A DNA stretch of 64,000 nt from Bryobacterales bacterium. GTDB taxonomy: Bacteria; Acidobacteriota; Terriglobia; Bryobacterales; Bryobacteraceae. Below the pieces are notes generated by a model. That model was not told the origin of the DNA, made no database searches, and worked only from the letters and a program-made list of their open reading frames with translations. Below, one piece after another: positions 1-64,000 of this stretch. The position numbers and the translations under genes were made by a program. How positions within the stretch are numbered: the first letter of the stretch is position 1; each line of letters begins with the position of its first letter. Location: assembly GCA_003164035.1 (NCBI GenBank), contig PLRS01000071.1, forward strand, positions 1 through 64,000. Reading direction: 5' to 3'.

Positions 1-149
1 GCTAATGCCTCGCGGAAATCGGGGGAAATGCGTTGCCAGTTAGCGATGGTATTGCGATGGATGCCGGCTTGGGCGGCGGCGTCGGTCATGGAGGCGCCAT
101 TAGACAGGGCGTCGATGACCTTGAGTTGTGGGGGATTCAGAATATACAT
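1..149 (-). CDS. partial helix-turn-helix protein (N-terminus only)
   Basis: This minus-strand reading frame starts at ATG 149 and runs off the window edge, so only about 49 residues are visible. The peptide begins MYILNPPQLKVIDAL and continues with a segment (DAAAQAGIHRNTIANW) that looks like the helix-turn-helix of small terminase-like or transposase-associated DNA-binding proteins. The rest of the protein is outside the window, so its function cannot be assigned. The AT-rich stretch just upstream of the ATG would suit a promoter. Confidence 0.6.
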   Translation of the reverse strand, partial: MYILNPPQLKVIDALSNGASMTDAAAQAGIHRNTIANWQRISPDFREAL

Positions 150-285
150 AAAGATCGCTTGCGATTACACGATAGCGGGCGAGTGGGGAAAAACGGGGGG
201 TGGGGTGGGTGGGGAATGGCGGTAAGGCGCTGGGAGGAAAGGGGGTAAGAAATATTTTGAAAGTTTGTGATGGGGGCGCCGCCGG

Positions 286-975
286 TTACACTGCGGGCGG
301 GCCGAAGAGCCGATCAAGCCATTGGACGAACTGCTTGCACTCGGCCTCGATGTTTGCGAAGACGCCGCGCTGGATCGCCAGGCCGAGGTACTGTACGTCG
401 GGAGGATCCTGCCATGCCATGTATGTGCGGATCACGGCCTTCGAAAGGTGGGCGTCTTTATAGAGTACGGCAACACTTGAGCCGAGCCCTCCGACGTAGG
501 CCAGGTCCTCAATGCGATTGTCCAGCATGCGCAGCCAATCGAGAATGAGACCCTCGCCAGGGCTTTGGACCAGCATGTCCCAGCTCGATGAGGCCTTTTC
601 GACCGAAAAGCCGGCCGCAGGAACGAATGCGACGCTGGGTGCGGGCCAGCTATCGGTCGCAGCACCGCGCAACGGCAGCATGTTGCGCGTAATCAGCGCT
701 ACTCGTTGCGTGCCGCGATACACGTCGAGAGCCTTCTCGGGCTGCTCGGCGGTGATGTCTCCGTTCCGCGCCGGAGCGTAGTGTCTCTCCCCCTGCTCGC
801 CGGTGAACGGCCGATAGAGGTTAGACTCCATCCGTAGGGGCCGTTCATCGCCAACCTGGCCGATGGCGATTTGCGGTACGGAGAGAGATGGATTGGGTCT
901 ATGAAACAGGTCGAAGACGGGATGCCTCAGTCCCGTGCTCTCCGTTGTCAGGTCCAGCGGTCCCCAGGGAGTCAT
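286..975 (-). CDS. hypothetical protein
   Basis: I do not recognise this 229-residue protein. It has no signal peptide or membrane segment. The amino-acid composition is natural and rich in W, Y and D, for example near LDWLRMLDNRIEDLAYVGG in the C-terminal half. The overlapping plus-strand frames are arginine- and alanine-rich, which favours this strand. The start at 975 is uncertain; an internal ATG at 831 is possible. Upstream lies an array of hairpin repeats that separates it from the sigma-54 regulator gene. Confidence 0.55.
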   Translation of the reverse strand: MTPWGPLDLTTESTGLRHPVFDLFHRPNPSLSVPQIAIGQVGDERPLRMESNLYRPFTGEQGERHYAPARNGDITAEQPEKALDVYRGTQRVALITRNMLPLRGAATDSWPAPSVAFVPAAGFSVEKASSSWDMLVQSPGEGLILDWLRMLDNRIEDLAYVGGLGSSVAVLYKDAHLSKAVIRTYMAWQDPPDVQYLGLAIQRGVFANIEAECKQFVQWLDRLFGPPAV

Positions 976-1006
976 CTGATCCGCCGCCCTTAACTAACGG
1001 TCGGCT

Positions 1007-1166
1007 GGCAGGCGGAACCGCCTGCCCCACCCTGGAACGTCGGCTCGACAACCGACGCTGCAGAGCGGAGGTCCGCGCCACGAAGACCAGACGCTCGAAG
1101 CGTGGAGAGTGGGTGAGACAGGCGCCGGGAGGAGTCCCGGCGTGGCGGACTAAGAGTCCGCTCCAC
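1007..1166. repeat. compound hairpin-repeat array (160 bp)
   Basis: The intergenic stretch is a string of short perfect inverted repeats. Examples are a 9-bp stem with a 2-nt loop at 1007-1026, GCGGA/TCCGC at 1065-1076, a 7-bp stem with GGAG loop at 1124-1141 and a 7-bp stem with AAG loop at 1145-1161. Units are bounded by CCAC or GTGG. The segment 1122-1165 recurs at 14685-14729 with only about five differences, so this is a dispersed family and not chance palindromes. Confidence 0.8.
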
Positions 1167-1178
1167 AACAAGAAGTCG

Positions 1179-2528
1179 CTATCGCGCCCGGCTCAGGCCT
1201 AGGGCACGGATGCGTTTGTGCAAATTTGTGCGTTCCATGCCTAGAGCACGGGCGGCGCCGGAGACGTTCCAACTCGATTCTTCCAGGGCGCGGAGGATGT
1301 GCTCGCGTTCTGCGGATTCCCGGGCTTCCTGGATGGTCGATTTAGGGCCGGCTTCGCGCTGGACGCGGATTTCGACGGGGATGGCGTCGCGGGTGAGGCG
1401 GTCGCCCTGGGTGAGGATGGCCATGCGCTCGACGACATTGCGGAGTTCGCGGGCGTTGCCGGGCCAGGGATAGGTTTCGAGCAAGGGGAAGACGGTGTCG
1501 TCGAGCTTCTTGGCGCGGAAGTTGTTGCGGACGCAGAAATCGTCGAGGAAATATTCGGCCAGGAGGCGGATATCGTGGGGGCGCTCGCGCAAGGCGGGGA
1601 CGCGGATGGGGACGACGCTGAGGCGGTAATAGAGGTCCTCGCGGAAACGTTCCTGCGAGACCAGGGAGGCCAGGTCGCGGTTGGTGGCGGAGATGACGCG
1701 GACGGCGACGCGGATGATCTGCTCGCCGCCGACGCGATGGAATTCACCCTCCTGGAGGACGCGGAGCAGCTTGGCCTGGGAAGCGGCGTGGAGGTCGCCG
1801 ACTTCATCGAGGAAGATGGTGCCGCCGTCGGCCATTTCGAACTTGCCGCGGCGGGTGGCGGTGGCGCCGGTGAAGGAACCTTTTTCGTGGCCGAACAATT
1901 CGGTCTCGAGCAGCTCGGTGGGGATGGCGGCGCAGTTCACTTTCACGAACGGACCGCCGCAGAACGGGCTGGAATTGTGAATGTGGGCGGCCAGCAGCTC
2001 TTTGCCGGTACCGGATTCGCCAATTAAGAGGACGCGGGCATCGGAGCGGGCGGCCATGGAAGCCTGTTCGACGGCGCGCTGCCAGGCGGGCGAGGAGCCG
2101 ATCATTTTGGGCGCGTCGGATTTTACCAACTCGCGCAGGCGCTCGTTTTCATGCTCCAGATTGGAGCGATCGAGGGCGTTCTTGACGGCCACCAGAACGC
2201 GGTCGCGGCTGAGCGGTTTTTCGAGGAAATCGAAAGCTCCGGCGCGGGTGGCTTCGACGGCATCGGCGATGGTGCCGTGGCCGGAAATCATGATGACGGG
2301 CGAGGCTGCCACGTTCTGCCGGACGGTGCGCAACAGGTCGATGCCGTTGCCATCGGGCAGCTTCATATCGAAGAGGTAGGCGTCGGCGCGACCGCCGTCG
2401 GGATGCCGGTTGAAGTCCGCCACGGAGCGGCAAATATTGACGGCATAGCCTTCCCGCTCCAGGATCAAACGCAGGGAGCGGCCGATATTCTCTTCGTCAT
2501 CCACGATCAGAAGGCGTTTGGATACCAT
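1179..2528 (-). CDS. sigma-54-dependent response regulator (NtrX/NtrC type)
   Basis: The 449-residue protein has the classic three-domain order. The N-terminal receiver carries acidic residues D10/D11 and the phospho-acceptor D54 in YLFDMKLP. The central AAA+ domain has Walker A GESGTGKE and the sigma-54 contact loop as GSFTGA, with Walker B TIFLDEVG. The C-terminal Fis-type helix-turn-helix contains ARALGMERTNLHKRIRALG, typical of NtrX. It should activate RNA polymerase-sigma54 promoters after phosphorylation by the adjacent kinase. The two genes overlap by 32 bp, which fits co-translation. The regulated genes cannot be named from this window. Confidence 0.92.
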   Translation of the reverse strand: MVSKRLLIVDDEENIGRSLRLILEREGYAVNICRSVADFNRHPDGGRADAYLFDMKLPDGNGIDLLRTVRQNVAASPVIMISGHGTIADAVEATRAGAFDFLEKPLSRDRVLVAVKNALDRSNLEHENERLRELVKSDAPKMIGSSPAWQRAVEQASMAARSDARVLLIGESGTGKELLAAHIHNSSPFCGGPFVKVNCAAIPTELLETELFGHEKGSFTGATATRRGKFEMADGGTIFLDEVGDLHAASQAKLLRVLQEGEFHRVGGEQIIRVAVRVISATNRDLASLVSQERFREDLYYRLSVVPIRVPALRERPHDIRLLAEYFLDDFCVRNNFRAKKLDDTVFPLLETYPWPGNARELRNVVERMAILTQGDRLTRDAIPVEIRVQREAGPKSTIQEARESAEREHILRALEESSWNVSGAARALGMERTNLHKRIRALGLSRAR

Positions 2529-3912
2529 TGGTTGCGACTGGGAGCAGCACGCGGAAACCGGCGCCGCCCAGCTCTCCTTTCGTTACCACAATGTCCCCGC
2601 CCGACAGCAGCGCGCTTTTGCGGGCGATGGAAAGGCCCAGCCCCATGCCTTTCTTTTTGAACGAAATGGTGGGTTGAAACAGCGAGGCGCGGGCGTCGCG
2701 GCTCAAGCCGGGACCGGAATCGTGCACTTCGATGGCGACGCGGCCGGTTTCGGCGGCGGTGACGCCGAGGATGCGGCCGCCCTCACCGGCGGCTTCGGCG
2801 GCATTTTCGAGGAGGTTGGTGAGAATGCCGCGGAGCAGGTCCTGATCGGCGACGACCTGTGGCGGATGGTCGGCGAGGCGGGTGTCGTAGGCTACCTCGG
2901 GATGGGCGGACTTCAGAAACGCGATGCGTTCCTGGAGCAGGGAATTGACATCCACGGGCTTGGGACAGACGGGCGGCTCGGTGGCGAATTGCGAGAAGGC
3001 GCGCACGCGGCGCTCGAGCGATTCCACTTCTTCCACCACGATCTGCGCGGCCTGTTCCAGGAAGGCGGGGTCAGGTTCGGCTTGCCGCGCCACCATTTCC
3101 TCGACGGTGAGGCGGATGGGGGTGAGGGAATTCTTGATCTCGTGGGCGGTTTTCCGGGCGAGCACCTGCCAACTGGAGAGTTGGCGCAGATAGACCAGGC
3201 GTTCCGTGCTTTCCTGCAAACGGCCGGCCATGTGGTTGAAGGCGCGAATGGCGGTGCCGGTTTCATCGTCGCCGGAGACGGGGACGCGGGCGTTGAGGTC
3301 GCCGGCGGCAAGTTGGCTCAAGCCGGCGGTCAACTGTTGAATGGGCCGGCTGATGCGATGGGCGAGGTAGACCATGAGGGCCATCGAGCCCAGCCAGAAG
3401 ACGGCGGCTAAGAGAAAGTAGACCAGGGCCAGGCCGCGGCGGAGATCGTGGCCACGGGCCCATTCGACGGCGTCGCGGGCGTCGACGATTTGCCTGGCGA
3501 CGCGGTCCAGGCCCACAGGTCCCAGGCTTTCGGAATAGACGCGGATGGCGCCGTTGCGGCGGGTGAGGTAGTCGAGGCGGTTGCCGCGGTCGCCGGCGAG
3601 AACGAAGCGGTCGGGGTCCGGGCTGGCGGCGAAGCTTTTCACCTGGTCGGGCCAATTGGCCTGTTCGGAGAGCGGGTATTCGCGCGGTTTGGCGTGGCCG
3701 GACTCGGCGCGGAAGCGGAGATCGTCGCAGGCATGGCGATAGAACTCCTTGCCGGTCTGCTGCAAGGATTGGGAGATTAGATCCAGCTCGGAAGTGGAGG
3801 AAAAATCGACGCTGCGGCGGAGCAGGGAGGTGGTGAGCCAGGCAGTGGCGGCCAGCGGCGCCAGGGTTGCGGCCACAAAGATGAGAATCAGTTTGTTACG
3901 AAGCCGGTTCAC
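2497..3912 (-). CDS. membrane sensor histidine kinase (NtrY-like)
   Basis: Two membrane helices (residues about 5-30 and 165-190) flank a periplasmic sensor region. They are followed by a HAMP domain, the dimerisation box RKTAHEIKNSLTPIRL with the phospho-histidine, and a GHKL ATPase domain with N-box NLLENAAEA and G-boxes DSGPGLS and GMGLGLSI. I place the start at GTG 3912, not at the upstream ATG 3981. The GTG overlaps the stop of the preceding gene as GTGA and has a GAGGA ribosome-binding site at a good distance. The resulting protein has 471 residues. It is the cognate kinase of the downstream sigma-54 regulator. Confidence 0.9.
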   Translation of the reverse strand: MNRLRNKLILIFVAATLAPLAATAWLTTSLLRRSVDFSSTSELDLISQSLQQTGKEFYRHACDDLRFRAESGHAKPREYPLSEQANWPDQVKSFAASPDPDRFVLAGDRGNRLDYLTRRNGAIRVYSESLGPVGLDRVARQIVDARDAVEWARGHDLRRGLALVYFLLAAVFWLGSMALMVYLAHRISRPIQQLTAGLSQLAAGDLNARVPVSGDDETGTAIRAFNHMAGRLQESTERLVYLRQLSSWQVLARKTAHEIKNSLTPIRLTVEEMVARQAEPDPAFLEQAAQIVVEEVESLERRVRAFSQFATEPPVCPKPVDVNSLLQERIAFLKSAHPEVAYDTRLADHPPQVVADQDLLRGILTNLLENAAEAAGEGGRILGVTAAETGRVAIEVHDSGPGLSRDARASLFQPTISFKKKGMGLGLSIARKSALLSGGDIVVTKGELGGAGFRVLLPVATNGIQTPSDRG

Positions 3913-4544
3913 TCGTTCCGGATTCCTCGGGAAGGCGAGCGGTGAAGATCGGCCAGCCGCAGGCGGGTTTCGAAACCCCATTGGGGTTGGCCGGGGCCGG
4001 GCCTTCGGCTGAAGAATTCAATCAGGCTGGTGAGGCTGATGCCGGTATCGCCGACGACGCTGGAGAGCTCTTTGGGATCGGCGGTACGGAGGTCGAAGCG
4101 AAGCCAGAACGGCCTATCGGGCACCATGCCCAGGGCGCTGATGGAGATATTGTCCAGGCACCAGGACTCGGCGTGGGCGGCGGTGAGGCCGTTCATGGCC
4201 TCGGGGTTGGCGCCGGGAATGGTCACCCGGAAATGCTCGTCATCCCACAGATCGCAGCTCACATAGAACCGCTGGGCGCTCTGGCGGAAGACGGTGGCGT
4301 GATCGTCCTCGTACAGGGTGAGCTTGGAAAGGAAGACTACAGTATGGCCGTAACGCAAGCGATCCAATTGTTTACCTGCGAGGAAGTGGAAGCCGGGAGT
4401 GACCGGGCGGAGGGTATCGCCGTCGAAGACAGTGGCGAGGGAGCTGGATTGAGCGTCGGCCCGCAGTCGGAACAAAGGGGTAGCCAGGCCGGCCAGTAGC
4501 CAGCTTCTTCGGCTGATGCCAGATTTCCGCGCGGGCGGGGGCAT
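3909..4544 (-). CDS. exported DUF4390-like protein
   Basis: This 211-residue protein starts with a twin-arginine-like or Sec leader (RRSWLLAGLATPLFRLRADA). The mature part is beta-rich and contains FYVSCDLWDDEHFRV and LRFDLRT. DUF4390 proteins are known to sit directly upstream of NtrY/NtrX kinase-regulator pairs in other phyla, and this gene has that position, so I propose the family from context plus general resemblance. ATG 4544 overlaps the preceding stop as TGATG; an adjacent TTG at 4547 is less likely. The function is unknown, possibly a periplasmic partner of the kinase. Confidence 0.6.
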   Translation of the reverse strand: MPPPARKSGISRRSWLLAGLATPLFRLRADAQSSSLATVFDGDTLRPVTPGFHFLAGKQLDRLRYGHTVVFLSKLTLYEDDHATVFRQSAQRFYVSCDLWDDEHFRVTIPGANPEAMNGLTAAHAESWCLDNISISALGMVPDRPFWLRFDLRTADPKELSSVVGDTGISLTSLIEFFSRRPGPGQPQWGFETRLRLADLHRSPSRGIRNE

Positions 4545-5791
4545 CAATAATTCATGCCTAACATGAAGACCGGATCCATTCTGCCTTCTCTGACGGGAAA
4601 GGCCACCGCCAAGGAAAACAAACCCTCCCGAAGACCCGTTCCGAGCGAGTTTCGGGCGACGGCGCTGGCGCCGCTGTTCCAGACGGCACCCGTATCGTAA
4701 AACAATTCGAAGGCTCCGTACCGATATTCGACGGAATTATTTACCATGCGGTTTCCCCCGATCGGATCGATGTCGTACTTATTCCAACCGCGCAAGGACC
4801 GGCTATCTCCTAGTACGAAACGCTCAAACAAGGGTGCATTTCCGAGCAAAATGCCGCCGGTCAGCTCGTCGGCGACGGTGTGTTTGCCGTGCGTCAAGCT
4901 GTAGCGCATACGCCAGCGCTGGCGGGTGTAGGCAAAATCGCTGCCCAGCGAGCGCATGCCGGCGCGGAGGCTGTAATCGCCTTCCACGTCCTGCAAGAAA
5001 TCCGAGCCTTCGAAGCCGTGTTGATAGCGGGCACCGGCGGCCACCGAGTTGGCGGCCAGGGAGTGGGCGGTGGGCTCGATTTCCTGCATTTGTTCGAAGC
5101 TGGTTCCCACGCTGAAGGAAAGCTGGCGGGAAGGGATGAATGTGAGCATGGGCTGGACGTTCTGGCGGGTGCGGTAAAGCTGGTCCGCCGGCGCGACGGC
5201 GAGAGTCGCGTCGTTCCACTTTTCGTGATAGCGATCCACCTCCAGATCGAAGCGCAGACGATCGGTGCCCAGATGGGCGTCTTCGTAACGGCCTTCCACT
5301 CCAGTGTAGCGCTCGATCAGGACGTCGCCATCGCTCACCAACCCCAGGGTGAATCCCTGCTGTTTGACGGCGGCCGTGCCTTCGACGGTGCCGCTCCAAC
5401 CCTGCTCCCCCTGGTAGAGGAATTTGGGTACGGCGACGTCGAAGCGGGTGGGATTGAGGCGGACGTCGAAGACGACCTGGACGTATTCGGGCGTTCTGCC
5501 GCGGAGGATGCGGTGATCCACGGTGCGGGCATGGAGCTCGCGGCGGAGGCGGTGGGCAAGATTGTCCAAGGCGACGGGACTGAATTTTTCGCCGATCAAG
5601 GAAAGGATGTCCTTGCGAAGGCCGGAGCTGAGCTTTTGCAAGTTCTCGGAAGGGACGCGAGCGGTCCAAGCGCCAGTCGAAACCTGGACATCCTCCACGG
5701 TATAACGGGTATTTATATTAGTTTCCGAGTCGGTCGTTCCCGCCGCCAGCAGGCTGGCACAGATGAGGCCGCCAAGCCACACAGATTTCAT
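4544..5791 (-). CDS. Omp85/BamA-superfamily outer-membrane barrel protein
   Basis: A 415-residue exported protein with a Sec signal peptide (residues 1-about 20). A POTRA-like N-terminal segment of about 120 residues is followed by a predicted transmembrane beta-barrel of alternating polar and aromatic strands. The barrel holds the conserved loop motif RSLRGW, corresponding to the VRGF/Y motif of bacterial surface antigens, then NNSVEYRYGAFELFYDTGAVW. It is shorter than BamA (about 800 residues) and resembles small TamA/Omp85-like proteins. It heads a coupled operon with the DUF4390-like gene and the NtrYX pair, so envelope status might be sensed by that pair. Confidence 0.8.
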   Translation of the reverse strand: MKSVWLGGLICASLLAAGTTDSETNINTRYTVEDVQVSTGAWTARVPSENLQKLSSGLRKDILSLIGEKFSPVALDNLAHRLRRELHARTVDHRILRGRTPEYVQVVFDVRLNPTRFDVAVPKFLYQGEQGWSGTVEGTAAVKQQGFTLGLVSDGDVLIERYTGVEGRYEDAHLGTDRLRFDLEVDRYHEKWNDATLAVAPADQLYRTRQNVQPMLTFIPSRQLSFSVGTSFEQMQEIEPTAHSLAANSVAAGARYQHGFEGSDFLQDVEGDYSLRAGMRSLGSDFAYTRQRWRMRYSLTHGKHTVADELTGGILLGNAPLFERFVLGDSRSLRGWNKYDIDPIGGNRMVNNSVEYRYGAFELFYDTGAVWNSGASAVARNSLGTGLREGLFSLAVAFPVREGRMDPVFMLGMNY

Positions 5792-5933
5792 ACGCGCGCA
5801 GGATGCAAGCGAACTGCCAGTTATAAATGCTTATAAATAAAGGAAATACCTACCTGTGCGATGTGACGTTCCTTCACAGGTGTAGAAATCCAGTGAGGCG
5901 CGCCGGCGGGCATCGAAGCGGGCCAAGAAGCGG

Positions 5934-6341
5934 TTACAGTACCTTCGCCAACTCGGTTGCAAATGCGCTGCGTGGCGTCTGTTCGCGGTCCCTGCCGCCG
6001 CGTTTCCTGCGGTCGCGGTCGCGCTGCATGGGGCGGGGTGAGTTCGCCGGCGCGGCGGCTGTCGGGGCGCCACGCGGTGCATCCTTACCCTTAGGTGGCT
6101 GCGCCGGATTGGCGCGCAGCAGGCGGTCTTCCAGAGGGGCGCGATCGAAGCGGCGGATGATGGACTGCATCTCATCGGCGGTTGGCGCTTCGACGAAAGC
6201 GAAACCCTTGGATTCTTGTGTTTCGTGATTGCGGATCACCTTTACGGCATCGGCCACAAGATCTTCTGCGGCGAGCCATTGTTTGATGTCATCGGCGGTG
6301 ACCCACGTAGGAAGGTTGCCAAGAAATACGGTAAAGCTCAT
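5934..6341 (-). CDS. RRM-type RNA-binding protein with Arg/Gly-rich tail
   Basis: The 135-residue protein has one RNA-recognition motif. RNP2 is VFLGNLP (residues 5-11) and RNP1 is KGFAFVEA (about 45-52), with the aromatic residues used to stack on RNA. The C-terminal 60 residues are disordered and rich in Arg, Pro, Ala and Gly, ending near RDRDRRKRGGRDREQTPRS. Such single-RRM proteins with basic tails are known from cyanobacteria and some other bacteria, often linked to cold response. It stands alone, transcribed from its own upstream region. Confidence 0.88.
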   Translation of the reverse strand: MSFTVFLGNLPTWVTADDIKQWLAAEDLVADAVKVIRNHETQESKGFAFVEAPTADEMQSIIRRFDRAPLEDRLLRANPAQPPKGKDAPRGAPTAAAPANSPRPMQRDRDRRKRGGRDREQTPRSAFATELAKVL

Positions 6342-6571
6342 TCAGTTGGTATTTTGACTCCGTTGGTTGGAATGGCGGACTTCAAGGGGGGAATCCGATC
6401 TGCCAGAACGATAGTATCAAACACTGTAAGCCGATTGCAAACAAAACCAGCGGACTGGGTGGTTCCAGGACGAATTCTTTTGAAACGGCCGCCATTTTCG
6501 GTGCGAGACGTCTTTTAATCGGGCGAGAGCGGACGAAAGGGGCTTTGGGGGGCGGGGGGAATGCTTGCTCC

Positions 6572-6985
6572 TTAAGCCGAGGGTTGCGTCCAGTCTTCGA
6601 TCTTCAGCTTCTTGATCCTGGTGAATGCGCGATCGCCGGTCACCAGTACCAACCCCAGCGCCAGGGCATGAGCGCCTATCATCATGTCTAGGTTTCCCAT
6701 GGGCTGGCCGCGGCGTTCGAGCGTGGCCCGAAGTTGCCCGTATTGCCTCGCGGCGACCGAATCCCAAGCGAGAACCGCGACCCGCAGGAAAAAGCTGTCG
6801 AGGAGGGCTCGCAGCCGGGTAGCGTGGGGAAGTCGCACGACCCCAAAACACAACTCGCCTTCCGTAACGGCGGATACGGCGAGCTGCGCGACGGGGACCT
6901 GTACCAGACGGCTGTCCACGGCGGGATTGTTCCCTTTGAGGATGTAGCTGGCGATGTTGGTGTCGAGCAGGTAGCGGCTCTCCAT
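6572..6985 (-). CDS. vapC: VapC-type PIN-domain toxin
   Basis: A 137-residue PIN-domain ribonuclease. The acidic metal-binding residues are visible as D8 in LLDTNI, E42 in AVTEGEL, D100 in NLDMMIGAHAL and D118 in VTGDRAF. VapC toxins cleave tRNA or rRNA in a Mg2+-dependent way. The ATG overlaps the antitoxin stop codon as TGATG, giving strict translational coupling. All four acidic positions are present and there is no frameshift, so it is probably functional. Confidence 0.92.
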   Translation of the reverse strand: MESRYLLDTNIASYILKGNNPAVDSRLVQVPVAQLAVSAVTEGELCFGVVRLPHATRLRALLDSFFLRVAVLAWDSVAARQYGQLRATLERRGQPMGNLDMMIGAHALALGLVLVTGDRAFTRIKKLKIEDWTQPSA

Positions 6986-7227
6986 CAGAACAGCTCGCGC
7001 GTCTGCGGGACATCGTCGCGGCGATCAGACAGAAATCCGTCCGGTGGGTTCGCTTCGCGTCTGAGATCGAAGAAGCTATCCCAGGATTCCGGCCGTTGGG
7101 AGAGGATGACGTCGCCGGTAGACGGGTCCCGCCGGACAAAGACCTCGGGGCCTTCGAAACGGAACTCGGAAGGCAGGCGGACGGCCTGGCTTCGGCCGTT
7201 GAGGAAGAGCTTTGCGGTACGCGGCAT
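6985..7227 (-). CDS. vapB: VapB-type antitoxin
   Basis: The 80-residue protein begins MPRTAKLFLNGRSQAVRLP, the typical SpoVT/AbrB-fold swapped-hairpin DNA-binding N-terminus of VapB. Its C-terminal tail (WDSFFDLRREANPPDGFLSD) should bind VapC. I start it at ATG 7227, preceded by a strong AAGGAG site. A longer frame from 7257 would begin inside the palindromic operator and is rejected. It neutralises VapC and should autorepress the pair. Confidence 0.9.
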   Translation of the reverse strand: MPRTAKLFLNGRSQAVRLPSEFRFEGPEVFVRRDPSTGDVILSQRPESWDSFFDLRREANPPDGFLSDRRDDVPQTRELF

Positions 7228-7243
7228 GGCGGTCTCCTTGCAG

Positions 7244-7267
7244 GTGATATATACCAAGGTATATCAC
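7244..7267. promoter_or_regulatory. inverted-repeat operator of vapBC
   Basis: The site reads GTGATATATACC, a 2-nt centre, then GGTATATCAC. The arms match as GTGATAT..ACC, one arm carrying two extra bases. It lies just upstream of the vapB ribosome-binding site and contains AT-rich -10-like sequence. Autoregulatory palindromes at this position are usual for VapB antitoxins. Confidence 0.65.
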
Positions 7268-7394
7268 AAAGAGGCCGGCAGCGCAGCGACGTCTTAGGAT
7301 CGATTTGCCGCGTGCTTCCGGCAATCCTATACTGAAGAAGGCCGGCGCCGGAAGGCGTGGGCATTTCAATTCAGCCATGGAAGGTGGGCCTCGC

Positions 7395-7604
7395 ATGAGA
7401 AGCTATACGGCCGTGGTGGAGCGTTGCGCCGACACCGGCCTCTTTGTTGGCTACGTTCCGGGCTTTCCGGGGGCCCACAGCCAGGGTGAGAGCATGGACG
7501 AGCTCAACAGGAACCTCCAGGAGGTGATTGAGATGCTTCTCGAAGACGGCGAGCCGCGGCTGGACTCCCAGTTTGTCGGGACTCAAACGGTCACGTTGAG
7601 TTGA
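7395..7604 (+). CDS. hicB: HicB-family antitoxin
   Basis: A 69-residue protein of the HicB partial RNase-H fold: RSYTAVVERCADTGLFVGYVPGFPGAHSQGES, followed by the helix DELNRNLQEVIEML. I chose ATG 7395, with a GGAAGGTGG ribosome-binding stretch upstream; the frame is open from 7305 but the earlier part looks non-coding. It has no obvious C-terminal DNA-binding domain, as in short HicB proteins. The stop overlaps the start of hicA, so antitoxin precedes toxin, the reverse of the E. coli order. Confidence 0.88.
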   Translation: MRSYTAVVERCADTGLFVGYVPGFPGAHSQGESMDELNRNLQEVIEMLLEDGEPRLDSQFVGTQTVTLS

Positions 7605-7831
7605 CCGTGGGCAAGGTCCCAGTTCCGAAACCACGGGAAGTCGTCGCCGTCTTGGAAGCCCTGGGATTTCGAGAAGTGCGCCAGCGGGGTTCCCACAAGC
7701 AGTTCCAGCATGCTGACGGCAGGTGCACGACCGTGCCGGTTCATGCCGGCCGGGACATCTCACCGATCCTGTTGCGGCGGATTGCAAAGGACATCGGACT
7801 GACGATTGAGGCATTTGCGAGGCGGGCATAG
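7601..7831 (+). CDS. hicA: HicA-family toxin (mRNA interferase)
   Basis: A 76-residue double-stranded-RNA-binding-fold toxin. The signature RGSHKQFQHADG carries the catalytic His (about residue 32), followed by TTVPVHAGRDISPILLRRIAKDIGLT, which is diagnostic for HicA/YcfA. The start is TTG 7601 overlapping the hicB stop as TTGA; GTG 7607 is an alternative. HicA cleaves mRNA independently of ribosomes, and HicB blocks it. The module is divergent from vapBC with about 170 bp between the two antitoxin genes. Confidence 0.9.
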   Translation: MTVGKVPVPKPREVVAVLEALGFREVRQRGSHKQFQHADGRCTTVPVHAGRDISPILLRRIAKDIGLTIEAFARRA

Positions 7832-7870
7832 CCTACCTCAGATCCGCGAAGGCTCTCCTGAATGGTCAGG

Positions 7871-10800
7871 CTACTGCGCTTCGCTGGCTGCGGGGATGGG
7901 CTTCATGCCTGGCGGCAGAATCGGCCGCGGGCGCTCGACGCGCCACTGGACGGCGCCGCCGGTTTCGCGTTCGGTGCGGGTCACGCGCAGGTCGCCTTGG
8001 GCGAGGTAATTCAGGTGAACGTAGTCGAAGGCCAGGCCGGCGGCGGCCATCAGCTTCATATAGTCGCCGTGGGCGGTTTCGTCGGGGGCTTCGGTGTAAG
8101 CGGCGTCCCAGGTCACATCGGGCGATAATCCGATCACGCCGCCGCTGCCGGGTGTAGCGGCACCGGCGCCTGCTTCGCCGCCGGGCGCGCCAGCGCGTCC
8201 GGGTACGGCCGCACCCTTGAGGGACATATAAATGCGGATGCCATCGACGATCGGCTGGAACATATCTTTCGGCTGCCAGCGCTGGCCGAACCGCTGGTAG
8301 CGCGCGTTCATGCGGTCTTCCAGCGGCAACAGGCCGGGGACGGCGCGCTCGGCTTCCACGATGCGGTCTTGGATGGCGAAGGCGACCGTTTTGCTGTACG
8401 GGTGCCCGTCGTCGCGCAAGTAGCCCATGCTGGTGAACCAGCCGCGCGGAATCCACCAGGCGCGGCCGGGATTGGCGCCCTGGCGGCTTTGCACCCAACC
8501 GGTGTACCCGGAAAACGGCTGCACCCATTCGTGCGAAGGGTAGCCGTGGGGATTCAGGAAGGCATCGGGCAGCCAGGCGTCGCTCAACTGCTTGCGGGTG
8601 CGCGACTCCGGGTACATCGGGTCGGCGGCGGTAGCCTCGTTCGAAACGTCGGCGGAGAGCGCTCCGTGATAGCCGGCGTGCAGCAGGTTGTCGGGCGTAA
8701 TGGCGGCCAGGTCCACCGAAAGCTGCGCGCCGTCGGGGTTGTCGATGGGATGGAGGACCACGTTGACTTTCTTCAGCAGCTCTCGCCGGGCGGTATCGGT
8801 GGCGAGTTGCTCGGCCAGCTTATCGATATGGCTGGTGCTGGAGACTTCGTTGGCGTGCTGGCGCCCGGAGTAGACAATGGAGGCTTTCAGGGTGGTCTCT
8901 TTGGGCCAGGAGCGCAGCAACGCGGGAGAAGGCAGGGTGACATCGGCGGCCCAGAGGTTGCGGCCGAGGTAGCTGCGTCCCATCCAGTAGACGTTGACGC
9001 CGGGATACTGCGCCAGGCGGGCGAGGATGGCGGTATTCTCGTCAGGCGAAATCGGCTCGTTCCACTGCACGATGGGGTTGGAGGAGACCGGCTGAAAATC
9101 GCGGATCATGGGCCGCGGCGTGGCGGGCGCGGTGACGGGAAAGCTCGAGAAAAGGCGGGGCGCCGGACTATCGACGGCGGCGCGGGCTTCCCGAGGCAAT
9201 TCGAATTCGACGGCGATCTGGCCGAGACGCGGGTAAGCCAACTCGTCGGGATAGACGCCGGCGGCGTGCATGCGGGCGAGCCAGTCGAGCATGGCGCGGG
9301 CGCGCTCGGCGGGGAAGATGGTGCGATCCACCTGGTCCTGGCCTTCCAGCTTGAGCCAGTCGTGATAGCGGTCTTCGCGGAAATCGGCGGGGAGGAGGAA
9401 GGTGAGGCGGTCGATGCCTTCTTCGCCGGATTGGACGCGGGCTTGGATGAGGCGCGGCTGAAAGTCGCCGGTCATGGGCGGCAGGTTACGCTCCTCGGTA
9501 TGGCGCTCGCCTTTCGCATCGGTCCAGGCCAGACGCACCAGCGGATTGGCGGCGGCCTTCAGGTAGAATTCGATGTGCACGCGGCCGTCTTTGCCGTCTT
9601 CGGAGGGGTGCACGATGGGAATGATGCGGCCGGTGTAGGCGATGGGCCGGCCGGCTTCGAGATCGCCCGCCATGCTGACGAAGTTGGCGGTGGAATAGAA
9701 CGTGTCTTCCTGCAGGGCTTCCAGGGTGGAGATGCGTTCTTTGTCCAGATCGAGGTTGTAATCGGGCTCGGACATGTGGATGTCGAGCGTGAGAGTGTCG
9801 AACGGCGGCAGGTACTCGGGGCGGATTTCGCCGTGGGCCTGCGCCATGACGAGCCGATAAATGCGCGGCAGGGTCTGGTTCTGGTAATGCTCCCAGAAAG
9901 TTTCGATATCGGTCTTGACGCGTTCGTCGAGCAGGAGTTTACCGGCGGCGGCGAGCCGTACCCAGCCGGTTTCGACTTCGACCTCTTCATAGCGCGGCAG
10001 TACGCCGTTGTAGGGCTCGACCACGGTTGCGACGCGGAAGGAGCGCGCCAGAATCTCTGTGCCGGCGGCGTCGAAGGCGTGGACGCGATAGGTGGCGCCA
10101 TTGGGCGGCGGGTCGATCCGGTTGAGCGAAATGCGGTCGAGCGGGATATTCAGCTTACGCGCCAGCATTTCATCCACGGGATAGAGTTCCTGCACCCAGC
10201 GGGCGTCGGTGTGCATGGCGCGCATGTTGGTGGGGTCGACGTCTTTGGCGAAATCGATTTTGACGGAGGCGACCGGCTTGCCGGCAAGGGCCGGCGCGAT
10301 TTCGTCGATCAGCCAGCTATAGCCTTGTTTGTAAGCGCACAGGACTTCCACCGAGAGCTTGTGGGGATCGGCGCCGGCTTTGGCCAGCATGTCGCGGAGC
10401 TGGGCTTCGAGCTTGTGCCGCTGGCCGGGCCCTTCGCTGAGCCTGGCCGTTAGGGTGACCTCCTGGCCGGCAACGATCCTGGCCGCGGCGGCGCGCACCC
10501 GATCGAGCAGGCGCCGGCCTTCCCACGGAATCGGGATGTCTTCGGTGAAGGTGGGCGCGGCCTGATGAAACGGGTAGCCAGGCGATTCGAAATGCAGGCT
10601 GGGATTGGTGGCGCAGCAGGCGGTGCCGGCGCGCAGGCTAGCGGTCTTCACGTCGGCGGCGACGTGCCATTGGCGATCGATCTGGCGGCGGATGAATTCG
10701 GCCAGGCGGGGGTCGGCCAGGTCGGTGTAAACCTCGGCCTTCACGTCTCGGATTCCGGCTGGGGCGGCGGCTTTCATCCAGCGATCCAGGTGATAGAGCG

Positions 10801-12205
10801 CGGCGGCAGCCTGGCCGGAACCGGAGTGGAGGGAGAAGAACCGGTGCAGGTCGTAGCGGATTTCTTCGATGGAAAGGAACTGCTTGGCCTGTTCCCAGAG
10901 GTTGGGGAAGCGGTCGGCGAGGGCGCCGATGGCGGCTGTCTGGCCGGGGGTGTCGCCCAGCGCGAGAACGGCGGAGCGGCGGCCAAAGGCGCCGTCGACG
11001 ATGCGCACTTCACCAACGCCCGCGGCGAGCGGCGTTTCGGATTCGGCGGCAGCCGTGACACCTGTATCGTTCGCGCGCATTTTTCGTTCGGCTTCGCGCG
11101 CTAGCGGGGAGTCGCCGGCTAGCAGGGCATGGGTGCGAACTTCGCGTGGCGTGGCCGAATCGGCGGGAGCGGCGATAGGCAAAGTGATGCCGGTGGTTTC
11201 GAGGCCCATGCGGGCGGCCAGGTTGGCCAGGGCGATTCCTTCGCGTCCGGCGGGTACGTAGAGGCGGGCGCTGCTCGAGCCGGGGACGGGGATGCGGCCG
11301 GCGGGTCCGAAAAGGCCGCGGCTGGTATAAAGTGTGGCCAGGTCGAGGCGGGTGGGGCCAGCGGCGGCGCCAGCGCCTTCCGCGCCGGACCCGGATTCCG
11401 GAGCGGCGGGGCCGGGCGTGGGCGCGGGTGGTTCCGGATTGGTGCTCTCCGCCGATTCGCCGCCGAGCGCGGCGAGGCTGTGGACCGTGGCGAGACGGGG
11501 TGACGCCAGCGCGCCGTTCAGGGCTTCCGCCGTCAGGCCGGCGGCGCGAAGGTAAGCCCGGTGCACGCCGGCTTTGCCGTGGAGATACGAGACGCCCACC
11601 AATTCCACGCTGGCGCCGGGAGCGGCTTCACGCAGAACTTCGACGATGGCCGTCAGCTTTTCGCCCGACGGCCGCCAGAGGGAGGGAGCGCGGGCAGAAT
11701 ACGCGTCGGCTGCGGCTAGCAGGCCCGCGTCGTCGGCGCCGATCACCGCCAGGTTGCCGGCAATGACAAAAACGCCGCCCTCATCAGCGGCCAGGGGGAA
11801 GGCCGCCAATTCGGTGGCGGCGGATGCGGGTACGGCTTCTTTGCCGACCCAGATGCGCGGGCCGCCGGCGCGGTCTTCGTCCGCGGACACCACCAGCGGC
11901 GGTGTCAACCCTGTCGAGCCGTAGGCTGCCCGCGCGGCCAGGTTTGCGGCGGCAGCGTTCTGCGCCGCCGAAGGGCTGGCCGGGACGACGATTCTGCCGT
12001 TCAGAATATCGGCGACGCCGTCGCCGTTGGTATCTTCCAGGAACCATCCCAGGGCGAAAGGGTCGGCGAGATGATTGGAGGGGGCTGGTTGGAAGGCGAA
12101 TGCGGCGGCGGCCAGCAGGAGGATGAGGCCGGCATGAGACCTTGCAAAAAAAAACCGAATCGCAGGCGGAACCGCCTGCGCCACCCAAGCGGGTAAACTC
12201 GTCAT
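7871..12205 (-). CDS. very large secreted M14-type zinc carboxypeptidase-domain protein
   Basis: The frame encodes about 1444 residues from ATG 12205, which overlaps the upstream stop as ATGA. A hydrophobic export segment ([15 protein letters not shown]) lies near residues 25-40. The catalytic M14 domain sits unusually close to the C-terminus: the zinc motif HxxE appears in [18 protein letters not shown], with [12 protein letters not shown] and [11 protein letters not shown] following. The preceding roughly 1000 residues are repetitive beta-rich segments of unknown fold. It likely degrades extracellular or periplasmic peptides. The start region is odd because it contains a 9-bp hairpin and a T9 run, so the true start may lie downstream. 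Confidence 0.8.
12161..12180 (-). terminator. hairpin followed by T-run inside the start of the M14 ORF
   Basis: A perfect 9-bp stem (CGCAGGCGG with a 2-nt loop) is followed on the minus strand, six bases later, by nine consecutive T (12146-12154). This has the form of an intrinsic terminator, although the stem is also a member of the window's hairpin-repeat family. It falls between the S15 hydrolase gene and the bulk of the M14 ORF, where it could attenuate read-through. Confidence 0.5.
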
Positions 12206-14148
12206 CGTTTCACCACCGTCAGCGTCACTTGCGAGGCGTATTGGCGCGAGTGGTGCACGGAGTTGTGCGCGACTACGCCTTTCGACTCGTCGTAGTTGTT
12301 GCCGCCGGTATTCAGGTTGCGATCGAAGCGGGGGAAATTGCTGCTGGATACTTCGATGCGAATGCGGTGACCGGTCGAAAAGTAGTTGCTGGTGTTCATG
12401 GGCTGGAGGGCGACGCGGTACACTTTGCCGGGTTCCATCCATACCGGCGGCTTATCGTAGCCTTCGCGATAGCGCACGCGCTGGATGGTTTCGTCCAGGT
12501 TATAAGCCGTGCCATCGGGATAGACGTCGATCAGCTTGACGGTGAAATCGGTGTCTTTGGCGTCCGACGATACGAACAGGGTGACTGAGATCGGGCCGCT
12601 CACTTCGGTTGCCTCGCGCAAGGGCTCGGAGCTGTAGACGAGAATATCGGCGCGGGTTTCCATCTTGCGCTGGTCGAATGCGCCGCCGGTGACCGCGTTG
12701 CCGGTGCAGCACACGTTTCCGCCGTAGGAAGATACCGGGTTCATGGGGTCGTAAGTGAAATTGTCGGGAGCGTCGGCGGCGGGCGCGGCGGGGCTGAGCG
12801 CGCCATCGCCATTGAGGGTGTTGGCCTTGCCGCCGCTGGTTAGATACAAGTTCATCGGCTGTGCGCCTTCCGGGGGCCAGGTATCCGAAGACTGCCATTT
12901 ATTCAACCCCATGGTGAAGTAGCGCACGCGCGGCATTTTTTCCAGAACACCGTTGTCTTCGCCCTTCAGAAAATGGTCGAACCATCCGTAGGTGAGCTCG
13001 TCGTAATCGAGGCGCGCATCGCCCATGCCGCGCTCGCCCACGACGGTATTTTCGGTGGCGCGCTTGTACTGGCAATGCAGGGTGGGAGCGATCACGGCGT
13101 ATTGTTCGCGGGCGATTTCGGGCCGCGCGGTTTTGCGTACCTGGTTATAAGCCGCCAGGTTCGGTCCGATGGAAACGTCGTACCAGGACATGAACCAGAA
13201 GCCGGGCACGTCGATCTTCATGTCGTCGTGCCAGAGGCCGCCGCGGTACCAGGCCGGGTCGTCGGGCGCGCGCTTGATCATGGCGCCGCCGGTGGAGACT
13301 TCGGCGCGGTCGGCGAAGATTCCCTTGGGGCCTCCGACGGCTTTGATGATGTCGGCTTCGGGCAGATGGGTGAGGGCCTGCGACCAATCGACAGGCGGCA
13401 TCCGCGGCGACAGGTCGAACATTTTCGACGCCGCAATCAACTCCTGCTGGGTAGCGTTCGCCGGAAACATGGGGCGCACCTGGTTCTGTTCGCCGTAGAG
13501 CCAGGCGATAAACAACATCTGCACGGCGCCACCGCGATACCAGTTCCCCTGTTCGTAGTAAGGGCCGACGCGGCCCACCCCGGCGCCGAAGCCTTGCGGG
13601 ATCATGGCGGCAAATGCCGGGCTGCCCTGCGCGGCTACGCCGAGCTGCCATTCGGCCGTGGACGAGCAGCCGATGGTGCCGACCTTTCCATTCGACCACG
13701 CCTGCGAGCTCATCCACGAAATGGCGTCGGTGCCGTCTGTAAGGGGGGCGCCCAGAATGTCGTAAATGCCTTCCGAAAAGAAGTGCCCGCGCTCGTTCAT
13801 TTCGACGTAGGCATAGCCGCGCTTCACCGCCGCCAGTTCCGCCGCCATGTCGCGCGGGGCGCCCAGGCGGACGTCCCAGAAGTTGAAATTATAGGGCGTG
13901 CGCACGAAGATGATGGGGTATTTTTTCGAAGTGTCCTTGGGCCGGCAGATATCGGTGGCCATGCGTTTGCCGTCGCGCATGGGAACCATCACCTTGCGTT
14001 CCACGATGGCTACCGATTCCAGCTCGGCTTCGGTGCCGTTCCGCTTGGCGATCAGCTCCTTGTCGGGCGCTCCGCGCTGCTGCGCCGGAGCCGGAACAAT
14101 CGGGCTGACGGCCAATAAGAGGTAAGGCACCCACCGTGTCGCTTTCAT
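12202..14148 (-). CDS. secreted CocE/NonD-family (S15) alpha/beta hydrolase
   Basis: A 648-residue protein with a Sec signal peptide ([19 protein letters not shown]). The S15 alpha/beta-hydrolase core contains [15 protein letters not shown], the oxyanion region TPYNF and the nucleophile serine in [14 protein letters not shown]. The C-terminal X-Pro dipeptidyl-peptidase-type jelly-roll domain includes [28 protein letters not shown]. Substrates of this family are X-Pro peptides, acylated antibiotics or cocaine-like esters. Here, beside two M14 peptidases, a peptide-scavenging role is plausible. It overlaps the next gene by 4 bp, suggesting one transcript. Confidence 0.9.
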
Positions 14149-14251
14149 TTGAGACTTCTCGCTTTCACCGCCTGAATGGCGTGGGAGATTTTTAGAACAG
14201 TGTAACGTTTTTGCGGGTGGGGAAGGGCGGCGTGAAGGAAGTGTCGGGTTG

Positions 14252-14452
14252 TCAGCTCGCGATGGGCCGTTGCAGGTCGCGGCTCAAGTACTCGAGGATC
14301 TCCTGCTCGCGTTGCTGGACTTCAAGCAGGATTGGCGCCGACATGCGAGCGTAGTCCTGGCGGGAATGGACCTTGCGGGCCTGCAGGAGGATTCTGCGCA
14401 GGTTGGCGACACATTGCTGGGCGAGCAGCATCTCTTCGTCGGTTTGAATCAC
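14252..14452 (-). CDS. small hypothetical protein
   Basis: A frame of 66 residues from GTG 14452 ([13 protein letters not shown]...) is predicted to be mostly helical: [45 protein letters not shown] do not recognise a family. The GTG overlaps a stop codon of a short upstream frame (ending RGIVELELP) as GTGA, as in coupled small two-gene modules. That upstream partner has no convincing start and merges into the toxin relic. The charged, heptad-like helix suggests a protein-protein interaction module. Confidence 0.5.
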
Positions 14453-14480
14453 GGCAGCTCCAGCTCCACGATACCGCGCT

Positions 14481-14839
14481 GCGCCGGTTCGCGCCCTGCG
14501 GGGCCTGTTCCCGAAAGTACCGATCGAGCGGAGCCGATCCACTCGAGAATCGCGAGCGGTCGTGTGCGCCGGCCGTGGAGTGTCCACGAAATAGGTGGGC
14601 AGGCGCGCGAATGGAGGAGCCGCCTGGAAAGGCGGCTGCAGCCATGATTGGCTGCCCCACGGAGCAGCGTGGCCGCGACAAAAAGCGCCGGGAGGAGTCC
14701 CGGCGTGGCAGACTGAGAGCCTGCTCCACGAAAACGTGGTTGCGGCGGGAGAAGAATCCGACGGGTTGTAATACTGTGGCCTGACCAGTTATTTATTGGA
14801 CACTACACTGAGCGGCTCGATACGAAACTGTTCCGGCAC
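14481..14839 (-). pseudogene. relic of a TacT-type GNAT toxin, interrupted by hairpin repeats
   Basis: Directly after the TacA-like antitoxin, GTG 14839 opens VPEQFRIEPLSVVSNK and then stops at about 14790, the expected N-terminus of a GNAT acetyltransferase toxin. After about 220 bp of hairpin repeats and debris the same strand encodes AHDRSRFSSGSAPLDRYFRE at 14567-14508, continuing to 14481. This matches the characteristic HDRxxFxCGxxxLDRYLREQ segment of TacT-like toxins. The acetyl-CoA-binding remainder is missing. The gene is therefore dead, broken internally and truncated. Confidence 0.6.
14618..14739. repeat. compound hairpin-repeat array within the toxin relic
   Basis: Consecutive perfect stems are visible: AGCCGCCT/AGGCGGCT with GGAA loop (14618-14637), GCAGCCA/TGGCTGC with TGAT loop (14638-14655), GCCGGGA/TCCCGGC with GGAG loop (14687-14704), an imperfect 7-bp stem at 14708-14724, and CCACG/CGTGG with AAAA loop (14726-14739). 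The part at 14685-14729 is nearly the same as 1122-1165. Confidence 0.8.
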
Positions 14840-14841
14840 GG

Positions 14842-15125
14842 TCAGCTGGCGATCAGCGACTTGGGGCGTTTGAGCGCGCGCCGTAGCGCGGCCGACGGCG
14901 GCGGCGGATCGAGCAGCAGCGATACGAATTGCTCCTGCGCCTCGCGCGAGAGCCGAATGACCTCAACCTCGGCAACCGTCTTCCGGGCGGCCTCTTGCGC
15001 GGCCGTCGTCACAAAATCGCCGATCGAACGGCCTTGAATTTCCGCGGCGCGGCGCACAATGGCGAGGGCTTCGGGCGCGATGCGGGCCTCGACGCGGCGG
15101 TACGGCTGCGCTGGTACTCTTTCAT
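14842..15125 (-). pseudogene. TacA-like (DUF1778) antitoxin, start region frameshifted
   Basis: The body is typical of DUF1778 antitoxins: RRVEARIAPEALAIVRRAAE is followed by IQGRSIGDFVTTAAQEAARK and a C-terminal neutralising tail with EQFVSLLLDPPPPSAALRRA. No ATG exists in the frame that reads RRVEARIAPE. The only good ATG (15125, MKEYQRSRTAAS) is in another frame, and an in-frame stop lies just upstream of it. Translation could begin only at the internal GTG 15057, losing the ribbon-helix-helix strand. With the toxin also broken, I read the pair as a decayed TA locus. Confidence 0.6.
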
Positions 15126-15204
15126 AAGGCGCCTTTGAGAGCTATCCGTAAGGTAAGCCATTCCACCGTACATGTAAAGCTGTGCCGATCCCGCGGATCT
15201 CTCT

Positions 15205-15471
15205 TTACGCGGCCTCGATGAGCGCGGCTTCCGAAGCACCGACGGCTAACATGGGCGCGCCGGGAATTCCAGTGTTGAACCCCATGCGAAGAGGGACTTC
15301 CTGCATGTCGAGCGGATCGATGCCACGGGCTGGTTGGCGCTTTTGCCATCCATCGGCTTCGGCGGGAAACATCACCCACCCGGTCTTTGGGCTGAAGGCA
15401 AACCAATGAGCCGAGTACATTGCGCTGCGAAAGAGTTGCACTTCAAGACCCTCCAGGCGACCGGGTGTCAC
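15205..15471 (-). CDS. small hypothetical protein of a two-gene module
   Basis: An 88-residue protein, not recognised. Aromatic- and proline-rich stretches such as SAHWFAFSPKTGWVMFPAEA and RGIDPLDMQEVPLRMGFNTG suggest a compact folded domain. Start GTG 15471 overlaps the stop of the preceding gene as GTGA, so the two are co-translated. It has no signal peptide or membrane span. Confidence 0.6.
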   Translation of the reverse strand: MTPGRLEGLEVQLFRSAMYSAHWFAFSPKTGWVMFPAEADGWQKRQPARGIDPLDMQEVPLRMGFNTGIPGAPMLAVGASEAALIEAA

Positions 15472-15683
15472 TTCCGTATCAAATTACGTTCGGGCACCAA
15501 GAACAGCCCCGCTGGCGTTCGCCCTTTCCACATCCTCATGGAGGCCGCCAAGGCATTTTCGGGTGAGTCTCGAAAAGCCCATGAAAGCCAGAGACTGAAT
15601 GCAAGATCGGCCACCAACTCGGCTTCGGATACGGCCCCCTCTCGCCGGGTGGAGATGATTCCTGTCGTTTGATTTGGCTTCAT
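15468..15683 (-). CDS. small hypothetical protein of a two-gene module
   Basis: A 71-residue protein of unknown function, MKPNQTTGIISTRREG followed by a predicted helix EAELVADLAFSLWLSWAFRD. It is coupled by a 4-bp GTGA overlap to the downstream 88-residue gene. The paired, overlapping small genes resemble TA architecture, but neither product matches a toxin or antitoxin family I know. Confidence 0.6.
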   Translation of the reverse strand: MKPNQTTGIISTRREGAVSEAELVADLAFSLWLSWAFRDSPENALAASMRMWKGRTPAGLFLVPERNLIRK

Positions 15684-15743
15684 CCGTCAAGTCTCAATGC
15701 TGTACCGCGTGACCTGTGCCTACCCGGGACAGGTCAGGCCAGG

Positions 15744-15929
15744 TCACACGAAGCCGGCATCGGAGCCCTCTTCGCGGCTCGAATCCCCCGCAACGGATAG
15801 TCGTGCCTGATTCCCGATCGAGTCTGCGATCCGCGAAACGGGCCGAGCGGATCGCTCCAGGCGGAGGATTTCCCGGTCCACCTGTTCCAGTTCCAAGCGA
15901 AGCTCGGAGAGAATTTCCGCTACGTCCAT
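15744..15929 (-). CDS. small helical protein
   Basis: A 61-residue protein beginning MDVAEILSELRLELEQVDRE, a predicted coiled-coil helix, then a low-complexity tail ending SSREEGSDAGFV. A strong AAGGAG ribosome-binding site precedes ATG 15929, which is the main argument for translation. Short proteins with a similar helical start occur in acidobacteria; their function is unknown to me. A palindrome (GACCTGT..ACAGGTC) follows the stop at about 15707-15731. Confidence 0.55.
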   Translation of the reverse strand: MDVAEILSELRLELEQVDREILRLERSARPVSRIADSIGNQARLSVAGDSSREEGSDAGFV

Positions 15930-16137
15930 GCCTTCTCCTTCCCACCCGGCTCGTCAGGTCCGCTTTCTCCAGAACGATATCGGCACCTTTTGGAGATGTA
16001 CCACCGTTTTCCTTCGTCGACTGTTCAAAATTGACCATTCCGGGTCCATGTGCTCATCAGTACACAGCTTCGGAATGGCCGCCGCGTATTGAGTTAATAA
16101 GCTAAGCAACCGCTCCCTAAAAGGCGTGAAGAAATAT

Positions 16138-16215
16138 AGCCACAGAGGAACACAGATGAACACGGATAAGGAAAACAAAGGCTTTATCGGCGTTCATCTG
16201 TGCTCCTCTGTGGCT
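16138..16215. repeat. 78-bp inverted repeat with CCACAGAGG arms
   Basis: Arms of about 32 bp begin AGCCACAGAGGAACACAGAT on the left and AGCCACAGAGGAGCACAGAT on the reversed right, with about three mismatches and a 10-15 nt centre. It is noncoding. It appears to have split another repeat: halves of the sequence intact at 19961-19994 lie on either side (16106-16118 and 16240-16261). Confidence 0.8.
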
Positions 16216-16277
16216 CGAGTTTGATTTTTTCACAGGTTCTAACGGTCGCGGCTCGGTTACGCGCGGTGGACTGTTCG

Positions 16278-16355
16278 GTGGGACAGGGCTCCGGGCCTGT
16301 CGTAGCCGCGAAGCGGCTCTTTCGAGCCGCCGACAGGCCAGGAGGCCTGTCCCAC
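16278..16355. repeat. compound hairpin-repeat array
   Basis: Three stems occur in series: GACAGG/CCTGTC (16282-16301), AGCCGC/GCGGCT (16304-16318) and GACAGGCC/GGCCTGTC with AGGA loop (16332-16351), bounded by GTGG and CCAC. Positions 16332-16355 are an exact 24-bp match to 43681-43704. The 16039-16365 gap holds this array and the 78-bp inverted repeat; I see no gene in it. Confidence 0.8.
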
Positions 16356-16365
16356 TGGCGCGGCC

Positions 16366-17124
16366 TTATCCGGCCGCCTGCAGCGCCGCCAACGATTGCT
16401 TAACCGTTGGAGTGCCGCCGGCTTCCACTTCTTGGCGGCGGATCTGGTGGAATTTCCGCAGGATGCGGTTGGCATTCGATAGAGCTTCGATGCGTTCGGC
16501 GAAGGCGGCGATGGCCGGGCCGGGAACGGCGTAGAGGGCGACATCGTCGGTGAGCGCATCCAGGTAGGCGCGGGCGCCGCAGCAGCCCAGGCTTAAGGCG
16601 GAGCGGCCGGAATTGGCGGCTTGGGGAATGACGGCGCAGGCCGGGCGTCCCATGGCGGGCGGCGCGCCGGCTTCGAGCTGCTGCGACGCCTCGGATAGAA
16701 TCAGCGTCTGGCTGGCCTGGACGAACAGCAACACCACATCGGGCGCGACGGGCACTTCCGCCAGCGGCCCGTAGACCACGAATTTCGGCTGGGACTTCAG
16801 CACCGGTATGGCGGCCACGTCCTGGGGGCGCACGTAGGTCAGATCGGCGAATACTTTGAGGGCGTCGTTGAGGTCGGTTTCGGCCGCCGGCGAGAGGCCC
16901 AGGTTGTGGGTATAGAGGCCGATGGAGCAGAGGCCGTGATCGGCGGCGGTAGTGGCAAAAACGCGTGTCGCGGCTTCCTGCCAAAAGCGGCAGCCCGCCG
17001 GTGCGTGGCCTTCCCACAGAGCGACGCCGGCAGGCACGCTATCGGTGAGGCAAACGGCGATGGGCGGCTGGGCCAAGCCCAGGGCTTGAGTCAGTAGGTT
17101 CGAAATTTCCGAATAAGCTGGCAT
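16366..17124 (-). CDS. DUF169 family protein
   Basis: A 252-residue protein starting at ATG 17124 (MPAYSEISNLLTQALGLAQP), directly after the preceding gene's stop. The DUF169 hallmarks are present: PPIAVCLTDSVP near the start, CRFWQEAATRVFATTAADHGLC with conserved cysteines, and the C-terminal half with SLGCCGARAYLDALTDDVALYAVPG. The conserved cysteines suggest a redox or metal-binding role, but the biochemical function of the family is not established. It follows the M14 peptidase gene by 10 bp and may share its transcript. Confidence 0.85.
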   Translation of the reverse strand: MPAYSEISNLLTQALGLAQPPIAVCLTDSVPAGVALWEGHAPAGCRFWQEAATRVFATTAADHGLCSIGLYTHNLGLSPAAETDLNDALKVFADLTYVRPQDVAAIPVLKSQPKFVVYGPLAEVPVAPDVVLLFVQASQTLILSEASQQLEAGAPPAMGRPACAVIPQAANSGRSALSLGCCGARAYLDALTDDVALYAVPGPAIAAFAERIEALSNANRILRKFHQIRRQEVEAGGTPTVKQSLAALQAAG

Positions 17125-17134
17125 GGGTATCAGG

Positions 17135-19864
17135 TTACCGCTCTTCCCGGCCGCCGCGCCCGCTGCCGCCGGCGTGGGCCGCGCCGCGAAAGATGGCATT
17201 GAGGAACAGCAGGTTCAAGCCGTCGAGCGATGCCCGGTAATTGGGGTCGGCGGTAAAGCCGATCACGTTGCCCCGGCCGGCGCGCTGGACCACCACCAGC
17301 GGTTTGAAAGCCAGTTGCTTGCGAAACTCCTCCCAGGAGTATCCGCTGGCCATCACCTGGTCGGCGGCCGCGAAGTAAGCGGCGTTGACGCCCTGGTTCA
17401 CCTTGATTGGGGTATAGATGCCGGACCCGCTCACCAGGGCGTAGACGGTGCCGGGCACGCCGGCGGCGATCCAATGATCCGGATTCACTTTGGCTTTGGC
17501 CAGGAAGCCGTGCGCCGGCCAGGGCGCCTGCGCGTCCGGCTGGGCGGCTTTTTCCATGTCGCTCTCCGTGGCGAACAGTTGCCCCGGTACCGCCGCCACG
17601 CCCCCGCGGGCTTCCGCCGGCGCCGTGGCATCCGCCGCGCCCCTTCCGCCGCGTCCCGCGCTGGTGCTAGCGGCCGGCGGAGCGGGGGCGTTCTCTTGCG
17701 AGATGGCCAGAAACCCGTTACCGCCCAGATACGAAACCGCGCTGCCGATCGCGATCAGCGTGCCGCCGCCTTCCACCCAATCGTGCAGGCGGCGCGCCCC
17801 ATTGGCTCCCAAGACGGCCGCGTAGCCTTCCCCGGCGGCTTCCGGCAGCACGATCGCCTGAAACCGGCTGAGATCGGCGCCGGCAAGCTGCTGAGTGCGA
17901 ACCACCGTGGTGGGATAACCGAACTGCCGCTCGAGCACGAAACGGGTCTCGCCGGCGGAGGCGGCGTTGGTCGGCCGGTCCCAGGCAATCGCAATCGCCG
18001 GTGGTTTCATGTACACCACGCGGGAACTGCCGAAGTTGGGCCCGTCGTCCACCCAGCTTGTGTCGGTCGCGACCACTTCGGCGCCCGTCTCGGCGGCCAA
18101 CTTCCGCAGCGTTTCGTGCAACTCGGGCGGATTGTCTTTCACCATCGCGATGAGCGTTCCGTCCGGGTAGACGCGCCCGTTCTGGGTGAATTTCTTATCG
18201 GTCGAAAGCACCCGCAATCCGTCCCGCAGCGCACCGGCCAGCAGGCGCGCGGAAGCCGCCGTTCCCCAGGGCACCAGATATGCCACCGACGCTTTGCCCT
18301 CCACGTGTCCGGCCGGCACGGCGCCCGGCAACACCCTCTCCAGCCCGCTTTCGGTGCGGGTATTGGACGCCACGCATTCGACGTTGAACTGAAGCGGCAG
18401 CGACCACGCCGTTACATCGTAGATCTCGCTCCGCTGCCGCAGCTTGCGCCGGCGCTCTTCCTCGCTCAAGAACTTGTCGTCCATGGAAACTTGCGGTGCG
18501 AGCAGATCTTCCACCAGCCGGGCCTCCGGCTGCGCCAATCGGACGACGTAGGAGCCCGCCGGATACGGCTTCCCTTCCACTGAAAACTCCGCCGCGGAGC
18601 GGTCCACTTCCACGCCCTGCAAGGCCAGCAGTTGCGCCAGTTTGTCGACCGCCGACGTATCGCCGCGGCGCGGCAGAATGTATTCGCGCACCGGGCGTTT
18701 CGCGGCCTCTTCCAGCGCCGAAACCTGGTAGCGATAAAACATATCGAGCAGTTGCCGGCGGTTATGGGCGGCTACTTCGCAGCTCGCCACGGAAGTGACG
18801 AAGTGGCGGCGGACGGTTTCGCGAAAGGTGATGGTGGTATCGTCGGCGCGGCGCACCACCAGGCCGCGGGTGGAGCCGTTCTCGTAAGTCATGGCCAGGC
18901 CGCCGAGATGGAACGGCCAACTGGCGCCATAGCCGGGGTAAAAGGCGTCGTATTCCTCCCGGGTGAAATAACGGAAGCCGAACAGGTCGAAATACTTGGC
19001 GTTGTTCTTACCGAACCAGTACAGATCGTCGTGCTGTTCTTTGGTTAGATATGGGTTGTAGGGGTCGGCTTCGGGAGTGAAGTAATAAGTTGCGTCCGTG
19101 CCCATCTCATGCAGGTCGATGAAGACCTGCGGATACCACTCCTGGAGCGCTTTGACGTGGCCGATGGTTTCCGGCTGGGTGATGCCGATCCAATCGCGGT
19201 TGAGATCGAAAGAATAGTGATTGGTGCGTCCACTGGGCCAGGCTTCGGAATGTTCGGCGGCCAGCGGATTGGGGTCGGGCTCGAGACCGAGGTTGATTTC
19301 GAAGTCGTGCACGAAACGGTTGCGGCCGTCGGGATTCTGGAGTGGGTTAATGATGGTCAGGGTATTGGCGAGGACGTCCGCCGCCAATTTATCGTTACGC
19401 GCCGCCAGCAGGTGGTAAGCCGTTGCCATGGCGGCGTCGGGGGAGGAAATCTCGTTGCCGTGCACGCCGTAGGCCAGCCACAAAATGGAGGGAAGGCTCT
19501 CCATGAGCTTCTGGGCTTCGGCGGCGGAAGTCTTGCGGGGATCGTGGAGCTTCGCCATCCCGGCGCGAATCTCGGCGAGGCGGCGCAGGTTGGCCTCCGA
19601 GCCGATCGCGGCGTAGATCAATTCCCGGCCTTCCCACGTCTTTCCGTACTCGAAGATTTTAAGGCGGGCGGGCTCGGCGGCGGCCAGCGCGTGAAAGTAT
19701 TTTGCGATGTCGGCGGGGCTCGAGATGCGTTCGCCGAAGTCGTAGCCCAGCACCTTTTGCGCGGTCGGCACCGCCGGATCGTAGACCGCGCCGGGCCAGA
19801 ACTCGAAACCGGCGGACGACCCCACCAGGGCGCCGGCGAAAAGCAGGAAACAGGCCTTGTTCAT
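17135..19864 (-). CDS. secreted M14 zinc carboxypeptidase
   Basis: A 909-residue protein from ATG 19864 (MNKACFLLFAGALVGSSAG, a Sec signal peptide). The N-terminal third is the M14 catalytic domain. The zinc ligands H and E appear in WLAYGVHGNEISSPDA, followed by NPLQNPDGRNRF, the substrate-binding region SFDLNRDW and DLHEMGTDATYYFTPEADP. The C-terminal part is a glutamine-amidotransferase-like or ThuA-like beta/alpha region (GGGTLIAIGSAVSYLGG) of uncertain role. It probably trims peptides outside the cytoplasm. ATG 19864 is preferred to 19915 because the signal peptide starts there. Confidence 0.88.
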   Translation of the reverse strand: MNKACFLLFAGALVGSSAGFEFWPGAVYDPAVPTAQKVLGYDFGERISSPADIAKYFHALAAAEPARLKIFEYGKTWEGRELIYAAIGSEANLRRLAEIRAGMAKLHDPRKTSAAEAQKLMESLPSILWLAYGVHGNEISSPDAAMATAYHLLAARNDKLAADVLANTLTIINPLQNPDGRNRFVHDFEINLGLEPDPNPLAAEHSEAWPSGRTNHYSFDLNRDWIGITQPETIGHVKALQEWYPQVFIDLHEMGTDATYYFTPEADPYNPYLTKEQHDDLYWFGKNNAKYFDLFGFRYFTREEYDAFYPGYGASWPFHLGGLAMTYENGSTRGLVVRRADDTTITFRETVRRHFVTSVASCEVAAHNRRQLLDMFYRYQVSALEEAAKRPVREYILPRRGDTSAVDKLAQLLALQGVEVDRSAAEFSVEGKPYPAGSYVVRLAQPEARLVEDLLAPQVSMDDKFLSEEERRRKLRQRSEIYDVTAWSLPLQFNVECVASNTRTESGLERVLPGAVPAGHVEGKASVAYLVPWGTAASARLLAGALRDGLRVLSTDKKFTQNGRVYPDGTLIAMVKDNPPELHETLRKLAAETGAEVVATDTSWVDDGPNFGSSRVVYMKPPAIAIAWDRPTNAASAGETRFVLERQFGYPTTVVRTQQLAGADLSRFQAIVLPEAAGEGYAAVLGANGARRLHDWVEGGGTLIAIGSAVSYLGGNGFLAISQENAPAPPAASTSAGRGGRGAADATAPAEARGGVAAVPGQLFATESDMEKAAQPDAQAPWPAHGFLAKAKVNPDHWIAAGVPGTVYALVSGSGIYTPIKVNQGVNAAYFAAADQVMASGYSWEEFRKQLAFKPLVVVQRAGRGNVIGFTADPNYRASLDGLNLLFLNAIFRGAAHAGGSGRGGREER

Positions 19865-19960
19865 TGAGATAACAAGACTATAACCGAAAACGCGCGGCCG
19901 GGCGCCACGGGGCAACTGGGCAGGAGCTTAACCGATCCAGGGGGTTCGCAGTTCAGGCGG

Positions 19961-19994
19961 GCAACCGCTCCCTTACGGTCGCGGCTCGGTTACG
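19961..19994. repeat. dispersed repeat overlapping a gene 3' end
   Basis: The sequence GCAACCGCTCCCTTACGGTC continues with GCGGCTCGGTTACG. Its two halves recur at 16106-16118 and 16240-16261, separated there by the 78-bp inverted repeat. The repeat encodes the last residues (VTEPRP) of the neighbouring gene. Confidence 0.7.
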
Positions 19995-20728
19995 GGGACG
20001 GCCAGCGCGCGCAACTGGTCGGGCGTTAGGCGTACTTCGCCTTCCACGCTGAACCACAACCGGCCCTGGCCGCCATCGCGAAACGCGGCGCCGCCCAGTT
20101 GCGCCACGCCGTTAACCTCGGCCGGGAGGGCCGGCGCGGTTGCCGCTTTGGCCACCGCCGCTTCCACGCTGGTGCGAATTTTTTCGCGCAGCGTATCGCC
20201 CAGCGAGCCGGATTTCAGCGCGTCGCCCAGGCTGCCGTCGGCGTCGATGCTCTTCACGTCGGCGTGCAGCGCCGGCGCGCCCGATTCCACGGAGGGATTC
20301 AGGCGCACGTCCAGCACGGCATTGCCGCCCACCAGCCGTTTGGCGATCTCGCGCCCCATCGCCTTGGCGCACGCCCAGCGTTCATAGTGGACGTGAAGAT
20401 TGAGCAGCGCCGAAGGCGCAGCCGCGGCCAACGTCGCCGATTGCACTTCGAGCCGTTCGCCGCAGCGGTTGGAGCGGTTGAGATCGGCCGCCAGCAACGG
20501 CGTGATGTTGGCCTGCAATTCGGCCAGGTCGGCGGTGACGGTGAAATGCAAAGGAGCGTCGGAGCGTCCCGACAACTCGGCCCAGGCGGTGATGCCGACC
20601 GCCTGGCCGCCGATCGGCAGTGTGGCGTGCACCGGCGGAGTGCGCAGGTTGATCGCCTCCGGCCGGTCGGCGCCGAACGCGATCGGCGTAAGAAAACACA
20701 CCAACACACTACATCGTGATGGCCTCAT
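19973..20728 (-). CDS. exported hypothetical protein
   Basis: A 251-residue protein with a Sec signal peptide (CSVLVCFLTPIAFGADRP). The mature part is beta-rich and resembles a lipid-binding or BPI-like tubular fold: LHFTVTADLAELQANITPLL, then ERWACAKAMGREIAKRLVGG. This is only an impression and I do not recognise a named family. Its last codons are supplied by a dispersed repeat. It is transcribed toward the M14 gene and away from lutC. Confidence 0.7.
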   Translation of the reverse strand: MRPSRCSVLVCFLTPIAFGADRPEAINLRTPPVHATLPIGGQAVGITAWAELSGRSDAPLHFTVTADLAELQANITPLLAADLNRSNRCGERLEVQSATLAAAAPSALLNLHVHYERWACAKAMGREIAKRLVGGNAVLDVRLNPSVESGAPALHADVKSIDADGSLGDALKSGSLGDTLREKIRTSVEAAVAKAATAPALPAEVNGVAQLGGAAFRDGGQGRLWFSVEGEVRLTPDQLRALAVPVTEPRP

Positions 20729-20839
20729 GACTCAGTTGACGCGGATGGCGGGCGGAACGTTGCGGGGCAGCGGCGTGAAGCTTCGCCTCAGTGTGCGGTT
20801 AGCTCACGGTTCCAGGCCCTGGCGGCAGGATCAGCCGAA

Positions 20840-21481
20840 TCAGCCCACCAGCACTACGTCCAGGGTGCGCGGGCCGTGGACGCCTTTGACGCGCGTCATT
20901 TCGATATCGGACGTGGCCGATGGGCCGGAAACGGTGGTGAGCGGGGAGCGGCGAAAATCGCGTACGCGGGCAATCCCTTCTGGTAAGGTTTCCACCAGTT
21001 GATCGGCGCGCACCACGCAGAGATGGTAGTCGGGAATGAGCGTCAGCGCGCGCCGCGCTTCGCCTTTGCCGTGGCGCAAAATAACGGTGCCGGTGAAGGC
21101 CACCGCCGCCAGGCAACCGGTGATGGCGCCGTCGCTGGCGTCCAGTTCGGCGTAGCTCAGCCCAGCGCCGGCAATGTCGTCGCGCACGAATTCGAATTCC
21201 GGCGGCAGCCAGGCTTCGGGCAGCGAGGCGGGAATCGCAAGGCGCCGCTTGCCGCGCGCACGTAAGGCTTCGGCGATGGTCTGGGCGATGCCCGATTCGG
21301 TGGTGCGATACACCATCGCGTTGTAGTCGTGCAGCCGGTCGATAAACAGGGCGATGCGGCCTTCGGCGTCGAGCGTGCCCGAGCGCCGGTAGTGGCGCGG
21401 AATCGCTCCGTATTCCACCGCCTTCGCGCCGGCCTTGGCGTCGCGGATGCGTGCCAGGATCTGTTCGCGCGCCGCGCTCAT
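20840..21481 (-). CDS. lutC: lactate utilization protein C (LUD domain)
   Basis: A 213-residue LutC/YkgG-family protein starting MSAAREQILARIRDA. The LUD domain includes PEAWLPPEFEF, GCLAAVAFTGTVILRHGKGE and the closing GVHGPRTLDVVLVG typical of the family. LutABC together oxidise L-lactate to pyruvate. ATG 21481 overlaps the lutB stop as ATGA; a longer in-frame extension to 21514 would overlap lutB and is unlikely. Confidence 0.92.
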   Translation of the reverse strand: MSAAREQILARIRDAKAGAKAVEYGAIPRHYRRSGTLDAEGRIALFIDRLHDYNAMVYRTTESGIAQTIAEALRARGKRRLAIPASLPEAWLPPEFEFVRDDIAGAGLSYAELDASDGAITGCLAAVAFTGTVILRHGKGEARRALTLIPDYHLCVVRADQLVETLPEGIARVRDFRRSPLTTVSGPSATSDIEMTRVKGVHGPRTLDVVLVG

Positions 21482-22911
21482 ACGTGCTCCTTTTGGGCCG
21501 GCCGTTTGGCCCACCAGTCGCGGAACGATTCGCTCGGAATCGCTTTCAGATCGCGGCTGGCGGTCCAGCCGCCCAGCATGCCGGGAAGTTTGCGGATGAC
21601 GCCGTCCCGAACCAGCGGCGCCTGGCCGATCCGCGCCAGGGTCTGCGCGGTCTCGAGGTTCGACCCATCGGCAAAAGCCACCGCCGCCGCCTTCATTCCG
21701 ATTCGCTCGGTGAGCGAGGCGCAGCCTTTGTCCACCAGAAGGGCGCGCAGGTGAACCAGGATCTCCGGGATATTAATCTCGACCGGGCAAACCTCCAGGC
21801 ACGCGCCGCACAGCGAAGACGCGTAGGGCAGGGATTGCGAATGTTCGAGCGATTGCAATTGCGGCGTCAGAATGGCGCCGATCGGGCCCGCGTAGATGGA
21901 ACCGTAGGCGTGGCCGCCGGTCTGCCGGTACACCGGGCAAGCGTTCAGGCAGGCGCCGCAGCGGATGCAATCGAGCGTCTGGCGCGACTCGGGGTCCGCC
22001 AGCACGCCGGTGCGCCCGTTGTCGAGCAGGATCACGTGGACCTCGCGCGGCCCGTCGCCTTCGGCCACTCCGGTCCAGACCGAGTTGTACGGGTTCATGC
22101 GCTCGCCGGTGGCCGAGCGCGCCAGCAATTGCAGGAACACTTCCAGGTCGTCGAACGAAGGAATAATCTTTTCGACGCCCACCAGCGTGATCAGCACCTC
22201 GGGCAGGGAAACGCACATGCGCCCGTTGCCCTCCGATTCCACCACGGACACGGAACCGGATTCGGCGATGGCGAAATTGGCGCCGCTGAAGCCCGCCTTC
22301 ACCCGCAGGAATTTCTCGCGCAAATAGGCCCGCGCCGCCGCCGCCAGATCTTCGGCCTGCTCGCCCAGTTCGCTCAAGCCCATCTTGTCCATAAACAGGC
22401 GGCGGACTTCCGCTTTGTTGCGATGCAGGGCCGGCACCACGATATGGGAGGGTTTGTCGTGCCCGAGTTGAATGATGAGGTCGGCCAGGTCGGTCTCGTA
22501 GGGCGCGATACCGGCGGCTTCGAGCGCGCGGTTGAGCCCGACTTCATCGGAGGTCATGGTCTTGACCTTGATGATTTCGGTGGCCTGGTGGCCGCGCAGA
22601 ATATCGATGACGATCCGGTTGGCCTCATCGGCATCGCGCGCCCAGTGCACCTTGCCGCCGGCCGAAGTGCACCGCCGCTCGAACTGTTCCAGGTACCGGT
22701 CCAGGTTGGCCAGAACGTGGTCTTTGATATGGCGCGCGGTGTCGCGCAGTTGCTGCCAATCGGGAGTTTCGGCCACCGTTTTGGCGCGCTTGGCGCGGAT
22801 TACGTCGGTGGCGTGGCGCACGTTGCGGCGCAGTTGCTGGTTGCCCAGCAGTTCCCGCGCGGCTACCGGGAAATCGGGCGCTTCGGCCGCCTGGCCGACA
22901 TGAATACTCAT
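21478..22911 (-). CDS. lutB: lactate utilization protein B (iron-sulfur, LUD domain)
   Basis: A 477-residue protein from ATG 22911, overlapping lutA as ATGA. The N-terminal LUD region is followed by two [4Fe-4S] ferredoxin-like clusters, CIRCGACLNACPVYR and CGACLEVCPVEINIP. The C-terminal segment ends with RDWWAKRP. It is the electron-transfer subunit of the cytoplasmic LutABC lactate oxidase complex. The start chosen begins MSIHVGQAAEAPDFP; the frame is open further upstream but there overlaps lutA. Confidence 0.94.
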   Translation of the reverse strand: MSIHVGQAAEAPDFPVAARELLGNQQLRRNVRHATDVIRAKRAKTVAETPDWQQLRDTARHIKDHVLANLDRYLEQFERRCTSAGGKVHWARDADEANRIVIDILRGHQATEIIKVKTMTSDEVGLNRALEAAGIAPYETDLADLIIQLGHDKPSHIVVPALHRNKAEVRRLFMDKMGLSELGEQAEDLAAAARAYLREKFLRVKAGFSGANFAIAESGSVSVVESEGNGRMCVSLPEVLITLVGVEKIIPSFDDLEVFLQLLARSATGERMNPYNSVWTGVAEGDGPREVHVILLDNGRTGVLADPESRQTLDCIRCGACLNACPVYRQTGGHAYGSIYAGPIGAILTPQLQSLEHSQSLPYASSLCGACLEVCPVEINIPEILVHLRALLVDKGCASLTERIGMKAAAVAFADGSNLETAQTLARIGQAPLVRDGVIRKLPGMLGGWTASRDLKAIPSESFRDWWAKRPAQKEHV

Positions 22912-23666
22912 TGGCCAGCCTCCTGTGCCGCCAGAATCTCCGCCAGGTGCAGATAGCGCACTGGTGCCTGCCGCCGGCTCAAACCTCCGCCGATATGCAT
23001 CAGGCAGGAATTGTCCACCGCCGTCACCACCTCGGCTTCGGTCTCGAGCACGCAGCGGATCTTGTCCTCCATCATGGCGGTGGAGACGCCCGCGTTCTTG
23101 ATGGCGAAGGTGCCGCCGAAACCGCAGCACTGATCGCTCGCGGGCAGCGGGATGTAGCGCAAGCCCCGCACCTGTTCGAGCAATCGCACCGGCCGGTCGC
23201 CGATCTTCAGGCCGCGCAGGGAATGGCAGGTGGTGTGGAGCGTCACGCTGTGCGGAAACGTCGCCCCGGTATCGGTCACTCCCAGCTTATCCACCAGCAG
23301 TTCGGAGAACTCGTACACTCGCGGCAGCAGTTCTTCCACCGCGCGTGCCACGCCCGTGTCCCCGGAATCTTCCGCCATTTTGGGAAAATGTTCGCGGATC
23401 ATGGCCACGCAGGAACCCGAAGGGACGCAGACGGTCTCGGCGCCCTCGAATACTTTCAGAAAATGCCGCATCATGCCGGCCGCCTCGCGCGGGTAGCCGG
23501 TATTGTAGTGCATCTGACCGCAGCAGGTCTGCGCCGCGCGGAACCCTACGCTATGACCCAGCCGTTCGAGCACGGCTACCACGGCTTTGCCGGTATCCGG
23601 AAAAAGCGTGTCGTTGTAACAGGTGATGAATAGCTCGATGTGCACGCCGAAAAAATATGCTAGCAT
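22908..23666 (-). CDS. lutA: lactate utilization protein A (CCG-domain)
   Basis: A 252-residue protein with two cysteine-rich CCG domains, visible as QTCCGQMHYNTGY and DQCCGFGGTFAIK. The N-terminus ELFITCYNDTLFP is typical of LutA/YkgE. It binds iron-sulfur or heterodisulfide-reductase-type cofactors in the LutABC complex. ATG 23666 adds a short hydrophobic lead (MLAYFFG); GTG 23645 would give the more usual start just before HIELFITC. First gene of the lutABC operon, divergent from the GH2 gene. Confidence 0.93.
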   Translation of the reverse strand: MLAYFFGVHIELFITCYNDTLFPDTGKAVVAVLERLGHSVGFRAAQTCCGQMHYNTGYPREAAGMMRHFLKVFEGAETVCVPSGSCVAMIREHFPKMAEDSGDTGVARAVEELLPRVYEFSELLVDKLGVTDTGATFPHSVTLHTTCHSLRGLKIGDRPVRLLEQVRGLRYIPLPASDQCCGFGGTFAIKNAGVSTAMMEDKIRCVLETEAEVVTAVDNSCLMHIGGGLSRRQAPVRYLHLAEILAAQEAGQ

Positions 23667-23746
23667 GCGGCTCGCGGCGCTACCAGAAGTGCGCGGCCAC
23701 GATCCGCGGAACGCCGCTCTTACGCTTGATTACTTAAGATGAACAT

Positions 23747-26410
23747 ATGCCATCCACGCAGAATGGAATTCCATCCGGCGCCGAAAACGACGGCCTCCGC
23801 CGCCGAGACGCTCTGAAAATTGTCGCGAGCCTGGCGGCGTTGCCGGCCGGCGGACACCCGGCCCAGGGGCAAGCCAGCGCCCTGGTGGCCGCCCTGGGCG
23901 ACAACCAGCGCGCCCAGGCGTTCGACGATGGGTGGCGGTTTCACCGCGGCGACCTCGATGGCGCCGAGCGGAACGAGTTCGACGACCGCCGGTGGCGGGT
24001 GGTGGACCTGCCGCACGACTTCAGTGTCGAGGACCTTGCGCCTCGTCCGGAGGAAACGAGCGGCGCCGGCACGCTGTGGGGGCCCACCGCACTCGCTCCA
24101 CGCGTGGGACCGTTCGATCGGGAGCGGAGCGAAGGCGGCCGCAACACCGGCTGGGTTGTCGGCGGCACCGGTTGGTATCGCAAGCGCTTCGCCGCACTCA
24201 CCATTCCGGCCGGGCGGCACGTCTCCGTCCTGTTCGATGGAGTGTACATGAACGCCGATGTGTGGCTGAACGGGCACCATTTGGGAGACCATCCTTACGG
24301 CTACACCGGATTTGAGTTCGACCTGACTCCCCACCTGTCCCGCGACGGCGACAACGTTCTCGCCGTCCGCGTGCGCAACGAAGGACGCAACAGCCGCTGG
24401 TATTCGGGATCGGGCATCTATCGCCACGTCCGGATGAGCGTCACCGGGGACGTGTGCGTTCCCCTGTGGGGCGTATTCGTCACCACGCCCACCGTGTCCC
24501 GAGACGCCGCCACGGTTGTGGTTGCCGTTCGCATCGAGAATCGCGGAGACTCGGCGCGCGAGGTCGCGGTCCGCACCCGGCTGCTCGATTCCACCGGAAC
24601 CTCGGTGGCCACCGGCGACAAGAAGCAAACGGTTGCGGCCGGCGGCGAGGCCGCCGTGGAGCACCGGCTCGACGTCAAATCGCCCCAGCTCTGGTCTACA
24701 GGTACGCCGCGCCTGTACAACGCCGAAGTGGAACTGGCGGCGGATGGCCGCATCGCGGACCGCATCACCGCGTGTTTCGGCATTCGGAAGGTCGAAGTGG
24801 ATGCCGAACGCGGGCTGCGCCTCAACGGCGAACCGCTGAAGCTCCGCGGCGGCTGCATGCACCACGACAACGGCTTGCTGGGATCGGCGGCGTTCGATCG
24901 GGCCGAAGAGCGCCGCGTCGAGCTGATGCGCGCAAACGGCTTCAACGCCATACGCACCAGTCACAACCCGCCCTCGCCGGCATTTCTCGACGCCTGCGAC
25001 CGGCTGGGCATGCTTGTATTGGACGAGGCCTTCGACGCCTGGGAGCGCGGGAAGAACGCGCGGGACTACCACCTCTATTTCAACGACTGGTGGCGGCGGG
25101 ACGTGGATGCCATGGTGCTGCGCGACCGCAATCACCCCAGCGTGATTTTCTGGAGCATCGGCAACGAGATTCCGGAATTCGCGACGCCGCGAGGCATCGA
25201 GCTCGCCAAGCAATTGTCCGGTTATGTGCGGCAGCTCGATCCCACCCGGCCGGTGACCGAGGCGATCAATGCCTTATTCGCGCGTGGCCCCATCGACGCC
25301 GCGTTCGAATCTCTCGACGTGGGCGGCTATAACTACATGCGGCGCCAGTACGAGTCCGATCACGAGCGCCACCCGGCACGCGTCATCGTGGGCACCGAAT
25401 CGTTCCCGATCGAAGCTTTTGAAAACTGGAAGCTGGTCGAGAAGCATCCGTACATCCTCGGCGATTTTGTCTGGACGGGGATGGACTATCTGGGCGAAAT
25501 CGCCATCGGCTGCGCGCAGTTGAGCCAGCCGACCATGTTCGATGTGCCGCCGGACCTTCTGCCACCCGGCCTTACTCTGCCGGCTCCGGGCGGGAATCCC
25601 CCCACGGGCGGCCCAGCCAATCCGCTGGGGGACTTCTTACCGGCCGGAACCAGCTTCCTTACCCTGGAGTATCCATGGTTCAACGCCTATTGCGGCGACA
25701 TCGATATCATCGGCGAGACCAAGCCTCAACTCTGGTACAAGCGAGTGATATGGGGACTGAGCAAGCTCGAAATGGCGGTGCAGCGCCCGGTTCCCGAAGG
25801 ACGCAAGGAACAGCTCAGCATGTGGGGATGGTCCGACGAACTCAAGAGCTGGACCTGGCCCGGTTATGAAGGGAAGACGATCCGCGTGCGCGTATACTCC
25901 ACCGGCGATCGGGTCAGGTTGGTGCTCAACGGCAAGGAACTGGGAGTAAAGGCGGTTTCGGCCGAAACCAAGCTCACGGCCGAATTCGAAGTTCCGTACG
26001 AGGCAGGAGAGCTCAAAGCAATCGCCCTTCAAAACGGCGTCGAGATCGCCAACTTGACGTACCGGACCGCGGGGCGCCCGGCTAAACTCCGGCTGCATGC
26101 GGACCGGACGGCCATTCGGCGGACCCGCGGCGAGCTTGCCTACGTGACTGTCGAGGTGCTGGACGAGGGCGGGAGCCTCGTTCCGGACGCCGCGGTCCAG
26201 GTGCAATTCGCCATCGCCGGACCGGGCGAGCTGGCCGCTAGCGGTAGCGCGAACCCGAAGGATGTCGAGAGCTTTCGGAATCCGAAGCCGAGGACTTTTC
26301 ACGGCAAGTGCCTGGCTATCGTGCGGCCGGCGGGGCAGGCGGGCACTATCGCGTTACGAGCGGAGGCGGCAGGCCTCCCGCCGGCGAGCGTCGCAGTGAA
26401 CGTGGGTTAG
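23747..26410 (+). CDS. exported glycoside hydrolase family 2 (beta-galactosidase-like)
   Basis: An 887-residue GH2 enzyme. The N-terminus LRRRDALKIVASLAALPAGG is a twin-arginine-type export signal, so it acts in the periplasm or outside. Order: sugar-binding jelly roll (GWRFHRGDLDGAERNEFDDR), immunoglobulin-like domain, then the TIM barrel with acid/base Glu in FWSIGNEIPEF and nucleophile Glu in VIVGTESFPIEAF, then C-terminal Ig-like domains. The barrel motif RGGCMHHDNGLLG is typical. It should hydrolyse terminal beta-galactosides or related beta-glycosides; the exact sugar is not certain. Confidence 0.92.
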   Translation: MPSTQNGIPSGAENDGLRRRDALKIVASLAALPAGGHPAQGQASALVAALGDNQRAQAFDDGWRFHRGDLDGAERNEFDDRRWRVVDLPHDFSVEDLAPRPEETSGAGTLWGPTALAPRVGPFDRERSEGGRNTGWVVGGTGWYRKRFAALTIPAGRHVSVLFDGVYMNADVWLNGHHLGDHPYGYTGFEFDLTPHLSRDGDNVLAVRVRNEGRNSRWYSGSGIYRHVRMSVTGDVCVPLWGVFVTTPTVSRDAATVVVAVRIENRGDSAREVAVRTRLLDSTGTSVATGDKKQTVAAGGEAAVEHRLDVKSPQLWSTGTPRLYNAEVELAADGRIADRITACFGIRKVEVDAERGLRLNGEPLKLRGGCMHHDNGLLGSAAFDRAEERRVELMRANGFNAIRTSHNPPSPAFLDACDRLGMLVLDEAFDAWERGKNARDYHLYFNDWWRRDVDAMVLRDRNHPSVIFWSIGNEIPEFATPRGIELAKQLSGYVRQLDPTRPVTEAINALFARGPIDAAFESLDVGGYNYMRRQYESDHERHPARVIVGTESFPIEAFENWKLVEKHPYILGDFVWTGMDYLGEIAIGCAQLSQPTMFDVPPDLLPPGLTLPAPGGNPPTGGPANPLGDFLPAGTSFLTLEYPWFNAYCGDIDIIGETKPQLWYKRVIWGLSKLEMAVQRPVPEGRKEQLSMWGWSDELKSWTWPGYEGKTIRVRVYSTGDRVRLVLNGKELGVKAVSAETKLTAEFEVPYEAGELKAIALQNGVEIANLTYRTAGRPAKLRLHADRTAIRRTRGELAYVTVEVLDEGGSLVPDAAVQVQFAIAGPGELAASGSANPKDVESFRNPKPRTFHGKCLAIVRPAGQAGTIALRAEAAGLPPASVAVNVG

Positions 26411-26460
26411 CAGCAATACTGTTCACTTCGGCAAGAAAAGCCGAGACGACTCTCGGCTCT

Positions 26461-26694
26461 GCAGGCTTGACAGCCTAATGCCACATAGTTTTCCCCGCCG
26501 GCGCGAGCCCGCACAAGTGGGGCGGGCAATTTTGCCCGCAGCCGCCTTTCTAGGCGGCTCTTTCGAGGTGTGGCGAGTCTTCCATCCCGGCGAGAGCCGG
26601 CTAAAAGCCGGCTGCAGCCAGAATTGGCTGCCCCACGATTTGTGCAGAACGTCGCCAAAGTGAAAACTATGCGGCATTAGGCTTGACAGCCTGC
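26461..26694. mobile_element. 234-bp MITE-like element made of hairpin units with 33-bp terminal inverted repeats
   Basis: Left end 26461-26493 and right end 26662-26694 are 33-bp inverted repeats that differ by one base outside an internal hairpin loop; that loop (TGAC) is inverted in the other arm. Each end carries an AGGCT/AGCCT mini-hairpin. Inside are perfect stems GCGGGCA/TGCCCGC, AGCCGCCT/AGGCGGCT, AGCCGGCT/AGCCGGCT and GCAGCCA/TGGCTGC. No ORF of its own is supported. Another stem GCCGAGA/TCTCGGC lies just outside at 26440-26457. The 312-bp gap around it holds no gene. Confidence 0.65.
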
Positions 26695-26722
26695 GCCACG
26701 AGTTAAGTGAACAGCGTTGCGT

Positions 26723-27046
26723 TCAGGCCCGCGCTTCTTCGACTGCCTTCACCGGCACGATCCGCGCAACGCGTTCCATCACCTTCTTGTCCTGCGCAGC
26801 CTTCTTCAGGTCGTAGGCCGCCTGCAACCGCATCCACACTTCCGGCGAGCCGCCAAACAGGCGGGCGATCTTCAGGCACATAACGGCGGACAGCGGTCTG
26901 CGTTCGGCCAGAATATCGTGGAGCATCTGGCGGGACACCCCCAGCGCATTAGCCGTGGCTGTCACGGAGAGACCGACAGCCGGCAGAATGTCTTCGTTGA
27001 TGATCTCGCCCGGATGGACCGGCGGCAATCCGTTTTTTTTCTCCAT
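26723..27046 (-). CDS. higA: HigA/VapI-family antitoxin-like regulator (orphan)
   Basis: A 107-residue XRE-type helix-turn-helix protein. PPVHPGEIINEDILPAVGLS is followed by the recognition region ALGVSRQMLHDILAERRPLS and by ARLFGGSPEVWMRLQAAYDL, the diagnostic HigA signature. HigA normally neutralises the HigB RNase encoded just upstream. Here the upstream stretch is only 45 bp long and then a SorC gene begins, so no HigB partner exists. It may be a solitary regulator or the survivor of a decayed module. The upstream DNA is unusually AT-rich. Confidence 0.88.
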   Translation of the reverse strand: MEKKNGLPPVHPGEIINEDILPAVGLSVTATANALGVSRQMLHDILAERRPLSAVMCLKIARLFGGSPEVWMRLQAAYDLKKAAQDKKVMERVARIVPVKAVEEARA

Positions 27047-27067
27047 AATTTTATTATTAACTCTAAT

Positions 27068-27077
27068 AGTAGCTACT
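27068..27077. promoter_or_regulatory. candidate HigA operator
   Basis: The perfect palindrome AGTAGCTACT sits about 22 bp upstream of the higA start in a locally AT-rich stretch that could hold its promoter. Position and symmetry suit autorepression by an XRE-type antitoxin. This is an inference from sequence alone. Confidence 0.4.
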
Positions 27078-27091
27078 TACGGTAGTTGGCT

Positions 27092-28039
27092 TCACCCCTT
27101 CAGCAGCCTTTCCGCCGTATTCCGGTCCGTAATTAAAATGTTGATCCATCCCCCGGCCAGCGCCCCCTTTATGGCTACGGTCTTGCGCTTACCCCCCGCC
27201 ACGCCCACCACGCGGCCGACCCTCCGCAGTTGCTCGAGCGACATGCCGATCACCCGGTCGTGCAGCGGGGTCGCCACCGGGTTGCCTTGTTCGTTGAAAA
27301 AATGCAGGCAGATATCCCCCACCGCGCCGTGCCGGCCCAGCGTATTCAGCTCGCTTTTGGAAAACACGTTGCCGCTCTCCGCCAACAGCCGGGAGGGCTC
27401 CACCGCGCCGATGCCCACCAGCGCCAGCGTGACTTGATCGAACAGGCGTGTCGCCTCCGCCACGAAACGATCCTCCAGCAGGACGTCGCGGGCCTTGCGC
27501 GATCCCACCACCCCGGGCGCCGGCAGCAGCGTCGCTTCGCCGTTCAACAGATGCGCCAGCCGCCTGGTCAGTTGGGTGGCGTGAACCTCCGCCCCAGGGC
27601 TTCCCACACCTCCCAGAATCTGCAGCACCCGCGCCCCGCCGCGCGCGCCGTGGTGCATGGCGTCCACCATCGCCAGCAGCGCCGCGCTCCAGGAGGAAAT
27701 GCCGATCACGTCGCCCGGCCCCGCCGTGGTTTCCACGAAAAACGCCGCCGCTTCCCCCAGTTCGCGGATGATCTGCTCTTCGTCGTCCACCGATTCCACC
27801 ACCACGCACTGCTTCAGCCGGTAGCGCTCCTGCAGCGCCTCCTCCAGTTCCGGGTGCGTCCCGGAGGGCACGTTTACGGTGATTCGCACAATGCCCGATT
27901 CGCGCGCCCGGCTCAGCAGCCGCGAGATGGTCGACTGCGACAGATTCAGCCGCTTCATGATCTCCGGCTGCCGAAGCTCCTGCTCGTAGTACATGCGCGC
28001 CACCTGGGTCATGAGGCGTAATTCGTCGATTCGTGCCAT
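27092..28039 (-). CDS. SorC-family sugar-binding transcriptional regulator
   Basis: A 315-residue regulator. The N-terminal helix-turn-helix lies in QPEIMKRLNLSQSTISRLLSRARESGIVRI, the SorC/DeoR-type pattern. The C-terminal sugar-phosphate-binding domain contains GDVIGISSWSAALLAM, LPAPGVVGSRKARDVLLED and the closing GVAGGKRKTVAIKGALAGGWINILITD. The effector is probably a phosphorylated sugar. Its targets are not evident; the nearest sugar gene is the GH2 glycosidase. It is encoded divergently from the NHL protein. Confidence 0.9.
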   Translation of the reverse strand: MARIDELRLMTQVARMYYEQELRQPEIMKRLNLSQSTISRLLSRARESGIVRITVNVPSGTHPELEEALQERYRLKQCVVVESVDDEEQIIRELGEAAAFFVETTAGPGDVIGISSWSAALLAMVDAMHHGARGGARVLQILGGVGSPGAEVHATQLTRRLAHLLNGEATLLPAPGVVGSRKARDVLLEDRFVAEATRLFDQVTLALVGIGAVEPSRLLAESGNVFSKSELNTLGRHGAVGDICLHFFNEQGNPVATPLHDRVIGMSLEQLRRVGRVVGVAGGKRKTVAIKGALAGGWINILITDRNTAERLLKG

Positions 28040-28091
28040 GCTATCCTTGTGGCTTGCGGTTGACCGTCAGGCCGCGCGTGAATCTTAATTC

Positions 28092-28103
28092 AAATGCGCA
28101 TTT
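28092..28103. promoter_or_regulatory. candidate operator palindrome upstream of the SorC gene
   Basis: The perfect 12-bp palindrome AAATGCGCATTT lies about 53 bp upstream of the regulator start, in the intergenic space shared with the divergent NHL gene. SorC proteins often autoregulate. No direct evidence beyond symmetry and position. Confidence 0.3.
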
Positions 28104-28290
28104 CCATGCGTTACCCTAACAGGGCGGCGGCGGTGCGTCAAGCCGCCGGCGCCGGCCGGAGAGCCAGGTACTTGTAGCCGGCGCCCGGCGTCTAACCGGT
28201 AGTAACCGCTTCAGAATGGCCCCAGACTTGCACTGGCTGCAGCGCTACGCCCGCGCGTCGGGCCCGCAACAGGACCGGGAGGTTGGTTTT

Positions 28291-30186
28291 TTGATCGCGA
28301 TATTCAGGACTGTCATACTCTGCGGCGCAATCCCGCTGGTGGCCGCCGCGCAAACGGCGACCTACATCATTTCCACCGTGGCCGGATGCAACGTTGCGGT
28401 GCTGACCACGTGCGAAGCGGGCTTTGGCGGCGACAACGGCAGCGCCCCCAACGCCGAGCTCGACGACCCGCAGGGAATCGTGCTCGACGCTTCCGGCAAT
28501 CTCTACATCGCCGATGCCGTGAACCAGCGCATCCGAAAAGTGACCAACGCGGCCAGCGGTACCGGCACCATCACGACCATCGGCGGCGACGGCGTGGCCA
28601 CCGTGCCGGCCAACGCCGACGGCGATGGCAGTTCGGCCCTCACCGCCCAGTTGAACAGCCCCAACGCCCTCGCCTTCGACGCCTCCGGCAATCTCTATAT
28701 CGCCGACTTGCTCGACCAGATGGTCCGCGTCATCAATCCCAGCGGCACCATCGACGCCTTCGCCGGGATTCTCGGTATCGCCGGCTTCAAGGGCGATACC
28801 AGCATCGCGACCAACGCCTGGCTCTACAATCCCGCCGGCATCGCCTTCGACGCGGCCGGCAACCTCTACATTGCCGACAGCAATAACCACCGTATCCGCA
28901 AGGTGGCCGCCGGCACCGGAATCGTCAGCACCGTCGCCGGCACCTCCGTGTCCGGCTACAACGGCGACGGCATCCTCGCTACCTCCGCCCAGCTCTACAA
29001 GCCCACTGGCGTGCTGGTCGACGCCAGCGGCAATCTCTACATCGCCGACAACGAAAATAACCGCGTCCGCAAAGTCTCCGCTTCCACCGGCATCATCACC
29101 ACCGTGGCTGGCAACGGAAACCCGGGCTATTCGGGCGATGGCATGGGCGCCATCGAGTCCGAACTCTGGTTTCCCTATGCTCTCGCCATGGACGCGGCCG
29201 GCGACCTGTTCATCGCCGACGCGAATAATTGCCGCATCCGCGAAGTCGTGCCCAACGGCACCATCTACACCATCGCCGGCGGCTACGGGATCGGCTTTAG
29301 TTACGACGGCATCCTGGCCACTGATTCCACCCTGAATCAGCCCACCAGCCTCGCCATCGATAGCCTCGGGGATATCTTTATCGCCGATTCCTCCAACAAC
29401 CGCATTCGCATGCTGAAGCCGCAATCCGCCGCGACGCCCCAGCCGCCTTCCATATCGGGCATCGCCAGCGCCAGCGCTTTCGGCGATTTCGGCGTGGCCG
29501 CCCCCGGATCTTGGATCGAAATCTACGGCTCCAATCTCGCCTCCGTCCAGCGTTCCTGGACCGGCGCCGATTTCAACGGCACCGCCGCTCCCACCGGCCT
29601 TAGCGGCACCAGCGTAACCGTGGGCGGCGTGCCCGCTTACGTCGACTACATCAGCGGCTACCAGGTCAATGTGCAGATCCCCTTCGGCGTCGGCACCGGA
29701 CCCCAGCCGGTCGTCGTCAAAGCCGCCGCCGGTTCCACCACGCCGGTCGATCTCACCATCAATCCGACCCAACCCGGGTTGCTGGCTACGTCCAACTTCA
29801 TCGTCGACAGCCGCCAATACGTGGACGCCCTGTTCGCCAACAGTTCCACCTACGTGTTGCCGCCGGGTACCATTACCGGCGTGACTTCCCAGCGGCCGCA
29901 GCCCGGCCAGACCATTACCCTGTACGGGGTCGGCTTCGGTCCTGTCCTGCCCACCCTGGCCGCCGGCCAGATCGCGCAGCAGGCCGACAGTCTGGCCGGC
30001 CAATTGGCGGTCTATTTCAACGGTATTCAGGCCCAGGTCACTTACGCCGGACTGGCCCCGGACACCGTGGGCCTTTACCAGATCAACGTGGTGGTGCCCA
30101 ATATCCCGGCCAGCGACCTCGTCAAGCTGACCTTCACTTTGAACGGAGTCTCCGGGACGCAAACGTTATACACTGTGGTCCAATAG
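28291..30186 (+). CDS. secreted NHL-repeat beta-propeller protein with Solibacter-type C-terminal domain
   Basis: I start it at TTG 28291: a GGGAGG site lies 8 bases upstream and a signal peptide (IAIFRTVILCGAIPLVAAAQ) begins at once, giving about 631 residues. Six NHL blades follow, each with the motif GNLYIADSNNHRIRKV or a variant, forming one propeller up to about residue 375. The C-terminal 250 residues match the paralogous domain named after Solibacter: GSWIEIYGSNLASVQRSW, then QVNVQIPFGVGTGPQPVVV, then ITLYGVGFGPVLP and YQINVVVPNIP. The domain is abundant in secreted acidobacterial proteins and its role is unknown. Confidence 0.88.
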   Translation: MIAIFRTVILCGAIPLVAAAQTATYIISTVAGCNVAVLTTCEAGFGGDNGSAPNAELDDPQGIVLDASGNLYIADAVNQRIRKVTNAASGTGTITTIGGDGVATVPANADGDGSSALTAQLNSPNALAFDASGNLYIADLLDQMVRVINPSGTIDAFAGILGIAGFKGDTSIATNAWLYNPAGIAFDAAGNLYIADSNNHRIRKVAAGTGIVSTVAGTSVSGYNGDGILATSAQLYKPTGVLVDASGNLYIADNENNRVRKVSASTGIITTVAGNGNPGYSGDGMGAIESELWFPYALAMDAAGDLFIADANNCRIREVVPNGTIYTIAGGYGIGFSYDGILATDSTLNQPTSLAIDSLGDIFIADSSNNRIRMLKPQSAATPQPPSISGIASASAFGDFGVAAPGSWIEIYGSNLASVQRSWTGADFNGTAAPTGLSGTSVTVGGVPAYVDYISGYQVNVQIPFGVGTGPQPVVVKAAAGSTTPVDLTINPTQPGLLATSNFIVDSRQYVDALFANSSTYVLPPGTITGVTSQRPQPGQTITLYGVGFGPVLPTLAAGQIAQQADSLAGQLAVYFNGIQAQVTYAGLAPDTVGLYQINVVVPNIPASDLVKLTFTLNGVSGTQTLYTVVQ

Positions 30187-30283
30187 TCACAGCGATTTGC
30201 CCTGCAAATCCAGGTGCTTACGGACCTTCCGCCGTCGTATGCTAGTGATGTCGTACCAACAAAAAAGATTAGGGGAAATGCGA

Positions 30284-33200
30284 GTGAAGTGGATGAGAAG
30301 TTTCCGTGTGCCATTCGTGGTGCTGGTTTGCGCCGCGGGTTCTTATGCCCAGTCGGTGATGGGCTTCGGTGCGATTACCGGAACGGTCACCGACGCTTAT
30401 GGCGAAGGCATGCCGGATGCTATCGTGGCCGTTGTCAATGAGAGCTTCGGGATTGATCGCGTCGTCCACTCCACCGACGACGGTCTGTTCGATGTTCCCG
30501 CCCTCACTCCCGGACCGGGATACTCCATTAAAGTGACTCGGAAGAGTTTCACCGCCGTCACGCTCAAAGACATCGAAGTACACGTGGGACGCACCCTCAA
30601 CTTCCGCATCCCCATGGCTGCCGTCAATACCAAAATGCCCTCCGACGAGCCGGTGCCTTTGCGCCCGCTCGACGACAACCACGGCACCCGCACCGACACC
30701 TTTGACCGCCAACAAGTCTATGGCTTTCCCCTGGACGGCTTCCGCATCGAAGAATTGGCCTGGCTTGCGCCCGCGGTCAGCGAGTCTCCCGATGTGGGCG
30801 CGCTGACCAGCCGCGGCGGCCCCTTCGACCAAGCCGTGGCGATCGACGGCGTGAACGCTACCAATACCTACTTCTTCCGTCTGAAGCCGGACCTGATCCC
30901 CATGATCTCCGCCAACGCTCTCGAAGACCTCGAGGTGCTCTCCGGCGGCGGCCCCGGCGAGTTCGGCCGCTTCAATGGCACCTTCCTCAATGCCGCCACC
31001 CAGAGCGGCACCAGCACCGTCCATGGCCAGCTCTACGAATACTACACCGACCGGTCGCTGTTTTCCGCCGACCGCTATGCCGCCGGCCACAGCCTCTCCC
31101 TCTCCCAGCAGCAGCCCGGCGGCAACATCGGCGGCGCCGTCATCCCGGAAAAGCTCTTTCTGTTCGCCAACGTGGAAGGCATCTACAACAGCGAGCAGGA
31201 ATTGAACCGCCTGGTGAATCCCCTGATCACCGAGCCCGACGGCAACAGCGTCAATGCCAATAACTGCAAAGCCGTCACCGCCCAATGCACCGCCGTCACC
31301 AATTACATCAAGACCCAGTTGAACCTGGTCATTCCCACCACCACCCACACCCTCCGCGGCGTGGTCAAAGCCGATTACCGCGCGAGCGACCGGAGCAACT
31401 GGTCTTTCGAAATCGCCGCCCTCCATAGCCACGCCCCCGCCAGCAACGCCGAAGTCTCGACCAATAACCAGCTTGGCGGCTACGGCGGCACCACCGACGA
31501 CGAATCCCGCATGGCCAAGGTCGAATGGCTGCGCCAGCTCACCCCAGGCATCTTCAACGATATGCGCCTCAGCGCCTTCGAGGACCGCATCGGCATCGAT
31601 CCCAACTCCAAATACTGGCCCTCCACCGGCGCCGTCGACGTCACTGTCGCCGGAACCCCACTGGGCGCCAACGGGCTCTATACCGAGGATGTCTCCGATT
31701 ACCGCGCCCAGTTCGCCGATAACTTCACCATCACCAGTAACTCCCACACCTTCAAGTTCGGCGCCGACCTGTTCTATGGCGGCGATTGGATCTACGGCGT
31801 CGCCAATGCCGCCGGAGCCTATGTCTACCCCTCCCTCACCACCTTCGCCACCGATTTCAGCAGCAATACCTCGAACGCCAAGAATTACACCTCCTACACC
31901 CAGGGCTTCGGCCATCCTACCCGGAATCTGGCCGATATCTACTACAGCGGCTACGGCCAGGATACCTGGAAGGCCAGTCCCAAGCTCACCATGACGGTTG
32001 GCGTCCGCTATGAAAAGTGGCGCCTGCCGAAACCTCAATTCGTCAATACCTCGTTCTACGAAACCGATACCATCAATACCCCCGGCCTCGATATCGCTCC
32101 CCGCCTGGGCATCGCCTACATGCTTCGCGAGCACACCGTTGTCCGCCTCGGCTACGGTTTCTACTACTCGCCCTTCAACGGTTCCGTCGTCGACCCGCTC
32201 TATCTCGGCAACGCCATTGCCCAGGAAAACATTACCGTCGTACCCTACTCGACCCAGAGCGGCGCCACCGTATTCCCTAAGAAGATCGCCGCCGTTGGCA
32301 ACATTCCCAACGGCACCGAAGACGTGGTCTACGCCAATTCCAAGTTCCGTAACCCGTACTCTTCGCTCGGATCGTTCAGCGTCGAACACCGGTTCGACTC
32401 GGGCATCGTCTTCACCTTCGACTATCTCTACAATCGCGGTGAAAAGCTCTGGACCTCGAACGACGGCAACATCGGCCCCACCGGGCTCGCCGCTACCAAC
32501 AGCACAAACGGCGCCGATAAGACCTACGTCGTCTATAACTCCAGCGGCGCCGTGCAACAAGACTATACGACGTGGATCTATTATCAGAAGACTTCCGTCA
32601 CCTACGGCAAGGTGATTCAGGCCCAGAATGCCGGAGCCTCCTGGTACAACGGTCTGGCGCTGGAGCTGAAAAAGCCGTTCAGCCGCACTTTGAGCGCCGC
32701 CCTTACTTATACCTGGTCCCACGCCCTGGACGACGTTAGCGGACCGACACAGTTCGGCTTCCCCACCAACGTCAGCGACGCCGCTTACATCGACGACCGT
32801 GGAAGTTCCACCACCGATCAGCGCCAGCGCGCCCTGCTGAGCTGGATCTGGGAGCCGGCAAGCCAGAACCCCCTCCTCCGCGACTGGCAGCTCTCCGCCA
32901 TCGCCACCGTCGCCTCCGGCCTGCCGCTCACTCCCACGCTTCTGGTGATCGGGCAGCAGTGGAGCGGATTCACCATGGACTATACCAACTCGCTGAACGG
33001 AACCGGCGGCTGGGACCGCGTGCCCTTCCAAGGCGTTGGCTTCATCCACACCCAAACCATGACCGACCTGGACGCCCGCCTCACCCGTACTTTCCGCATC
33101 GGCGAGCGCGTCAAAGCCCAGTTAGCCGGCGAAGTTTTCAACGCCCTGAACCGGCGGTGGAACACCAGCCTCTACACGACGGAATACGTATCCACGACCG

Positions 33201-33307
33201 GCTCTCTCCGCCCTGTCACGGGTTTTGAGCAGGGCCAAGCCTCCTACGGCTTCCCCTTCGGCACCAACGCCCGCCATATCCAGGTTTCTTTCCGCGTGAT
33301 CTTCTAG
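30284..33307 (+). CDS. Oar-like TonB-dependent receptor
   Basis: An outer-membrane receptor of about 1007 residues. Signal peptide FRVPFVVLVCAAGSYAQS is followed by a carboxypeptidase-regulatory-like domain (ITGTVTDAYGEGMPDAIVAV). A plug region (GALTSRGGPFDQAVAIDGVN) and a long beta-barrel follow, ending VSFRVIF with the terminal aromatic residue expected for barrel insertion. I place the start at GTG 30284, with an AGGGGA site 8 bases upstream; ATG 30278 is too close to that site. Such receptors are expanded in acidobacteria and probably take up oligosaccharides or other large ligands. It follows the NHL gene closely. Confidence 0.88.
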   Translation: MKWMRSFRVPFVVLVCAAGSYAQSVMGFGAITGTVTDAYGEGMPDAIVAVVNESFGIDRVVHSTDDGLFDVPALTPGPGYSIKVTRKSFTAVTLKDIEVHVGRTLNFRIPMAAVNTKMPSDEPVPLRPLDDNHGTRTDTFDRQQVYGFPLDGFRIEELAWLAPAVSESPDVGALTSRGGPFDQAVAIDGVNATNTYFFRLKPDLIPMISANALEDLEVLSGGGPGEFGRFNGTFLNAATQSGTSTVHGQLYEYYTDRSLFSADRYAAGHSLSLSQQQPGGNIGGAVIPEKLFLFANVEGIYNSEQELNRLVNPLITEPDGNSVNANNCKAVTAQCTAVTNYIKTQLNLVIPTTTHTLRGVVKADYRASDRSNWSFEIAALHSHAPASNAEVSTNNQLGGYGGTTDDESRMAKVEWLRQLTPGIFNDMRLSAFEDRIGIDPNSKYWPSTGAVDVTVAGTPLGANGLYTEDVSDYRAQFADNFTITSNSHTFKFGADLFYGGDWIYGVANAAGAYVYPSLTTFATDFSSNTSNAKNYTSYTQGFGHPTRNLADIYYSGYGQDTWKASPKLTMTVGVRYEKWRLPKPQFVNTSFYETDTINTPGLDIAPRLGIAYMLREHTVVRLGYGFYYSPFNGSVVDPLYLGNAIAQENITVVPYSTQSGATVFPKKIAAVGNIPNGTEDVVYANSKFRNPYSSLGSFSVEHRFDSGIVFTFDYLYNRGEKLWTSNDGNIGPTGLAATNSTNGADKTYVVYNSSGAVQQDYTTWIYYQKTSVTYGKVIQAQNAGASWYNGLALELKKPFSRTLSAALTYTWSHALDDVSGPTQFGFPTNVSDAAYIDDRGSSTTDQRQRALLSWIWEPASQNPLLRDWQLSAIATVASGLPLTPTLLVIGQQWSGFTMDYTNSLNGTGGWDRVPFQGVGFIHTQTMTDLDARLTRTFRIGERVKAQLAGEVFNALNRRWNTSLYTTEYVSTTGSLRPVTGFEQGQASYGFPFGTNARHIQVSFRVIF

Positions 33308-33313
33308 GAAGAA

Positions 33314-33380
33314 AGCGTTCAGCAATCAGCGGTCAGCGATCAGCCTACTATGCTTGGCTGACCGCTGATTGCCGAACGCT
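33314..33380. repeat. inverted repeat of the CAGCGGTCAGC family between convergent genes
   Basis: Arms AGCGTTCAGCAATCAGCGGT continuing to 33337 and their reverse complement at 33356-33380 differ by about one base, with an 18-nt centre. It could fold and end transcription from both sides, though it lacks a T-run. Related single-arm copies lie at 39541-39571 and 61920-61945. Confidence 0.75.
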
Positions 33381-33388
33381 GAAAGCAA

Positions 33389-34588
<1,200 letters not shown>

Positions 34589-34686
34589 TGCCGATCACAT
34601 GGTATCCGGATTCGCCATCGTCCGGGTAACCGAGCCGAGAGTCCCCTCGGCTTCTCCATCGATCGCTTTATGTCAGAGTAGAGGTT

Positions 34687-35703
34687 ATGACAAGAAGAGA
34701 CTTGGCTTCTCTGTTTGCCTTGCCCGCCGCGTTCGCCGGGCGGGCTCGATCGCAGTCGGCCGCCCCCGAAAGCTCCACCACCATCGATAGCGACGGCACC
34801 GTGCACATCACTCGGGCCGTGCCCGTACCCAAGACCGTCTCTCCCCAAGCCTATGCCAAGCTTGTCACGGGCACGAGCTGGGCGCCCGACGAGGGATCGA
34901 AAGAATCGGCCGCTCTCATCGAGAGAATGCGGGTCGCGTACCCGGTCGATTTCGAGCACACCACCGTGGCCGGAGTCAAAGCGAAGATCGTCACCCCGAA
35001 AAATGCCGCTCCCCACAAGAAAGACCGCGTGCTCCTCTGCGTTCATGGCGGCGGATTCCAAACCGACTCCGGCTCGTTCCTGGAGGCCATCCCCATCGCC
35101 GCCCTCACCGCAACCCGCGTGATCTCGGTGGAGTACCGCCTGGCGCCGAAGTTCCCCTTCCCAGCCGCGGTTGAGGACAGCGTGGCCGTATATAAAGAAG
35201 TCCTCAAAACCCACTCGCCGAAGAAGATCGCCCTCTACGGCACCTCCGCCGGCGCCATTCTCACCGCCGAAACGGCCGCCCAGTTGAAAAAACTGCGGGT
35301 GCCGCTGCCCGCCGCCCTGGGTTTCTTTTCCGGTTTCGCCGACATGGCGCGCGGCGGCGACGCCGGCCACCTCTTCAGCATTCCCGGCTTCATGGGCTTC
35401 CGGCCGTCCACCGGCCAGACCCTTGCCGCCTACGTCGGCACGACCGACCCCACCGACCCCGTCCTCTCGCCCATGTATTCCGACCTGACGGGCTTCCCGC
35501 CCACTCTCTGCATGACCGGCACGCGCGACATCTGCCTCAGCGGCACCGTCGACTTTCACCGCGCGCTGCTGCGGGCCGGCGTCGACGCGCGTCTCATGGT
35601 CTTCGACGCCATGCCCCACGCTCACTGGTATTCGTTCGACTTCCCCGAATCGAAAGAAGCCCTCGAAGCTCAGGCCCGCTTCCTCGATCTTCACCTCGGC
35701 TGA
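34687..35703 (+). CDS. exported alpha/beta-hydrolase (HSL-type esterase)
   Basis: A 338-residue esterase with an N-terminal twin-arginine or Sec leader (MTRRDLASLFALPAAFAGRA). The HSL-family oxyanion motif is HGGGF, the nucleophile serine is in YGTSAGAILTAE, and the acid and base are in TGTRDICLSG and MPHAHWYSF. It should hydrolyse short-chain carboxyl esters. It is followed after 8 bp by the CoA-transferase subunit genes on the same strand, so the three may form an operon. Confidence 0.88.
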   Translation: MTRRDLASLFALPAAFAGRARSQSAAPESSTTIDSDGTVHITRAVPVPKTVSPQAYAKLVTGTSWAPDEGSKESAALIERMRVAYPVDFEHTTVAGVKAKIVTPKNAAPHKKDRVLLCVHGGGFQTDSGSFLEAIPIAALTATRVISVEYRLAPKFPFPAAVEDSVAVYKEVLKTHSPKKIALYGTSAGAILTAETAAQLKKLRVPLPAALGFFSGFADMARGGDAGHLFSIPGFMGFRPSTGQTLAAYVGTTDPTDPVLSPMYSDLTGFPPTLCMTGTRDICLSGTVDFHRALLRAGVDARLMVFDAMPHAHWYSFDFPESKEALEAQARFLDLHLG

Positions 35704-35711
35704 ATCCGGCG

Positions 35712-36710
35712 ATGGAAATCGAGAGAACCGAACCGGCTTCCATCGATCCCGTCGGCGAACTGTTCTCTTCTCCCGACGTGGACGCGGCCCGCGCCTTCTT
35801 CGCCGCCAAGCCGCGCACTCTGACCAGCAAGCTCATGACCGTGGCGGAGGCCGTGGACCGCTTCATTCACGATGGCGACTACCTGGCCTCGGGCGGCTTT
35901 GGCGGCGTCCGGATCGCCACTGCCGTGCTTCACGAAGTTGTGCGGAGGCGCCGTACCCACCTCGGCTTTGCCGGCCACACCGCTACCCATGATTTCCAGA
36001 TCCTGGCCGCCGGCCGCTGCTTCGACCGCTGCGACGCCGCCTATATCGTCGGCCTCGAATTGCGCGGCCTCTCGCCCTGCGCCCGCCGGTATATGGAGAG
36101 TGGCGAAGTGCGCGTCGCCGAATGGAGCAACGCTACCCTCGGCTGGCGCTTCAAGGCGGCGGCCATGGGCGTGCCTTTTCTGCCCGTGCGCACCCTCCTC
36201 GGCACCGGCACTTTTGAAAAGAGCGCAGCCAAGCGTATCCGGTGCCCTTTTACCGGCCTGACGCTCGCCGCCGTTCCGGCCCTGTTCCCCGATGTCGGTA
36301 TCATCCACGTGCACCGCGCCGACATTTACGGCAACGCCCAGGTGGATGGCATTGGCATAGCCGATTGGGACCTGGCGCGCGCCAGCAAACGCCTGATCCT
36401 TACCACCGAGCGAATCGTGTCCACCGGCGAAATTCGAGCCGAGCCCTCCAAGACCCTGGTCCCTTACTGGCTGGTGGACGCGGTCTGCCACGTTCCCTAC
36501 GGCAGCTTTCCGGGCAACATGCCCTATGAGTATTACTCCGACGAAGCGCATCTGGCCGAATGGATGGAAGCCGGCAAGACCCAGGCCGCGCTCGACCGGT
36601 TCCTCGATAAGTACATCCATGGCCCCCGCGAATTTGCCGAATACCTGGAGCTTGCCGGCGGCGAAAAGCGCCTGGCGGAGTTGCGCGAAATGGAGCCGCT
36701 GCGCCGTTAG
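35712..36710 (+). CDS. CoA-transferase family I, subunit A (glutaconate CoA-transferase-like)
   Basis: A 332-residue alpha-type subunit of family I CoA-transferases: LTSKLMTVAEAVDRFIHDGD opens the fold, followed by LASGGFGGVRIATAVLHEV and IHVHRADIYGNAQVDGIGIAD. The C-terminal part (PYEYYSDEAHLAEW) resembles glutaconate CoA-transferase alpha. With the following gene it should exchange CoA between acids and acyl-CoA esters. The natural substrate is unclear; the nearby thiolase hints at short-chain beta-oxo or dicarboxylic acids. Confidence 0.88.
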   Translation: MEIERTEPASIDPVGELFSSPDVDAARAFFAAKPRTLTSKLMTVAEAVDRFIHDGDYLASGGFGGVRIATAVLHEVVRRRRTHLGFAGHTATHDFQILAAGRCFDRCDAAYIVGLELRGLSPCARRYMESGEVRVAEWSNATLGWRFKAAAMGVPFLPVRTLLGTGTFEKSAAKRIRCPFTGLTLAAVPALFPDVGIIHVHRADIYGNAQVDGIGIADWDLARASKRLILTTERIVSTGEIRAEPSKTLVPYWLVDAVCHVPYGSFPGNMPYEYYSDEAHLAEWMEAGKTQAALDRFLDKYIHGPREFAEYLELAGGEKRLAELREMEPLRR

Positions 36711-36728
36711 GAGAAGCCAGGAGAGGCC

Positions 36729-37514
36729 ATGCCGGAGCACAACCGCCGCTACAACCTGATGGAGCTGATGGTCACGGTGGCGGCCCGCCAGCTCGAAAAC
36801 GGCAAGACCGCGGTCATCGGCACCGGCATGCCGCTGGCCGCCGCCATGCTGGCGCAAAAGACCCGGGCGCCCCACCTGATTACACTTTTCGAAGCCGGCA
36901 GCGTGGCGCCGCAACTGGTGAAATTGCCGCTCTCGGTCGCCGATTCCTTCACCCAAACCGGCGCGCTCATGCACCAGACCATGAATGAGATCATGGAAGC
37001 CTGCCAGCGCGGCGTAGTGGATTACACTTTTCTCGGCGGCGCGCAAATCGATTGCTACGGCAATCTCAATTCCACCTTCATCGGCGGCGACTGGCGGAAA
37101 CCGAAGGTGCGCCTGCCCGGCAGCGGCGGCGCCAACGACCTGGCCTCACTCTGCTGGCGCACCCTGGTCATCATGCCGCACGACCGGAAACACTTCGTCT
37201 CCAAACTCGACTTTGTGACTACTCCCGGCTACCTGACCGGCCCCGACGCGCGCGAGGCGGCCGGACTTCCGCCCGGAACCGGACCCTACCGCGTCATCGG
37301 CACGCTGGCCTTGATGGGCTTCGACCCCGAATCGAAGCGCATGCGCGTCGAAGCGCTGCACCCCGGCGTGACGCCCGAAGACGTCGTCGCCGACACCGGC
37401 TTTGAGATGCAGTTCGCCGATCCGCTGCCGGTGAGCGAAGAACCGACCGACGAGGAGCTGGCCATCCTGCGAAACGAAATCGATCCCGAGCGGCGGATCA
37501 TCGGCAGGAGCTGA
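36729..37514 (+). CDS. CoA-transferase family I, subunit B
   Basis: A 261-residue beta-type subunit, MELMVTVAARQLENGKTAVIGTG in shortened form MELMVTVAARQLENG. Its candidate catalytic glutamate lies in LFEAGSVAP, followed by FLGGAQIDCYGNLN and LPGSGGANDLASL, all conserved in GctB-like proteins. An AGGAGAGG ribosome-binding site precedes it, 18 bp after subunit A, so the two are co-expressed and should form one heteromer. Confidence 0.88.
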   Translation: MPEHNRRYNLMELMVTVAARQLENGKTAVIGTGMPLAAAMLAQKTRAPHLITLFEAGSVAPQLVKLPLSVADSFTQTGALMHQTMNEIMEACQRGVVDYTFLGGAQIDCYGNLNSTFIGGDWRKPKVRLPGSGGANDLASLCWRTLVIMPHDRKHFVSKLDFVTTPGYLTGPDAREAAGLPPGTGPYRVIGTLALMGFDPESKRMRVEALHPGVTPEDVVADTGFEMQFADPLPVSEEPTDEELAILRNEIDPERRIIGRS

Positions 37515-37835
37515 GCGCGCGTTCGCCTTATGCCGAAGCTTCTCCTTGCAAAAGGGCGGTTGTAGGCGTATGCACGATTAACGAGAGCGAATTTCGGGCC
37601 CCACTGGCAAGATGTAGCCCACAGTACTCCCACCAGTCGTCGCACGGCCGCCGCTGGGGGCGGGGGGCGAGGGGCGGTGGGTCAGCGCCGTCGGCTAGAT
37701 GAATCCTATTTTTCGTCCAGCGTTCAGGAATTCCGCCGAGGAAAACACGGGTTCCAGCAATAGGTCGGCTAGCCTCGATTTCCACGCGTAATAATTTGCT
37801 AACGCGATTGGCGTGTTTGGCAGCGCAGGCGCGGC
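37515..37835. other. intergenic region without a supported gene
   Basis: A 103-residue frame on the minus strand (37528-37839) overlaps the transposase relic end but looks like extended debris: it has no ribosome-binding site and a non-natural composition (PPPLAPRPQRRP). I see no hairpin array or promoter here. It is probably scar DNA flanking the dead transposase. Confidence 0.5.
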
Positions 37836-38683
37836 TCAAGCAAATTGGATGATCAGCTTCTTGTCGCCGAACCAGGGCATCGGTGTCGGTTGGTTGGCCA
37901 GACCGGAGGCGACCAGATAGGGGTTGTGGGCGCGCTTGTCGATCGTCACCACAACCGCGGTGGCCGTGACCTCCACTTTGCCAGACAGATCCAACAGATT
38001 ACGGAATACGGTTTTTGCCTGGGAGTGACTGTACTCGCGACCGATGCGCTGGGCCATCATGCGGTATAGCGAACTGGCCGCCAGTGTCAGTTGCATGTCG
38101 AAGTCTACTTTCATCCCGACCATGCTGGAGAGCGCGTCGATATGGAAGAACTGGACGGCCTCGGAGATTCCGTTCTCGATCAGCATGCGTTGCGCGTAGC
38201 GCGTCACCAGTTCGACCGGACCGAGTTTGCGGTGGTTGGTCAACAGGACGGTCGGCTCTTCGTGTCCCAGCTCCATCACGGTCAACTGGCGGAGTTCGCC
38301 CTCGTAGCCGGGGAGCGTCACGCGCGTTTCCAGCACCTTGGGATTGCGATAGATGCGGGTCAGTGCCGGCAGGCTGATCCGCTGCCAGGCGGAGTCCGGC
38401 CGACTGTAGATCTCGCGCAACATCTTTTGCGAACGCCGGCGCAGGGTGAGGAAGCAGATTCCTTCCCGGTTCAACTCCGAGAGTTTTCGGTGGGTGGTCA
38501 GTTGCAGAGAACGCGGAAGGCGCCCGGAGAGTAGCCGAAACGGCGGGCGACCTCGGCCGAGGGCTCCTCCTCGACGAGGCAGGCACGGAGGGCTTCGTAC
38601 TGGCGCTGCAAGGGGAACTGAGGGGAGAGGAAGAAATTCTGGTTGGCGGGTGTGGTTATCTGATTGGCAGTGCTGGACTCCAT
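37836..38683 (-). pseudogene. transposase relic with internal deletion
   Basis: The N-terminal segment (38683-38498, MESSTANQITTPANQNFF onward) contains a helix-turn-helix region AEVARRFGYSPGAFRVLCN. It then joins, in another frame, to LTTHRKLSELNREGICFLTL and a C-terminal segment with HEEPTVLLTNHRK, RYAQRMLIENGISEAVQFFH and KRAHNPYLVASGLAN. These are features of a DDE-type transposase family whose DSKLTTYxxL block normally follows several hundred residues of catalytic core. The core is missing here, so the gene cannot transpose by itself. Confidence 0.7.
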
Positions 38684-38915
38684 ATACTGATGGTGCTACA
38701 GAAACATTGGCCAGTCAATATGTTTGGAAAGGGCGGAGGCTGCCAAGCATCAAATACCGTCCACAAGGGCATGAACCGCATATAGCGGCAACACCGGGGC
38801 AGGAAGACACCTCGCAAGCCTGACAGGATAGCGCTCACATAATCTACTTATCAGTACTGTATATATCTAACGATCAGAGTAAGAATACGCCCATTCAGGA
38901 GGCTTTTTGACAAGA

Positions 38916-39350
38916 TCAGACCCTCAGCGAGGTAGCGTGGAAATCGAGGCTAGACCATTCCGCGGAGTGTTGCTTACCGTTGAGCTGGTACGTTGGCACG
39001 TCGTTCGTAACGTCGAGCCTCACACTATCTCTGAATTCGCCGGCCTTGGCGGAGAGAGTGAATTGCATCGCCCCGGAATTGATGGGAAAATCCAGTGCCA
39101 ACGACGACGTTGGTTCGATGTTCTTTTTGACCCTCAAGGAGCTTTGGGTCGAGGCCGTGTCGTCACTGCTTATGGAGATGGCGCTCGGAAAACCGAAGTC
39201 CTGGGGGTGCCGCTCGTTGTATCTGGATACTCGATCACGGAGGGCTTTGAGCAGGGCCCGGAAGACGATCTGGTTCTTGGCGGCGACGTTCTGCCTTCTT
39301 GTCGCTTCTGCGTCGTCGTGATCTGAAATTGTATCTGCCACGTTGAACAT
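38916..39350 (-). CDS. hypothetical protein
   Basis: A 144-residue soluble protein of unknown family. ATG 39350 has a good AGGAG ribosome-binding site 9 bases upstream. The composition is natural (IVFRALLKALRDRVSRYNER, then LALDFPINSGAMQFTLSAK), with no signal peptide or membrane helix. It lies between the transposase relic and the displaced SDR tail, in a stretch with several signs of insertion. Confidence 0.65.
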   Translation of the reverse strand: MFNVADTISDHDDAEATRRQNVAAKNQIVFRALLKALRDRVSRYNERHPQDFGFPSAISISSDDTASTQSSLRVKKNIEPTSSLALDFPINSGAMQFTLSAKAGEFRDSVRLDVTNDVPTYQLNGKQHSAEWSSLDFHATSLRV

Positions 39351-39540
39351 CTGCGGGTTCTCCTACAGATTCATTCTGAGCCGATATGGGCCCGTTCCGC
39401 AACCGAGTGGCCCGAAACCCCTTGAAAGTGCTTGGCTTGGCCTCCGTTACTTATGAATTGGGGAGCGCGCCTAGACTTGAAGCTCGGACGAAATCCTCGC
39501 AATCAAGTGCATCGCCGTGGCCCCCGATCCGCCGCGTGTC

Positions 39541-39571
39541 AAGCTGACCGCTGATCGCTGACGGCTGAGAG
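39541..39571. repeat. single-arm copy of the CAGCGGTCAGC repeat
   Basis: On the minus strand it ends CAGCGATCAGCGGTCAGCTT and lies directly after the displaced SDR 3' end. A related copy, ending CGGCAATTAGCGGTCAGCTT, lies just after the displaced hslU 3' end at 61920-61945. A full inverted-repeat form is at 33314-33380. Confidence 0.65.
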
Positions 39572-39644
39572 CTTTTCGGGGGACTCCTTTGACGATGCCA
39601 CCATCGACGGCATGGCCGTGCCGGTGATATATCTGGCCCGTTCG
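39569..39644 (-). pseudogene. displaced duplicate of the SDR gene 3' end
   Basis: This 76-bp stretch aligns to 40243-40320, the last codons and trailer of the SDR gene, in the same orientation at roughly 84 percent identity. It reads ERARYITGTAMAVDGGIVKG with one base lost, against ERASYITGTAIAVDGGIVKG in the intact gene. Differences in the AVDGGIVKG part are all synonymous. The match extends past the stop codon into GAAAAGCTC. Confidence 0.8.
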
Positions 39645-39682
39645 CGCCCGTGCCGGCGATTTCACCGGCCCGTTCGCCGGGG

Positions 39683-39895
39683 TCATGAAACCGAAGCTAG
39701 ATTCGCAGTTTGCCGGTCCAACTGAAGCAGGAGGCGCTGAATCGTTTTCACTTCGCGTTCCTCAAAGTACGGCTCGCCACATTGACCGCATACCCAGGCG
39801 GGAACTGCTTCCAAGGATAGATGATACCCTTTGCGGTCAATTTGGAAAGGCGCCCTACCTCTACGCATTTTCCCCTGGCAGTGCATGCATTTCAT
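39683..39895 (-). CDS. YgiT-type zinc-finger protein (MqsA-like antitoxin candidate)
   Basis: A 70-residue protein MKCMHCQGKMRRGRAPFQID with a second CxxC in VPAWVCGQCGEPYFEE, making the four-cysteine zinc site of YgiT/MqsA N-terminal domains. The C-terminal helix EREVKTIQRLLLQLDRQ follows. ATG 39895 overlaps the stop of the DUF4258 gene as ATGA. In this arrangement it is the probable antitoxin of the upstream DUF4258 toxin-like protein. Confidence 0.85.
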   Translation of the reverse strand: MKCMHCQGKMRRGRAPFQIDRKGYHLSLEAVPAWVCGQCGEPYFEEREVKTIQRLLLQLDRQTANLASVS

Positions 39896-40212
39896 GAAGG
39901 CCTCCTGATTCTGAACTCCGGATCCCATTCGGCTATCTCCGGAACGTACGCGGTAATGATGGCAAGGTATTCGCGTCTGGGAGCGCAGACCACGTGAATC
40001 TTTCGGCCGGCCTCGCCCACTCCCAACATCAGGCAGCTATGGCCGCGCACGTCCTCCGGGTAGTCCTCGATGATTTCTCCTCGCAAAACGACGCGGCGCA
40101 CCTCTCGCACACTAATCATTCTATCGGGGCGAGACATTTGCCTGACAGCGTGGGGAAGGAAAAGCAGTTTCTTCCTGGCGGCAGCGTTGATCAGGATCGC
40201 GATTTCGCTCAT
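39892..40212 (-). CDS. DUF4258 protein (toxin-like partner)
   Basis: A 106-residue DUF4258 protein: LPHAVRQMSRPDRMISVREV, then VLRGEIIEDYPEDVRGHSCLML and the C-terminal VVCAPRREYLAIITAYVPEIAEWD. DUF4258 proteins have a small RelE/BrnT-like alpha-beta fold and commonly pair with YgiT zinc fingers, so it is likely the toxin of a type II module; activity is not established. It starts 39 bp after the SDR stop and lies between the two copies of the SDR 3' end. Confidence 0.82.
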   Translation of the reverse strand: MSEIAILINAAARKKLLFLPHAVRQMSRPDRMISVREVRRVVLRGEIIEDYPEDVRGHSCLMLGVGEAGRKIHVVCAPRREYLAIITAYVPEIAEWDPEFRIRRPS

Positions 40213-40250
40213 TAGTCAGAAGCCTGCGATTAGCCGCGCCGGGAGCTTTT

Positions 40251-41042
40251 TCAATAGATTCCCTTCACGATGCCGCCATCCACCGCGATGGCTGTGCCGG
40301 TGATATAACTGGCGCGTTCGGAGGCTAGAAACACGACTAAGTTGGCGAACTCTTCCGGGCGGCCGATTCGGCCCAGCGGCACTTCGCGCGCCCAACGGGC
40401 TTCGATCTCCGCGGGCGAAACGTTTTGTTCGCGGGCCTGCTTTTGGGCCAGTTCCAGCAAGCGGCCGGTGGCGGTATAGCCGGGACAGACGCTATTCACC
40501 AGCACGTTGTAGGGGCCGTATTCGTTGGATAGCGATTTCACCAGGCCGCTGACGGCGCTACGCACCGAATTCGACAGGATCAGGCCGGCGACCGGCTGCT
40601 TCACGGTCATCGAGGTGATGGCCAGAAAGCGTCCCCAGCGGCGTTCCCGCATCGGCGGCAGCACGTGGCGGGCGAAGGAGACCGTCGAGAGCAGGTTCAG
40701 TTCGGTGGCGGCGCGCCAGTCTTCCATGGTGGTTTCGGTGAACGACTTGGAGGGCGGGCCGCCGGCGTTCGCTACGCAGATATCGATGCGACTGAAGCGT
40801 TCCAGCAGGTCGGCGACAAACCGCTCCACCTCGCCATCGAGCCTCACGTCCAAGGCCCGCGTGAAGACCTCCACGCCGGTTTCGCGGCGAATCTCGGCCG
40901 CGGTTTCTTCGAGAGTGGAAGCCGTGCGGGCGCACAGCGCCAGCCGCGTTCCCTCGCGCGCCAGCCCCAGCGCGACGGCCTTTCCCAGCCCCTGGCTGGA
41001 GGCGGCTACCACGGCCACCCGGTCCTTCAATCCCAAATCCAT
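40251..41042 (-). CDS. short-chain dehydrogenase/reductase (SDR)
   Basis: A 263-residue classical SDR. The NAD(P)-binding motif is SSQGLGKAVALGLA (a TGxxxGxG variant), NAG appears in CVANAGGPPS, and the catalytic region carries S in ITSMTVKQP but lacks the usual YxxxK: the expected segment reads LILSNSVRSAVSGLVKSL, with N/S at the Tyr position. The end SYITGTAIAVDGG is standard. It resembles the 3-oxoacyl-ACP reductase-like FabG group; loss of Tyr, as in some atypical SDRs, makes its activity uncertain. Its 3' end is duplicated at 39569-39644. Confidence 0.88.
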   Translation of the reverse strand: MDLGLKDRVAVVAASSQGLGKAVALGLAREGTRLALCARTASTLEETAAEIRRETGVEVFTRALDVRLDGEVERFVADLLERFSRIDICVANAGGPPSKSFTETTMEDWRAATELNLLSTVSFARHVLPPMRERRWGRFLAITSMTVKQPVAGLILSNSVRSAVSGLVKSLSNEYGPYNVLVNSVCPGYTATGRLLELAQKQAREQNVSPAEIEARWAREVPLGRIGRPEEFANLVVFLASERASYITGTAIAVDGGIVKGIY

Positions 41043-41063
41043 AGTAGGTTCCGTTCCCTCCGA

Positions 41064-41411
41064 TTACTTGCGCAGGTAGGCGTCGCTCTTGTCGATCCAA
41101 TCCTGCCGCACCGGTGCGAATATATCCAGATCGATGGTATCCTCCAGCGCCACCGCGCTGTGCGGCACCATGGAGGGAATCACCAGCACCTGCCCTTTGC
41201 GCAGCACCACCCGCCGGCCTTCCAGCTCGAGTTCCAGGGCGCCTTCCAGCACGTAACTGATCTGTTCGCTCTCGTGGTGGTGCAACGGCACCACCGATCC
41301 TTTTTTCAGAAAGATCTGCGCCAGCATGGCCTTCTCGCCGTGTACGAATCGGCGCGCGAAAGTTTCGCTGACGACTTCCTTTTCCATTTCGTCCCAGGTG
41401 AAAAATTGCAT
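41064..41411 (-). CDS. cupin-domain protein
   Basis: A 115-residue single-domain cupin. Metal-binding motif 1 is VPLHHHESEQISYVLEG, with three histidines and a glutamate, and motif 2 is VLVIPSMVPHSAVAL. It likely binds a divalent metal and could be an isomerase, dioxygenase or small-molecule sensor. It is 21 bp upstream of the SDR gene on the same strand, so both may act on one substrate. Confidence 0.88.
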   Translation of the reverse strand: MQFFTWDEMEKEVVSETFARRFVHGEKAMLAQIFLKKGSVVPLHHHESEQISYVLEGALELELEGRRVVLRKGQVLVIPSMVPHSAVALEDTIDLDIFAPVRQDWIDKSDAYLRK

Positions 41412-41470
41412 GGCTTTGCCATTGTAGCCTTTCGGGCGCCTTCGGGGAATTTCTATAATGAGGGCTTACC

Positions 41471-43048
41471 ATGAGCCCACGAATGGGACGGCTTCTCCGA
41501 AACCCGGTTGTCTGCGCGATTGTCCTGTGCGCTCCGGTCGCTCTTGCCGCCGATGCGGACATCTGGAAGATTGCGCCCTCGCCGCCGGCTTCCTGGCAGA
41601 GCGGCCGCATTGCCGACCTGGCCCGGCGCCGCCAAGCCGTAGCCGCCGAGATCGGGCCGAATGGGATTCTGATTCTGCACGCCGCGGAACCGCGCAATTA
41701 CTCGGGCGACGTGGATTGGCCCTTTCGCCAGGAGAACGATTTCTACTATCTCACCGCCATCGGGCAAAGCGGCGGCACGCTAGCGCTGATTCCCGGCGCC
41801 GAGACGGTGCGCGAGATCCTGTTCCTGCCGCCGTCCAATCCCGCCCAGGAAACCTGGACCGGGCACTTGCTGACCGCGGCGGAAGCGCGCGCCATTTCCG
41901 GCATCGCGGAGGTTTGGGACGCGCGGCAGTACCCCAAGTTCTTGGAAGCTGCGATACCGGCCTCGAAGCCCATCTTCGACGAAGCCACAAGCGGCCCCGG
42001 CGCGCAGGAGGAACCGCCGCCGATTCCGGCCGGCGAGGCGCGCGAGCTCGGCGCCATAGCCGCCGGGAACGTGACCTTATATATGATTACCAGCGGCTCG
42101 GCCGCCGAGTATGGCCGCGAGCTGGAATTCGCGCACAAGCTGGGGGCGCTGGCGCCATCGCTCGCCATCAAAGACATCGCCCCGGCGCTGGCCAAAATGC
42201 GGACGGCGAAGTCGGCGCGCGAGATCGATCTGCTGAAGCAGGCCGTCGCGATCACCGCCGAAGGCTTCCAGCGCGCCTTTGCCCTGGCCGCCGCGGGAAA
42301 GCCGGAATACGAAATTCAGGCGCAGTTCGAGCTGACTTTTCTCCGCCGCAACGCGCACTGGGGCTACCCTTGCATCATCGGCGCCGGGGCCAACGCCACC
42401 ACGCTGCACTACGAAACCAACCGCGACACGATCGAGGCCGGCGACTTGCTGCTGATGGATGCGGCCGCCGAATTCGACGGCTACAGCGCGGACGTCACTC
42501 GGACCATCCCCGTCAGCGGCAAATACAGCCGGCCGCAGGCGGAGATCTATCGCCTGGTTTGGCAGGCACAGCGGGCGGGGATCGCACAACTGGTGGCCGG
42601 CCACACCGGAGCCGCCGCAGTGCGCGCCGTCAACCGGGTGCTGGGTCCGGGACTGCTGCGGCTGGGCCTGGTTACCGACGCGGACAACGCGCAGCAGATC
42701 CGGGTTTGGGCGATTCACGGCATCAGCCACGGCATCGGGTTGAATGTGCACGATTCGGGCGCGGGCGAACTGGCGCCCGGCATGGTGGTTACGATGGAGC
42801 CCGGCTTGTATTTTCGCGCCGATGCGCTGGAGCGGGTGCCGCGGACGCCGGAATATGAAAAATTCATCGCTGCCGTGAGGCCGGCGTTCGAAAGGTATAA
42901 GAACATCGGGGTGCGAATCGAGGACGACGTGCTGGTCACTGGCGGAAAGCCGCAAGTTATCAGCGCCGCCATCCCTTCCCGGCTGGAAGAGGTGGAAGCC
43001 GCCATCGCGAGGCTTCACAAAGCCCTCAAGAGTTCGCCCCTGCCCTGA
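41471..43048 (+). CDS. exported Xaa-Pro aminopeptidase (M24B)
   Basis: A 525-residue peptidase with a Sec signal peptide (VVCAIVLCAPVALAADAD). The N-terminal aminopeptidase-P domain has RQENDFYYLTAIGQSGGTLA. The C-terminal pita-bread fold shows the dinuclear metal ligands: D in MDAAAEFDGYSADVTRTIPV, H in HGISHGIGLNVHD, E in VTMEPGLYF and E in GVRIEDDVLV. It removes N-terminal residues before proline. Export places it with the other secreted peptidases of this window. Confidence 0.92.
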   Translation: MSPRMGRLLRNPVVCAIVLCAPVALAADADIWKIAPSPPASWQSGRIADLARRRQAVAAEIGPNGILILHAAEPRNYSGDVDWPFRQENDFYYLTAIGQSGGTLALIPGAETVREILFLPPSNPAQETWTGHLLTAAEARAISGIAEVWDARQYPKFLEAAIPASKPIFDEATSGPGAQEEPPPIPAGEARELGAIAAGNVTLYMITSGSAAEYGRELEFAHKLGALAPSLAIKDIAPALAKMRTAKSAREIDLLKQAVAITAEGFQRAFALAAAGKPEYEIQAQFELTFLRRNAHWGYPCIIGAGANATTLHYETNRDTIEAGDLLLMDAAAEFDGYSADVTRTIPVSGKYSRPQAEIYRLVWQAQRAGIAQLVAGHTGAAAVRAVNRVLGPGLLRLGLVTDADNAQQIRVWAIHGISHGIGLNVHDSGAGELAPGMVVTMEPGLYFRADALERVPRTPEYEKFIAAVRPAFERYKNIGVRIEDDVLVTGGKPQVISAAIPSRLEEVEAAIARLHKALKSSPLP

Positions 43049-43056
43049 GCGATTTT

Positions 43057-43677
43057 ATGACTGCAATCGATCTATCCAGTTTCGCCGGCTTAACCGCCAT
43101 GGTTCTGATGACGCTCAACGTGTTATTAGGCCTGCTGGTCACTACCAACTACCAGACTCACCGCGCCTGGCCGCACCGCAAGCTGCCGGTAACCTTCTTC
43201 AGGATTCATAACTGGACTGCGTACCTGGCGTTGTCGGTCGCGATTCTCCATCCGTTGATTCTGTTGGCATCGAGTACGGCCCGGTTCAAGCCGATGGATA
43301 TTCTCTGGCCGTTTTCGTCGCCTGGCCAGCGGAACTATAACTTACTCGGCGCACTTACCCTGTATAGCTTCGCCTTCGTTGTAGTGACTTCTTACTTTCG
43401 GCCCAAGCTTCGCTACCGGCCCTGGAAAAAGCTGCATTACGCGGCTTACTTCGCCGCGGCGTCGATGTATCTCCACGGCACCCTGATCGATCCCGACCTG
43501 AAGAACCGGCCCACGGACTTTCTCGACGGGGAAAAGCTGCTGGTGGAAGGGTGTTTCTTGCTGGTGGTGGCGGGCATCGTGTGGCGGGTGCGTTATGGCA
43601 AGGAGAGACAGCGCTGGCGGAAGAAACACGCGGGCAAGTTGTGGGACAGGCCTCCTGGCCTGTCTTCCTCGGACTAA
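43057..43677 (+). CDS. ferric-reductase-like transmembrane protein
   Basis: A 206-residue protein with five predicted helices and histidines placed as in ferric reductase-like haem domains: RIHNWTAYLALSVAILHPLI, then KKLHYAAYFAAASMYLHGTL. The His pairs could bind haem b. It has no flavin domain. It starts 8 bp after the peptidase gene. Its last codons (about LWDRPPGLSSSD) are contributed by a hairpin repeat that spans the stop, so the C-terminus has been rewritten. Confidence 0.8.
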   Translation: MTAIDLSSFAGLTAMVLMTLNVLLGLLVTTNYQTHRAWPHRKLPVTFFRIHNWTAYLALSVAILHPLILLASSTARFKPMDILWPFSSPGQRNYNLLGALTLYSFAFVVVTSYFRPKLRYRPWKKLHYAAYFAAASMYLHGTLIDPDLKNRPTDFLDGEKLLVEGCFLLVVAGIVWRVRYGKERQRWRKKHAGKLWDRPPGLSSSD

Positions 43678-43704
43678 GATGACAGGCCAGGAGGCCTGTC
43701 CCAC
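43641..43704. repeat. 64-bp nested inverted repeat overlapping a stop codon
   Basis: Two 24-bp arms (43641-43664 and 43681-43704) are perfect reverse complements separated by 16 nt. Each arm is itself a hairpin, GACAGGCC/GGCCTGTC with TCCT or AGGA loop, bounded by GTGG and CCAC. The right arm is identical to 16332-16355. The stop codon of the ferric-reductase-like gene (43675-43677) lies in the centre. Confidence 0.85.
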
Positions 43705-43708
43705 AGAG

Positions 43709-45316
43709 CTACTTCACTACGAAGGTATAGATTTCGAAGGTGCGGCGGCCGAAGGAATCGGTGACTGAGCCTAGCAACTTACGCGAATAGCCCAAGGCGG
43801 CGGCGGATTGCTCCAGTTTTTGGTCGTTGGCGGGGAAGTTGCGGAGTTCGGGCGTGTGAGTGACAAAAACGTGGCCGGGGGCGGAGACCATCCGGACGAG
43901 CTCGTCGCGGCCGGGAAGGTCTCCGACGCTGAGCGGCAGAGCGCCGGCGGAGAGCATTCGCAGTGGATCGAGCACGCCCCAATCGACGCAGTAGATTTCT
44001 TGCCAGGGTTTGTTTTGGGGAGGATGAGGCGCGGCGGCGTAGGCGTCGAGCGCGAAGATGGCGTCGGTCCAACTCGCCGAGCCGCCGTTACGCGCCATCT
44101 GGACGTAGTATTGGTCCATCACAAGCAGCTCGGACGCAACCAGAAGAGCGGCGACGGCTGCCAGCGCCGCGAGGCCGATCCTGCAGAAGCGCCGGGAGAC
44201 GCCCGCCAGCGCGACGGCGACGATCCATTCGGGCAAGGGCCACAGCAGGATGGAGTGATGCACGCTGCCGCCGGCGTTCTTGGTGGTGGCCATCTCGAGC
44301 CAGGCCACCAACATGGCGATCAGCGCAAAAGCGTTGGCGCGGATCGCGGCGGCTCCGGCGAAGGGAGTGAGCAGCAAGGCCAGCACGAAGGCAAAACCCA
44401 TCCAGTTTTGGTGCGGCTCTCGAGCCGCGGCGGCAACGCTCGCGGCAGCGGAGTCGAGCGCGCCCGATAGCGGGTGCGGGCTGGGAGTTTGCCAATCTTC
44501 GTCGGCCAAATAACCGAATAAGGCATGGCCCCTCAATGTGCTCGCCAGCATGGCGGCTTTCTTGGGCAGTTCGGAAACATCGCGGCGCGCGTTGCCGCGG
44601 AAGGTGTCGAAGTTCGAGTGGACGTTGTAGAGAATCAGCGGCAGCGCGCCCAGGGCGAGAGCGGCGGCGGCGACCAGGACAACGCGCGGCCGCAAAGCCC
44701 GCAGCACCGGGCGCGGGTAAACCGCCAAGGCGGCCAGGCCGATGCCGGAGATCATCCACATGGCCAGGGCCTTGTCCCACAGCGCCAGGCCGAACAGGAA
44801 GCACCCGGCCGCGAGGCACAGCAGACCTCCATCCTGGGCGAAGCGAAGCACCAGGAGCATGGCCGTGACGATCAGCAGGTGCTGGAGCGCCACCGGTCCC
44901 CAATCGAAGCAGGTGGTGAGGAGATAACAGGCGTCGGCGGCGAGCAATACGGTGCCGAGGGCGGCGGCGCGCGCTCCGGCGACGCGGCGCAGCAGAAAGT
45001 AGAAGGCGCAAAGGCTGCCCGCGCCGGCCAGCAGCATGGGCTCGCGCAGGGTCCAGACGCCGGTGCCGAAGCGGCCGAACAGGGGCTCATAGAGCCAGGT
45101 CTTGAGACAGCCCAGGTAACTCATGAGCATGATGGGCGGGTGCCATTGAAAGAAGGCGTAGTGGTAGATGGCGCCCAACGGGGAAAAGAGGGGCCAGGCG
45201 AAAAGCGACTCGTCGTCCTCAATGCCGATCAGCGGCAGGAAGGCCTGCCCAGCCAGCAGAAAGAAAAGGCATGCGGCGGCCAACAGAGCAAGTTCGCGCC
45301 ATTTTACAGGGACCAC
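43709..45316 (-). CDS. multi-span glycosyltransferase-like membrane protein (GT39/ArnT type)
   Basis: A protein of about 535 residues with roughly 11-12 membrane helices and a C-terminal soluble domain. The first loop contains GIEDDESLFAWPLFSPLGAI, an acidic motif after helix 1 as in PMT/ArnT glycosyltransferases that use lipid-linked sugars. I place the start near GTG 45316 just before the first helix; the frame is open to 45430 but that part overlaps a hairpin repeat and has no ribosome-binding site. It may glycosylate an extracytoplasmic lipid or protein. Confidence 0.72.
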   Translation of the reverse strand: MVPVKWRELALLAAACLFFLLAGQAFLPLIGIEDDESLFAWPLFSPLGAIYHYAFFQWHPPIMLMSYLGCLKTWLYEPLFGRFGTGVWTLREPMLLAGAGSLCAFYFLLRRVAGARAAALGTVLLAADACYLLTTCFDWGPVALQHLLIVTAMLLVLRFAQDGGLLCLAAGCFLFGLALWDKALAMWMISGIGLAALAVYPRPVLRALRPRVVLVAAAALALGALPLILYNVHSNFDTFRGNARRDVSELPKKAAMLASTLRGHALFGYLADEDWQTPSPHPLSGALDSAAASVAAAAREPHQNWMGFAFVLALLLTPFAGAAAIRANAFALIAMLVAWLEMATTKNAGGSVHHSILLWPLPEWIVAVALAGVSRRFCRIGLAALAAVAALLVASELLVMDQYYVQMARNGGSASWTDAIFALDAYAAAPHPPQNKPWQEIYCVDWGVLDPLRMLSAGALPLSVGDLPGRDELVRMVSAPGHVFVTHTPELRNFPANDQKLEQSAAALGYSRKLLGSVTDSFGRRTFEIYTFVVK

Positions 45317-45437
45317 GCCCAAGGTGTTTCGAGGTGACACGGAATGAACAAGCAATGGTAACACTGCTGGGCGTGCAGCCTTGCCGGCTGAATCTAATTG
45401 AAGAAAGGCCGAGCGGCACTCGCCGCGCAACGGCTCC

Positions 45438-46358
45438 CTAAAGCTGCCCCACGATGTGCAGGATCTCGTCCATCGAGGTGTGCGCCGCGGCGATCAGGGT
45501 ACCGTCGAAGATGTGCGTTTCGAGGCCGATCTTGTGCTTGTAGCCGTCCCGCTCCAGGGCTTCGAAAATGGTCTTCCAGTCCTCTTTTTCAGGGCTCGAC
45601 GGCATTACACCTTTGGCCTTGATCTGGATGTTGAGCGTGCGGTTCCTGGGCACGGCGTTGTAGCCGTCGGGAAACGCCGCTTCGCGCCCGTAGGCGTTGT
45701 GCGGGTCCCAGTTGCAGCCCACCCATTTGGAGGGAATCAGCTTCAGCACCGCCGCCAGCTCCGCCGCCGTTCCCACGTTCTGCGACATTTCGTTTTCGAT
45801 CAGCAGGTACACCTTTTCGCGCTCGGCGGTGAGCGCCATTTCGCCAATTTGGTCGGCAATGCGCTGGAACTCGGCGGCCGGCTCTGCCACGCGGCTGCCG
45901 GTAAATACGCGCACTTTGTCGCAGCCCATGATCTGCGCGCAGCGGATGGCCTTGCCGAGATCTTCCATGCGGCGGTCCCAGCGGGCCTTTTCCGCCGCCA
46001 GGCGCTTGTCGCGCGCAGCCGGCTCCTCCGGCTTCTTCCGCGCCGGCTCCATCCCCGGCCAGGCAAACTTCAGCAGGCTGGTATTCACGAAGCTCACTTT
46101 GAGCCCTTCGTTAGTGAAAAGCACCGCGTCCACTTTGATTTCGGGCTCGGTGAGCGAGAAGTATTCTTTCCTCGTCCCGGCGGGGTTGCGGATCTCCACA
46201 AATTTCAGCCCGTACCCGTGGGCGAAGGCAATCGATTGGTCGGTGCTGTGCCCGATTTCGTCGGTGATGGCGCTGATCGAAAACTTGTCGATGTGGGTAC
46301 GCGCCCACGCCCGCGTCGCGCACAGGGCGCCGGCGGCTATCAGTTCCCTGCGTGTCAT
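45438..46358 (-). CDS. exported sugar phosphate isomerase/epimerase-like TIM-barrel protein
   Basis: A 306-residue protein of the xylose-isomerase-like TIM-barrel superfamily. The leader MTRRELIAAGALCATRAWA is a twin-arginine-like export signal. Barrel motifs include YLLIENEMSQNVGTAAELA, WVGCNWDPHNAY and KIGLETHIFDG, with Glu, Asp and His metal ligands. Exported members of this superfamily are frequent in acidobacteria and planctomycetes; the substrate is unknown. Its start is only 3 bp from the divergent macro-domain frame. Confidence 0.85.
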   Translation of the reverse strand: MTRRELIAAGALCATRAWARTHIDKFSISAITDEIGHSTDQSIAFAHGYGLKFVEIRNPAGTRKEYFSLTEPEIKVDAVLFTNEGLKVSFVNTSLLKFAWPGMEPARKKPEEPAARDKRLAAEKARWDRRMEDLGKAIRCAQIMGCDKVRVFTGSRVAEPAAEFQRIADQIGEMALTAEREKVYLLIENEMSQNVGTAAELAAVLKLIPSKWVGCNWDPHNAYGREAAFPDGYNAVPRNRTLNIQIKAKGVMPSSPEKEDWKTIFEALERDGYKHKIGLETHIFDGTLIAAAHTSMDEILHIVGQL

Positions 46359-46361
46359 GGA

Positions 46362-46940
46362 ATGATTGTATTAGATATGAAGTGGAGCTGCGGAACCGGC
46401 CGGGGGATGGAAGCGGTGGAAGGCGACATTACGCGCATCGCGGTGGATGCCATTGTCAATGCGGCGAATTCGGCGCTGGCCGGCGGCGGCGGCGTGGACG
46501 GCGCCATCCATCGCGCCGGCGGCCCGGAAATCATGCGCGAGCTGGATGAGCTCCGCCGCGTGACCGGCGGCTGCCCAACGGGTTCCGCGGTGGCGACCGG
46601 CGCGGGCCGCCTGCCGGCGCGCTTCGTCTTCCACTCCGTCGGCCCGATCTACCGCGGCGGCGAACGGGGCGAGCCGGACTTGCTGGCTTCCTGCTACCGC
46701 ACGTGTCTGAAGCTGGCCGAAGATCGCGGCCTATCGAGCCTCAGCTTCCCCGCCATCAGCACTGGCGTCTACGGCTACCCCATCCGGCCCGCCGCCGAAA
46801 TCGCCGTGCGGGAAGTGAAGGCACACCTGGAAAAAGCCGATGCCAGCCTGCAGCGCGTAGTCTTCGTCCTTTTCAGCCGCTCAGATTACAAGGTATATGC
46901 GCGGCTTCTGGAGCGGCTGCCGTCAATCCATGCGGAATGA
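46362..46940 (+). CDS. macro-domain protein (O-acetyl-ADP-ribose deacetylase-like)
   Basis: A macro domain of up to 192 residues: MEAVEGDITRIAVDAIVNAA then NSALAGGGGVDGAIHRAGG, the ADP-ribose-binding loop, and PAISTGVYGYPIRPAAEIA. The NAANSxLxGGGGVDGAIHxAGG block is the signature of MacroD-type hydrolases that remove acetyl or ADP-ribose groups. ATG 46362 gives the longest form, but ATG 46377 or 46407 leave more room from the divergent neighbour. Its last codons overlap the displaced 3' end of another gene. Confidence 0.9.
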   Translation: MIVLDMKWSCGTGRGMEAVEGDITRIAVDAIVNAANSALAGGGGVDGAIHRAGGPEIMRELDELRRVTGGCPTGSAVATGAGRLPARFVFHSVGPIYRGGERGEPDLLASCYRTCLKLAEDRGLSSLSFPAISTGVYGYPIRPAAEIAVREVKAHLEKADASLQRVVFVLFSRSDYKVYARLLERLPSIHAE

Positions 46941-46951
46941 AACCACCAGCC
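46918..46951 (-). pseudogene. displaced duplicate of the 3' end of the secreted-protein gene at 47937
   Basis: On the minus strand this reads RLVVSFRMD and stop, matching WLVVSFRMD and stop at 47932-47965. Of 34 aligned bases, 31 are identical; within the shared codons the changes are synonymous (CGC for CGA, GAT for GAC). It overlaps the 3' end of the convergent macro-domain gene. A TA pair and a large palindrome lie between the copies. Confidence 0.75.
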
Positions 46952-47014
46952 GCCGAAACCCTATGCCTGACGTGGTATTATTCCTCAGCTAAAATATTGG
47001 TGAGGGGCCCACAA

Positions 47015-47221
47015 ATGGGTTTAAGCACGGTCCAGGAAATCGAACGCGCCATAGGAGCGCTCATGCCGCAGGAGTTGGAAGAATTGTACTCATGGCTTGA
47101 CCAACACTGCCCGCAGCCCATCGACACTCGCGTCCAGTCCGATCTTGTCGCGGGCCGTCTCGACAAGGCCATTCTCCTCGCTTTGGACGACGAAAGGAAC
47201 GGTCGAGTCCAGCCGCTTTAG
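47015..47221 (+). CDS. small antitoxin of a RelE/ParE-type module
   Basis: A 68-residue helical protein, MGLSTVQEIERAIGALMPQE, with GAGGGG ribosome-binding bases before ATG 47015. The tail SDLVAGRLDKAILLALDDER, then NGRVQPL, is typical of short antitoxins encoded directly before ParE/RelE-like toxins. Its stop overlaps the toxin start as TAGTG. It should bind and neutralise the toxin; no DNA-binding domain is evident. Confidence 0.8.
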   Translation: MGLSTVQEIERAIGALMPQELEELYSWLDQHCPQPIDTRVQSDLVAGRLDKAILLALDDERNGRVQPL

Positions 47222-47499
47222 TGTTTTGGATGCGGCACCGCGCCACTGCCGGCTTTTGGAAGGAATACCGGGCGCTCCCGCAGGAAATCCGCAACCGGGC
47301 GGACGAAAGGTTTTCATTGCTGAAGGCCAACCAGCAGCACCATTCCCTGCAATTCAAGAAGCTGGGGGAGCGCCACGGTCAGGAAATCTGGTCGGCCCGC
47401 GTCACGTTAAACTATCGCGCCCTTGCAATCAAACGGACGGACGGATACCTGTGGTTTTGGATTGGTGGCCACGGCACCTACGATGCCCTGATCTCCTAA
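47221..47499 (+). CDS. RelE/ParE-superfamily toxin
   Basis: A 92-residue protein starting at GTG 47221. Pattern: FWKEYRALPQEIRNRADERF, then HHSLQFKKLGERHGQEIWSA, then RVTLNYRALAIKRTDGYLWF and WIGGHGTYDALIS. The closing WFWIGxHxxYDxLI is characteristic of this RelE/ParE branch. It likely cleaves mRNA on the ribosome or inhibits gyrase; which cannot be decided here. Co-translated with the preceding antitoxin. Confidence 0.85.
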   Translation: MFWMRHRATAGFWKEYRALPQEIRNRADERFSLLKANQQHHSLQFKKLGERHGQEIWSARVTLNYRALAIKRTDGYLWFWIGGHGTYDALIS

Positions 47500-47560
47500 G
47501 ATTCCGCCATGTTTCAAATAGGGTAAGTTTCGCATCATCCCCAGAAGGGTAAGGGCAAAT

Positions 47561-47918
47561 GTGGCGCACGCACTTCTGCGTGCCGCGTCGAGACTCCGAG
47601 TTTCTGAAGTCGCCCCGGCGGTTTTCTGGTGCTGAGGAAAATAGACTGACCCAACTGACGGGGACCGGCGCGGGGAGCCAGGTGGGACAGACGATCGGTT
47701 TTCGTCGTCTGTCAGGCGCGGGCGACGTGTCGAGGCCTGACAGACGACGAAAAACGATCGTCTGTCCCGTCTGTCCCACCTCTGGGTCGCCGAAACTGGC
47801 TCAACTCAAATTCCACTTCCACGACTTCAGGAGTTCGGAGACTCATCTCGACGCCCGCTGCCACTCGGCACAGCGTCGAGTAGAGACTCGACGCGGCACG
47901 CAAAAGTGCGTGCGCCAC
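47561..47918. repeat. 358-bp nested palindrome built of hairpin units
   Basis: Outer arms start GTGGCGCACGCACTTCTGCG at 47561 and end with the reverse complement at 47918, extending about 52 bp on the left. The right arm (47822-47918) carries an extra insertion of about 45 nt. Inner arms 47681-47717 and 47735-47780 pair over 37 bp, one having a 9-bp tandem duplication. Smaller hairpins (GCACGCA/TGCGTGC, GCGTCGAGT/ACTCGACGC) are nested in the arms. No ORF is supported. It ends 18 bp before the 3' end of the gene at 47937. Confidence 0.82.
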
Positions 47919-47936
47919 GGCGACAGTTCCATGCCC

Positions 47937-49061
47937 TCAGTCCATTCGGAATGAAACCACCAGCCAGCGATCGCCGCGCTTCTCCACTTCGAAGTGGAAC
48001 TCCGGACCGGAACCGAGATCGACGCTCTTCCTGGAAGCGCCGATTTGCTTCACGGTGAAAAACGGAATGCCGGACACGTTGGGTGGAATGCTCTGAACAA
48101 TCTGCCTGGCCACCTCAGCCGATCCACAATAGGCGAGGACGGCCGGATAGTCTCCTGCCTGAGCGTATTGGATTGCCCTGGCCACAGGCAATAGGTCGGG
48201 GAGATTATAGTCGTTGCCCACGAGGCGCACGCGGTCTCCCGAGAGATCATAGGAGTTGGTGGCGCAGAGGCTCGGGCTATCCCACGTGTCGACCGCCGAC
48301 CGCCAGCAATATGGCAAGCGGATGAGCGCCCCCTCGGTCCGAAGGCCCCGATTTGGGTCGGCGAGGTTCATTTCGCCCTCGATGCGGATGAGCCAGCTAA
48401 GCATGCCTGCATCCTGGAGGTTCCACTCATAGGCGGAGTAGGAAATACCCCCGCTCGGGCCGTTGCACCACGACGTATAAAACACGGCCAGAAAGCGTGG
48501 CCTGTTGGACGGACCTCGATGGAGGGGGAACAAGTCGAGACCGGCGCTCAATCCAGCGGCCATAGAGCGACGGCTGTCTGCCGCCGCGAGATCGTGCCAT
48601 AGACTGACGGGCGTGTTCTCGTCGACCTCCGGGTGGGCAAAGTACGAAAACGTCGCCCAGTTACGAAATGTCATCTTCACCAGCAGCCCGGGCGGCAACT
48701 CGATCACTTTGAATTGGAAGCGTCTGTCTTCCGGCCAACCCTTATTGGCCTCCGCGCTTACGCCCTGCAGTTGTCGAAGCGCCGCCGTGGCACGTGAGGG
48801 CGCAGCGGACGGCGACGCGATGGGGCTCTCATTTAGCTTCGCAACCACCGCCTTATCCGCTTCATTGAAAATACGAAACTCGAGATCGCTCCGGCCGCTG
48901 AGATCCGGGTTCTGCCAGTCGCAAGGGTCGGCCGGTGCGGAGGCAATCTTCTTCAGAAGACTCTCGAAGGTCGGCAGCGGCTCGGGCGGCCGCTGGCCTT
49001 GGGCCGCTGCCCCGGCGGCCGCCAGCAACGCCAGCAGGAATCGCATGGACATCCTATTCAC
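47937..49061 (-). CDS. secreted hypothetical protein
   Basis: A 374-residue protein with a Sec signal peptide (MRFLLALLAAAGAAAQGQ). The mature part is rich in aromatic residues, for example VFYTSWCNGPSGGISYSAYE, and contains several cysteines; family not recognised. The C-terminus EKRGDRWLVVSFRMD suggests an NTF2- or SnoaL-like strand end, but this is only an impression. Its 3' end is duplicated at 46918-46951. Confidence 0.75.
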   Translation of the reverse strand: MNRMSMRFLLALLAAAGAAAQGQRPPEPLPTFESLLKKIASAPADPCDWQNPDLSGRSDLEFRIFNEADKAVVAKLNESPIASPSAAPSRATAALRQLQGVSAEANKGWPEDRRFQFKVIELPPGLLVKMTFRNWATFSYFAHPEVDENTPVSLWHDLAAADSRRSMAAGLSAGLDLFPLHRGPSNRPRFLAVFYTSWCNGPSGGISYSAYEWNLQDAGMLSWLIRIEGEMNLADPNRGLRTEGALIRLPYCWRSAVDTWDSPSLCATNSYDLSGDRVRLVGNDYNLPDLLPVARAIQYAQAGDYPAVLAYCGSAEVARQIVQSIPPNVSGIPFFTVKQIGASRKSVDLGSGPEFHFEVEKRGDRWLVVSFRMD

Positions 49062-49103
49062 GGTACCAGCTCTCGATTACACTGTTAAAGGGGTACCAAG
49101 GCT

Positions 49104-51215
<2,112 letters not shown>

Positions 51216-51282
51216 AAGTCAGTAGTAGGTCAGAACCAGGACGCGGCTCTGGGCCGTGCAATCCACGCGGCCGCGGCGACAG

Positions 51283-51714
51283 CTAAGGTTTCAGGCAGCA
51301 CCGATCTTGGCCGGCGAGCAACTCAGCCAGCCGGTTCCACACAGCCTTTTCTTGGGACGACTCGGCGGCGGCGGCGTGGCGCTTTGGGAATCCAACGATT
51401 AAGGCGTGTTGCGGATCGCCCTCGACAGGATCGAACGCCACGTCAAGGGAGTATCCATCGGCCGAGACCTCACGGACTCGCCCGACGTGCAGCGTGGCGG
51501 CTTCCTTCGTCGACGAAGCCAGCCGCTCCCGCAGGAGCGCGAGGACTCCGGGACGGACGATGGTCACCGACAGGCCCGCGTTGTCTTTTCCGTTCTTACG
51601 CGGAATGAAGGCGGCCTTCCGGACCACCCGCGGAACGGAATTTGTAAGCTGGTCGGGATCTACCGCCCTGGCCACGATCTCCGCGCAAGGGATCTGGGGC
51701 AATCCTGAACTCAT
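51283..51714 (-). CDS. hypothetical protein of a two-gene module (downstream gene)
   Basis: A 143-residue protein with RKNGKDNAGLSVTIVRPGVL, then HVGRVREVSADGYSLDVAFD, then PQHALIVGFPKRHAAAAESS. I recall similar proteins of unknown function, always small and in pairs, but cannot name a family. ATG 51714 overlaps the preceding stop as ATGA. No export signal. The context suggests an accessory module between two metabolic genes. Confidence 0.65.
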   Translation of the reverse strand: MSSGLPQIPCAEIVARAVDPDQLTNSVPRVVRKAAFIPRKNGKDNAGLSVTIVRPGVLALLRERLASSTKEAATLHVGRVREVSADGYSLDVAFDPVEGDPQHALIVGFPKRHAAAAESSQEKAVWNRLAELLAGQDRCCLKP

Positions 51715-52127
51715 GCGGCGCGAGAAGGAATGGAACTTGGGCCGTTAGAGACCCAGCGCAGCCATCCGAGGAGGCACTCAACGCTCGGGTCCTCCTCGAC
51801 GGCATATTCGCGCTCAGCGGAACGATACAGGTACGGCGCTTCGTCATCGCCAGACGGAAACACCATCTCAGCGCTACGTCCGTCTTTATTCCAAAGAAGG
51901 CGGATGGCCCTGTCCGGATCGGCGCACACGTCGTTCGCCGGCATTTCAAAACCGAGGTCGCTCAGCCGGACCAGCGTATCGTGAGCGCGCACAGCGGCAC
52001 GCTCATCGGGACGGCGCTCCGCATCCGCAACCAATGTGAGTCGGCTCACCTCGATGGCGGTGGTAGCAAGGGTCTTGAATTCCATGGAATCGCCCTGCGC
52101 GTCTTCCGACATTGCACTTTCTCCCAT
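51711..52127 (-). CDS. hypothetical protein of a two-gene module (upstream gene)
   Basis: A 138-residue acidic protein: LVRLSDLGFEMPANDVCADP, then AIRLLWNKDGRSAEMVFPSG, then EREYAVEEDPSVECLLGWLR. Family not recognised. It is coupled to the following gene by a 4-bp overlap. Several in-frame ATG codons near the start (52127, 52112, 52085) leave the N-terminus uncertain. Confidence 0.65.
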   Translation of the reverse strand: MGESAMSEDAQGDSMEFKTLATTAIEVSRLTLVADAERRPDERAAVRAHDTLVRLSDLGFEMPANDVCADPDRAIRLLWNKDGRSAEMVFPSGDDEAPYLYRSAEREYAVEEDPSVECLLGWLRWVSNGPSSIPSRAA

Positions 52128-52230
52128 GGCTCAGATCTGTCCTCCTCAAGGTTACCAGTTCTGCCTCTCCCAAGCCCGGTCGCACACACGACTTGCGCGG
52201 CGGCCCCCGCAATCCACTTATAATCTCGGT

Positions 52231-53430
52231 ATGTCCGAACACGCCATGTCGCGGCGCGCGCTGATCGGCGCGGCCACCACCGCTTTATCCTACTCGCGCA
52301 TTTACGGCGCCAACCAGCGCCTCGGTCTGGGGCTTATCGGCTGCGGGGAGCGCGGCCGCTACGACATGTCCAATTTCGTCAAGACCGGCGACGTGGATGT
52401 GGTCGCTCTCTGCGATATCTGGCCCAAACAGTTCGAGGCCGCCGCCAAGGACGCGCCGTCGGCCAAGCGCTTCGGCCACCACCCCGATCTGCTGGCGATG
52501 AAGGAAGTGGACATCGCGCTGATTGCCACACCCGATCACTGGCACGTGCCCATCGCCATTGACGCGCTCAACGCCGGCAAGGACGTGTACGTGGAGAAAC
52601 CGTTGACGCTGACGCCCGAAGAGGGTCCGGCGGTGGTGAAGGCGGCGCGCATCAATAGCCGCATCTGCCAGGTGGGCATGCAACAGCGCTCCGGCCAACA
52701 TTACCTGCAGGCGAAGGCCGAGTATTTCGATACCGGCAAAATCGGCAAGCTCACCCTGGCCCGCACCTGGTGGCACGGCAACGGGTACCACCTGCGCAAG
52801 GCGCCCGATTCTCTGCGCGAGAAGCCGCAGGACCTCGATTGGGCGCGCTACCTGGGCCGGTTGAAATGGCGCGACTGGGACCCGCAGCAGTATTGGAACT
52901 GGCGCGCGTATCTCGATTTCGGCGGCGGCCAGGTGACCGATCTGTTCACCCATTGGATCGACGTGGTACACATGTTCACCGGGCAGGAGATCCCATTCGC
53001 GGCGGTGGCGCTGGGCGGCGTGTACAACTATAAAGACGGCCGCACCGCGCCCGACACCATCAACGTACTGCTGCAATACCCCTCCGAATTCACGGCCACT
53101 TTCGAGGCCACGCTGGCGCCCGGCATTAAGGGTGCGGCAGTCGAGTTCGCCGGCACCGAGGGGCGGTTGCTGATCGACCGGCAACACTACGAATTCCACC
53201 CCGCCAAGAAAGGCGCCGAGCCGACGATCGTCAAGGGCCGCGGCGAGTCAACCCTCGATACCGACCACGTAGCCAATTTCCTCGAGTGCGTGCGCTCCCG
53301 CAAATTGCCTAACGGGGACGTGCTCATCGGACACCGCTCGGCCCAGGCATCGCACCTCGGCAACATCGCCTACGTGCAGAAGCGGCGCCTGGATTTCGAC
53401 CCGCAACGGGAAGAGATCCTGCCGTTCTAA
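52231..53430 (+). CDS. exported Gfo/Idh/MocA-family oxidoreductase
   Basis: A 399-residue protein with a twin-arginine-type N-terminus (MSRRALIGAATTALSYSRIY). The Rossmann motif is LGLGLIGCGERGR (GxGxxG), followed by VALCDIWP, ALIATPDHWHVPIAIDALNA and the conserved VEKPLT. The C-terminal domain has FGGGQVTDLFTHWIDVVHMF. It oxidises or reduces a sugar or sugar-like alcohol, possibly with tightly bound cofactor because it is exported. Start ATG 52231 is chosen as the nearest to the leader; the frame is open upstream. Confidence 0.9.
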   Translation: MSEHAMSRRALIGAATTALSYSRIYGANQRLGLGLIGCGERGRYDMSNFVKTGDVDVVALCDIWPKQFEAAAKDAPSAKRFGHHPDLLAMKEVDIALIATPDHWHVPIAIDALNAGKDVYVEKPLTLTPEEGPAVVKAARINSRICQVGMQQRSGQHYLQAKAEYFDTGKIGKLTLARTWWHGNGYHLRKAPDSLREKPQDLDWARYLGRLKWRDWDPQQYWNWRAYLDFGGGQVTDLFTHWIDVVHMFTGQEIPFAAVALGGVYNYKDGRTAPDTINVLLQYPSEFTATFEATLAPGIKGAAVEFAGTEGRLLIDRQHYEFHPAKKGAEPTIVKGRGESTLDTDHVANFLECVRSRKLPNGDVLIGHRSAQASHLGNIAYVQKRRLDFDPQREEILPF

Positions 53431-53461
53431 CGGCGGAGATCCCAGGACTGCGCGATTCCTC

Positions 53462-53491
53462 TTGACATCGCTTAACGCTGTAAAGTATGAT
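53462..53491 (+). promoter_or_regulatory. near-consensus sigma70-type promoter of the TetR gene
   Basis: TTGACA at 53462-53467 and TATGAT at 53486-53491 are separated by 18 bp. Transcription would begin near 53498, only about six bases before ATG 53504, so the mRNA would be almost leaderless. No ribosome-binding site is seen before that ATG, which agrees. Confidence 0.6.
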
Positions 53492-53503
53492 GACATTGTT
53501 CAC

Positions 53504-54124
53504 ATGGGTGTGACGGAGCGCAAGGTCCGGGAAAAAGCGGCGCTGCGGCAGGAGATTCTTGCCGCGGCTCGGGAGTTGTTTGCCAAACACGGTTACGAGA
53601 GCGTTTCCATGCGTAAGATCGCCGAACGGATCGAATACTCGCCGACCACCATCTACCTGCATTTCCGCGACAAGGGCGAGCTGCTGAACGAGATCTGCAC
53701 CGAGACTTTCCAATTGCTTTCGAAGAAGCTGGCCAAAGTTGTCGCCTCCGAAGGCGATCCGGTGGACCTGCTGCGGCGCGGTTTGCGGGTGTATGTGGAT
53801 TTCGGGCTGAGCCACCCCAACCATTACCGCACCACGTTTATGACGCCGCACCAGCACCCGCCCCATACGGTCTCCCTCGACCAGAAGATTAACTTCGGAA
53901 CCGGCGGGCAGGCGTTTCAGTATCTCCTCGATGCGGTGGGGCGGGTGATGGCCACCGGACCCACGCGCCAGACTGACGTCATGGCCACCAGCCAGGCGCT
54001 CTGGATGACCATCCACGGCGTGACCTCGCTGCTGATTACCAAGGAACTTGAATTTCCGTGGAGCGACAAAAACCTGCTGATCGATATCGCCATCGCCGGC
54101 GCGGTGAAGGGGTTGCTTCGATGA
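53504..54124 (+). CDS. TetR-family transcriptional repressor
   Basis: A 206-residue regulator. The N-terminal TetR domain reads LRQEILAAARELFAKHGYES, then VSMRKIAERIEYSPTTIYLH then FRDKGELL, with the recognition helix SPTTIYLHF. The C-terminal ligand domain is of the WHG type (ALWMTIHGVTSLLITKELEF). I start it at ATG 53504; a TTG at 53462 would lie inside the -35 box. It precedes the ABC/HlyD/TolC exporter genes by about 90 bp and most likely represses them until a drug-like ligand binds. Confidence 0.92.
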   Translation: MGVTERKVREKAALRQEILAAARELFAKHGYESVSMRKIAERIEYSPTTIYLHFRDKGELLNEICTETFQLLSKKLAKVVASEGDPVDLLRRGLRVYVDFGLSHPNHYRTTFMTPHQHPPHTVSLDQKINFGTGGQAFQYLLDAVGRVMATGPTRQTDVMATSQALWMTIHGVTSLLITKELEFPWSDKNLLIDIAIAGAVKGLLR

Positions 54125-54211
54125 ACGGCGCGCGGGGCGATTTTTTTTGGCCTAATGGTTAACGTCGTTACAAAAGTTACTGGTGTTTCGTTTCGATGAA
54201 AGGAATTGGGC

Positions 54212-55336
54212 ATGGCTTCGCTGGCGGTTCGTAACCTGTTTCACGATCGCGTCCGGCTGGTAGTGACGCTCACCGGCATCATTTTCGCGGTGGTGCTGGT
54301 AGCGGTGCAGATCGGTCTGTTTCTCGGCTTTACCACCACCACTTCCAATTTGATCGATCACTCGGGCGCGGATTTCTGGGTGGTCTCGCGCGGGGTGGGA
54401 TATCTGGAAGTGGCCACGCCGTTTTCGGAGAAGAATCTGTACCATGCCCGGGCTACGCCTGGAGTAGCGGTCGCCGAGAAATTCATCGTGCGATTCAGCA
54501 TCTGGAAACAGGCCGATGGATCGCAGCACAATTGCGAGGTGGTGGGCTTCGATCCCGATAGCTCCATGGGCCGGCCGTGGAACGTGGTGGAAGGCGACGT
54601 GCGCAGCCTGAAGCTGCCGGATACCGTCATCGTCGACCGCTTTTACCAGTCGAAGCTGGGAGTGAGCCGGGTCGGGGACGCAGTCGAGATCCGCGGCGTG
54701 CGCGCCCGTGTGGTCGGATTCACCGAGGGCATTCGCACCTTCACCACCTCGCCGCTGGCTTTCACCTCCTTTAAGAGCGCGCAGCGCTACGGCCCGGTGG
54801 ACCAGGATCAGACCACCTTCCTGCTCATCAAGGCAGCTCCGGGTTGGGACCTGGAGCGGGTGCGCGCGGGCCTGAAGGCTCGCCTGACGGATGTGGACGT
54901 GCTTACGACGCGGGAGTTCAGCGGCATGACTACGAATTACTGGATGTTCGGAACCGGGGCCGGCGTGACGGTAATTCTGGCGGCGGTGCTGGGGCTGCTG
55001 GTGGGGGTGGTGGTGGTGGCGCAGACGATTTACGCCGCCACCATCGATCACATCCGCGAGTTCGGCACGCTGAAAGCGATGGGCGCCACCAACGGCTACA
55101 TCTACCGCATCATCCTGCAGCAGGCGGCGATCAGCGCGGCGATCGGTTACGGGGTGGGCATTGTGGTCGCCATACTGGCCGAACATTCCAGCCGCCATGG
55201 TGGGGCCAACATCGTGCTGCCGGTGCCGGTGCGCGCCGGTCTGTTTGGCCTGACGCTCGCGATGTGCGTTTCGGCGGCCATGGTGTCGATCAATAAAGTC
55301 ACCAAGATCGATCCGGCGATGGTGTTCCGTGGCTAG
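54212..55336 (+). CDS. ABC exporter permease (DevC/FtsX-like)
   Basis: A 374-residue permease with four membrane helices, one N-terminal (VVTLTGIIFAVVLVAVQIGL) and three C-terminal, around a large periplasmic domain: the topology of MacB/DevC permeases. The helix IREFGTLKAMGATNGYIYRI is the conserved FtsX-domain coupling segment. ATG 54212 has AAAGGA at the right distance. With the next three genes it forms a tripartite exporter; in cyanobacteria the related DevBCA exports glycolipids. Confidence 0.9.
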   Translation: MASLAVRNLFHDRVRLVVTLTGIIFAVVLVAVQIGLFLGFTTTTSNLIDHSGADFWVVSRGVGYLEVATPFSEKNLYHARATPGVAVAEKFIVRFSIWKQADGSQHNCEVVGFDPDSSMGRPWNVVEGDVRSLKLPDTVIVDRFYQSKLGVSRVGDAVEIRGVRARVVGFTEGIRTFTTSPLAFTSFKSAQRYGPVDQDQTTFLLIKAAPGWDLERVRAGLKARLTDVDVLTTREFSGMTTNYWMFGTGAGVTVILAAVLGLLVGVVVVAQTIYAATIDHIREFGTLKAMGATNGYIYRIILQQAAISAAIGYGVGIVVAILAEHSSRHGGANIVLPVPVRAGLFGLTLAMCVSAAMVSINKVTKIDPAMVFRG

Positions 55337-55345
55337 GGTGAAATT

Positions 55346-56074
55346 ATGCAGCCAATTATCGAAGTGAGAGAGCTGACCAAAACTTACGCCGAGGGCGCGG
55401 CGGCATCGCGTGCGCTCAACGGCGTCGATCTCAATATCTACCCGCGCCAGGTGACCCTGCTGATGGGGCCGTCGGGCAGCGGCAAGACCACGCTGGTCTC
55501 GATCATGGGCTGCATCCTGCGGCCGACTTCGGGCAGCGTCAAGCTGGCCGGCCGCGAAGTAACCCGCCTGAGTGAGAAGCAATTGCCCGCGGTACGGCTG
55601 CGGCACATCGGCTTCGTGTTTCAGGGCTTCAACCTCTTCCCCACGCTGACCGCGGTGGAGAACGTGGAAGTGGCGCTGGAATTGAAGCGGGTGCCTCGCC
55701 GCGAGCGGCGGATGCGGGCGGGGGCGCTGCTGGACCAAGTCGGCCTTGGCGACAAGCATCGCGTCTACCCGGCCGATCTGAGCGGCGGGCAGAAACAGCG
55801 TGTAGCCATCGCCCGCGCCCTTGCCGGCGATCCGGACGTCATTCTGGCCGACGAGCCAACCGCCGCCCTGGATAAAGACAGCGGGCGCACCGTGCTCGAA
55901 ATGCTGCGCAGGCTGGCTCACGACAAAGATCGCGCGGTGGTGATCGTCACCCACGATAGCCGCACGCTCGATTACGCCGACCGCGTGGTCGATATCGAAG
56001 ACGGCCGGATTGCCGCCGAGCGGGATACCGATGGAGAACCGTATCTGGTCGCACAAGAGGGAGGGTGGAAATGA
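55346..56074 (+). CDS. ABC exporter ATP-binding subunit (DevA/LolD-like)
   Basis: A 242-residue ATPase with Walker [12 protein letters not shown]-loop [17 protein letters not shown], signature [15 protein letters not shown], Walker [13 protein letters not shown] and the H-loop VIVTHDSR. It is of the MacB/LolD branch that pairs with four-helix permeases. Its stop overlaps the start of the adaptor gene as ATGA. Confidence 0.95.
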
Positions 56075-57120
56075 AAAAACGCCTGATCGCAGCGACCGCG
56101 CTGCTGGTAGTGGGAGCGGCCACCATCGCCGCCGTGCTGCGCGCGCAGCGTTCCTCGCCGGCGGCGGCCGGAATCTCGCAAAGCGAAGGTCCGCGGAACG
56201 ACGCCGCCACCAACGCGATTTGCGCGGCCGGCAAAGTGGAGCCGGTTTCCGAAGAAATCGAGATCGGCTCGGAAATCTCCGGCTCCCTGCGCTTGGTGCC
56301 GGTGGAGGAAGGGCAGCACCTTCGGAAGGGGCAGACGATCGCCGTGGTGGATAACGGCGACTACGCCGCCCGCGTGGCGGAAGCGCGCGCCACGATTGCG
56401 GTGCGTCAGGCGGCTCTCGACCGAGTCGTCAACGGCGCGCGGGAACAGGAGCGCAGAGAGGCCGAGGCCGCCGTCGCCGAAGCCCGCGCCGTGGTGGAAA
56501 ACGCCCGCGCCGAACAGGCTCGCAAACACTCGCTGTTTTCGACCGGCGATATCTCGCGTTCCGATTGGGAAAACGCCGACCGCGAATATCGCGTGGCCGA
56601 AGCGCGGCTAGCCGAAGCTCTGGCCCATTTTCAATTCCTGGACGCGCCCGCCCGCGCCGACGAACGCGACCGCGCCGCCGCCGATCTCGCGCTGGCTCGC
56701 GCCCAGCTCGCCGAGTCCGAAGCGCTGCTCGAAAAGACCACTATCCGCGCGCCCTTCGACGGCACCGTGCTGAAGCGCCTGCGCAAGGCCGGCGAAAGCG
56801 TCTCCGACAAGGGAGATACGCCCATCGTCCGCTTTGGCGACAACTCCCGCCTGCGGGTGCGCGTCGACGTGGACGAAACCGATGTGGCGCGCGTGGCCGT
56901 GGGCGAGCGCGCCTATTTCACCGCGCAGGCTTTCGGCCAGCAGCGTTTCTGGGGCACCGTCACCCGGCTCGGCCAGTCGCTCGGCAAGAAGAATATCGAT
57001 ACCGGCGATCCGGCCGAAAAAACCGATACCAAGGTGCTCGAAACCCTGGTCGACCTGGACGGCCATCCGCCGCTGCCCTCCGGCCTGCGCGTGGATTCGT
57101 TCCTGCTGGGCGGGAGGTAA
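56071..57120 (+). CDS. HlyD/DevB-like periplasmic adaptor
   Basis: A 349-residue adaptor with an N-terminal anchor helix (RLIAATALLVVGAATIAAVL). The lipoyl-like half-motif IEIGSEISGSLRLVPVEEGQ lies near residue 60, a helical hairpin of about 110 residues rich in Ala, Glu and Arg follows, then the second half TTIRAPFDGTVLKRLRKAGE and a beta-barrel domain. It links the inner-membrane permease with TolC. ATG 56071, with a GGGAGG site, overlaps the ATPase gene stop. Confidence 0.93.
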   Translation: MKKRLIAATALLVVGAATIAAVLRAQRSSPAAAGISQSEGPRNDAATNAICAAGKVEPVSEEIEIGSEISGSLRLVPVEEGQHLRKGQTIAVVDNGDYAARVAEARATIAVRQAALDRVVNGAREQERREAEAAVAEARAVVENARAEQARKHSLFSTGDISRSDWENADREYRVAEARLAEALAHFQFLDAPARADERDRAAADLALARAQLAESEALLEKTTIRAPFDGTVLKRLRKAGESVSDKGDTPIVRFGDNSRLRVRVDVDETDVARVAVGERAYFTAQAFGQQRFWGTVTRLGQSLGKKNIDTGDPAEKTDTKVLETLVDLDGHPPLPSGLRVDSFLLGGR

Positions 57121-57123
57121 AAC

Positions 57124-58737
57124 ATGCGGCGCGTAATACGTTTTTTGTTGTGGAGCGGAGTCGCGCTTGCGTCCGCGTTGGCCGCCGATGGGGACCCATC
57201 CGCCGGCGCGGGCTCGATCGCTCCGGTACGCATCGGCATCGGACCGGCACGCCGGTCGCTGACTCTGAATCAAGCCATCGAACTGGCCATGGGCAACAAC
57301 CTGGATATCGCCATCGAGCGCACCAATGTGGATAGCGCCACGGAGGCCATCGAGTCCGCTCGCGGCGCGTTCGATCCCGTGCTGCAATGGAAGCCGGGGC
57401 TGGATAACACCCAGACTCCCACGCCGTCGCTGATCGACAGCACCACCGGTGTGGTCACCCAACACAGCGCCGGGCAAACCTTCGCGCTGCATGAATCGTC
57501 GCCGTGGAGCGGCCTCACGTTCGACGCCAGCTTCGACGACCACCGGCTGACGCTGGGCAGTCCGTTTGTAGCGCTCAACCCGTTCTATGTCTCGCAATTG
57601 ACGTTCGGCATCACGCAACCCCTGCTGCGCGGCCGTGGAACCGACGCCGCGCGCGCCCTGGTGACCATCCGCAGCCGCCAGCGGGACGTCTCGGCGGCGG
57701 AGCTCGAGGCGCGGGCCATCGACGTCGCCGCGCGCACGGCCGCCGCGTATTGGGACCTGGTGGCATTGCGACGGCAGGGCGAGGTGAATGCCGAAGCCGT
57801 CGATCTGGCTCGCACGCAACTGGAGCGGGACCGGCGGCGAATTGCGGCCGGCTCGCTGGCCGCGGTGGAGCTTTCGGCTTCCGAGGCCGAACTGGAAAAG
57901 CGGCTCGACGATTGGTACCAGACCTCGGGCGCCATCACGGAGCAGGAAAACGCGCTAAAGACGCTGCTGGCGCGCGACCGTCGCGATCCGCTCTGGGCAG
58001 TCGCCATCGAGCCGTCGGAAGACGCCGCCGCCGAGCCCGAAGCGGTTCGGCTGGACGATGCCGTGCAGGAAGCCCTGCGCCGCCGTCCCGAGCTGCGCGA
58101 GGTGGATTCGCAACTGGCGGCCAATCGAATCGAGACGCGCCAGAACGCCGATTCGATCAAGCCGCAGGTGAACCTGGTGGCCAGCTATTCGCTATGCGGC
58201 TTGGCGGGAACTACCCATGCCCTGCCGCCTTCGCTGGCCGCTTTGGGTGTCGAGAGCGCGCTGCCGGCTTCGGCTTCCGGCGGCGCCGGAGCGTCGCTCG
58301 CGAGCCTCTTCGCGGGCGATTATCGGAGCGTACAGGTGGGACTGGAAATCAGCTTCACCGCCCGCAACCGCGCCGCGCGGGCCAATCTGGCGGACGATGC
58401 CATCGCGCGCAAGCGCCTGGAGCTGATGCGTGCGCGCGCCGAACAGGCGGTTGCGGCCGAAGTGCGCAACGCGCTCGAGGCGCTCGATACCGCTCGCCAG
58501 CGCGTGCGCGCATCCGGCGCCGCCGCTCAATCCGCCCGCGAAAAACTGGAAAGCGAAAGCCGCCTGTTCGCCACCGGCGAATCCACCAATTTTCTGGTGC
58601 TGACGCGCCAGAACGAATATTCCGACGCCCGCCGCCGCCAGGTGGAAGCCCAGGCCGCGCTGGCCAAAGCCGTGGCCCAATATCAAACCGCGACAGCCAC
58701 CATCCTGAGCGAGAGACAGATTCGCGTAGCCCATTAG
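57124..58737 (+). CDS. TolC-family outer-membrane efflux protein
   Basis: A 537-residue exported protein, signal peptide RFLLWSGVALASALAADG. Two OEP repeats form the helical barrel: LTLNQAIELAMGNNLDIAIE opens the first, and EALRRRPELREVDSQLAANR with LVLTRQNEYSDARRRQVEAQ belongs to the second. Placed 3 bp after the adaptor gene, it completes the exporter channel. The substrate is not evident. Confidence 0.92.
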   Translation: MRRVIRFLLWSGVALASALAADGDPSAGAGSIAPVRIGIGPARRSLTLNQAIELAMGNNLDIAIERTNVDSATEAIESARGAFDPVLQWKPGLDNTQTPTPSLIDSTTGVVTQHSAGQTFALHESSPWSGLTFDASFDDHRLTLGSPFVALNPFYVSQLTFGITQPLLRGRGTDAARALVTIRSRQRDVSAAELEARAIDVAARTAAAYWDLVALRRQGEVNAEAVDLARTQLERDRRRIAAGSLAAVELSASEAELEKRLDDWYQTSGAITEQENALKTLLARDRRDPLWAVAIEPSEDAAAEPEAVRLDDAVQEALRRRPELREVDSQLAANRIETRQNADSIKPQVNLVASYSLCGLAGTTHALPPSLAALGVESALPASASGGAGASLASLFAGDYRSVQVGLEISFTARNRAARANLADDAIARKRLELMRARAEQAVAAEVRNALEALDTARQRVRASGAAAQSAREKLESESRLFATGESTNFLVLTRQNEYSDARRRQVEAQAALAKAVAQYQTATATILSERQIRVAH

Positions 58738-58809
58738 GACAGGCCAGGGTAGAAGGTATTGCGGGCGGGGCGCCCCACGGTCGGGTGTTATCGCTTACCA
58801 TGGGGAGTC

Positions 58810-59961
58810 ATGAGACCAAGCCGTTCGTGGAGTGCCTTGTTGGCATGCCTGTTGGCATCGGCCGCGCTGGCCCAAGTGCCAACGAAAACGCCGCCGCCCA
58901 AGAAAGGAAACCCTGCAGTGACTCAGCCGTATGGAAAAATGCCCGATGGAACGCCCGTGGATGTTTACGTTCTGAAGAACGCCCACGGCATGGAAGCCCA
59001 CATTCTGACCTACGGCGGCGCGGTGGCGTCGCTGACGGCGCCGGACCGTAAGGGCGCGTTCGCCGACGTAGTCCTCGGAATGGACACCCTCGATGGCTAT
59101 ATGCACCAGAGCGTGTTTTTCGGCGCGTTGATCGGCCGTTACGGCAATCGAATCGCCCACGGCAAATTTCCGCTGGACGGCAAAACGTACACGCTGCCGA
59201 ACAATGACGGCCCCAACACTCTACACGGCGGGCCGCAGGGGTTCGATAAGAAAGTATGGAAAGCCAGACCCGTGAGTGGCGCGAGCGCCATCGAACTTAC
59301 CTACGTGAGCCAGGACGGCGAGGAAGGTTTCCCAGGGACGCTTTCGGCCAAAGTGACCTATACACTCACGGACAACAATGAACTGCGCATCGAGTATTGG
59401 GCGACCACCGACAAGCCGACCGTGATCAACCTGACCAATCATTCTTACTTCAACCTGGCGGGAGCGGGCAGCGGCACCGTCCTGAAACACCAGGTGACCC
59501 TTCTGGCCGACCGCTTCACCCCGATAGACTCGACCTTGATCCCCACCGGCGAACTGCGGCCGGTGAAAGGCACGCCATTCGACTTTACCAAGTCCACCGC
59601 CATTGGAGCGCGCATCGACCAGAAGGACGAGCAACTGGGTTTTGGCATGGGCTACGACCACAACTGGGTGCTGAACCGCTCGCAGGCGGGATTGGTGAAA
59701 GCGGCTGAAGTGTACGAGCCGACTTCCGGGCGCGTGCTCGAAGTGCTCACCACCCAGCCTGGCTTGCAGTTCTACACCGGCAATTTCCTGGACGGCAAGG
59801 TGAAAGGCAAAGGCCGTATTGCCTATGGCCGCCGCGACGCCTTCTGCATGGAAACCCAGCATTTCCCGGATTCGCCCAATCATCCGGCGTTTCCTTCGAC
59901 CACGCTGCTGCCCGGCGCGACGTATCACGCCATCACGGTGTACCGGTTCTCGGCGCGCTAG
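58810..59961 (+). CDS. galM: exported aldose 1-epimerase
   Basis: A 383-residue mutarotase with a Sec signal peptide (SWSALLACLLASAALAQVP). Catalytic His is in LTNHSYFNLAG, substrate residues in NDGPNTLHGGPQGFDKKVW, and the C-terminal catalytic Glu in CMETQHFPDSPNHPAFPST. It interconverts alpha and beta anomers of galactose, glucose and related sugars. Export suggests it acts on sugars released outside the cytoplasm, for example by the exported GH2 enzyme of this window. Confidence 0.94.
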   Translation: MRPSRSWSALLACLLASAALAQVPTKTPPPKKGNPAVTQPYGKMPDGTPVDVYVLKNAHGMEAHILTYGGAVASLTAPDRKGAFADVVLGMDTLDGYMHQSVFFGALIGRYGNRIAHGKFPLDGKTYTLPNNDGPNTLHGGPQGFDKKVWKARPVSGASAIELTYVSQDGEEGFPGTLSAKVTYTLTDNNELRIEYWATTDKPTVINLTNHSYFNLAGAGSGTVLKHQVTLLADRFTPIDSTLIPTGELRPVKGTPFDFTKSTAIGARIDQKDEQLGFGMGYDHNWVLNRSQAGLVKAAEVYEPTSGRVLEVLTTQPGLQFYTGNFLDGKVKGKGRIAYGRRDAFCMETQHFPDSPNHPAFPSTTLLPGATYHAITVYRFSAR

Positions 59962-60047
59962 CACCGAGGCAGGCCGAGCCTCCGGGCCCGTCTTCCAAAC
60001 CTGCTGGAGATCGCGATCGTGGGGCAGGCGCTTTCACCCGCCAAGCG

Positions 60048-61790
60048 CTACGGTGCGCTTTGCATGCTGCGTTGACCCACCCGCAGCAGTCCCATCTGCG
60101 CCCACGTATCGGACCTGTCGATAGACAAGGCATAGCGATACTCCCGCTTGGCGGCGGCCAATTGGTCGGTCTTCTCGTACCACAGGGCCAGCGAGCCGTG
60201 CGCGCTCCCGGAACCCGGCGAGAGGTGGACGGATTTTTGGAGCGCCTGGCCGGCAGCTTCCGTGTTTCCCATTTTGCCGTAAAGTAAGCCGATCCATTCG
60301 TAGATCTGCGAAGTGGTCCAGAGTTTTCGAGCCCGCTCGAACCGGTCCATGGCGGCGGGGTACTGCTCCAGACAGACCAAAACTCTGCCCCATGCGGCAT
60401 TGACGTAATAGTTGTTCGGCGCTCTCCGTTCCGCCCGCTCGAGGTACGGTGTCGCCGCGGCGCACCGGTTCTGTTGAATCAGAACGCCGGTTATATTCAA
60501 GAGCGGGCGCGGATTGTCAACGGACTGCGCCGCCGCGGCTTCTTCCAGCTTGTCCGGATCGCCCCACAACTGGTTACGGTCGTAACATAACCTGCCGTAG
60601 AACAGCGCCATTGCCGCCAATATGGACCACGCAATCTTCGGGGACGGGCGAAGTCGCGCCCACGCTTCGCAACCAACCAGAATCAGACCCACGAGCGGCA
60701 GGTACATGCGGCGCTCCACCAAGGCATCGTCCAGCGGAACCACCGATGAGGTCGGCGCCAGCCAGATCAGGAACGTCAGGAAGCCGAAGGCAGCCACGGG
60801 AAAGCGGCGGCGCCAGACTCCCGCCGTCACGATGAGCGCCAGCAGCACAATCAGATAGACGATGGCATAGTGCTCGGTGATGGTTCGCGAGGCGGGGTAG
60901 TCGTGATCGAGGGACTGCCGGATGGGACAGATTGTCATCCAAATGTAAGTAAAGATCGCGCGGGCCTCGGTAAATGCGTACTGATACCAGCGAAAAGTGG
61001 GTACGGAAAACCCCGCGGTCGACGACTCGCTCAACACCCGCCAAACTACGACTCCGGCCCACGCAACGCCCGGCAACATCAACACATACAACCGCCAGTT
61101 AGCCTTGATTTGGCTAACCGAATATTCCGGGTCCCAGAACCAATCGGTAAGTAATAGAATCGCGGCCAGACTTACGGCATTTTCCTTTGTGCGCACTCCG
61201 ATAGCGAAAAGCACTAATACCACGCAAGCTTCCTTCCAGGAAATCGCATCGTTGCGCCTGTACAAGAAAAAGACGTAGGCGAGGAGCAGGAACAGCGCCG
61301 CCAGGCTTTCGGAACGGCCGGCGACATAACTGACCGATTCGGTCTGGAGCGGGTGAATCATGAAGAAGCATGCACCAACGATTGCCGCCGTTCGAGCCTT
61401 GCGCTCTGTCCACCCCGCTTTCCCCAGTAACCGTGCCAGTACCAGACCCACCAGTACCGTGTTGACGGCGTGAATCAAAAGATTGACGAAATGAAAACTG
61501 TAGGGCCCCGCGCCCCACAGGCGATAGTTCATCCAGTAAGAGATCATCAATGCCGGACGAAGGGCGATGGGCCATGCGCGGAGAGGATAGTCGCGGAGGG
61601 GGAGAGCGAAGGGAAGCGACATGTCGTCGAAGACAAACCGGCCGTTCAGAGCGGGCCAGTACAACACGAGAATTACAAGGAAAGCGGCCAGGCAGGCGAG
61701 GGCGGTAAGTCCCAAGGGCTTGGACTGAGTTCCGGCGGTAGATCCTGTGGCCGGCCGGCGAGTGTTGTTTTTGACAGTCTTCGTCTTCAC
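60048..61790 (-). CDS. TMTC-like membrane protein with C-terminal TPR repeats
   Basis: A 580-residue protein with about 10-11 membrane helices in the first 400 residues and TPR repeats in the remainder (AATPYLERAERRAPNNYYVN, then WIGLLYGKMGNTEAAGQALQ). The loop after helix 1 has FVFDDMSLPF, and IHPLQTESVSYVAGRSESLA follows, both typical of the TMTC/DUF1736 group of proposed O-mannosyltransferases. It may glycosylate exported proteins. The start 61790 begins with a basic stretch (MKTKTVKNNTRRP). Confidence 0.85.
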   Translation of the reverse strand: MKTKTVKNNTRRPATGSTAGTQSKPLGLTALACLAAFLVILVLYWPALNGRFVFDDMSLPFALPLRDYPLRAWPIALRPALMISYWMNYRLWGAGPYSFHFVNLLIHAVNTVLVGLVLARLLGKAGWTERKARTAAIVGACFFMIHPLQTESVSYVAGRSESLAALFLLLAYVFFLYRRNDAISWKEACVVLVLFAIGVRTKENAVSLAAILLLTDWFWDPEYSVSQIKANWRLYVLMLPGVAWAGVVVWRVLSESSTAGFSVPTFRWYQYAFTEARAIFTYIWMTICPIRQSLDHDYPASRTITEHYAIVYLIVLLALIVTAGVWRRRFPVAAFGFLTFLIWLAPTSSVVPLDDALVERRMYLPLVGLILVGCEAWARLRPSPKIAWSILAAMALFYGRLCYDRNQLWGDPDKLEEAAAAQSVDNPRPLLNITGVLIQQNRCAAATPYLERAERRAPNNYYVNAAWGRVLVCLEQYPAAMDRFERARKLWTTSQIYEWIGLLYGKMGNTEAAGQALQKSVHLSPGSGSAHGSLALWYEKTDQLAAAKREYRYALSIDRSDTWAQMGLLRVGQRSMQSAP

Positions 61791-61919
61791 TCTGACAGCG
61801 CCGGGCTTCCCGACTGTCGTTTAAGGTAGCAGAGCCGCCTGATTTGTTCAATTCCTTGGTGTCTGGAATCGCACTGCCACGGGGCTGCCGTTCAGGCGCC
61901 ACGGCGCGCATCGGAGGGA

Positions 61920-61945
61920 AAGCTGACCGCTAATTGCCGAGCGCC
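61920..61945. repeat. single-arm copy of the GCGGTCAGC repeat
   Basis: On the minus strand it reads CGGCAATTAGCGGTCAGCTT in its main part. It lies directly beyond the displaced hslU 3' end. The equivalent position beyond the displaced SDR tail (39541-39571) carries a related copy. Confidence 0.6.
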
Positions 61946-61955
61946 GTGCTGCATT

Positions 61956-62014
61956 TAACGGCTCAGATCCTGGTCTTTGACGATATCGGAGAGTTGCTTA
62001 CGGACGTAGACGAA
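61956..62014 (-). pseudogene. displaced duplicate of the hslU 3' end
   Basis: The 59-bp stretch aligns to 63240-63298 in the same orientation with 52 identical positions. It encodes [18 protein letters not shown] followed at once by a stop. The protein is identical to intact HslU over 18 residues, while six codons differ synonymously. The intact gene continues YIL after this. It looks like the tail of a different hslU allele. Confidence 0.85.
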
Positions 62015-62054
62015 CGTTCGCCGGTGATTGGAGTGGCTATCCCCTGACAGGCTC

Positions 62055-63197
62055 TTAGACCCGCTCCAGGGCTGCGCTTAAGTCGTCGATCAGGTCGTCC
62101 AGGTCTTCCAACCCTACCGAAATGCGGATCAAATTGGGCGAGAGTCCCATGCGCTCGCGAACCTCGGCGGGGACGGAGGCATGTGTCATACTGACCGGGT
62201 GTTCGATGAGCGACTCGACTCCGCCCAGCGACTCGGCCAGGGTGAAGATGCGCACGCCGGCCAGCATCTGAAATGCGGCCTCCTGTCCTCCTCGAACGCG
62301 AAATGAGAAGGTTCCTCCATAGCCGCGCATCTGTTCGAGGGCCAGCCCGTGCTGGGGATGCGACGGGAGGCCGGGGTGCAGCACGGACTCGATTTTCGGG
62401 TGGCGGCTGAGCCATTGGGCCACGGCCAGGCCATTGCGGTTGTGCTCTTCCATCCGCAGCGCCAGCGTTTTGATGCCCCGCAGCACCAGGAAACAGTCTT
62501 GCGGCCCGGCGCAGGTGCCCAGAGCGTTTTGCAGAAAGCCGATGCGCTCGGCCAGGTCCGCACGATTCACCATGGCCGCGCCGCCGACTACGTCGGAATG
62601 GCCGTTGATGTATTTGGTGGTGGAGTGGACCACGATGTCGATTCCGAATTCGAGCGGGCGCTGAAAATAGGGCGAGAGAAACGTGTTATCGCAAATGGCC
62701 AGGGCGCCGTGCCGGTGAGCCGCATCCGCGGTTTGCTTCAAATCCACCAGGTTCATCAAGGGATTGGTGGGCGACTCGATCCACACCGCCGCGGCCCCTT
62801 CCGCCAGCGCGGCTTCGAGAACATCCCTGTCACGCAGGTCGATGTAACGGGCGCGTATTCCCTTGCTCCGGAAGGCGGTTTCGAACAGCCGATAGGTGCC
62901 GCCGTACAGGTCGTTATGCACCAGGATGGTATCGCCCGACTGGAATAACATCACCAGCGTGGTTTCGGCCGCCATGCCGGTGCCGAATGCGAATCCGGCG
63001 GCGCCGCCTTCGAGCGCGGCCAGGCACTCTTCGAGCGCCTTGCGGGTGGGATTGCCGCTGCGGGAGTAGTCGAAGGCGCCGGGCTGGCCGACGGCGCGGA
63101 AGGCGAACGTGGAGGTCTGGTAAATGGGGGTCATCACGGCGCCCTGGTGGTCGAGGCTGCGATGGCCGGCGTGGATGGATAGAGTTTTGAAATTCAT
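62055..63197 (-). CDS. cystathionine gamma-synthase / gamma-lyase family PLP enzyme
   Basis: A 380-residue Cys/Met-metabolism PLP enzyme. Motifs include TPIYQTSTFAF, DYSRSGNPTRKALEECLA, FGTGMAAETT, ESPTNPLMNLVD, CDNTFLSPYFQRPLEFGID and the PLP lysine in VVHSTTKYINGHSDVVGGA. It handles cystathionine, either making it from an acylated homoserine plus cysteine or cleaving it; the two cannot be told apart here. The gene lies 32 bp after hslU and is enclosed by the two copies of the hslU 3' end. Confidence 0.92.
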   Translation of the reverse strand: MNFKTLSIHAGHRSLDHQGAVMTPIYQTSTFAFRAVGQPGAFDYSRSGNPTRKALEECLAALEGGAAGFAFGTGMAAETTLVMLFQSGDTILVHNDLYGGTYRLFETAFRSKGIRARYIDLRDRDVLEAALAEGAAAVWIESPTNPLMNLVDLKQTADAAHRHGALAICDNTFLSPYFQRPLEFGIDIVVHSTTKYINGHSDVVGGAAMVNRADLAERIGFLQNALGTCAGPQDCFLVLRGIKTLALRMEEHNRNGLAVAQWLSRHPKIESVLHPGLPSHPQHGLALEQMRGYGGTFSFRVRGGQEAAFQMLAGVRIFTLAESLGGVESLIEHPVSMTHASVPAEVRERMGLSPNLIRISVGLEDLDDLIDDLSAALERV

Positions 63198-63229
63198 CGG
63201 AGGAAAAGCCGGTTGACAGACACCGGCCG

Positions 63230-64000
63230 CTATAGAATATAACGGCTCAGGTCCTGGTCCTTGACGATATCGGAAAGCTGCTTGCGGACATAGACGGAAT
63301 CGACCTTGACGCTTTTCTTTTTCAGGTCGGGGCCTTCGAAGGAAATCTCTTCCAGCAGTTTTTCCATGATGGTGTGGAGGCGGCGGGCGCCGATATTTTC
63401 CGACGACTGGTTCACCTGGGCGGCGAAGCGGGCTACTTCCTCGAGCGCATCGTCGGTGAGCGTGAGCTTGATGCCTTCGGTTTCGAGCAGGGCGGTGTAT
63501 TGCTTCGACAGGGCGTTCTTGGGCTCCTTCAAAATGCGAATGAAGTCCTCCACGGTGAGCGATTTGAGCTCGACGCGAATGGGAAATCGGCCCTGCAGCT
63601 CCGGGATCATATCGCTGGGCTTGGAGACGTGGAAGGCGCCGGCGGCGATGAACAGAATATGGTCGGTGCGCAGGAAGCCGTGGCGGGTATTGACGGTGGT
63701 GCCTTCGACGATGGGCAGGATGTCGCGCTGCACGCCCTCGCGGCTCACGTCCGGCCCGTGACCGGCTTCGCGGCCGGCGATTTTGTCGATCTCGTCCAGA
63801 AAAATGATGCCATTCGATTCCACGCGTTCGAGAGCCTGGCGTGTCACCTGATCCATATCGATCAGCTTCTGCTCTTCTTCCTGCACCAGGTAATCGAGCG
63901 CTTCGGCCACGCGCATTTTACGGCGGCGGGTTTTCTGGTTGAACAGATTGGGCAGCATGTCCTTCAGATTGATGCCCATCTCTTCGATGCCGGCGTTGGT
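63230..64000 (-). CDS. hslU: HslU, ATPase subunit of the HslUV protease (3' part)
   Basis: The C-terminal 256 residues are visible; the gene continues beyond the window edge. Present are the intermediate-domain end ([20 protein letters not shown]), Walker [14 protein letters not shown], the sensor region [20 protein letters not shown] followed by [12 protein letters not shown], and the arginine-containing [20 protein letters not shown]. It ends DLSRYIL, the tail that docks into HslV. HslU unfolds substrates for the HslV peptidase. Its last 59 bp are repeated at 61956-62014. Confidence 0.96.

What the first reader, a model, noticed from the sequence alone, without database searches (positions are those of the whole stretch)
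46918..47965. Secreted-protein tail echo encloses a RelE/ParE-type TA pair and a 358-bp palindrome
46918-46951 and 47932-47965 match at 31 of 34 bases, both encode LVVSFRMD plus stop on the minus strand, and the codon differences are synonymous. Between them lie the antitoxin, the toxin and a nested palindrome that abuts the intact copy. The displaced tail also overlaps the end of the macro-domain gene.
Basis: partly seen in the sequence, partly recalled or inferred. Interest (0 to 1): 0.75.

Follow-up and report, generated by a model that had tools for sequence, protein, structure and literature searches.

The report
Toxin-antitoxin insertion flanked by duplicated gene tail
A small toxin-antitoxin gene pair appears to have jumped in between two overlapping genes and left a second copy of one gene's tail behind, and the same scar is found around many other such pairs in related bacteria.

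Summary
In detail: 46918-46951 and 47932-47965 match at 31 of 34 bases, both read LVVSFRMD-stop, and occur nowhere else in the 8.0-Mb genome. Best reading: the scar of an insertion with long target duplication. A segment carrying a ParE_like toxin-antitoxin (TA) pair entered the overlap of two convergent genes and the overlap was duplicated, so both genes kept their ends. The local empty site could not be shown: the secreted gene is in 5 of 237 genomes and beside macro only here. The main result is that the pattern recurs: 17 of 97 ParE_like TA loci and 6 of 29 DUF4258 loci in the family have flanking direct repeats, against 4 of 126 shifted controls. Relatives show empty sites at three loci; at one (L228), and on one side of another (L141), the displaced copy is clearly the decaying one. 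A DUF4258/YgiT pair in this same window (39582-40320) has the scar too. It is not TA-only: a Cys/Met enzyme gene, a ferritin gene and 2 of 11 RAYT loci also show it. The 358-bp palindrome is a separate nested REPIN-like element. Long target duplication is known for restriction-modification systems.

The parts
46377..46940 (+). Macro-domain gene; its last codons and stop lie in the duplicated segment
   Evidence: PF01661 E 9e-43; relatives' matches mostly end at residues 174-185 and their C-terminal tails vary
46918..46951 (-). Left direct repeat: displaced tail (LVVSFRMD-stop) of the secreted gene
   Evidence: 31/34 identity to 47932-47965, two places in the genome
46952..47931 (.). Inserted segment between the repeats, 980 bp (622 bp without the palindrome)
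47015..47221 (+). Antitoxin gene, 68 aa
   Evidence: a homologue (30-79% identity) lies beside the toxin in 21 of 29 relatives' loci; no Pfam or NCBIfam match
47221..47499 (+). ParE-like toxin gene, 92 aa
   Evidence: PF24732 E 3e-7; matches in 115 of 237 family genomes, own included
47561..47918 (.). Nested palindrome: inner repeat pair inside an outer REP pair (REPIN-like)
47932..47965 (-). Right direct repeat: tail of the intact secreted gene
47937..49061 (-). Intact secreted-protein gene, 374 aa, no known family
39582..39644 (-). Second case in the window: displaced tail of an SDR gene
   Evidence: 84% over 64 bp to 40257-40320
39683..39928 (-). YgiT-type zinc-finger antitoxin-like gene of the second case
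   Evidence: TIGR03831 E 3e-10
39892..40212 (-). DUF4258 toxin-like gene of the second case
   Evidence: PF14076 E 9e-23
40257..40320 (-). Right repeat of the second case, tail of the intact SDR gene
40251..41042 (-). Intact SDR gene whose tail is duplicated
   Evidence: PF13561 E 3.5e-54
61953..62012 (-). Third case in the window, no TA: displaced copy of 63237-63296 (3' part of the gene that starts at 63230 and runs past the window end); a Cys/Met PLP enzyme gene (62055-63197) lies between
   Evidence: 88% over 60 bp; PF01053

Best explanation
The echo is the scar of an insertion with long target duplication. Before it, the macro gene and the secreted-protein gene were convergent and overlapped by about 18 bp. 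A segment of about 0.6 kb carrying little more than the ParE_like TA pair entered this overlap, and 34 bp of target were duplicated, so that one copy ends the macro gene and the other ends the secreted gene. Both genes stayed intact, which is why the insertion was tolerated. A REPIN-like element, of a kind spread by RAYT enzymes, later landed in the insert or came with it. Shown here: the repeats, their uniqueness, recurrence at two unrelated TA families, empty sites at three other loci, and decay of the displaced copy at L228 and on the U32 side of L141. Inferred: that this locus arose the same way, the order of events, and the tolerance argument. How the duplication is made (staggered break and fill-in, template switching, or one-sided recombination with a homologous donor) is not resolved. 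TA addiction may help keep such repeat-flanked inserts from being deleted (inferred).
For: 17 of 97 ParE_like TA loci have flanking direct repeats of 44.6-287 bits, then a gap down to 29.2; inverted repeats at these loci reach 27.4 at most; 4 of 126 shifted positions reach 44.6 (Fisher p=3e-4). 150 permuted flank pairs, made when 59 loci were in hand, reached 30.1. DUF4258 loci: 6 of 29, permuted maximum 31.9. Both together 23/126 versus 4/126, p=1.4e-4; macro-gene control 0 of 29, maximum 40.1. None of the 23 repeats proved a dispersed element in the 2.25 Mb held: hits outside the locus itself were orthologous genes or short pieces. Empty sites: G219, G221, G224 for L228; G086, G097, G100, G101 for L141; G053, G049 for L179. 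At L228, 5 of 6 differences are changes in the displaced copy and the sixth, past the gene, is in the attached copy. At L141 the U32 gene's own tail is closer than its echo to 7 of 7 relatives. In L141 the neighbours are also convergent and overlap (read). Inserts are often close to TA size: 11 of 23 are 573-785 bp.
Against: No empty site or ortholog adjacency exists for this locus. TA may not be the cause: 2 of 11 RAYT loci also have flanking direct repeats, and own-genome cases hold a Cys/Met enzyme gene, a ferritin gene and a 264-aa gene. On the GT side of L141 own tail and echo are about equally close to relatives, and at L179 the own tail is only slightly closer, so decay of the echo is not shown there. 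Over nine gene-tail cases 38 of 61 differences fall at third codon positions, more than the 46% I assume for simple duplication plus decay (p=0.008; L205 and L208 among the nine are one event), so some repeats may be diverged homologous alleles. Six of the 17 ParE_like repeats (L214, L139, L178, L200, L198, L153) could not be tied to a gene tail. No shared motif was seen at the insert ends.
Confidence: 0.75

Rival explanations
1. One-sided recombination with DNA of a relative (homology-facilitated illegitimate recombination): the incoming DNA carried a homologous gene tail plus the TA; the attached tail is the donor's, the echo is the old native tail.
For: Differences favour third codon positions (38 of 61), most at L166 (11/16), L176 (5/7), L205 (4/4). 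Here both codon differences are synonymous. At L179 the order of segments, with a second copy of a neighbouring stretch, fits a donor stretch joined inside the gene.
Against: At L228, where relatives allow polarity, 5 of 6 changes are in the echo, as expected for a decaying duplicate; the U32 side of L141 points the same way.
Confidence: 0.2
2. The echo is the last remnant of a tandem copy of the secreted gene (old gene duplication, then deletion), unrelated to the TA pair.
For: Would also give a gene tail as a direct repeat; the secreted gene is broken up in two genomes, G020 and G225.
Against: The same scar recurs at 23 of 126 TA loci beside different neighbour genes, and empty sites show single tails without a second gene copy.
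Confidence: 0.04
3. The direct repeats are a dispersed repeat or attachment site of a known mobile element.
For: The genome is rich in REPs and has 12 Y1_Tnp matches.
Against: The 34-mer occurs at two places only; repeats of different loci are not copies of one another; 17 own-genome REPIN loci showed no such flanking repeat, best 24 of 34.
Confidence: 0.01

Closest known systems
Insertion with long target duplication of restriction-modification systems (Nobusato et al. 2000 and Furuta et al. 2010, seen only as cited in PMC3874152 and PMC3031569)
   Same: Addictive gene unit inserted with long and variable duplication of target, in the order of 100 bp, inferred from comparison of related genomes (passages read)
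   Different: Here the inserts are TA pairs of two families in one bacterial family, often at gene tails, with diverged copies; [quoted passage not shown]
ParE_like (PF24732) type II TA module
   Same: Toxin domain hit above cut-off, small upstream gene overlapping it
   Different: The 68-aa antitoxin has no named family; toxicity untested
REP/REPIN elements with RAYT transposases; REP families as in PMC3733652
   Same: About 34-bp palindromic unit, 95 copies at up to 3 mismatches, variable loop, many in inverted pairs; the outer unit flanks Y1_Tnp genes L101 and L106, the inner unit L099
   Different: Two families nested in one another. Whether the unit belongs to the GTAG or CGTC class of that paper was not tested; the paper reports no link of CGTC families to transposase genes (passages)

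Membership tests
Insertion with long target duplication | Direct repeats of target sequence flank the insert | tested here: met
   34 bp, 31/34, unique; elsewhere aligned lengths of 33-266 bp
Insertion with long target duplication | Empty site with a single copy in a related genome | tested here: inconclusive
   Shown for L228, L141, L179; not available for the window locus
Insertion with long target duplication | Length varies between insertions, target not shared | tested here: met
   Lengths; repeats of different loci are not copies of one another. The L141 site is also occupied in G151 (L164)
Type II TA, ParE_like | Toxin domain match | tested here: met
   PF24732, 30.8 bits against cut-off 24.4
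Type II TA, ParE_like | Adjacent antitoxin kept with the toxin | tested here: met
   Antitoxin homologue found in 21 of 29 relatives' loci
Type II TA, ParE_like | Toxicity neutralised by the antitoxin | not testable with these tools
   needs expression in a laboratory strain
REPIN / RAYT | High-copy palindromic unit, many in inverted pairs | tested here: met
   95 copies, control 0
REPIN / RAYT | RAYT gene flanked by the same unit | tested here: met
   L101, L106 (outer unit), L099 (inner unit) on both sides

The most novel reading that the evidence does not exclude
TA pairs of at least two unrelated families act as minimal mobile units of about 0.6 kb: they insert without a transposase, duplicate tens to hundreds of bases of target, choose or survive mainly at gene 3' ends and overlapping convergent genes, and their addiction keeps the repeat-flanked state from being deleted, even across a species split (L205/L208).
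Probability: 0.3. Interest if true: 0.8.

Novelty: new variant of a known kind. Interest (0 to 1): 0.55.

Why it matters
How TA pairs move without transposases is, to my knowledge, open. Here nearly one in five tested TA loci of two families in one bacterial family carries a readable scar, some with an empty site in a relative, so the insertion point, the duplicated length and the exact insert can be read off. That extends to TA pairs a mode known for restriction-modification systems, and makes two ideas testable: that the duplication lets genes enter overlapping neighbours without damage, and that addiction protects direct-repeat-flanked DNA from deletion.

Tried and rejected
Ortholog adjacency of the secreted gene: none beside macro in what was fetched. 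Macro to E1 synteny: where both tables list a genome, the two genes mostly lie on different contigs, so the neighbourhood is not conserved. A TA downstream of macro in G220 (L042) was considered as a sign that macro-TA adjacency is old; the toxin there is only 47% identical and the nearest homologues of the window's toxin (about 74%) lie on other contigs than macro, so I took it as coincidence, not proven. Rfam at gathering scores over 46800-48100: nothing. PADLOC, four proteins: nothing. I first favoured the donor-allele model because of the synonymous differences; polarity at L228 and on one side of L141 turned me to duplication plus decay.

Limits of the counts. The 100 relatives' and own-genome TA loci are the next-best consecutive rows after the window, not a random set; with the window 101 were in hand and 4 were dropped for flanks under 150 bases. 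Shifted controls needed flanks of 500 bases, TA loci only 150. L205 and L208 are one orthologous insertion, so independent cases are one fewer. The L141 site is also occupied in G151 (L164: TA 90% identical, next to the same U32 gene, other side cut by the contig end), which counts among the 80 negatives. The bit threshold was set after seeing the gap between 44.6 and 29.2. Of 30 DUF4258 loci fetched (62 rows listed) one was dropped for a missing flank; a YgiT-like finger was seen beside 5 of the 6 positives, not L344. In that call the window's own case aligned over 33 bp only; 64 bp. The nine own-genome cases were picked by hand from 31 low-copy repeats among 69; in one of them (ferritin) neither copy lies in a called gene; my gene calls are a simple hexamer score, not a standard gene finder. 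Of four shifted controls over the threshold one (L161) is itself a tail echo.

Papers. Searches on TA with target duplication, direct repeats or illegitimate recombination. In the listings (titles and starts of abstracts) I saw no report of TA insertion with long target duplication, but I did not read most of the listed papers, subscription papers are missing and Furuta 2010 was not held. Passages only were read of PMC2654758, PMC3874152, PMC3031569 and PMC3733652.

Full report
The observation. They occur at two places only in the whole genome even with three mismatches allowed, and shuffled flanks gave at most 25 of 34. On the minus strand both read LVVSFRMD and stop; two differences are synonymous and the third lies past the stop. 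The macro gene's stop and the echo's stop overlap by 18 bp on opposite strands.

The parts. The macro gene is PF01661; the toxin is PF24732 ParE_like; the small upstream gene has no named family but a homologue lies beside the toxin in 21 of 29 relatives' loci. The secreted protein has no known family and has matches in 5 of 237 genomes of the same family, in two of them as broken pieces. Judging by equal contig lengths, two of those genomes are the Bryobacterales and Acidobacteriaceae MAGs, so the family is probably Bryobacteraceae (inference, name recalled).

The palindrome. The 358-bp palindrome belongs to dispersed repeats: the search with the whole 1,066-bp region gave 99 matches in the genome, those other than itself falling in the palindrome and its edges. 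The outer arm is itself a hairpin with 95 copies at up to 3 mismatches and none in the reversed control, many in inverted pairs. The genome has 12 Y1_Tnp matches; the outer unit flanks those of L101 and L106 and the inner unit that of L099. It is a nested REPIN-like element, explained without the echo. In G039 a related TA pair also has the outer unit downstream.

The wider pattern. Testing TA loci of relatives for direct repeats between their left and right flanks gave an unexpected result. With 59 loci 11 had strong repeats; with 97 loci 17 had, against 4 of 126 shifted positions in the same loci. One of these four controls (L161) is itself a tail echo, of a 458-aa gene (hemG-like from recall, not tested), around a 264-aa gene. 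A second, unrelated family (DUF4258, mostly with a YgiT finger beside it) gave 6 of 29, with a seventh at 38 bits. One of the six lies in this window: 39582-39644 and 40257-40320, the tail of an SDR gene, flank the pair at 39683-40212. Macro genes as control gave 0 of 29, best 40 bits. None of the repeats proved a dispersed element in the 2.25 Mb held.

Gene tails. In many cases the repeat reaches the stop codon of a long neighbour gene: L141, L228, L179, L166, L176, L181, the window, and L318; in L205 and L208 it ends 16 bp before. In L161 it lies inside the gene near the end, in L150 apparently at a gene start; six ParE_like cases (L214, L139, L178, L200, L198, L153) are not tied to a gene tail.

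Empty sites and polarity. G219, G221 and G224 lack the TA and have a single tail where G226 (L228) has tail, TA, tail. G086, G097, G100 and G101 have one tail region where G099 (L141) has two around the TA. G053 and G049 lack the TA segment of L179. At L228, 5 of the 6 differences are changes in the displaced copy. At L141 the U32 gene's own tail is closer than its echo to 7 of 7 relatives, but on the GT side own tail and echo are about equal; at L179 the own tail is only slightly closer. So the displaced copy is a decaying duplicate at L228 and on one side of L141; elsewhere this is open. L205 and L208 are one insertion shared by two species, and the L141 site is also occupied in G151.

Against. 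Third codon positions hold 38 of 61 differences over nine cases. That exceeds 46%, my own rough expectation for duplication followed by decay (p=0.008), so diverged donor alleles may be involved at some loci. The effect is not TA-only: a Cys/Met enzyme gene (61953-63296), a ferritin gene, and 2 of 11 RAYT loci show it. In 864 kb of the own genome, nine hand-picked structures cover 9,411 bp, about 1.1%; 4 of the 9 hold a TA or antitoxin gene (ParE_like twice, DUF4258/YgiT once, UPF0175 once), and a fifth is a repeat of part of a UPF0175 gene.

What is known. Restriction-modification systems insert with long, variable target duplications, in the order of 100 bp (passages of PMC3874152 and PMC3031569). 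[quoted passage not shown] My searches showed no report for TA pairs in the listings seen; that is not proof of absence.

Verdict. The finding is most likely the scar of a known kind of insertion, seen here around TA pairs with unusual frequency. The local proof (empty site) is missing; the class is well supported; TA-specificity is not shown.

Noticed in passing
window 39582-40320: Second TA-like pair (DUF4258 plus YgiT finger) flanked by a duplicated SDR tail, same architecture as the finding
   Followed up: yes
window 61953-63296: A Cys/Met PLP enzyme gene lies between a gene (63230 onward) and a 60-bp displaced copy of its 3' part; no TA involved
   Followed up: partly
L161 1087-2324 (own genome C136): Tail of a 458-aa gene duplicated around a 264-aa gene of no known family; a UPF0175 gene and a repeat of part of it follow
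   Followed up: partly
L236 12269-13145 (own genome C49): 186-bp direct repeat (87%) around a UPF0175 gene
   Followed up: partly
L099, L101, L106: Y1_Tnp (RAYT) genes flanked by the inner or outer units of the palindrome
   Followed up: partly
L095, L103: Two RAYT loci with flanking direct repeats (263 bp at 81%, 50 bp at 94%)
   Followed up: no
L042 2043-2589: In G220 a distant homologue of the TA pair also sits directly downstream of the macro gene
   Followed up: partly
L164 259-1554 and L141 4436-5481: G151 and G099, placed in different genera, have a 90% identical TA beside the same U32 gene
   Followed up: partly
L181 2777-2827 and L318 1812-1875: TA pairs of different families in two genera both sit at an SDR gene tail of similar sequence
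   Followed up: no
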